This document shows positions 1 to 26,460 of a DNA stretch of 26,460 nt, piece by piece. Made by a program: the position numbers and the translations under genes. Below the pieces are notes generated by a model. It searched no databases and was not told the origin of the DNA. It saw only the letters and a program-made list of their open reading frames with translations. The stretch is from positions 1 through 26,460 of IMG/VR virus record IMGVR_UViG_3300031707_000148; one strand, written 5' to 3'. The stretch is from a virus. Each line of letters starts with the position of its first letter. Positions within the stretch are counted from its first letter, which is position 1.

Positions 1-625
1 TTGGAGTAGTTGCTGTTGCAGGATTGGTAACTGTTGCAGGAATAGCAGTTTTTGCAGTTCCTTGATTAGCAAACAAAGGTACAAGCTCTTTTACTCCTGT
101 CATAGCGGCATCAGTTGCTGATTTCATTCCTTGCTCAGTAGCTTTAGCCGCAGCTTCTTGTGCATCTCTAGCCGCTTGTTGATATCCTGCCGCTTGCTCT
201 AAGTCTAAGCCAACACCTATATCCCTTAATCGACTATTCTCTTGTGCTGTAAGTTTCTCAAGATTCAATAACTCTTGCCCTTGCTCTGATCTTACTTGAC
301 CTTGTCCTTGCTGAGAAGCCAAGTATATTCTACCTGCCGCCTCTGCTGCACCTCTCTCGCTCTCCTGAGCCGCTTGAGTTAGACCAAATGATGATGACAA
401 CAATCCCTCACGACTTAACTCGTAAGGTTCTTTTTGTAATCCTATTGCTTGGTAATAGTTTTTGCCCAAGTCTTTACGTGCCTCGTCAAATGCGTTCTGT
501 GCATCTCTCTCAGCTTGTCTTTGCAAACCTCTTTGCTTTCCTGCCTGAGCAAATGACATACCTGCTGTACCTGCTGATACGGCCATTCCGCCTAATGCTA
601 TTGCTGTTGCTGTTGCTACTGCCAT
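1..625 (-). CDS. Partial Ala/Gln-rich internal virion protein candidate (runs off the left edge)
   Basis: The reading frame opens with ATG at 625-623, one base after the stop of the upstream acetyltransferase gene, and stays open to base 1, giving about 208 visible residues. The first 25 residues are small and hydrophobic (MAVATATAIALGGMAVSAG). A long Ala, Gln, Glu and Arg-rich helical stretch follows, with strong coiled-coil character. Near residue 175 this changes to a Pro/Thr/Ala-rich segment (AIPATVTNPATATTP). A hydrophobic N-terminus followed by an A/Q-rich helix is the style of T7 gp14 and other podovirus internal (ejected) core proteins, and the place just after the tail genes fits. 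This is inferred from composition and position, not from a recognised domain. A tail-tape-like or other ejected protein remains possible. The C-terminus is outside the window. Confidence 0.7.
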   Translation of the reverse strand, partial: MAVATATAIALGGMAVSAGTAGMSFAQAGKQRGLQRQAERDAQNAFDEARKDLGKNYYQAIGLQKEPYELSREGLLSSSFGLTQAAQESERGAAEAAGRIYLASQQGQGQVRSEQGQELLNLEKLTAQENSRLRDIGVGLDLEQAAGYQQAARDAQEAAAKATEQGMKSATDAAMTGVKELVPLFANQGTAKTAIPATVTNPATATTP

Positions 626-626
626 A

Positions 627-1037
627 TTAAAATTTTTTAAGCATTTCTGCCGTGTAACTGTCTCCTTTTACATACCCTAAACTCTCGTATGTACTTATAA
701 GTCCTTTGTGTTTAATTAACGCATATCCATACTTATTGCCTGCATTCTTTGATATGTTGGTCAATGTTTCAATCAATAAAACCAATGCTTGTTTTCTTTG
801 TGGTTTCTTTCTATAATCTTTATTAGATATAATCCAATCTATCCAACTTGCTTTTGAATTAGTTGCGTACAAGAACCCTGCGCATATTGGAGTGTCTCCA
901 TCAAATACAATAATACCACCCTCACTATCATCAGGCAAGAAGTCTTTTGGCGGGGCATCCCAATTCCAATCCTTCCACCATCCAACAAGAATGTTGTCGT
1001 AATCTGTACTATTTAATTTGCGAATTTGTAATTCCAT
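627..1037 (-). CDS. GNAT-family N-acetyltransferase
   Basis: This 136-residue protein has the length and order of a GNAT acetyltransferase, which moves an acetyl group from acetyl-CoA to an amine. The N-terminus (MELQIRKLNSTDYDNI) is a typical first strand and helix. The central strand ICAGFLYATNSKASWIDWII is followed by DYRKKPQRKQALVLLIETL, where the basic turn before the helix corresponds to the CoA-pyrophosphate loop, although the usual Q/R-x-x-G-x-G/A is degenerate (KKPQRKQA). The C-terminal part (ALIKHKGLISTYESLGYVKGD) matches the final GNAT helix and the common 'Y..LGF' element. It lies 23 bases after a tail protein gene and one base before the internal protein gene, inside the late operon. 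The target is unknown. Homologues of this type (WW.DW...PPKDFLP) are familiar from Bacteroidota phages. Confidence 0.85.
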   Translation of the reverse strand: MELQIRKLNSTDYDNILVGWWKDWNWDAPPKDFLPDDSEGGIIVFDGDTPICAGFLYATNSKASWIDWIISNKDYRKKPQRKQALVLLIETLTNISKNAGNKYGYALIKHKGLISTYESLGYVKGDSYTAEMLKKF

Positions 1038-1044
1038 TTCAGTA

Positions 1045-1052
1045 CAAATATA
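1045..1052 (-). promoter_or_regulatory. Candidate Bacteroidota-type -7 promoter element
   Basis: The minus strand reads TATATTTGTA here, which matches the TAnnTTTG -7 consensus of Bacteroidota housekeeping promoters. It sits 7 bases before the ATG at 1037. No TTG-type -33 element lies at the usual distance, so a transcript from it would be nearly leaderless. The assignment is weak. Confidence 0.25.
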
Positions 1053-1060
1053 TCATTTTT

Positions 1061-1873
1061 TTACGGATAACTTTTCATCACCTCTGAGCCAACTGAGAAC
1101 AATTCTATTTTTCCTGCGCTACCATTTGTAAAATCAAATACACAGTAATGACCTAACACTCCGTGAGATTCAGCAATTGAATTTTTAGTGTAAAGAATAT
1201 ATGGGTCTTGCGTTGTTATTGGAACAGTATTAGGTAAATTTGTATTTACAATTATTCTATTTATACCTGATGTGTAATCTTGTATAATATTAGATACTTT
1301 ACCTGCAAAAAATATTGAATTAGCAGGTAGTATTGCAAAATATATAGAGTCACCAATACTAATCATTCCTCCAATAGATACCAATGGCGATATTGAAAAA
1401 TTAATTTGAGTAGAAAGTCCCGGCGTTACACTAATACTTTTTCCTATACCACTTGTACTTCTTATTGACAACTCTCCTGAGTCATTGTTTCTTATAAATG
1501 AAAAATAGCTTGATTCTTTTCTTTCAAAATAACCTGACTGAACTTCGCCAGAGTTCTGTAAATCAGTAACAAGACTGCCTGACCACGTTGAGTCACCTTC
1601 TAATACAATGGTCTTAAATAGTTTGCTTTCAAGTGGTGCGTCATTTATAACTGACTTTATTCTTGATGATGTAAAAGATAAAGCAGGAGTGCCTACTTTA
1701 TCCCACCATTGCTGATAAAAAGTATTTCTTAAATCAGTTGCATTATGTCGGTATATGTCACCACCTTTAAACGTGTACAAGTAATTGTTCATACCAATCA
1801 TCCAATCAGGATCAAATGAATAAAAAGACACCCAACCCTTTGCCGCTTCGCTATATGTTAAAGTATAAGACAT
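1061..1873 (-). CDS. Tail-associated virion structural protein
   Basis: This 270-residue protein begins MSYTLTYSEAAKGWVSFYSF and continues with DPDWMIGMNNYLYTFKGG and DIYRHN. I know this opening from proteins encoded beside the tail nozzle gene in Bacteroidota phages. The segment with NTFYQQWWDK, SVINDAPLESKLFKTIVLEG and DSTW resembles a repeat seen in nozzle-type proteins, in which a receptor surface is built from beta strands. The remainder is mostly beta and has no membrane span. The gene follows the cysteine-rich protein by 12 bases and precedes the acetyltransferase. A role in the short tail (nozzle partner or tail-tip component) is inferred from neighbours and style. The exact position in the particle cannot be read from the sequence. 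Confidence 0.75.
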   Translation of the reverse strand: MSYTLTYSEAAKGWVSFYSFDPDWMIGMNNYLYTFKGGDIYRHNATDLRNTFYQQWWDKVGTPALSFTSSRIKSVINDAPLESKLFKTIVLEGDSTWSGSLVTDLQNSGEVQSGYFERKESSYFSFIRNNDSGELSIRSTSGIGKSISVTPGLSTQINFSISPLVSIGGMISIGDSIYFAILPANSIFFAGKVSNIIQDYTSGINRIIVNTNLPNTVPITTQDPYILYTKNSIAESHGVLGHYCVFDFTNGSAGKIELFSVGSEVMKSYP

Positions 1874-1885
1874 AATTATTATTTT

Positions 1886-2467
1886 TTAATCAATACAATC
1901 ACAAAAATCAAATTCAACTATCGCTACTCCTGAAATTATTACAGGTAATGTACCTGACTGAATACAAAAATTCCCTGTAAATCCTTCACTTACAACTTTT
2001 TCTAAAGTTGAACCATCACATGATGTATAAGATACAGTTACTTTTTCACTTACGTTTGTTATGCTCCATTGTTCACATGGTCCTGCACAACATCCGCAGT
2101 TTTGATTTATGCTTAATACAGCATTACCAACAAGTATATTGGGGATATCCCCATATGCAACACAAATGTCTATATCTGTGCCATCAGGATATTCTTCAAC
2201 AGCAACGCTTGGAGTAAGACTACATCTACCGTATTTTAAAGTGAATGGTCCTTGATTCCCAACTACATTCCAACTAGTACAACCCTGACTACAGCAGTTA
2301 GGGCATTGTTGTAATGGAAGCAGTTTACAATTAACTAACTCTCTAACAATACCACCTCCTGCATAGAATCCATCAGGAGCACACATTGTTAATGCAGCAT
2401 CAAGAAATACAGCAGTAGCTGAATAAAGGTTATCGGCATTTAAATAAAATGGTTGTGTTATTGGCAT
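1886..2467 (-). CDS. Cysteine-rich virion protein with two tandem Cys modules
   Basis: This 193-residue protein carries about 20 cysteines, an unusual number for a phage tail gene. After an N-terminal helix region (residues 1-50, with SATAVFLDAALTMCAPDGFYAGGG) come two similar modules. Residues 55-126 run from CPNCCSQGCTSW to NCGC. Residues 127-191 run from CAGPCEQWSITN to CDC. Each has a C..W/I.N opening, a Y..C at mid-module, an IC or FC strand, and a terminal C-x-C. A third, related copy ends the upstream nozzle protein, 9 bases away. The product is probably exported into, or assembled on, the tail. The cysteines could form disulphides after release or bind metal. Function is not known. 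The repeat structure is visible, and the tail role is inferred from position. Confidence 0.75.
   Translation of the reverse strand: MPITQPFYLNADNLYSATAVFLDAALTMCAPDGFYAGGGIVRELVNCKLLPLQQCPNCCSQGCTSWNVVGNQGPFTLKYGRCSLTPSVAVEEYPDGTDIDICVAYGDIPNILVGNAVLSINQNCGCCAGPCEQWSITNVSEKVTVSYTSCDGSTLEKVVSEGFTGNFCIQSGTLPVIISGVAIVEFDFCDCID
1895..2305 (-). repeat. Two tandem copies of a cysteine-rich module
   Basis: The coding sequence contains two adjacent modules of about 65-72 residues (bases 2305-2090 and 2089-1895). They share the ordered pattern C-x(3-4)-W/I, Y-x2-C, I/F-C and a closing C-x-C. The copies have diverged and are not obvious at DNA level. Confidence 0.6.
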
Positions 2468-2476
2468 AATTTATTT

Positions 2477-5400
2477 TTATGGTGGCGTACATCCGCAACT
2501 ATCTACAGTTAGTATAGGATTACCTTGTGTTATTTCATATTGTATATTAGGTGTACCTGCTGAGTTTATACAAATTGTTAGAGGTGGATCATCTTCTTTT
2601 AAAGTTACTTGATATAATCCGGGAGTACCACAAATTCCATTTAAAAAACCAATTACACAATCTGCTCCATTTGGATTTATTGTTATCTCTACACATTCAG
2701 AAGGTCCACAATAAGTACATTCGCAACATACAGCATTTATATCTGTAGGGTCATAACATAATCCTTGTGATACTGATGATGTTAAATCCCAAATTAAATA
2801 TAGGTAATCACCCGAATAAATACTAGCAGGTACAGTAAAATCAGCATAATACAAACTTGAACTTGCAGAAACAATTGGAGTAGCTGTATAAGTATTTACA
2901 TTATTTAACATTGCATTTATATCAATCGTATTATTTCCATACAATGTACTGCTTTTTAAATACTTAAACTTATCTCTGCTTGAATTTTGGTATAATCCTG
3001 TTGCAGTAATCAAATTTGTTTGCATTCTCATTGTGCTACCTCCTTGAGGGAAACCTGCATTTCCTTCAGGACCTGATACTATATTGTACCAAGAAACTAA
3101 AGGAGATGTTGTTCCACTTGCAAATGTTACAAAGTTAGACTGTAATGCGCCTGTAAATGTTCCATTTGTGTATCTATATTGAGCATCAATAGTGTCTCCT
3201 GCTTCTGAGTTTATAGTAAGAACAACCTGTACTATATTTAAAGTCTTAGCCAATGGACATGCTACATTTACACTAAGCGTAACAGCTCCTGTATATCTTA
3301 TTTTAATGTTTGCAACTTCAATATTGTTAACTCCTTTTGAAAAAGAAAACAAGCCATCTTCGTCAACAAAACCCGACTCGGTATTTACTAAGTTAAAATT
3401 TGCAATTATATTAAAAGATTCACCGCTTTCTATTGATTGTATATTGTATGTTATATTAACATCTCCAACAAGAGCTCCTACATCAACACAATAATCAAAC
3501 TCAGCATATCCTATTAATGGATCAATCGCATCATTAAGCGTAAGTGTTTGATTTGTTCCACATGGAATACATTGAGGACTAATAGGGAGTAATCTATCAT
3601 TTGATACCAATACATACTCATTTGAGTAAGGGTCATATCCTCCAAGTTTTTGTGTATTAAAAGACCTATTGAACTCATCTCTAAACCAAGTTCTCATATT
3701 GGCATCAGAGATAACCATTAACTGCTCGTTTGAGTATGAGTCACCTCTTAATTGCAATACAACACCTCTTTTTGCATCAGTAAAATATCTATCTGAACCC
3801 CATTGTACATAACTCTCAGGATTAAAACTTATACCATATTTATCAGTACGAGCAATTTGAGTTCCCAATACTTCAGGTACTGATGTAATTGCACCCCCTG
3901 CCGCAGCATCAGACAACAAGTTTTTACCTGCTAATACGTAAGATATTTTATCTTCTTGCAAAACAAGTACATCTGTTTGTCTTCCATCCATTTTAAATAT
4001 CTCGCCAAATGATGTTTCTAATTTTTTATAATTTAAAAGACCTAAATTAAACTCGTTTAACTTATTTACATTTGATTCGGCATTAAATATACCGCTATAT
4101 GTAATATCAGCAAATCTATCAGCTTCTTTGTAATCTTGCGCAGATACTTGAGTTACACGATTACCTAAATTCATAGGTACACCAACAATTGAATCTCTGA
4201 TTTTATAACTTTCAGCTCCGTTACCAAATGTAAAGCAGTTAAAGAATCCTGTATCAATAATTGCAGGTAGTGATGATGTTTGTGTTTGAACATTGCCTGA
4301 ATGGTATCCATCTTCATCAATAGCAAAGGATAAGTCATTCTCAAAGAAAATATCAGGTAGTGAATCTTGTGGTTCTGTTTCAAATATAAAAAGATTATTA
4401 GCCCTAAATACTTGAATATTAGCAGAAGTACAAGATCGTCTTTTGTCATTTCCTCCTATACCTATTGTACAAGGGTCTGTTCCTCTTAATACCAATACAA
4501 GTTCATTGGTATCTGTAAGTCTAGCAAATTGATAATAGTTTGTACATAGAGCAGAAGGTATAGGGAAAGGTCCTGTAGACGATGTAGTCATTAATGTTGG
4601 GATATACTCATTCTCAATTGGACAACCACTTCCGCCTACATTTTTAACTCCTGAGTCTATTAATGCTTCTACATTATCTCCATTCCACCAATCAGCCATA
4701 TTATCATAATTGTTTGAAGATATCAATGTCAAATCCAAAGTATACTCTCTTCTTTCACATTGTCTATTTCCTGCTCCTGCACCTCTTCTTTCAAATCTAA
4801 TATTTATAACTATTTTACTTCCTGCAGGAACTGTGTAGTCAATAAACATACCCGGATTGCTTGGATCTGCAATATTCATTGGATATGTTAAAATTGCTCC
4901 TGCTCCTGCACCGGGATCTTTGCATCTGCTTTGAGATCCGGGAGCTACAGTTGAATTAGGGTCTTCAACAACAACAAAATCGTTTGGATTTATTTTCATA
5001 TACACACCTGCAGGTGGAACTACATTTGTCTCAGGTTCAATAAATCCTTCTGCTTGCGATTGCGTTTCAAGTACAGTAGCATAAGTGCAAGTCTGAGTAG
5101 GACCATTTGAATCTGCTTTTACAATCAATCTATCTCCTTTCTCAATCTTTCTTGAATTTTCTCCTTCAAGTAAAAAGTAAACCTCATTATTTGTAGGACT
5201 TTTAAAAAATATTGAACTATAAATAGTTTCATAATTTTCTTGGTCAGGTTTTATAACAAACTTATACCTTGTAGCCCAATATGGAGCAATCTGTGTAGTT
5301 GGTATAGTTACTTGTATTGAGTTCTTTCTATCTGCAAAACCACATGGAATTTGCTCGGTATCGCTACGCGTACTAACCAATGCTGTTGATGACCTGTTAA

Positions 5401-7189
5401 ATTCATCCATATATACCATACCAATTTGGTAACCACGATTACTATGTAGACTTCTTGGATTTCCTATCTCTTGAAATGTAGCTTCAGCAAATGTGTATGA
5501 GTAGTACTCGTAAGCATTTACAGTTGGAGTAGTAGTATCATCTACGTACCTCATTGCAATAATCTTAAGACCAATCACACTACTTCCCGGACTTGTAATA
5601 ACTTCAACAGCTTGACCCCCTACTGATATACCACTTTTGTATTTAGTAAGTGTGCCTCCACTATAATCCAATGTTGCAGGTAGTGCACAGTTTACAGAAT
5701 CTGTAAATGTTATACCTGTACATGAGTTAAAAGGGAATACTGTTTGAATATTCCCCAATGGTAACGATGTCCCTATAGCATTTTGAAACTCAACACTTGT
5801 CGCCATTTCATACACAGAATTGTAATCTTGCAATAAGAAAAAAGAAAAGTTTAAACTTAAAGATTCCGTTTGTTCAGTAGGAGTTACATCTCCTGAAAAA
5901 TCAGCATGAGATATTGATAACTCCAAAGAAAGAATTGCACCCTGAACTAAATTTGCTCCTGTAAAATCAACTTCAACTACAGAATTTGGAATTGTTTTTA
6001 TAATATCTATACTATACTCTCCTGATACCGTATTGTCGTCTAAACTTGATTCGCCTATAATCTCAGATATAAGTGTTGTTTGATATTCTAACTTTGTAGG
6101 AGAATTATTTTTATCAATCAAATCGTATCCTTCTACATAATTACCATACATTAATCTATTGCCCATTAATGTTTGAGATTTAGCAAATCTTGGTACGTTA
6201 TCATAAAGTCTTAAAAGCTCAGATTCAGGAAGTATAGTAAATATCTTGCTATTGTCAAACGTATATTGCTTTGGAGCATTATTGCCAAATCCTGCTTGTT
6301 TTTTATTTATCTTCTCAATTACTTTTATAACATTGCTTGACATTTGTTTAAAAAGTAAGTCAACGCCAACTACCAATGGACCACCTGTATTATAAGTTAT
6401 AATAGCAGTATTACAAGCATTTGTCATCCCTTCATTTAAATAACTATTTATAGTAAATTGGAAAGGCTTAGGAACAAATGATGGAGCAGACCATTGCGAT
6501 GTTGCAGAATACTCGCCATCTGCGTACTTATATCTATAAGCAAAACAAATAAATCGAGTGTCCATATATGTAGACTGACTGTTTGTTGCAATAGGTTGCA
6601 CTTCAGGAGATTCTAATGGGGGCTTTTTAATAACCAATATAGACTCTGCTGTAAATCCATCTACAAAAGTATTTATAGGAGGGTCATAAGTTCTTTTTAT
6701 ATTTATAAATCTTGGAGGATTATAGTCATCAGTAAAAAATAATAAATTTTCAATTATATTAACTCCTGTTATTAAATAATTTTCATTAAAATTTAAAACT
6801 TGAAAAGATACAACATGATAAGTTAAAATACCTGTAAGTACATTTAATGACACAATAATATCCAATTTCAAAGGACCTCCACTATAAGGATCAATAAATT
6901 CAGGATCTGTTACAAACCAATAAATAGTCTCATTTGCGTCATCAGATATTGCGCCTATACATTTTGCATTTATACTTAATGGATTAGGAGCATAAGAAGA
7001 TACTAAACTAAATGCTAATCTTGAAAGAGCAATATTGCCTTTTGTATTTTCAATAACACCAACTTCAGAGTTCTCGGTAGACCCCATTCTGATATTCATA
7101 GCATCAATATACTCACCATTAGGAACAACTCTTTCGTCAAAAGTTTTGTTCATCTTTCCTGCTACGAAGTTTCTTGATAATTTTCCCAT
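2477..7189 (-). CDS. Tail nozzle (muzzle) protein, T7 gp12 / P22 gp10 type
   Basis: This 1570-residue protein is the largest in the window. Its N-terminus (FVAGKMNKTFDERVVPNGEY, then DAMNIRMGSTE and GVIENTKGN) is the standard opening of podovirus nozzle proteins: an unstructured lead, 'D.R.vPnGey.dA.N', and a beta-propeller start. A second recognisable block at roughly residues 1030-1190 contains EFNLGLLNYKKLE, YGISFNPESYVQWGSDRYF, DAKRGVVLQLRGD and KLGGYDPYSNEYVL. It resembles the nozzle/muzzle proteins of crAss-like phages. The last 90 or so residues form a cysteine-rich module (CCECTYCGPSEC ... SCGC) related to the one in the next gene. Nozzle proteins form a hexameric tube that closes the tail and opens for DNA ejection. 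The protein is about twice as long as T7 gp12 (about 800 residues). It sits one base after the adaptor gene. Confidence 0.85.
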   Translation of the reverse strand: MGKLSRNFVAGKMNKTFDERVVPNGEYIDAMNIRMGSTENSEVGVIENTKGNIALSRLAFSLVSSYAPNPLSINAKCIGAISDDANETIYWFVTDPEFIDPYSGGPLKLDIIVSLNVLTGILTYHVVSFQVLNFNENYLITGVNIIENLLFFTDDYNPPRFINIKRTYDPPINTFVDGFTAESILVIKKPPLESPEVQPIATNSQSTYMDTRFICFAYRYKYADGEYSATSQWSAPSFVPKPFQFTINSYLNEGMTNACNTAIITYNTGGPLVVGVDLLFKQMSSNVIKVIEKINKKQAGFGNNAPKQYTFDNSKIFTILPESELLRLYDNVPRFAKSQTLMGNRLMYGNYVEGYDLIDKNNSPTKLEYQTTLISEIIGESSLDDNTVSGEYSIDIIKTIPNSVVEVDFTGANLVQGAILSLELSISHADFSGDVTPTEQTESLSLNFSFFLLQDYNSVYEMATSVEFQNAIGTSLPLGNIQTVFPFNSCTGITFTDSVNCALPATLDYSGGTLTKYKSGISVGGQAVEVITSPGSSVIGLKIIAMRYVDDTTTPTVNAYEYYSYTFAEATFQEIGNPRSLHSNRGYQIGMVYMDEFNRSSTALVSTRSDTEQIPCGFADRKNSIQVTIPTTQIAPYWATRYKFVIKPDQENYETIYSSIFFKSPTNNEVYFLLEGENSRKIEKGDRLIVKADSNGPTQTCTYATVLETQSQAEGFIEPETNVVPPAGVYMKINPNDFVVVEDPNSTVAPGSQSRCKDPGAGAGAILTYPMNIADPSNPGMFIDYTVPAGSKIVINIRFERRGAGAGNRQCERREYTLDLTLISSNNYDNMADWWNGDNVEALIDSGVKNVGGSGCPIENEYIPTLMTTSSTGPFPIPSALCTNYYQFARLTDTNELVLVLRGTDPCTIGIGGNDKRRSCTSANIQVFRANNLFIFETEPQDSLPDIFFENDLSFAIDEDGYHSGNVQTQTSSLPAIIDTGFFNCFTFGNGAESYKIRDSIVGVPMNLGNRVTQVSAQDYKEADRFADITYSGIFNAESNVNKLNEFNLGLLNYKKLETSFGEIFKMDGRQTDVLVLQEDKISYVLAGKNLLSDAAAGGAITSVPEVLGTQIARTDKYGISFNPESYVQWGSDRYFTDAKRGVVLQLRGDSYSNEQLMVISDANMRTWFRDEFNRSFNTQKLGGYDPYSNEYVLVSNDRLLPISPQCIPCGTNQTLTLNDAIDPLIGYAEFDYCVDVGALVGDVNITYNIQSIESGESFNIIANFNLVNTESGFVDEDGLFSFSKGVNNIEVANIKIRYTGAVTLSVNVACPLAKTLNIVQVVLTINSEAGDTIDAQYRYTNGTFTGALQSNFVTFASGTTSPLVSWYNIVSGPEGNAGFPQGGSTMRMQTNLITATGLYQNSSRDKFKYLKSSTLYGNNTIDINAMLNNVNTYTATPIVSASSSLYYADFTVPASIYSGDYLYLIWDLTSSVSQGLCYDPTDINAVCCECTYCGPSECVEITINPNGADCVIGFLNGICGTPGLYQVTLKEDDPPLTICINSAGTPNIQYEITQGNPILTVDSCGCTPP

Positions 7190-7190
7190 G

Positions 7191-8114
7191 TTATTTTATT
7201 ACTTTGTCCATACCCCTCATATTCATTAACAATCTGCCGGGATGGATATTACTGATTCTTATTTTCGCATTCATTAATAAAGCCCTTCTGTCTTTCTTTG
7301 CCCTTTGCACAACATATTCTTGCACCCCAAATTTAGAGTTTAACATTTCATACTTAATGGCTGCATAAATATATTGTTCAAATAATTTATTAACCGTAAC
7401 CAATGAATTATCTCCATTCTCCATACCATCAGATATATACTCAAGTATGCAAGTTTCGCCTGACATCCCTGAATCAAAATTAATAACACCTGCTTTCTTG
7501 TTTATATTGAATGTAGGGTTAAAATTAGCCGTTTCTGTGTTCAATCCAAAATGCTTACCTACCCCATAGTCGAAATACCAAATACCTTCGTAAAACCAAC
7601 CATTCTGACCACTAAATTGATGTCCCTGATTTAAGTAAATACTTTTTTTAGTATTCATCAATCTATCAAAATCAATATTGGAATACTGCGGTTGTAATAT
7701 ATTGCCAAATTGGTCAAACAAAATCTGACCTTTGTTATCTTGTAAATATGCAGTAGAAGATAATGTTTGAATATTCTCAGACAATGGTCTAAGTACACCA
7801 TTTTTATACAATGATATCCTAACCCAATTTACAAAGTCAGAAGGTAGCACATATCTAAGCGTATCTACAACACTAAGCTCCAATACTTTTATTTCTTTAA
7901 AAGCATCATAATTTAATTCTTGTATAGCACGTTTAGCATGAAATATTATTTTATACTTCTCCTCATTATTTACTAACGAATGATTCCCTGTATGCATCAA
8001 TATAAAATTGTTTACAATGTCTTGTAAGCTAATATACTGATACGATCCCCAATTGGAATCCAAAGGAGTAACTCCTTCATTTTCGTAATACTTATATTGA
8101 GATATGTATGCCAT
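7191..8114 (-). CDS. Tail adaptor / connector ring protein (T7 gp11-like style)
   Basis: This 307-residue protein has the helical-beta-helical layout of the adaptor proteins that bind beneath the portal. An N-terminal helix region (LVNNEEKYKIIFHAKRAIQEL) is followed by a strand-rich middle (VLELSVVDTLRYVLPSDFVN and WVRISLYKNGVLRPL), in which 'y.LP.Dfv....' is a typical adaptor element. The C-terminus is helical (LFEQYIYAAIKYEMLNSKFG, then VQRAKKDRRALLMNAKIRI). Such proteins form a 12-subunit ring between portal and nozzle. The gene lies between another ring-type protein and the nozzle, which is the expected order. Homologues of this opening occur in Bacteroidota phages, including crAss-like ones, where two ring proteins are stacked. 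The ring number and stoichiometry are inferred. Confidence 0.75.
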   Translation of the reverse strand: MAYISQYKYYENEGVTPLDSNWGSYQYISLQDIVNNFILMHTGNHSLVNNEEKYKIIFHAKRAIQELNYDAFKEIKVLELSVVDTLRYVLPSDFVNWVRISLYKNGVLRPLSENIQTLSSTAYLQDNKGQILFDQFGNILQPQYSNIDFDRLMNTKKSIYLNQGHQFSGQNGWFYEGIWYFDYGVGKHFGLNTETANFNPTFNINKKAGVINFDSGMSGETCILEYISDGMENGDNSLVTVNKLFEQYIYAAIKYEMLNSKFGVQEYVVQRAKKDRRALLMNAKIRISNIHPGRLLMNMRGMDKVIK

Positions 8115-8120
8115 AGTTTA

Positions 8121-9107
8121 TTATTGTTGCTGACTAAATGTAGGTTGTTCGTGTTGTTCTTGAGCCATTGCAAATTGAGTAACTTCATTCTCGCGTATTG
8201 ATACACCACAATACTGAAGAATCTTCATTGCTAATTTAAACTCATCTTCTTGTGGTAACTCAAAATCTTGGTAATCAAGTTGTGTTTGGTCAAATATAGG
8301 TTCTCCTCCTCCCAATGTTACATATGTCCATTTAGGTTCTTTTGGATACCTAAAGTAATTGCATTGCACTTGACCTAATTTACCAATAACAAAAGTACTT
8401 GATGTAGGATATATCTGCATTAATGTTGAATCTTGTGTATAGGCAGGGAACATTGAACTTGGAGCTGTTAAGTTAGAAAGATTAAGACCAATTATTTTAC
8501 CTGCGCTAACCTTCTCAGACTCAACATAATTCTTTCCTGATACTATATAATAAGGAGTAGTTGTATTTGGGAAAATATTAGCACTTAATAAAAGCTCATC
8601 ATTAGTAAGTATAGTATAAACTGTAGCTGTTTTGTTTGTAACTGAATTTACAACAATATCACCAGGATTAATTAATCCAATAAAACTAGCTGAGCTATCA
8701 ATAAGTCTATCTGTTTGAACAAAAGTATTTACACTTGCATTAACTAAAATAGTTGGATAAAGCACCACTCTGTTTATCATGTATGCCTCATTGCCTGTAG
8801 TAGTAAGTGATGGTATATAAAATCTATTTCTAGTTACATCAGTATTATTATAATCAAAAGGTTTTAAAAAATCATTTACCAAAAAATACTCCAATGTTTC
8901 GCTTATAGCTTTTTGTATATCAGAGTAGTCTGTTCCTGACATACGAGTATTCTCTAGATTTGTAGTTTTATTTGCATTACTAAAATACTCTTCAAATGCT
9001 TCTAACTGAGCTTGCTTAGCATACAAATTAAAATCAGATGGAGAGATGTATCCAAAGTTATTTTTGTTCAATACAGATAATACAGTATTTCTAACCGAGT
9101 TTATCAT
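8121..9107 (-). CDS. Head-tail connector ring protein with inserted beta-module
   Basis: This 328-residue protein opens with a helical domain (VRNTVLSVLNKNNFGYISPS, DFNLYAKQAQLEAFEEYF) and closes with a helix (LPQEDEFKLAMKILQYCGVS) followed by a Gln-rich tail. I associate this plan with the portal-proximal ring protein of crAss-like and related phages. Residues 134-192 are an inserted beta-module: LIDSSASFIGLINPGDIVVN, then LLLSANIF and YYIVSG. The same module occurs in the small virion protein at 25372-25857. The gene starts a new block after a strong terminator (9133-9160) and a possible -7 element (9122-9129). It is followed 6 bases later by the second ring protein gene. Attachment to the portal is inferred from order. 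An alternative is a head-completion protein. Confidence 0.7.
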   Translation of the reverse strand: MINSVRNTVLSVLNKNNFGYISPSDFNLYAKQAQLEAFEEYFSNANKTTNLENTRMSGTDYSDIQKAISETLEYFLVNDFLKPFDYNNTDVTRNRFYIPSLTTTGNEAYMINRVVLYPTILVNASVNTFVQTDRLIDSSASFIGLINPGDIVVNSVTNKTATVYTILTNDELLLSANIFPNTTTPYYIVSGKNYVESEKVSAGKIIGLNLSNLTAPSSMFPAYTQDSTLMQIYPTSSTFVIGKLGQVQCNYFRYPKEPKWTYVTLGGGEPIFDQTQLDYQDFELPQEDEFKLAMKILQYCGVSIRENEVTQFAMAQEQHEQPTFSQQQ

Positions 9108-9121
9108 CTATTTATTTTTTA

Positions 9122-9129
9122 CAAATATA
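9122..9129 (-). promoter_or_regulatory. Candidate Bacteroidota-type -7 promoter element
   Basis: The minus strand reads TATATTTGTA 14 bases before the ATG at 9107 and just after a terminator hairpin, so this could restart transcription for the tail genes. It matches TAnnTTTG exactly. A convincing -33 TTG is missing because the upstream spacer is taken up by the hairpin's T-run. Confidence 0.35.
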
Positions 9130-9132
9130 CAC

Positions 9133-9160
9133 AAAAAAAAGAGGTGTAGAAACACCTCTT
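9133..9160 (-). terminator. Rho-independent terminator after the 9188-9931 gene
   Basis: Read on the minus strand, AAGAGGTGT, a TTCT loop and ACACCTCTT form a perfect 9-base-pair stem. It is followed directly by a run of T (bases 9139-9133). It lies 28 bases after the stop of the gene at 9188-9931 and before the ring protein gene. Confidence 0.85.
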
Positions 9161-9187
9161 ATTAATCATTAAACTAAACAAAACAGA

Positions 9188-9931
9188 CTATATTGAACAA
9201 GCCTCTAACATTTTTAGTGAATCAAGCCCTTCATCGCTTTTCAGGTAAGAACCTGTTGCATCGTAAGGATCATCACCAAATGGTATCGACATCATTTTTT
9301 TCTTATTTGTAGGAGTATTAAACCATACTTCTTTGTCGTTATTACGCAAAGCTAATAATTTATTCTCAAAAAATTGTCTAATTTTTGCTTGGTAATTCAA
9401 CTCAGGATCGTTAATTATATTTAAAAACTCTCTTGGTTCTTGTCTAGCAAAAATTAAAATATCTCTTCTCAACTCTGCAGTAGATATTAACGAAGGGTCT
9501 TTACCAAACAATACTCTTGTAAGCATTTCAACTTGGTCAATTGATAATTGACGAGCTTCTATTAACGCATCTACTTCTATATTCATATCAGCAACTTCAT
9601 CAGAAGCTTCTTTTTCTTTATCTACCTCTGTAAATGTAACACCATTTAAAGGATGGTAATGTAAGAACTCTTGTAATACAGGATTGTTTTTTGGAACACT
9701 CAAAAATCCATCTTCAAAAACAATTGGCTCAAGAATAGCATTGCCATCTTGCTCATCTTCAAATGGTGACTTTTGATTTACTGAATATCGTAATGCACGA
9801 TTAACATTGTTTTTCTCATCAAACCACATCAAAGGGAATCTATGGTGGTTTCTAGATGGTAATGTATAGGATAGAGGACTACCCGATTTTAACTTGTAAA
9901 TTTTATTTACAGGTACTGTAGCTTTTGTCAT
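9188..9931 (-). CDS. Conserved phage protein encoded after the capsid gene, unknown function
   Basis: This 247-residue protein is not assigned. The N-terminal half (KIYKLKSGSPLSYTLPSRNH, FPLMWFDEKNNVNRALRY, FLSVPKNNPVLQEFLHYHP) appears to be a small mixed beta domain with several aromatic residues. Residues 100-200 are acidic and helical (EVADMNIEVDALIEARQLS, AELRRDILIFARQEPREFL). No signal peptide or membrane span is seen. The gene is bracketed by two strong terminators (9963-9996 before it and 9133-9160 after it), so its level may be set separately from both capsid and tail genes. It also has a doubled AATCAAAT leader. Its position, directly after the capsid gene, suggests a head-completion or head-bound protein. 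I recall similar proteins at the same place in environmental phage genomes, without a known role. Confidence 0.7.
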   Translation of the reverse strand: MTKATVPVNKIYKLKSGSPLSYTLPSRNHHRFPLMWFDEKNNVNRALRYSVNQKSPFEDEQDGNAILEPIVFEDGFLSVPKNNPVLQEFLHYHPLNGVTFTEVDKEKEASDEVADMNIEVDALIEARQLSIDQVEMLTRVLFGKDPSLISTAELRRDILIFARQEPREFLNIINDPELNYQAKIRQFFENKLLALRNNDKEVWFNTPTNKKKMMSIPFGDDPYDATGSYLKSDEGLDSLKMLEACSI

Positions 9932-9939
9932 TTTATATA

Positions 9940-9954
9940 ATTTGATTTGATTTT
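9940..9954 (-). promoter_or_regulatory. Doubled AATCAAAT leader motif
   Basis: The minus strand reads AAAATCAAATCAAAT, ending 8 bases before the ATG at 9931. The AAAATCAAAT core recurs before three other genes (starts at 12605, 24210 and 26031). It may act as an A-rich translation enhancer. Confidence 0.4.
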
Positions 9955-9962
9955 AAAAATAA

Positions 9963-9996
9963 TTAAAAAAAGCAGGGGATTTTAATGCCCCCTGCC
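9963..9996 (-). terminator. Rho-independent terminator after the major capsid gene
   Basis: On the minus strand GCAGGGG and CCCCTGC pair across a short AT-rich loop. The 7-pair GC stem is followed by a T-run (bases 9970-9964). It lies 20 bases after the capsid gene stop. It is the most GC-rich hairpin noticed in the window and should strongly limit read-through from the capsid transcript. Confidence 0.88.
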
Positions 9997-10015
9997 TTTA
10001 TATTTAACCTATATA

Positions 10016-11464
10016 CTATCCATAACGGAATAATACAAAGTTGTTTGCACCTAAAGTACATACACAACGCTCAGAAAGGAAGTTTACCTCCATTGCATCC
10101 AAGTCGCTTGTTTGAGCACCTCCGGCAGAACCTGTAATCCAAGTCTTGTATCTGCGATCTTCAGCTTCAGAAGCACGGTATCTAACGTGTAAGAATGGTC
10201 TCTTAGCGTTTTTACCCATGATTTGATCGTAAACTGAAGTAGAACCTGCAGGAACTAATAAACCTGTGATTGTACCTGTTGCAGTAGAAACAGCAGAGCT
10301 AAGACCACCACGCATTGTTGGATCGTTTAAGTATTTCCAATCAGACTTGTAGAAATCGTAACCTCTACGGAATCCTGTAAAACCTAAGTTTAACGCCATG
10401 CTTACATCGTTGTCAAATAGACCATAAGATGCAGAAGCTGCAGGACTACCACCGTTGAAACCATTCAATGTAGCTAACATGTTGTCGATGTCAAAAGACA
10501 ATCCACGATTTACAAACACTACATTTTCTTCAATAGCACCTTGCTTATCCAAACGAGAAACGATTGAATCCCAATCAGTAAGTGTAGTTGGAGTACCACC
10601 ACCCCATACATTACCACGATTGTTTACAACGTAGAAAACACCTTCAGAACCTGCAGTACCTGCTTGACCTACTACACCTAATTGAGCTAATGCTCCTGAA
10701 CCTACTTCAGCAGGAACAGCTTCAATCATTGCAGTCTCTAAGTAATCTTCAAAGCGTAAACGAGTCTCATGCTCTGATTTCAAATACCAAAGGTATCCTG
10801 TAGCACCATTCTCAGATGTTACTTCAACCCATCCAATTTGAGCCATATCAGAACCATTAACAATGTACTTGTCTTTAATGATAATAGGCTTGTTGGTGTA
10901 GATATCGTCATCAGCTTCTAAAGAACCAATCATTCCGTTTGTTCCTTTTTTGAATTCAGAACCGTAAATGAATACAGTACATTGAGTAGCTCCACCACCT
11001 GCTATAGGGAATGTTTGACCACCTGCTTCATAATATGCAATTGTAAATGTCAATGTTCCAACAGCAGTAACAACGGCTTTGTTAAAAAGACCTGAGGTAT
11101 TATTTTGAATCATTACTGTTTGTCCAACACGAATTGCAACTTGAGTAACTCCTGTATCAGCTACTGTGATTGTTGCTATATTAGAAGCAGCAGCTGCATT
11201 TGAAGTACAATTTGTGTATTTAATGTGTAAACGACCTTGTTCTGCCCATTTGATTTGGTCAGAGTTAGAAGGCATTTCAGCACCTACCATTCTTAAGAAT
11301 GAAGATACCGTTCTGTTACCATAACGCTCAAATTCTTTCTCATAAGTATCAGGTAGATACTGATTCAAAAATTTGAAGTCGGTAATGTAATTTGTTGATA
11401 ACGCCATTTGCTGCGGTGCCGGTTGCAACGCAAAGGTGGGGTTATTTAATAAAGCACTTGCCAT
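10016..11464 (-). CDS. Major capsid protein (HK97-fold type)
   Basis: This 482-residue protein forms the phage shell. Its place after portal and scaffold, its length and its style fit the HK97-fold capsid proteins of crAss-like and related phages. Residues 20-70 (LSTNYITDFKFLNQYLPDTY, FERYGNRTVSSFLRM) form an N-terminal arm. Residues 84-168 look like an inserted beta domain rich in Thr, Val and Ala (VAIRVGQTVMIQNN, LTFTIAYYEAGGQTF). Residues 169-215 (GSEFKKGTNGMIGSL to IIIKDKYIVNG) resemble the E-loop region, and EDRRYKTWITGSAG with the final ANNFVLFRYG lies in the core. No protease or cleavage site is evident. Codon choice looks richer in G and C than in neighbours, as expected of the most highly expressed gene. 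A strong terminator follows. Confidence 0.85.
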   Translation of the reverse strand: MASALLNNPTFALQPAPQQMALSTNYITDFKFLNQYLPDTYEKEFERYGNRTVSSFLRMVGAEMPSNSDQIKWAEQGRLHIKYTNCTSNAAAASNIATITVADTGVTQVAIRVGQTVMIQNNTSGLFNKAVVTAVGTLTFTIAYYEAGGQTFPIAGGGATQCTVFIYGSEFKKGTNGMIGSLEADDDIYTNKPIIIKDKYIVNGSDMAQIGWVEVTSENGATGYLWYLKSEHETRLRFEDYLETAMIEAVPAEVGSGALAQLGVVGQAGTAGSEGVFYVVNNRGNVWGGGTPTTLTDWDSIVSRLDKQGAIEENVVFVNRGLSFDIDNMLATLNGFNGGSPAASASYGLFDNDVSMALNLGFTGFRRGYDFYKSDWKYLNDPTMRGGLSSAVSTATGTITGLLVPAGSTSVYDQIMGKNAKRPFLHVRYRASEAEDRRYKTWITGSAGGAQTSDLDAMEVNFLSERCVCTLGANNFVLFRYG

Positions 11465-11483
11465 TTTTTAATGTTTTAAATTT

Positions 11484-12605
11484 TTAAGATTTTTTTATAC
11501 TTCGGATTTTTAAACTCTTCCCGGAGTCGGGGTTAACCGCTTTTACTTGCATTCCATCCGTAAAATTAGAAGCTTCAGGTGCTCTACGTTCAGACATGTT
11601 AATGTTTTTGATCTTTCGCATACTGTCTTCAGTAGCATCAGATTGTCCCTGTTCGTAGAAAAACTTAGCAAATTTATCAGGATTCATTGCAATCGCTAAC
11701 GACCTGTGATATCCAACCGAATCTTTCATTAAGCCGCTTTCATCTAAAAACTTACTTATAAAGCTTGATGGATTAAGCTGTACTTTTTTTAACTCAGATG
11801 CGTCTGAAGGTGAAAATGAAAAAGCCTTGTCATTAATTTTAAACTCAAAACCTTTGAATTCATTAGTGAAAAGCTCATTTGTTTTCTGTTCAAACCATCC
11901 ACGTTTTCTTTCGTTTTCTTCCTGTATGGTCTTAGCTTGTGTTGTATATTGCTTGTAAGCTTCAAACTCTTCTTTTTCCTCATTAGAAAGAGATGACCCA
12001 CTTGACTCAAGAGGTATCTTGTACTTTTCTTTTTGGTCATTAAAGAATTTTTTTGCTTCAGCAACAACTTTCTTTTTTGCTATTTTTATTTTTTTAATTG
12101 TAGACTCATCATCAATATCTTCATCATATCTATAATCATCCATCAATGTTTCAATGTCATCTTCATCAAGACCTTCTTGTGTAGAAGTAAGATAATCTTT
12201 TAATAAATCATCTGAATCCATAGAATCAAAGTCTTTCTTTAGTTTAAGAAAATCTTCAAATCCTCTGCCTGTTTCTTTCTTATACTTCATATAAGCAGAA
12301 ACATCTTCAGGAAGTTCTTCTGCTTCTTTTCTTTCAGCCATTAACTCTTCAAAAGAATTAATTTGCTTATTATATCTTTTACCAATAAATGAAAGAACTT
12401 TTTCTTCGCTTAAATCATCTTCAACTTGTTCAGATTCGGCTTGAACTTGCTCAGGTTCAGGTTGAACTTCTTCTGTAGGTTTTATTGAGAAATCAACTCT
12501 GCCACCACCATTTAATTCAGCTTCATGCTTTTCTAATAAAACTTGTTCTACTTCTTGAGCACTTTTTGGCTCAACTACATCTAATGATTTTACTTTAAAT
12601 TCCAT
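11484..12605 (-). CDS. Capsid scaffolding protein
   Basis: This 373-residue protein is highly charged (Glu, Asp and Lys-rich) with long helical and coiled-coil stretches. Examples are SEEKVLSFIGKRYNKQINS, FEELMAERKEAEELPED, the acidic EGLDEDDIETLMDDY, and SLSNEEKEEFEAYKQY. Composition, size and its place between portal and capsid genes are those of a scaffold, the internal core on which capsid protein assembles and which leaves before DNA entry. The C-terminus ends in a basic segment (MQVKAVNPDSGKSLKIRSIK), which could contact the capsid shell, as scaffold C-termini do in several phages. The capsid gene starts 19 bases later. The start at 12605 is preceded by AAAATCAAAT and a possible -7 element. 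Confidence 0.8.
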   Translation of the reverse strand: MEFKVKSLDVVEPKSAQEVEQVLLEKHEAELNGGGRVDFSIKPTEEVQPEPEQVQAESEQVEDDLSEEKVLSFIGKRYNKQINSFEELMAERKEAEELPEDVSAYMKYKKETGRGFEDFLKLKKDFDSMDSDDLLKDYLTSTQEGLDEDDIETLMDDYRYDEDIDDESTIKKIKIAKKKVVAEAKKFFNDQKEKYKIPLESSGSSLSNEEKEEFEAYKQYTTQAKTIQEENERKRGWFEQKTNELFTNEFKGFEFKINDKAFSFSPSDASELKKVQLNPSSFISKFLDESGLMKDSVGYHRSLAIAMNPDKFAKFFYEQGQSDATEDSMRKIKNINMSERRAPEASNFTDGMQVKAVNPDSGKSLKIRSIKKS

Positions 12606-12609
12606 TTTA

Positions 12610-12619
12610 ATTTGATTTT
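12610..12619 (-). promoter_or_regulatory. AAAATCAAAT leader motif before the scaffold gene
   Basis: The minus strand reads AAAATCAAAT, ending 4 bases before the ATG at 12605. The same ten bases precede the starts at 24210 and 26031 at a distance of 3 bases. Confidence 0.4.
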
Positions 12620-12627
12620 ATTTATTA

Positions 12628-12635
12628 CAAAATTA
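12628..12635 (-). promoter_or_regulatory. Candidate -7 promoter element before scaffold and capsid genes
   Basis: The minus strand reads TATAATTTTGTA, containing TAATTTTG, an exact TAnnTTTG match. It is 22 bases before the scaffold ATG, in the 48-base gap after the portal gene. A TTTG lies about 29 bases further upstream, which is more than the usual spacing, so the promoter is tentative. Confidence 0.4.
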
Positions 12636-12653
12636 TACATTTTTTATTACATT

Positions 12654-15089
12654 TTATCGAGGCTCAAATTCAGCTAAGTCAAAACCATCAAGACTGTCCT
12701 CATTTGATTCAAAATTCAACGGAGGTAAATTGTTTTTCCTTTGGTCTATTAACTTTGATTGCTGCGTATTTTGAATGCTTATTCTTTTGTCCTTAGCTAC
12801 TTCTTTCTCTTTTTCTCTTTGTGTTGTATTACCAATCTCCATATCGTAAAGTCTTTGGTTATACTGAAACTCTTCTGCCATTAACTGAGATTTCAATTGA
12901 GCTTGTTGTTGCATTTTTTGCATATCAAACTGAACTTCCATTTGTTTTATTTTTATCTTAGCATTGGTTTCCATCTCAATTTTTTGCATTGCTGTTTGCC
13001 CTGCTAGTTGTTGAGATTGCATTTGTTGTTGAGCAATCATTGCTTGTTGCTGCATCTTCATCTTCTCTTCTCTATCATTCTTCTTAACTCGCTTCATCTT
13101 TAGCAATTGATTAGCAAGCTTTATATTCTTAATCTCTCTTATGTCTATAGCATCTTCAAGGTTTATGTCGCCCTTAGATAATGCCATTTGTATATTGCCT
13201 TCAAGTTGAGCTCTTTGCTCTTCGTCAGGAGACAATTCAATAAAAATACCAAAGTCGTATATGTATAAATCAGAGATGTCATTTAGTATAGAAACATTGT
13301 ACTTGCCTATTTTATTTACAAAGTCATCTTTAAAGTCAGCGTACTCCAATATATCTCCAATCCTGTACGTTAATGCTTCTGCTATTGTTTTGTAAATAAA
13401 TAAACCACCTTCAAGAATATGTCTTGTTGCGGTATTTGAATTTAATGCTGCCAACTTCTGTACACCAACTAATGAGTTAGGATCAGGCATTGAGCCGTCC
13501 CTAGCCTCGTTTAAGCCTGTTACAGCCCTTATCATATCCATGTAATGATTATAGTTAGTTATAAGCATTTGCGTCTTGCTTGCGCCTGAATTAGACGTAA
13601 GCTGTGTAATTGGTATTCTTGCATTATTAAACTCGCCATCTTGCGTATAACTTCTTCCTATAACACTACCTGTTTGGAAGTACAATCTTAATGCGTCTTC
13701 AGGATTGTATGCCGCACCTGTACCCAAGTCAATCTCATTTAAACCATCAGCGTCTATAAATACACCATCAGGGACAACACGAGCTATTACTTGCTGTAGT
13801 TTCAAATGACTTATCTGAATCAAATCAGCAAATGGAATCATTCTACGAACCAACGACTCGATTGCACCCTTGTACATACGAGGAGCACAAGCTACATAGT
13901 TTGGTATTGCATGTTGTGACGCTGACTTAGGTCTAACCATATTCTCAGACATCTCCCACTTCAATAAGATATTAGAACCCATTACCATTATTCCTTCATA
14001 CCAAACATCAATTGTCTTTTCTAACTTCTCAAAATTACCTTCCTCCATCATTTCGTTTGGAGGATTGAATGTATCGTCTTTCTCAATTACACGAGAACCG
14101 CCATTTTCAAGTATTTTTTTCTTGTAAACAACCTTCTTAGTAGTCTTGTAATTAAAATACATTAATGTACAAGTATCTCTATTGAATAAACTGTTCTCAT
14201 AGAATCTTGCTACGTTATAGTAATCATACCAACCTTGACTTTGTTGTGATATTTGTTGAAGGTCATCTTTAGTTAAAGTTTGATCTATTTTCAAAAGTTC
14301 TGTCATTGGAAGCGTTTTAATCTCACCCCAATAAAAACAATCCTTAAAGTAAGGGTCTTCAGTATAACTATAAACAATATTAGCAGGATCTACGTAAGAT
14401 ATTTTAACTCCTGCGCCGGGAAGAAATTCATGCTTTGCTACTCCTATACCAAGTATAGTCATATCATAGTCAACCCTTCTTCTTGTTTCATCATAATGAT
14501 TCTCTTCAAAAATAGTATTTATAGCAGTCTCTTCGGCAATCTCAATAGCAGGTTTGTAGTTTAACTGCATGTATAAGTTCAACTCGTCATCAGTTTCAGG
14601 AAGCTCATCGGGGTCCATTGTAAATGCATCAACGCCTGTCTTTTCTTTTATGGTTGTCAAGATTTCTTTAGAAGCCATCTCTGACTCCATTGCATCTTGA
14701 TACTTGTTTCTTTTAGCTTGAGACATAGCGTCTTGAGCATATGCTTTTACTTTAAAAAGTCTATCCGACATTCCATTTACTACAATATCAACAAACTTTG
14801 GTATAATAGGAATAGGAGTCCAATCTATATTTAAGTATGACAAATCTCCATCAATAGCCAATTCATTTTTGTATTTAGCTACAGACTGCTCGCCTCTTGC
14901 ATATAATCTTAGTCTATGAAATTCTCTCCATTGGCTATAATATCTACAAGAAGTTCCGTCTTTTCTAAACCATTCATATTGAATGGCTTGACCTACTTGC
15001 AAACCAAAAGAATCAGATGCCTTCTCAGCATCTGTTGCCATTTGTGTTGGAAAATTTGTAGATACTATGTCTATTAATATATCTTTCAT
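12654..15089 (-). CDS. Portal protein
   Basis: This 811-residue protein is the portal, the 12-subunit ring at one capsid vertex through which DNA enters and leaves. The block at residues 51-106 (RLRLYARGEQSVAKYKNEL, IDGDLSYLNIDWTPIPIIP, KFVDIVVNGMSDRL) is characteristic of the large portals of crAss-like and other Bacteroidota phages. The middle contains further portal-type elements (VDYDMTILGIGVAKHEFLPG, KISYVDPANIVYSYTEDPYF, ARDGSMPDPNSLVGVQKLA). Residues 677-790 form a Gln/Met/Lys-rich long helix (MKMQQQAMIAQQQMQSQQLA and on), suggesting an extended C-terminal barrel that projects into the capsid. The start overlaps the terminase stop in ATGA. Confidence is high from the motif block, length and neighbours. 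Confidence 0.9.
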   Translation of the reverse strand: MKDILIDIVSTNFPTQMATDAEKASDSFGLQVGQAIQYEWFRKDGTSCRYYSQWREFHRLRLYARGEQSVAKYKNELAIDGDLSYLNIDWTPIPIIPKFVDIVVNGMSDRLFKVKAYAQDAMSQAKRNKYQDAMESEMASKEILTTIKEKTGVDAFTMDPDELPETDDELNLYMQLNYKPAIEIAEETAINTIFEENHYDETRRRVDYDMTILGIGVAKHEFLPGAGVKISYVDPANIVYSYTEDPYFKDCFYWGEIKTLPMTELLKIDQTLTKDDLQQISQQSQGWYDYYNVARFYENSLFNRDTCTLMYFNYKTTKKVVYKKKILENGGSRVIEKDDTFNPPNEMMEEGNFEKLEKTIDVWYEGIMVMGSNILLKWEMSENMVRPKSASQHAIPNYVACAPRMYKGAIESLVRRMIPFADLIQISHLKLQQVIARVVPDGVFIDADGLNEIDLGTGAAYNPEDALRLYFQTGSVIGRSYTQDGEFNNARIPITQLTSNSGASKTQMLITNYNHYMDMIRAVTGLNEARDGSMPDPNSLVGVQKLAALNSNTATRHILEGGLFIYKTIAEALTYRIGDILEYADFKDDFVNKIGKYNVSILNDISDLYIYDFGIFIELSPDEEQRAQLEGNIQMALSKGDINLEDAIDIREIKNIKLANQLLKMKRVKKNDREEKMKMQQQAMIAQQQMQSQQLAGQTAMQKIEMETNAKIKIKQMEVQFDMQKMQQQAQLKSQLMAEEFQYNQRLYDMEIGNTTQREKEKEVAKDKRISIQNTQQSKLIDQRKNNLPPLNFESNEDSLDGFDLAEFEPR

Positions 15090-17335
15090 CGAATTATTTG
15101 ACTTGTTGTACCATCATTGCTATACCTTGCGAAGTTAATACTAATTTTTGATTCTTTTTTTTCAGGAACATACATATGTTTTTGATTAGCCATAATTGCC
15201 AATCCTGAACTTATAGCCGCATCAAATTTAGTTCTGTCGTTAATATCAAACTTTGCCCAATCTTCTAATGTTCTTGTAAATGGCATTGTACCCATTTCAT
15301 CTGAACCTCTATACGCACCTACTAAATCCATTCCTATGTATCGCTCAATGTAAGACTCGATTGCGGATGCATGCGATTGTTTTACATCTTCAGAAGAGTT
15401 TGGTATACCACCAAGTTCTCTTTCTGTTTTTGTTAGTTTAGCATATTGCTTATCAGGTCTATTCATACAAAAATTCCTATAACCTCTATTTTTAAAATGG
15501 TATAGTAATCTTGGTTTGTTATTCTCAATAAGCACAGGCATACCATAAAACACACAAGCCATTAATACATCTTCAAAAAATATCTCAGCCGTCTGAGGTC
15601 GTGCTATATATTCTAAAAAAAACTCGTTTGCAGGGCCTTCATCCATATGAAATTTAGTCATTCCATGTAATGCTCCATTAGAACCTCTACCCCCCACTAC
15701 TGCAGATATATCATAGGGATCGCAACCAAATGAACCTATGTGCTCGTTACCGGGATAAAATAACTCTCCTCTTCTATAAACATTATTTTGTAAATGCTTA
15801 TTAGGAATCCAACTTACTAAAAATCTACCATTTCTATCAGGTGTCCATACTACTGTACTATCCTTGTCTCCATCTTTCCAATGAAAAGAACCTTTTGTTA
15901 TATAATGTTCTTTAATCATTGAGTCGTTATAATCAATCTGTTGGTATATTTTAGTAAGATTAAATAAAGCTTCTTTGCTTTCATCTCTAAACGCATGTGA
16001 TTCAGTACGTGGAAACTGTCTATAAAACTCATTCAAAGCATCAGCATCATTTTTTAACGAATCAACCTCTGCTTCCCAATAATCTAATGCGCCATTTTTT
16101 ATAACCCCCCCATCAACACCTTCTATTTCTTGCAATGGCTTTCTAAATACAGGCATGCCATATCTATCAATAAAGCCTTCCATGTTCCATTCCATAGGTA
16201 TAAACAAAGCATATAGCCCTGACTTTGTTTGCCCATTAGCATTTCTTGAATGTATACGTGAATCTTCGTATAGCTTTTTAAAGTTATCTCCACCCTTGCT
16301 TAAAGCATTTGATGTAGAACCCATCATACACTTGCCAATCACTTTACTACCTAATCTCAAACAAGTTTTAGTTACCCTCCAATTGTTCAATATATTGTTT
16401 GGCTTAATCCACTTACCACTCTCGTCATGAGCCAAAAACAACAACTTCTCACCATCATAAGAGTTCTCTTCTGTATTCTTCCAATCTATTGTGGTATCCA
16501 ATCCATCCATATCATTGTTGCCCACATTGTGCATGTTCTTTTTAGTAATTTTAGATGCAGGTATCCTAAATGCCAACTCAGCTTTTGGTTTATCCATGCC
16601 ATCCATAATAGGTCTAAAAAAAAACGGTAATCTGTTATTTATTGGAACAACTTTGTCGGTAAACATTTTTTTAGCATCACTACCTGTTTTTGATAGGATA
16701 CCAATACGAGAGTCCCTTGCAAGTGTTCCTATATTTATACACTCTGATGATGACATAAATGAAAATCCTGAACGTCTTATTTTTAAGTATATCATACCAA
16801 AAGACCTGTAGTCTGCTCTGCATGCTTCCCAAAAAATAAAATATATTCTGTTTGCTTCTCTAAAGTCAGGATAGCCAATATCAATACTTGCCCATTGAAG
16901 ATACATCCAATGCGAACCTGTTATATAAGTCTTTACACCATTGTTCATAAACCAAAAACCATTCTCTCTATAATCAAACTGCTGTTCAATATAGTCTATC
17001 CAACGGTCTTTAAATTGAGGAGGCATTTCGTTCCAATGAAATATTGACTTCATTTTTGACAAATCTTTTGGTATCTCTTCTCTTTGCCAATATTGCTTTG
17101 ATTTGTCTGTATCTCTTTGAGATATTTTATCAGGATATTCGGGGAGTGCTATAAGTAGACCTGATATGTTTATAATTTCACCAATCTGTCCTGTTCTTGA
17201 AATGACTACTAAGTCATACTTGTCGTTATACCCATATACCCAACTTCTTGCCTTGTTTTTCTTAACAAGTTCATTTGTAGGTACATATTCATGTGCTACA
17301 CTATAAATTGTATTATTTAGACCTTCTCTCTGCAA
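15086..17335 (-). CDS. terL: Terminase large subunit (DNA-packaging ATPase and nuclease)
   Basis: This 749-residue protein drives DNA packaging. The ATPase half has a deviant Walker A loop at residues 185-197 (KIRRSGFSFMSSS), a Walker B at 298-305 (LLFLAHDE; D304, E305) and a likely motif III at about 338-343 (MMGSTS). The C-terminal nuclease shows FGCDPYD (D539), VLIENN (E604) and a helix around SHASAIESYIERYIGMD, in the order of the RNase H-like terminase nuclease. Length and motifs match crAss-like terminases. The only plausible start is TTG at 17335-17333. No ATG occurs in this frame before residue 95, and an in-frame stop lies about 48 bases upstream. This start overlaps the small upstream gene by 23 bases. 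The end overlaps the portal start in ATGA. Confidence 0.93.
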   Translation of the reverse strand: MQREGLNNTIYSVAHEYVPTNELVKKNKARSWVYGYNDKYDLVVISRTGQIGEIINISGLLIALPEYPDKISQRDTDKSKQYWQREEIPKDLSKMKSIFHWNEMPPQFKDRWIDYIEQQFDYRENGFWFMNNGVKTYITGSHWMYLQWASIDIGYPDFREANRIYFIFWEACRADYRSFGMIYLKIRRSGFSFMSSSECINIGTLARDSRIGILSKTGSDAKKMFTDKVVPINNRLPFFFRPIMDGMDKPKAELAFRIPASKITKKNMHNVGNNDMDGLDTTIDWKNTEENSYDGEKLLFLAHDESGKWIKPNNILNNWRVTKTCLRLGSKVIGKCMMGSTSNALSKGGDNFKKLYEDSRIHSRNANGQTKSGLYALFIPMEWNMEGFIDRYGMPVFRKPLQEIEGVDGGVIKNGALDYWEAEVDSLKNDADALNEFYRQFPRTESHAFRDESKEALFNLTKIYQQIDYNDSMIKEHYITKGSFHWKDGDKDSTVVWTPDRNGRFLVSWIPNKHLQNNVYRRGELFYPGNEHIGSFGCDPYDISAVVGGRGSNGALHGMTKFHMDEGPANEFFLEYIARPQTAEIFFEDVLMACVFYGMPVLIENNKPRLLYHFKNRGYRNFCMNRPDKQYAKLTKTERELGGIPNSSEDVKQSHASAIESYIERYIGMDLVGAYRGSDEMGTMPFTRTLEDWAKFDINDRTKFDAAISSGLAIMANQKHMYVPEKKESKISINFARYSNDGTTSQIIR

Positions 17336-17594
17336 ATCCTTGTTTTGTATCTGTTTTACTAATACCTCTATCCATAGAGTCTATGTTTTCTCTTTCCAAT
17401 TCAATTCTGCTTAGTATTTCAAACGCATCAAATATTGCTAACTTTTTTGACATTGCTGCATTCTTAAGTTTGTCGGCAGATAAGTCATCGTCTGAATTCA
17501 TTTTTATAATGTCTTCTTCTGCAACTTTAATAAGTTGTTCAACCGCTTTATGACCTGCTGCAATTATTTTTAATTTAACTTCTTTAATGTTCAT
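17313..17594 (-). CDS. Small helical protein, candidate terminase small subunit
   Basis: This 93-residue protein is entirely helical (MNIKEVKLKIIAAGHKAVEQ, SADKLKNAAMSKKLAIFDAF, EILSRIELERENIDSM) with a basic C-terminus (GFAERRSK). It lies directly upstream of the large terminase gene and overlaps it by 23 bases, and overlaps the preceding gene in ATGA. Short helical proteins at this position in Bacteroidota phages are often the DNA-binding small terminase, which oligomerises on the packaging site. No helix-turn-helix is obvious, so the role is inferred mainly from position and tight coupling. The protein is shorter than most small terminases (about 140-180 residues). Confidence 0.55.
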   Translation of the reverse strand: MNIKEVKLKIIAAGHKAVEQLIKVAEEDIIKMNSDDDLSADKLKNAAMSKKLAIFDAFEILSRIELERENIDSMDRGISKTDTKQGFAERRSK

Positions 17595-18154
17595 AGCTTA
17601 ATGGTTATTTGATGGTCCATAATTCTATACAATTTCTCATTATCAACAGTAAATTCATACTCAGAATCAAACTTGTAACAAACAACATCTCCTGCTTTTA
17701 TTCCTTTGCTAATCAAGTATTCGTTTGGGTACTTCATTATTCCCATCAATGGTTCATTAGTAAAACACTTTTTAATGTAGCACTCAACTGTAGGTAATGG
17801 TTTTACAAAACAATACTTGTCGTGCGTGTTCCACGTGGAACCTTTTTTGTACATAAAAAACTGATCCATTTCAATAAAAAAGTTGTCATCTCTAAAGAAG
17901 CTCTTGCCACTTTTTTGACGACCCTTCATATCATTGTAGTATTTAAATACATTGTGGTGAACGAGTAATATATCACCCGGAGTAATTGGACCGTTGTACC
18001 CTAAAGGGACTTCTACGACTTCTGCATATCGGTTAGAGGACATATGGTCTTCCTCTGAAGTACTAACCACTATCTCTACTCCTGATATGTCTTTTGTGTT
18101 GTCGTATCGTTTCCCCTTCAATGGCTTTGCTATGAAGTAGAATGGTGAACGCAT
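17591..18154 (-). CDS. GroES-like co-chaperonin homologue
   Basis: This 187-residue protein resembles the co-chaperonin GroES and its phage counterparts (T4 gp31), which cap GroEL and help fold the capsid protein. The N-terminus (YFIAKPLKGKRYDN) matches 'v.PL.dRv', EVVEVPLGYNGPITPGDILL (residues 45-64) matches the GroES 'G.VvavG.G.....vk.GD.V' core, and FFIEMDQFFMYKKG (residues 92-105) matches the closing strand. A second similar set follows: KYCFVKPLPTVE (113-124) and GIKAGDVVCYKFDSEYEF with DNEKLYRIMDHQITIKL (151-187). The protein is about twice a GroES subunit (97 residues in E. coli), consistent with two such folds. The gene sits among packaging and capsid genes, which fits a capsid-folding role. 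The call rests on pattern similarity, not on a full alignment. Confidence 0.6.
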   Translation of the reverse strand: MRSPFYFIAKPLKGKRYDNTKDISGVEIVVSTSEEDHMSSNRYAEVVEVPLGYNGPITPGDILLVHHNVFKYYNDMKGRQKSGKSFFRDDNFFIEMDQFFMYKKGSTWNTHDKYCFVKPLPTVECYIKKCFTNEPLMGIMKYPNEYLISKGIKAGDVVCYKFDSEYEFTVDNEKLYRIMDHQITIKL

Positions 18155-18382
18155 TTAAAAATTTATATTGTATTCGATTGAAATTGGTATTGTCGAGTTA
18201 AACTCTTTCCATAAAACTACTTCATTTTTTTGATTAACTATGTAAACCAAGATAGAATTATTTTGGTCATCATGCTTTATTAGGTGAATTTCGTTAGAAT
18301 CACCTAATACTTTCTGCCCTACAATGTAATGCATTGCACCTCCTTTATAATCAGGACCAACTGATATTTTTCTTATATCCAT
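18155..18382 (-). CDS. Conserved small phage protein, unknown function
   Basis: This 75-residue protein (opening MDIRKISVGPDYKGGAMHY, then IVGQKVLGDSNEIHLIK) is predicted to be mostly beta, with no membrane span or signal peptide. I recall near-identical openings in environmental Bacteroidota phage genomes, always as a hypothetical protein. It starts within the TAATG at the end of the fibre gene and its stop abuts the start of the GroES-like gene, so it is translationally tied to both. No function can be assigned. Confidence 0.75.
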   Translation of the reverse strand: MDIRKISVGPDYKGGAMHYIVGQKVLGDSNEIHLIKHDDQNNSILVYIVNQKNEVVLWKEFNSTIPISIEYNINF

Positions 18383-20214
18383 TATGGGTAAATTCTTACT
18401 TCTATAGTAGTATTAAACAATGTACTATTTATATAGTTATCACTAAAATCTTTTGATGAAACAACAATTGAATTAGCTCCTGAAATAGCTGATCTAATAG
18501 TAATTGTATCATTTGATGCGCCTGCAGACCCTGCAAGTATAAATGTTTTTGAAGCATTTAAACTTGTAGAAAATGTAGCAAAATATCTTCCTGTATTAAG
18601 GTAAGACCAAGTTACAGTTAGTCCTGTTGTATTTTCTAAAACCGTAGCAGTAGGAGCACTTGTTCCACTTTGTGTTAAAGTAGCTACGTATGAAGTATAT
18701 TTACTTAATGCTAATGTTCCGCTTTCGTCAGGAAGTTGCCAATCTCTAGCAGCAGTTGGATTATCTGCTAATAAATTAGATTGAAAAGAAGAATTATAAA
18801 ATTGTAAAGCACCTGAGTTTGTAGCAGTAGTGTCAACTGCTAATGCAATACCTCTACCTGTAGTATTAATTGCTGTAATAAAAACTGATGAACTTTTTTG
18901 AACTGTTAAATTGTTTGAAAACAATGTTTGAGAAGAGTATAATCTTATTTGCTCTACATTGTTTCTTTTAATAATAACATCAGCATTATCTGTTGTTCCT
19001 ATAAAATTTGCTACGCCTAATCCTGTATTTCCTAATGTAGACCAACTACCACCACCTGTTATATCCGATAACATTGCAAATGTTCCACTCTTATCAGGGA
19101 AAGTATAAAGACGGTCTGCAGTAAGTCCTCCATATCCTAATCTAGTCATAAAATTTTCTCCTGCAAATACAGCCATATTGTTACTTGTAGCTGTAGCATT
19201 GTATCCAAATAAATTAACATGACTATAAGAGTTTAATGTACCTGCATCTGCACCAAAAGCATTTACATGAAAACCCGAATTGCTTACTGCAGCACCACTA
19301 CCTAAAGCATTTATATGATAACCTGAATTGCTAGTAGCTGCAGTTGAACCTACAGCGTTTACATAAAAACCTGTATTGCTTAATGCTGCTTGATATCCTA
19401 AAGCATTTACTTCATTACCTGTATTACCTTGTGCTGCACCTGCTCCAAATGCATTTACATTATTCCCTGTATTACTTAATCCTGCAAGAGTACCTTGATA
19501 ATTTCTACCATTAGTTAAAGCATGGTCAAAGTCTAAAACTTGTTGTAATGTTTGCGTTCCTGTTGGACCTGTTGCACCTGTTGGACCTGTTGCACCTGTA
19601 GGCCCTTGAGCACCTGTCGCACCTGCAGGACCTTGTGCTCCTTGTGAAGCTAACAACGCCCAATGTGTAGTATCTAAATCAGGAGTAATAGTACCTGATG
19701 TTGCTAATATACAAAACCATGATGCACCTCCGTAAGCCACAGCGTCATCAATGACATATGACGTACCTGACACCCATGAACTTTGCCAATTTAAACCTGC
19801 AGGACCTACAGGACCCGGAACACCTTGTGGACCTATTGGACCTTGTATACCTTGAGGCCCTGTTACAACTGATGATGACCATATTGGTATATTCCCTGTA
19901 CCTTGACTTACAAGGACTTGACCTGATGTACCTGCACTTGAATTTATTAAAAACTGATTTGATATATTTATAGTATTTGTTTGAACAATACCATAAAAAA
20001 CGCCATTAGCAGCATATAAAACTTTATTATTTAAATTAACATCTGCTGTTGCTCCTGTATATGGAACAAACCCACCATTTAATCCTATATAAGAAATTAA
20101 CTGATTAACAGTAAAGTTTTTAGTAGCATTATTATTTGCAGTATCAGTACCAATCATCTTATCATTACCTGATATTGTTGATGGTGCTAAAGGATATGAT
20201 TCTATTTTTGCCAT
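18382..20214 (-). CDS. Collagen-like tail fibre with carbohydrate-binding-type domain
   Basis: This 610-residue fibre protein reads as a series of blocks. Residues 1-115 are an anchor shared with the fibre at 20591-23620 (DKMIGTD, TKNFTVNQLISYIG, VPYTGAT, SGQVLVSQG). Residues 119-140 are collagen-like Gly-X-Y. Residues 142-190 (NWQSSWVSGTSYVIDDAVAY, GGASWFCILA, HWALLA) have the tryptophan spacing of a CBM5/12 chitin-binding-type domain. Residues 192-221 are a second collagen-like stretch. Residues 248-343 are six 16-residue repeats of YadA-head style. The last 105 or so residues form a beta tip (ATLTQSGTSAPTATVLENT to TTIEVRIYP). It is probably a trimeric receptor-binding fibre. Its sugar target is unknown. 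Confidence 0.85.
   Translation of the reverse strand: MAKIESYPLAPSTISGNDKMIGTDTANNNATKNFTVNQLISYIGLNGGFVPYTGATADVNLNNKVLYAANGVFYGIVQTNTINISNQFLINSSAGTSGQVLVSQGTGNIPIWSSSVVTGPQGIQGPIGPQGVPGPVGPAGLNWQSSWVSGTSYVIDDAVAYGGASWFCILATSGTITPDLDTTHWALLASQGAQGPAGATGAQGPTGATGPTGATGPTGTQTLQQVLDFDHALTNGRNYQGTLAGLSNTGNNVNAFGAGAAQGNTGNEVNALGYQAALSNTGFYVNAVGSTAATSNSGYHINALGSGAAVSNSGFHVNAFGADAGTLNSYSHVNLFGYNATATSNNMAVFAGENFMTRLGYGGLTADRLYTFPDKSGTFAMLSDITGGGSWSTLGNTGLGVANFIGTTDNADVIIKRNNVEQIRLYSSQTLFSNNLTVQKSSSVFITAINTTGRGIALAVDTTATNSGALQFYNSSFQSNLLADNPTAARDWQLPDESGTLALSKYTSYVATLTQSGTSAPTATVLENTTGLTVTWSYLNTGRYFATFSTSLNASKTFILAGSAGASNDTITIRSAISGANSIVVSSKDFSDNYINSTLFNTTIEVRIYP
19186..19473 (-). repeat. Six tandem 48-base (16-residue) repeats in the fibre gene
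   Basis: The protein repeats N-[ST]-x-x-x-[VI]-N-[AL]-x-G six times with an exact 16-residue period, the repeat starts being residues 248, 264, 280, 296, 312 and 328. This matches the short repeats of trimeric adhesin (YadA-like) head domains, which stack as a left-handed beta roll. Confidence 0.85.
19552..19641 (-). repeat. Collagen-like Gly-X-Y tract 2
   Basis: Ten consecutive Gly-X-Y triplets (residues 192-221, mostly GAT, GPT and GAQ). At DNA level an 18-base unit is tandemly duplicated around 19560-19600, so this tract could vary in length by slippage. Confidence 0.9.
19795..19860 (-). repeat. Collagen-like Gly-X-Y tract 1
   Basis: Seven Gly-X-Y triplets (residues 119-139, GPQGIQGPIGPQGVPGPVG and on) ending at the Gly before the carbohydrate-binding-type domain. 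Confidence 0.9.
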
Positions 20215-20233
20215 TGTTTTTTTTATAAAATTA

Positions 20234-20256
20234 CAAAAAATATCTCAATGATATTT
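20234..20256 (-). terminator. Weak AU-rich terminator-like hairpin between fibre genes
   Basis: On the minus strand AAATATC, an ATTGA loop and GATATTT can pair, followed by T residues. The stem is only 7 pairs with one G-C, so it may be a partial terminator or chance in an AT-rich gap of 76 bases. Nothing else is seen in this gap. Confidence 0.35.
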
Positions 20257-20290
20257 TAATATAACTTACCTTTTATAATTGAATAATTTT

Positions 20291-20578
20291 TTACTGTATA
20301 ATCGTTAAACTTAAAGTCGTTGCTACATACTGAAATATAATATTATCATCTGAGCCCCATTGTTGTATAATATTTGCAGGAACCTCTAATGTATTATGTA
20401 TGTATTCTACATAAGAATCTACACCATCAACAGTTATAAGTCCTGATAATATATATGATACAACCCCCGAACTATTGAGGAAGTTATAACCACAAAAATT
20501 AACTAATGATAATAAACTCACTTGTTTTTGTCCATCAGTTGTAAAAACTGTAATTGGTTCTATTACTCTTGTATTCAT
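20291..20578 (-). CDS. Small protein between the two fibre genes, unknown function
   Basis: This 95-residue protein (MNTRVIEPITVFTTDGQKQV, LLSLVNFCGYNFLNSSGVVS, YILSGLITVDG) is predicted to be beta-rich, with no signal peptide or membrane span. The C-terminal half (VPANIIQQWGSDDNIIFQYV) ends close to the stop. It starts 12 bases after the large fibre gene and precedes the second fibre gene. I recall similar short proteins next to fibre genes in Bacteroidota phages. A fibre-bound cap, a hinge piece or an assembly helper would fit the place, but nothing in the sequence decides this. Confidence 0.7.
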   Translation of the reverse strand: MNTRVIEPITVFTTDGQKQVSLLSLVNFCGYNFLNSSGVVSYILSGLITVDGVDSYVEYIHNTLEVPANIIQQWGSDDNIIFQYVATTLSLTIIQ

Positions 20579-20590
20579 TTTATTTTATTT

Positions 20591-23500
20591 TTAGTATAAA
20601 CTCACCCAATATATAACAGGATTATTAGTTGTATTTGTTGCATGTGTCCATGATGAAGGAAGAGTTGTTTGTGATATAATATGACAAAATAATTTACCAC
20701 TATTGGTAAAATCATATAATGACATAGATGTTGACATAGATGCATTTCCTAAAATAGCAGGTGTTGTTGTTGGAGTTCCACTAAATGACCAAACCATACC
20801 TATATAATAAAATCCTGCTGATACACTTGCAGCACTTGAAAATGCTTTAGATACAAGTACGTTAGCACTTGATTTAAATATTGTTCCATCATCAGGGGTA
20901 GATGCTAACAATGCTCCTGCACCTGTTACTGTATTATATGAATAAAGTCCAAAACCATTATAGTTTGCTGCAGTATAAACGCCTGCTATTGAAGACATAA
21001 ACTTAACACCTGTTATAGTTGTTGCCACAGGTATATATACAGGAATTAAAAATAATCTTCCTGAAACAGCAACAGGTAAAGAAATACCTGTGGTAACTCT
21101 ATTAAGACTTAAATCTAATGTTCCACCTTTAATTGTAGAACCCAAAGCTTGATAGCCTAATATATTATTATTGTTAATTGTTGCGATTGTTGCTTTACCA
21201 TCAATCTGTGTTTGTATACCACTTGTTACACCTGAAACATATCCAAGTTCTGTATCTGTAACTGCACTAACAGCCACCTTACCACTTGCATTACTAATTA
21301 ATGCTCTTGATGCTGTAAGATCAGAAGATGTTATTGTTGTAGCTGCTCCTGTTATAGTGGCTTGTTTTGTTCCTATCTGTGTTTGTATTGAAGAAGTTAC
21401 ACCTTTAACATAGCTCAACTCAGTTAATGATGGATAAGTTGCAGTTGTAAGACTCCCTATTGTACTACCTGTGCTAGTGAAATACGCTATTTCATTAATA
21501 GTTCCTGTTCCTGATACTCCTCCACCTGAAGGAATAGTTTGTGTTGTTAATTCACCATTTGAACCTGCTACTACCATTCTCGTACCACTTCCTGCTAATC
21601 TTGGAAGTATAGTATTGGTATTATCATCTTTAAATCTGATATTACCACTACCATCTGAGATTATAACATTATCAGATAATGAAGTACCTAATCCTGTTGC
21701 TTTGCCAATAATTGTATTATTAGAACCTGATGTTATAGTATTACCAACACCTGATCCTATTAATATATTATTATTTCCACTTACTAAAAATGCTGCAGCT
21801 CCATTACCTAATACTGTATTATCAGAACCTGTAGAAAATCCTAATGCCAAATAACCTATTGCAGTATTATTCTGACCATTAATTAAATTATTAAGCGTAT
21901 AATTTCCTAATCCAATATTTGAATTACCATTTGTTATTTTTTGTAAACTATAATGCCCAATTCCTAAATTTTGATATGAACTAGCAGTACTTGAGTTTAA
22001 TGCTAAACTTCCAAATGCCAAATTATCAAAATCAGCAACACCTCCACCAAAACCAATTGTTATATTTTGAGATGTAGACGATGTTTTTTGAATTAAAATA
22101 TTATCTCTAAATGTTTTTGAACCTCCGAAAGTTTGTGTTCCTGTTGTAACAACACCTCTTGCAGATAAGGCAGCATCAGGTACATTAAGTGTTATTACAG
22201 GCGTAGTAGTACCATTGGCTACTGTAGAATTTAAATCTGTACCACTTGTGCCTAATGTCAAAGCAGCTACTGAAGTAACCGTTCCTGTTCCTGCAGGAAT
22301 TGTAATTTCACCATTTACATCTGCTCCTACTCCATTTACTTTTAATGCTAAATTTCCATCTCCTAATGGAAGATAAATAGTATTAGCAGTTATAGTACCA
22401 TCAGGGACATAATTAGGATAATTTAAATTACCTGTATAACCAAAAGTTCCTGTTGGATCAGAAAAATTATAATACAATCCTAAATGAGTTAGTTCTACGT
22501 TTTTTGGACTTGAACCAAGCAGATTTTTAGAAATAGATACTCTGTCACCATTAACTGCCGCTACATCTCCATTTACTAAATCATTAGCATATTGGAATCC
22601 TGTAGTTGGAGAAATTGTAACAAAATTGTTTTGTCCTGCAGAATCATACAATGTTATATTTAAATTATTCTCAGATATATTACCTGCTGCTAATACTTCT
22701 TGCAATGTTGGTGTTGTACCACTACCTGTTGCTGCAATTGTGAAACTAGGATAAGTACCTGTAATGTCTATACCTGCACCCTCGTTTAATATAACCACTT
22801 GGTCAGGCGCCGTATTTGTTATTGTAATATTTGGAGTTGTAGAAGCATCTGCAACAGATGCTGATATTCCTGTTCCCGGAGTAACAGCTACAGATGTAAC
22901 CGTTCCTAATCCTAATCCACTTAATGTTACATTACCTGTTAAATCAGCAGGATTACCATTTACCGATGTAACTAAAACTCCGCTATTTGAAGGATATAAA
23001 AGTGTTTGATTAGCATAAGTATTTGGATTAATATCTACATTAAATCCATTGTTTGAATATCTTATACCACTTGCTGAATATGAAGCTGTTTTTTGTAATG
23101 AACTTTCTTGAACATCTAATTTATTTGGAAATAATGCAGATGAACTATTCAATAGATTATCAAATACATACAATCCTACATTTTGACCATACAACTTCTC
23201 TAAATCTAAAGCTATTGTAGATGTTGTGGTATTAGATAATATCAAATTCTTATTACCTGTATTGCCTTGATTTAATACATTTCTAAGTGTTTGACTACCA
23301 ATATTATAAGTCCAAGACGCAGGGCTTCCACTACCATTGCTCATCAATACTTGCCCTACCAATCCTGCAGTACCACCTAAAATTAATTGATTGCCAACTA
23401 TTATACTATTAGCCGTTAGATTAAAAGCACCTAAGTCTACATTTTGAGAAGCATTTACATAAGGAACAAGTAAATTATTCCCTATTGAATAACCTATATA

Positions 23501-23620
23501 TGCCGCTAAATCACGAACAGTATAGTTTTTGGTAATCATAGAGTTATTGGCATCACTACCAATAACCTTATCATCATCAACTATAGTGCCGTCAATTACG
23601 TATGTACTTATTCTAGCCAA
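20591..23620 (-). CDS. Large tail fibre protein with YadA-like head repeats and beta tip
   Basis: This 1009-residue protein is a fibre. Residues 1-110 match the anchor of the fibre at 18382-20214 (DDKVIGSD, TKNYTVRDLAAYIG, VPYVNAS, GQVLMSNGSGSP). Residues 210-480 contain repeated elements common in phage fibres (VNGNPADLTGNVTLSG, GTVTSVAVTPGTG, TPTLQEVLAAGN). Residues 536-650 are short YadA-head-like repeats (NTAIGYLALG, NTVLGNGAAA, NTIIGKATG). Two copies of TELxYVxGVTSxIQTQI occur at about 733-749 and 790-806. The last 160 or so residues form a distinct beta domain ending VIYWVSLY, the likely receptor-binding tip. The start is TTG at 23620-23618, chosen because an in-frame stop lies just upstream and because the paralogue begins in the same register (MAKI against MARI). 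Confidence 0.87.
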   Translation of the reverse strand: MARISTYVIDGTIVDDDKVIGSDANNSMITKNYTVRDLAAYIGYSIGNNLLVPYVNASQNVDLGAFNLTANSIIVGNQLILGGTAGLVGQVLMSNGSGSPASWTYNIGSQTLRNVLNQGNTGNKNLILSNTTTSTIALDLEKLYGQNVGLYVFDNLLNSSSALFPNKLDVQESSLQKTASYSASGIRYSNNGFNVDINPNTYANQTLLYPSNSGVLVTSVNGNPADLTGNVTLSGLGLGTVTSVAVTPGTGISASVADASTTPNITITNTAPDQVVILNEGAGIDITGTYPSFTIAATGSGTTPTLQEVLAAGNISENNLNITLYDSAGQNNFVTISPTTGFQYANDLVNGDVAAVNGDRVSISKNLLGSSPKNVELTHLGLYYNFSDPTGTFGYTGNLNYPNYVPDGTITANTIYLPLGDGNLALKVNGVGADVNGEITIPAGTGTVTSVAALTLGTSGTDLNSTVANGTTTPVITLNVPDAALSARGVVTTGTQTFGGSKTFRDNILIQKTSSTSQNITIGFGGGVADFDNLAFGSLALNSSTASSYQNLGIGHYSLQKITNGNSNIGLGNYTLNNLINGQNNTAIGYLALGFSTGSDNTVLGNGAAAFLVSGNNNILIGSGVGNTITSGSNNTIIGKATGLGTSLSDNVIISDGSGNIRFKDDNTNTILPRLAGSGTRMVVAGSNGELTTQTIPSGGGVSGTGTINEIAYFTSTGSTIGSLTTATYPSLTELSYVKGVTSSIQTQIGTKQATITGAATTITSSDLTASRALISNASGKVAVSAVTDTELGYVSGVTSGIQTQIDGKATIATINNNNILGYQALGSTIKGGTLDLSLNRVTTGISLPVAVSGRLFLIPVYIPVATTITGVKFMSSIAGVYTAANYNGFGLYSYNTVTGAGALLASTPDDGTIFKSSANVLVSKAFSSAASVSAGFYYIGMVWSFSGTPTTTPAILGNASMSTSMSLYDFTNSGKLFCHIISQTTLPSSWTHATNTTNNPVIYWVSLY

Positions 23621-23627
23621 TGACTTT

Positions 23628-23969
23628 TTAGTTTAATGTCAAAAGATACAATGTCTTGTCTATCAATCCCAACATCTCATCCATTATATTCTGAATCTCA
23701 GATGGATAATTGTTTCTTTCAGTATCTATAATAGATTGCAACTCCTTTAAATGAGCAGTAGCATCCATATTTTTTGATTCAGGTATAACAATCTCGCATC
23801 TTTTAAATCTACCAAAATAAGCTTCAGTAAAAGTATCAGTCAAGTCAAGAATGCCATCATAATAACCATTCAATGCTTTATGCTCTGCAAAACTTGTTGT
23901 TTGCAAATGCGCAATATGCATTGTGTCTCTTGAATGGAATAATATTCCAATAAATTTTCCCGGTGTCAT
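23628..23969 (-). CDS. Small ferritin-like (Dps-type) helical protein
   Basis: This 113-residue protein appears all helical, as four short helices. The first two (residues 5-55: LFHSRDTMHIAHLQTTSFAE, ALNGYYDGILDLTDTFTEAY) carry H18, H30, D45 and E49. Their spacing (H-x11-H-x14-D-x3-E) is identical to the ferroxidase ligands of E. coli Dps (H51, H63, D78, E82). The remaining helices (THLKELQSIIDTERNN and IMDEMLGLIDKTLYLLTL) complete a bundle shorter than Dps (167 residues). I recall this family from phages as DUF5856, a name that needs checking. It could oxidise or bind iron, or keep the fold for a structural role. It starts one base after the coiled-coil protein's stop, in a tight cluster ahead of the fibre genes. 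Confidence 0.7.
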   Translation of the reverse strand: MTPGKFIGILFHSRDTMHIAHLQTTSFAEHKALNGYYDGILDLTDTFTEAYFGRFKRCEIVIPESKNMDATAHLKELQSIIDTERNNYPSEIQNIMDEMLGLIDKTLYLLTLN

Positions 23970-23970
23970 A

Positions 23971-24210
23971 TTAATCTTGTTTTTTAGTTACTTCTCCTGT
24001 TTGGATATTAATTACTGCATCAGTACCATACTTTTCAATAAGCATTTGCTCGTTTTTTGCAAACGTCATTCTTAACTCATCAATCTGCTTTAACAATCCT
24101 TGCTTTTGAAGTTCTAAATCGCCTAATCCCATCTTTGCTTTTGAGAAATCAGCGTTCATTCCTTGAATTAATTCTAATTCTTCTTGTGTAATCATTACTT
24201 GATCTTGCAT
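23971..24210 (-). CDS. Small coiled-coil protein, unknown function
   Basis: This 79-residue protein is almost one long helix (ITQEELELIQGMNADFSKAK, LGDLELQKQGLLKQIDELRM, FAKNEQMLIEKYG) with a heptad-like Leu/Ile/Met pattern, then a short beta-hairpin-like end (AVINIQTGEVTKKQD). Proteins with this opening and ending are frequent in environmental phage genomes and remain unassigned. It could be a structural spacer or an assembly partner of the fibre genes that follow. The start at 24210 is preceded by AAAATCAAAT at 3 bases. Confidence 0.75.
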   Translation of the reverse strand: MQDQVMITQEELELIQGMNADFSKAKMGLGDLELQKQGLLKQIDELRMTFAKNEQMLIEKYGTDAVINIQTGEVTKKQD

Positions 24211-24213
24211 TTT

Positions 24214-24223
24214 ATTTGATTTT
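24214..24223 (-). promoter_or_regulatory. AAAATCAAAT leader motif before the coiled-coil gene
   Basis: The minus strand reads AAAATCAAAT, ending exactly 3 bases before the ATG at 24210, the same spacing as before the start at 26031. Confidence 0.4.
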
Positions 24224-24232
24224 TAATTGTGA

Positions 24233-24691
24233 CTAAGTTATGTTTCTTTTAATTGAGCTTCCGAAGTAGTAACCAAAAATAGATAGTACTACGCCTTCTG
24301 AAATTCCAATAAGATGTATCCATATTTCTTTATTTGCTTCAGGTATTTGTAAATAAACAATCGCATAAACGATAAAACAAAACACTCCCAACCCTATTAT
24401 GCCTGTAAGATAAAAAAGAAAATCAAATTTATGCATTTTTGCAACCTCAATTTCTCTATTTCTTGCAGAAGCTTTGTCCTCAATCTCTAATGAGTACATT
24501 TCTTTAAGTTGGTCAAAGGCTATTTGCTTGTCTTCAGGTGATAACTCCTCAGAACTACCTATTAAATTCTTAACTATACCCAACACACCATTACTTGGCA
24601 ATACATCTCCTACCACATTCAATATGTTTGGAGCTTTGTCTTTTAAAAACTTCCCAACCTTTGTTTCGCTAAACTTTTTTTTATCAGGCAT
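24233..24691 (-). CDS. Two-span membrane protein, candidate holin
   Basis: This 152-residue protein has a soluble, charged N-terminal half (residues 1-87, KFSETKVGKFLKDKAPNILN and a helix with ELSPEDKQIAFDQLKEMYSL). Two membrane spans follow, at about 89-115 (FLFYLTGIIGLGVFCFIVYA) and 124-145 (IHLIGISEGVVLSIFGYYFG), then a basic end (SSIKRN). The layout and the one-base overlap with the endolysin gene (TAATG) fit a holin or a holin-like lysis membrane protein of the '3TM holin' type seen in phages. It follows the peptidase and closes the lysis cassette. An antiholin role is equally possible because other holin-like proteins are encoded nearby. Confidence 0.7.
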   Translation of the reverse strand: MPDKKKFSETKVGKFLKDKAPNILNVVGDVLPSNGVLGIVKNLIGSSEELSPEDKQIAFDQLKEMYSLEIEDKASARNREIEVAKMHKFDFLFYLTGIIGLGVFCFIVYAIVYLQIPEANKEIWIHLIGISEGVVLSIFGYYFGSSIKRNIT

Positions 24692-25155
24692 TATTCTAAA
24701 ATTTCAAAGTGCATGAAATCAAACCCCTTTTCTATTCCTAATGAAATAAATCCATGACTATAAAATATGTCAATCATTGGTTTATACTCAGGTCTTGCAA
24801 ATCTAGCTGTTTTACTTGTTTCTTTTAATGTATTTCTTGCAGGATCTAAGTCAATCGCTATTCCCCAAGAATGCATTGACCACGCCGACCCGCCTCTCAT
24901 CTTTCTATAGTTAAAACAACCACCAAACAAGTCAATTCCCAACTCTTTTATCTTGTCGTACCCATAATGGATAAGCAATGCGTTAAAAACTGCTTTGAAC
25001 TTATCAGCAACAAGCTTATGACATCTCATTGTATTAACTGTAGTATTAGTATCCCAAGCTATTCTCATAGGGTACGGCAAATCAATACTTACTAAGTATC
25101 CTTCTCCTGTAATATTTGCAGTACCGTATTTTTTTACAACCTGTTGTGTAGTCAT
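24691..25155 (-). CDS. M15-family peptidoglycan peptidase (endolysin)
   Basis: This 154-residue protein is a zinc peptidase of the VanY/M15 type that cuts the peptide part of peptidoglycan. The signature SMHSWGIAIDLDP gives zinc ligands H95 and D102 (the S-x-H-x(6)-D pattern). FDFMHFEI near the end gives ligand H149 and a likely catalytic acid at D146, three residues before it. The GGCFNYRKMRGGSAW segment is typical of phage M15C endolysins. There is no signal peptide, so it would need a holin to reach the wall. It overlaps the small membrane protein upstream in ATGA and the holin-like gene downstream in TAATG, forming a compact lysis cassette. Confidence is high. Confidence 0.9.
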   Translation of the reverse strand: MTTQQVVKKYGTANITGEGYLVSIDLPYPMRIAWDTNTTVNTMRCHKLVADKFKAVFNALLIHYGYDKIKELGIDLFGGCFNYRKMRGGSAWSMHSWGIAIDLDPARNTLKETSKTARFARPEYKPMIDIFYSHGFISLGIEKGFDFMHFEILE

Positions 25156-25349
25156 TCTTGTTCTTTTTTGTCTTCAGTATACTTTTTATGCACGAATTTC
25201 TTCACCTCGTTTGCTATTCTAACTACTGTATAAATTATAGTAGCCAAAAACAATATACTTTGTAAATCAGTAGGTATACTTGGAATCTGCAATGTAATCA
25301 TACATATCAAATTCGCACCTAAAACCTTTGCATCTTCAAAATGTACCAT
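25152..25349 (-). CDS. Small membrane protein, candidate class II holin
   Basis: This 65-residue protein has two hydrophobic segments, at about 8-23 (KVLGANLICMITLQI) and 29-48 (LQSILFLATIIYTVVRIA), then a strongly charged C-terminal tail (KKFVHKKYTEDKKEQE). Short two-span proteins with a basic tail directly before an endolysin are classic class II holins. I chose the ATG at 25349. A longer frame starts at 25385, but that start lies inside the preceding gene, adds the non-conserved-looking MHFGSLFKKKYY, and gives no better leader. The chosen ATG is preceded by an A-rich stretch. The stop overlaps the endolysin start (ATGA). Confidence 0.65.
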   Translation of the reverse strand: MVHFEDAKVLGANLICMITLQIPSIPTDLQSILFLATIIYTVVRIANEVKKFVHKKYTEDKKEQE

Positions 25350-25371
25350 ATAATATTTTTTTTTAAAAAGA

Positions 25372-25857
25372 CTACCAAAGTGCATTTACTAATGTTGCTG
25401 TAGTTCCTGTTGCTCTTAATCTTGTTACTTGAATAGGAAGTGTTGTACCTGCAGGAACTCCATTAAAAGTAAGCTGATCTCCACCTATTGTAATTACAGA
25501 TACAGTACCTGTACCACCTATATACAAATAACAACCGGGATTCCCCATACTTGTTTGTGGTGACATAGCATAAACAACAAATGCTTGTGATGTTGCAGTA
25601 AATATATTTGCATTTAAAGTGAGCTGAGTTTCGCTATCAACCGAAACTACAGTAGCTGCCGTTCCTAATGTATCATTATGTACAACATCTCCTTGTCTTA
25701 CATTATTTGTAATAAATGTAGCAGTAGAATCAATCAATTTGGAAGCGGTTACTGTTGTAACTGTTCCTGATTCTATTGGTGTAGGATACGCAATATCAGC
25801 ATCATTTGAAGGATGCGCTCTTAACGCTCTTGTAAATGTTGTTTTAAATAAAGACAT
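25372..25857 (-). CDS. Small beta-rich virion-type protein
   Basis: This 161-residue protein has two parts. Residues 40-98 (KLIDSTATFITNNVRQGDVV, VVSVDSETQLTLNANIF, FVVYAM) match the beta-module inserted in the connector protein at 8121-9107. Residues 100-161 (CYLYIGGTGTVSVITIGGDQ, LTFNGVPAGTTLPIQVTRLR) resemble small phage decoration or 'spike base' domains with many Gly and Thr. The N-terminus (MSLFKTTFTRALRAHPSNDA) is basic. The protein is probably part of the particle (surface decoration or fibre base), although it is encoded among lysis genes. No signal peptide is seen. The module match is direct and the virion role is inferred. Confidence 0.7.
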   Translation of the reverse strand: MSLFKTTFTRALRAHPSNDADIAYPTPIESGTVTTVTASKLIDSTATFITNNVRQGDVVHNDTLGTAATVVSVDSETQLTLNANIFTATSQAFVVYAMSPQTSMGNPGCYLYIGGTGTVSVITIGGDQLTFNGVPAGTTLPIQVTRLRATGTTATLVNALW

Positions 25858-25860
25858 GGT

Positions 25861-26031
25861 TTAATTTTTTTTGTAGTTATAAGGGAAAGCCTTATTTAAA
25901 GCTTCTTTTCTTTTGTTGCATCCGCAATCTTTTTTACCAACCGAAGTTGCTACTTTATGAACGACTGCTTTTATTCCTGTAGCCGTTGTAAACTTTTCAA
26001 TTGTGTCGCCTAGTCCTTTACTTTGTTGCAT
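25861..26031 (-). CDS. 56-residue DCGC-motif phage protein
   Basis: This short gene, from the ATG at 26031 to the TAA at 25861, encodes MQQSKGLGDTIEKFTTATGI, then KAVVHKVATSVGKKDCGCNK, then RKEALNKAFPYNYKKN. 'GLGDTIEKFTTATGIK', 'DCGCNKRKE.LN..FPY' and this length are a widespread small-protein pattern in phages of many hosts, with unknown function. The two cysteines in DCGC could hold a metal or make a disulphide. It starts three bases after an AAAATCAAAT leader that overlaps the preceding stop, and ends three bases before the next start, so it is in the same transcript. Confidence 0.85.
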   Translation of the reverse strand: MQQSKGLGDTIEKFTTATGIKAVVHKVATSVGKKDCGCNKRKEALNKAFPYNYKKN

Positions 26032-26034
26032 ATG

Positions 26035-26044
26035 ATTTGATTTT
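26035..26044 (-). promoter_or_regulatory. AAAATCAAAT leader motif before the DCGC gene
   Basis: The minus strand reads AAAATCAAAT, overlapping the TAA stop of the upstream holin-like gene and ending 3 bases before the ATG at 26031. Confidence 0.4.
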
Positions 26045-26204
26045 ATTTGTTTTTAATAACCGACCACAAGAACCCAACTGCAGTCATAACAGCGCCAATT
26101 GTTTCTTCAACATTAGCTTCAGTTGATAAACCTTTGATAACTAATACACCACCAATAAATGTTAATGCATGTCTGATCATTCCTAATACTTGTTCTTTGT
26201 TCAT
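26043..26204 (-). CDS. 53-residue two-span protein, Pam3-gp28-type putative holin
   Basis: The frame from the ATG at 26204 to the TAA at 26043 encodes MNKEQVLGMIRHALTFIGGV, LVIKGLSTEANVEETIGAVM and TAVGFLWSVIKNK. Two short hydrophobic segments (HALTFIGGVLVIKGL and IGAVMTAVGFLWSVI) flank an acidic turn. This matches the small proteins I know as the Pam3-gp28 family of putative phage holins, including the opening 'KEQ.LG..RH.LTF.GG.LV.KG'. It would insert in the inner membrane. It is one of three holin-like genes in this region, so it may be the pore-former or a modulator. Confidence 0.75.
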   Translation of the reverse strand: MNKEQVLGMIRHALTFIGGVLVIKGLSTEANVEETIGAVMTAVGFLWSVIKNK

Positions 26205-26215
26205 AGTTTTATTTT

Positions 26216-26460
26216 TTAGATTTTAGATACTCTGTTTCCCATTCCTACTCTTGACTTCTCTGCTTTTTTTGAAGCCAATTGAGAAGAAGATAATTCGCTT
26301 TTTGTCTTTGGTGTTGCAGATGAAACACGTTTGCTCGGTCTGCAATACTCATTCTTACCTCCTGCCCCACAAGCTTTGCCTGATTTTGTGTCTACCCACT
26401 TCTCAGCTTGCCATCTTTTCAATGCACTACCCTCTTCCGTTTTTCTCACGCTACCTGACG
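26216..26460 (-). CDS. Small basic phage protein, possibly DUF5872-like (start not resolved)
   Basis: The frame ends at 26216 and is still open at the window edge. A GTG at 26449-26447 is the first visible start and would give 77 residues, but three more in-frame codons lie before the edge, so the true start may be outside. The protein is basic, with ALKRWQAEKWVDTKSGKACG, CRPSKRVSSATPKTKSEL and an ending RVGMGNRVSKI. The 'W..W.d..G....C', 'RPSKRVS..TPKT' and 'RVS' elements resemble a small family I recall as DUF5872 in phages and large DNA viruses. The name is uncertain and the function unknown. Two cysteines (C27, C36 from the GTG) may bind metal. Confidence 0.65.
   Translation of the reverse strand, partial: SGSVRKTEEGSALKRWQAEKWVDTKSGKACGAGGKNEYCRPSKRVSSATPKTKSELSSSQLASKKAEKSRVGMGNRVSKI

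Follow-up and report, generated by a model that had tools for sequence, protein, structure and literature searches.

Dps is a bacterial protein of the ferritin superfamily that binds and protects DNA, oxidises Fe(II) and stores iron as a mineral inside a dodecameric cage. In Dps proteins, the ligands of the di-metal ferroxidase site come from two subunits, D67 belongs to this site, and a short helix in the B-C loop is a further feature. Canonical ferritins and bacterioferritins have an intra-subunit site with ExxH motifs. Dps proteins are also found in some phages: among the 50,697 phage records searched here, E. coli Dps matches 125 (E up to 0.001), which makes phage Dps rarer than the family described below, and mention of Dps enzymes in other phages is made in PMC8008677. 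That family includes a small protein of phage T4, rI.-1. Although few viruses have been studied as closely as T4, rI.-1 carries only a vague lysis-inhibition label, and Pfam describes its family, DUF5856, as being of 'unknown function'.

Here we analyse a DUF5856 gene in a virus record of 26,460 bases, the whole of which is called the window below. The open reading frame lies at positions 23628-23969 on the minus strand: an ATG at the 23969 side opens 113 codons, followed by a stop. In a first-pass annotation, the product had been described as a phage mini-Dps; we found that it is no singular invention and belongs to the widespread family known as DUF5856, PHROG 858 or T4 rI.-1. We consider it probable that the DUF5856 gene encodes a virus-specific, trimmed Dps-like ferritin, which would bind, and probably oxidise, iron at a subunit interface.

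The DUF5856 family and its spread among viruses

Family membership is established for the window protein: it matches Pfam DUF5856 (PF19174) with 79.4 bits for a gathering cut-off of 34.6 (E 4.5e-22), and PHROG 858 with an E of 5e-25. It also carries the conserved set of the family, namely H18, H21, S26, H30, A32, D45, E49, G53 and D97. The member found in T4-like phages is rI.-1 (MobD.6), to which the window protein is 28% identical in RB14, 27% in an Aeromonas phage, 35% in RB16 and 30% in T4 (tblastn). The reading frame is under purifying selection, with a median dN/dS of 0.08 and no pair above 1; these values come from the 1,154 pairs with dS between 0.1 and 1.5, out of the 3,160 pairs formed by 80 close relatives (1,297 pairs were saturated, and the remainder fell outside the dS range).

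A tblastn search with the window protein matched 1,392 of the 50,697 phage records (E up to 0.1), and at least 80% of the query was covered in 1,366 of them. Judged by phage name, enterobacterial hosts predominate, and no group of 68 Flavobacterium records appears among the ten commonest names of this tally. The taxonomy of the matched records that we looked at comprises Straboviridae, Ackermannviridae and unclassified phages. In IMG/VR, one scan with the same query yielded 228 relatives (80 retained), and further queries yielded 102 and at least 599 (80 retained of each), then 39, 6 and 1. The 297 loci under study contain 297 frames matching the family profile, with none in locus L286 and two pieces in L295. 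Gene g280 of phage phiR1-37 is also a homologue (29.8% identity to the relative in locus L091).

The predicted shape recurs in other viruses. Among BFVD structural matches of the window-protein model, we found proteins of Pithovirus LCPAC404 (E 1e-4, 28% identity) and Fadolivirus (E 2.6e-3, 25% identity), two viruses of eukaryotes, as well as proteins of crAss-like phages annotated 'putative DpsA' or 'DNA-binding' (E 2.6e-3 to 3.2e-3, 14-22% identity). A prasinovirus protein with the PHROG 858 label is mentioned in PMC11408933. A bacterial household protein was also considered, and rejected: one strict pattern, run on the genomes of 84,980 species, returned 22 stretches; two of these are relatives, each lying on a MAG contig of roughly 4 kb, and this count is a lower bound because the pattern is strict. 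The L091 relative, used as query, had 0 matches in 72,556 plasmids, and the sole match of the DUF5856 model in 14 control genomes, in B. subtilis, was under the cut-off.

Predicted fold and relationship to Dps

The AlphaFold2 model of the window protein (66 aligned sequences, single chain) has a pLDDT of 96.6 and a pTM of 0.89. Helices are predicted at residues 3-22, 27-54, 70-85 and 90-111; residues 55-69 are non-helical in the model, and no B-C loop helix is predicted. A departure from the antiparallel four-helix bundle, which would argue against a ferritin-like protein, was looked for; the model is a confident four-helix bundle, and the window protein is thus predicted to fold as an antiparallel bundle of the ferritin-like type. 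In VIA-align, all 113 residues are aligned with M. smegmatis Dps2 (Z 13.9, rmsd 2.0) and with E. coli Dps (Z 12.7, rmsd 2.2). Among the best 50 structural matches (Z 11.8 at rank 50), 44 are named Dps, ferritin, bacterioferritin or ferritin-like, two are YciF, and four are named just uncharacterised or structural proteins. The model of rI.-1 from phage RB16 also has four helices (pLDDT 92.6), and its top matches are YciE (Z 14.8) and M. smegmatis Dps2 (Z 14.5).

These scores call for some caution. For helical bundles, a Z under about 13 may reflect arrangement alone, as the structure tool itself warns, and Foldseek alone against PDB gave probabilities up to 1.00 with a best E of 0.065, hence no match with E below 0.001. 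Because helical bundles can reach such Z values without kinship, the case is carried by sequence and structure jointly. The question arises as to whether the protein could be an unrelated helical bundle, in which the pattern of two His, one Asp and one Glu described in the next section would be coincidental. Such bundles match each other easily, the Foldseek E is weak, and unrelated bundles do turn up in profile searches. A profile of 14 family members, run against PDB sequences, has 31 matches (E up to 10), among which de novo bundles and a syntaxin appear from E 0.005; with a profile of 66 members, designed scaffolds appear from E 0.014.

In both searches, however, the sequence profiles independently rank Dps first. 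The best match of the 14-member profile is the H. pylori neutrophil-activating protein (HP-NAP), a Dps, with an E of 3.1e-4, and other Dps chains are present among its matches; that of the 66-member profile is a Dps-family neutrophil-activating protein, with an E of 1.2e-4. The profiles also align with Dps: profile-profile comparison with ten Dps sequences gave an E of 2.3e-6 (probability 89), and a separate run gave a score of 36.3, whereas none of 100 column-shuffled controls exceeded 16.5. A sequence link of the family to Dps is thus shown, and the profile search against ferritin-like families that the first-pass annotation had recommended leads to Dps sequences.

This link is a distant one. 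PHROG 858 matches two of the six Dps scanned (E. coli Dps at 0.0087 and a Streptomyces phage Dps at 0.0019), the other four being without match. Conversely, the Dps PHROG 3636 matches the relative in locus L087 at 0.0077 and the window protein at 0.081, with no match for RB14 rI.-1 and the L288 relative, that is, for two of three members. A single-sequence search of PDB with the window protein gave three matches, with no ferritin among them. The Pfam Ferritin family (PF00210) has no match within the window and is absent among the 25 families listed of the 64 found for 66 DUF5856 members; of four DUF5856 proteins scanned singly, one was matched by it, that of L310, with 13.9 bits for a cut-off of 24.5. 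Since profiles link the family to Dps while PF00210 stays under its cut-off or is absent, DUF5856 is, as judged from profiles and models, a remote relative of Dps that stands outside the Pfam Ferritin family proper.

Conserved residues and the putative metal site

The translation of the window gene reads H18-x11-H30-x14-D45-x3-E49, with H18 on predicted helix A (3-22) and the three other residues on helix B (27-54). E. coli Dps, translated here from b0812 of K-12 MG1655, has H51, H63, D67, D78 and E82, and the intervals separating H51, H63, D78 and E82 are identical. The first-pass annotation had rightly reported these positions and intervals, as well as a length cut by about one-third (113 versus 167 residues) and an Asn at the place of Dps D67 (N34, codon 23868..23870, minus strand). 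The spacing pattern is rare by chance: when the window protein was shuffled 200,000 times, it appeared in 139 cases. Of the 71 frames in the window that run from stop to stop over at least 60 codons, the DUF5856 frame alone has it, and at the 297 loci it is found in 293 of the 297 family-profile frames versus 6 of the 10,601 other frames. The four family frames without it comprise one fragment, one split-frame piece and two frames with a four-residue insertion in the A-B loop. The E-x-x-H motif is absent from the translated window protein.

To examine conservation, we left out of the family frames the copy from the window itself and five frames that were short or split, and then added the window protein, which gave an alignment of 292 sequences. 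H18, H21, S26, H30, D45, E49 and G53 are identical in 292 of 292 sequences, and D97 is kept in 291, with one gap; free variation of H18, H30, D45 and E49 in homologues, which would speak against the ferritin-like reading, was looked for, and the four residues proved invariant. This set is biased towards conservation, since peptide patterns supplied 281 of the 292 sequences and some of those patterns include these very residues. Twelve relatives picked for diversity from the tblastn matches (the set of 292 includes 10 of them) all keep H18, H21, H30, D45, E49, G53 and D97, and in 40 of 40 representatives below 80% identity, H18, H21, S26, H30, A32, D45, E49 and G53 are identical. Position 34, in contrast to this invariance, is occupied by G in 114 of the 292 sequences, N in 91, Q in 78, E in 7 and D in 2.

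Two invariant histidines, H18 and H21, are candidates for the place of Dps H51. The exact x11 interval designates H18, and this was the first ligand of the earlier set, yet the alignments place H21 there. In the profile alignments, H21 falls on the 'HW' histidine of HP-NAP and on Dps H51, with a gap of three residues in the A-B loop. The structural range, in which residues 1..113 cover 31..165/166 of Dps, gives helix A an offset of 30, that is, 21 to 51, and the range of RB16 rI.-1 (5..127 on 22..166) brings its H34, the counterpart of H21, to 51, both on the assumption of a gapless helix A. In a mixed alignment of nine rows that includes E. coli and Stigma Dps, the only invariant columns are those of H21, H30, D45 and E49; H18 faces a Lys in both Dps (K48 in the E. 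coli protein). HP-NAP has a His at the place aligned with H18. The Trp that follows H21, as in the Dps 'HW' pair, is present in 39 of the 292 family members and missing in the window protein.

In addition, the relatives in L086 and L297 carry their four-residue insertion between positions 25 and 26, which breaks the x11 spacing and indicates that the length of the A-B loop varies. These two proteins also have a long N-terminal extension; the first (L086, 3788-4363) comes from a phage record of 634,780 bases. Because alignments and structural ranges put H21 on Dps H51, the exact x11 spacing from H18 is taken to be accidental: as far as alignments and models can tell, it is H21, not H18, that corresponds to Dps H51, and the A-B loop is three residues shorter. 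What stands of the initial proposal of a small ferritin-like protein is thus a Dps-related predicted four-helix bundle with four strictly conserved residues, and what falls is H18 as the counterpart of Dps H51. H18 (codon 23916..23918, minus strand), invariant in DUF5856, is perhaps an extra or second-shell ligand.

The predicted metal ligands are therefore H21 (codon 23907..23909), H30 (23880..23882), D45 (23835..23837) and E49 (23823..23825), all on the minus strand, equivalent to Dps H51, H63, D78 and E82, respectively, and kept without exception in the 292 sequences. That these are the sole columns common to all nine rows of the mixed alignment, added to the failure of column-shuffled controls and the first rank of Dps in profile searches, makes an unrelated bundle with a coincidental pattern highly improbable.

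A mechanism can be proposed for a Dps-like ferritin of this kind. Each chain would be an antiparallel four-helix bundle. As in Dps, the metal site would lie where the two subunits of a dimer meet, between H21 and H30 of one chain and D45 and E49 of the chain related to it by the two-fold axis; H18 is a single turn of the helix away from H21 and may supply a further ligand. Fe(II) would be bound at this site and probably oxidised with peroxide or oxygen. The chains would assemble into dimers or a small cage, cage formation being plausible by analogy. The infected cell would then have less free iron and suffer less hydroxyl-radical damage, possibly with some protection of DNA, which could be useful during a long infection or in a stressed cell, and some copies may travel with virions. 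Any benefit would be conditional, depending on peroxide, iron or the length of the infection, because T4 sublines with a frameshift in rI.-1 grow without noticeable difference: two such laboratory sublines, in which this frameshift is one among other differences, are described in PMC8573959.

Gene neighbourhood and alternative roles

The terminase encoded in the window shares 78% identity with its counterpart in podovirus MW202828 (60,850 bases) and 44% with those of Flavobacterium elemo phages. Together with a match to the crassvirus muzzle protein, this similarity designates a crAss-related phage, and the sequences indicate that its host is probably a flavobacterium. The muzzle match (PF25731, E 2e-9) is at the N-terminus of a 1570-residue protein (2477-7189, minus strand), although the related records compared here are only about 60 kb long. 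Near the terminase gene lies a gene for a GroES-like co-chaperonin of 187 residues (17591-18154, minus strand; PHROG 13932, E 4.5e-21). An elemo phage has a GroES-like co-chaperonin at the same place, plus a second GroES and a GroEL.

Immediately upstream of the DUF5856 gene, and ending one base before its start, is a gene for a 79-residue protein (23971..24210, minus strand), coiled-coil-like by eye. It precedes DUF5856 in 78 of the 79 scorable loci of the clade, MW202828 being the sole one without it, and its match usually ends within 15 bases. The 79-residue protein has no match in the 50,697 phage records (E up to 0.1) nor in the loci of other clades; it is a possible binding partner of the DUF5856 protein. 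Further upstream, a 152-residue frame is followed by an M15 peptidase (Pfam E 3e-10; PHROG 6584, E 3e-78) and then by a 77-residue frame whose holin matches are weak. Seven bases downstream of DUF5856 is a 1009-residue frame with a match to the virion structural family PHROG 16122 (E 1.9e-13) and a weak one to a tail spike family. Across the clade, a fibre N-terminus is recognised downstream in 35 of 77 loci; for the M15 gene on the upstream side, the count is 30 of 70. One elemo phage has at this place the M15 gene, a DUF285 gene and a 398-codon gene, with DUF5856 not annotated. The position directly before the fibre genes, on which a virion role had initially been suggested, thus holds in the phage's own clade but not elsewhere, where the neighbours are rI, RusA, HNH, portal, internal virion protein or endolysin genes (9 of the 20 neighbours scanned in other clades had no match).

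Two other scenarios accept the ferritin-like bundle, or at least a helical one, and assign it a different role. According to the first, the protein would hold a structural metal (Zn, Mn or none), would have no ferroxidase activity and form no cage, and would either belong to the virion, as a component or an associated protein, or scaffold a partner. The loss of Dps D67, of the B-C helix and of the N-terminal tail fits such a protein; on the other hand, it is hard to see why a purely structural part should keep, without exception, four ligands that equal the ferroxidase site of Dps. As for the virion, a protein with the PHROG 858 label, by which it is identified, is listed among 40 virion proteins in the report on two Klebsiella T4-like phages, whose virions, purified on CsCl, gave 26 and 27 peptide matches to it (PMC13119998), and the genes of Klebsiella phages with this label match the window protein by tblastn. 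A Dps-like particle could nevertheless co-purify with phage virions. The phiR1-37 homologue g280 is annotated 'phage structural protein', and in one clade the DUF5856 gene is found just after the portal gene and two genes before that of a large protein with a partial virion-protein match, but its neighbours are not consistently structural across the family. We regard this first scenario as unlikely.

In the second, the protein would be an accessory of lysis timing, that is, a small helical modulator of holin or antiholin in which the metal site serves as a redox or iron sensor, or is a relic. T4 rI.-1 shares an operon with the antiholin gene rI, and its over-expression is said to have slightly extended lysis inhibition (Golec et al. 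2010, as summarised in the review PMC6832632), a small effect, and one that stems from over-expression. In RB14, RB16 and an Aeromonas phage, the DUF5856 gene adjoins rI or the gene that corresponds to it; in Caulobacter phage GB2A it adjoins an endolysin gene, and in the window it lies within the stretch of holin-like and M15-endolysin genes. Several other clades, however, have it beside RusA or HNH genes, and Klebsiella phage RaK2 is reported in PMC3622015 to have an rI.-1 homologue without homologues of T, RI, RI.1 and RIII. A lysis-timing accessory thus seems quite improbable. We also considered a fixed lysis neighbourhood for DUF5856, and rejected it, as the neighbours vary. The 'holin' label that follows the gene in Methylophilaceae phage P19250A (L085, 6357-6794) is probably wrong: the likely counterpart of this protein in L097, by size and place, matches HNH endonucleases.

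Virion and lysis-timing roles could also be consequences of one and the same iron activity, which returns us to the Dps-like ferritin. A bolder form of that proposal is that DUF5856 is a virus-owned ferritin branch, present in T4-like, crAss-related and jumbo phages and perhaps in giant viruses of eukaryotes, in which the Dps site has been turned into an infection-specific sensor or sink for iron and peroxide. It would have a part in determining the time for which an infected cell stays alive, whence the effect of rI.-1 on lysis inhibition, would be present in some virions as well, and H18 would mark a changed chemistry. In this extended form, the proposal appears unlikely.

Comparison with known ferritin-like and phage proteins

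Both the family and the fold class were already known; what is new is a pared-down, predicted ferritin of Dps type that has one more invariant His and is common to T4 and many other viruses. The Dps link seems to have been partly foreshadowed by the 'putative DpsA' and 'DNA-binding' annotations of crAss-like phages, and by the PHROG 858 label 'starvation-inducible transcriptional regulator', which appears to echo the name of Dps. As nothing we found points to transcription, this label should be replaced. A literature search, with most subscription journals outside its coverage, found no publication that connects rI.-1 or DUF5856 to Dps or to ferritin. Should rI.-1 be a Dps-like ferritin in miniature, its function can be tested directly in T4 and E. 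coli, and the handling of iron and oxygen would join what many phages (the 1,392 matched records) bring to infection.

Compared with Dps proteins such as E. coli Dps, MrgA and HP-NAP, the window protein has a similar predicted four-helix bundle, and its H21, H30, D45 and E49 match H51, H63, D78 and E82. It differs from them in several respects: the N-terminal tail is missing, so that helix A begins at residue 3; the A-B loop is shorter by 3 residues and the B-C region by about 20, as estimated from the difference of aligned ranges; D67 is not conserved in DUF5856; the invariant H18 is additional with respect to E. coli Dps; and PF00210 does not match. Bacterioferritin, mini-bacterioferritin and YciF/YciE likewise have a ferritin-like bundle (Z 11.8-12.5 versus the window protein), but the latter lacks the ExxH of bacterioferritin types, and its conserved set is that of the Dps type.

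The phage Dps of PHROG 3636, found in Lactobacillus phage Lb338-1 and in Streptomyces phages such as Stigma, are also phage-borne and have the Dps ligands. They differ in belonging to a separate PHROG, in their Dps hallmarks HW and AER and, for Stigma, in a match to PF00210. The Stigma protein (L308, 268-666), with 132 residues and a score above the Pfam Ferritin cut-off, is another shortened phage Dps. Closest of kin are the rI.-1 proteins of T4-like phages, which share the same invariant residues and, in RB16, a predicted four-helix bundle; compared with these family members, to which its identity is low, the window protein comes from a crAss-related phage with flavobacterial phages as its nearest named relatives, it has no N-terminal extension, and its gene has different neighbours.
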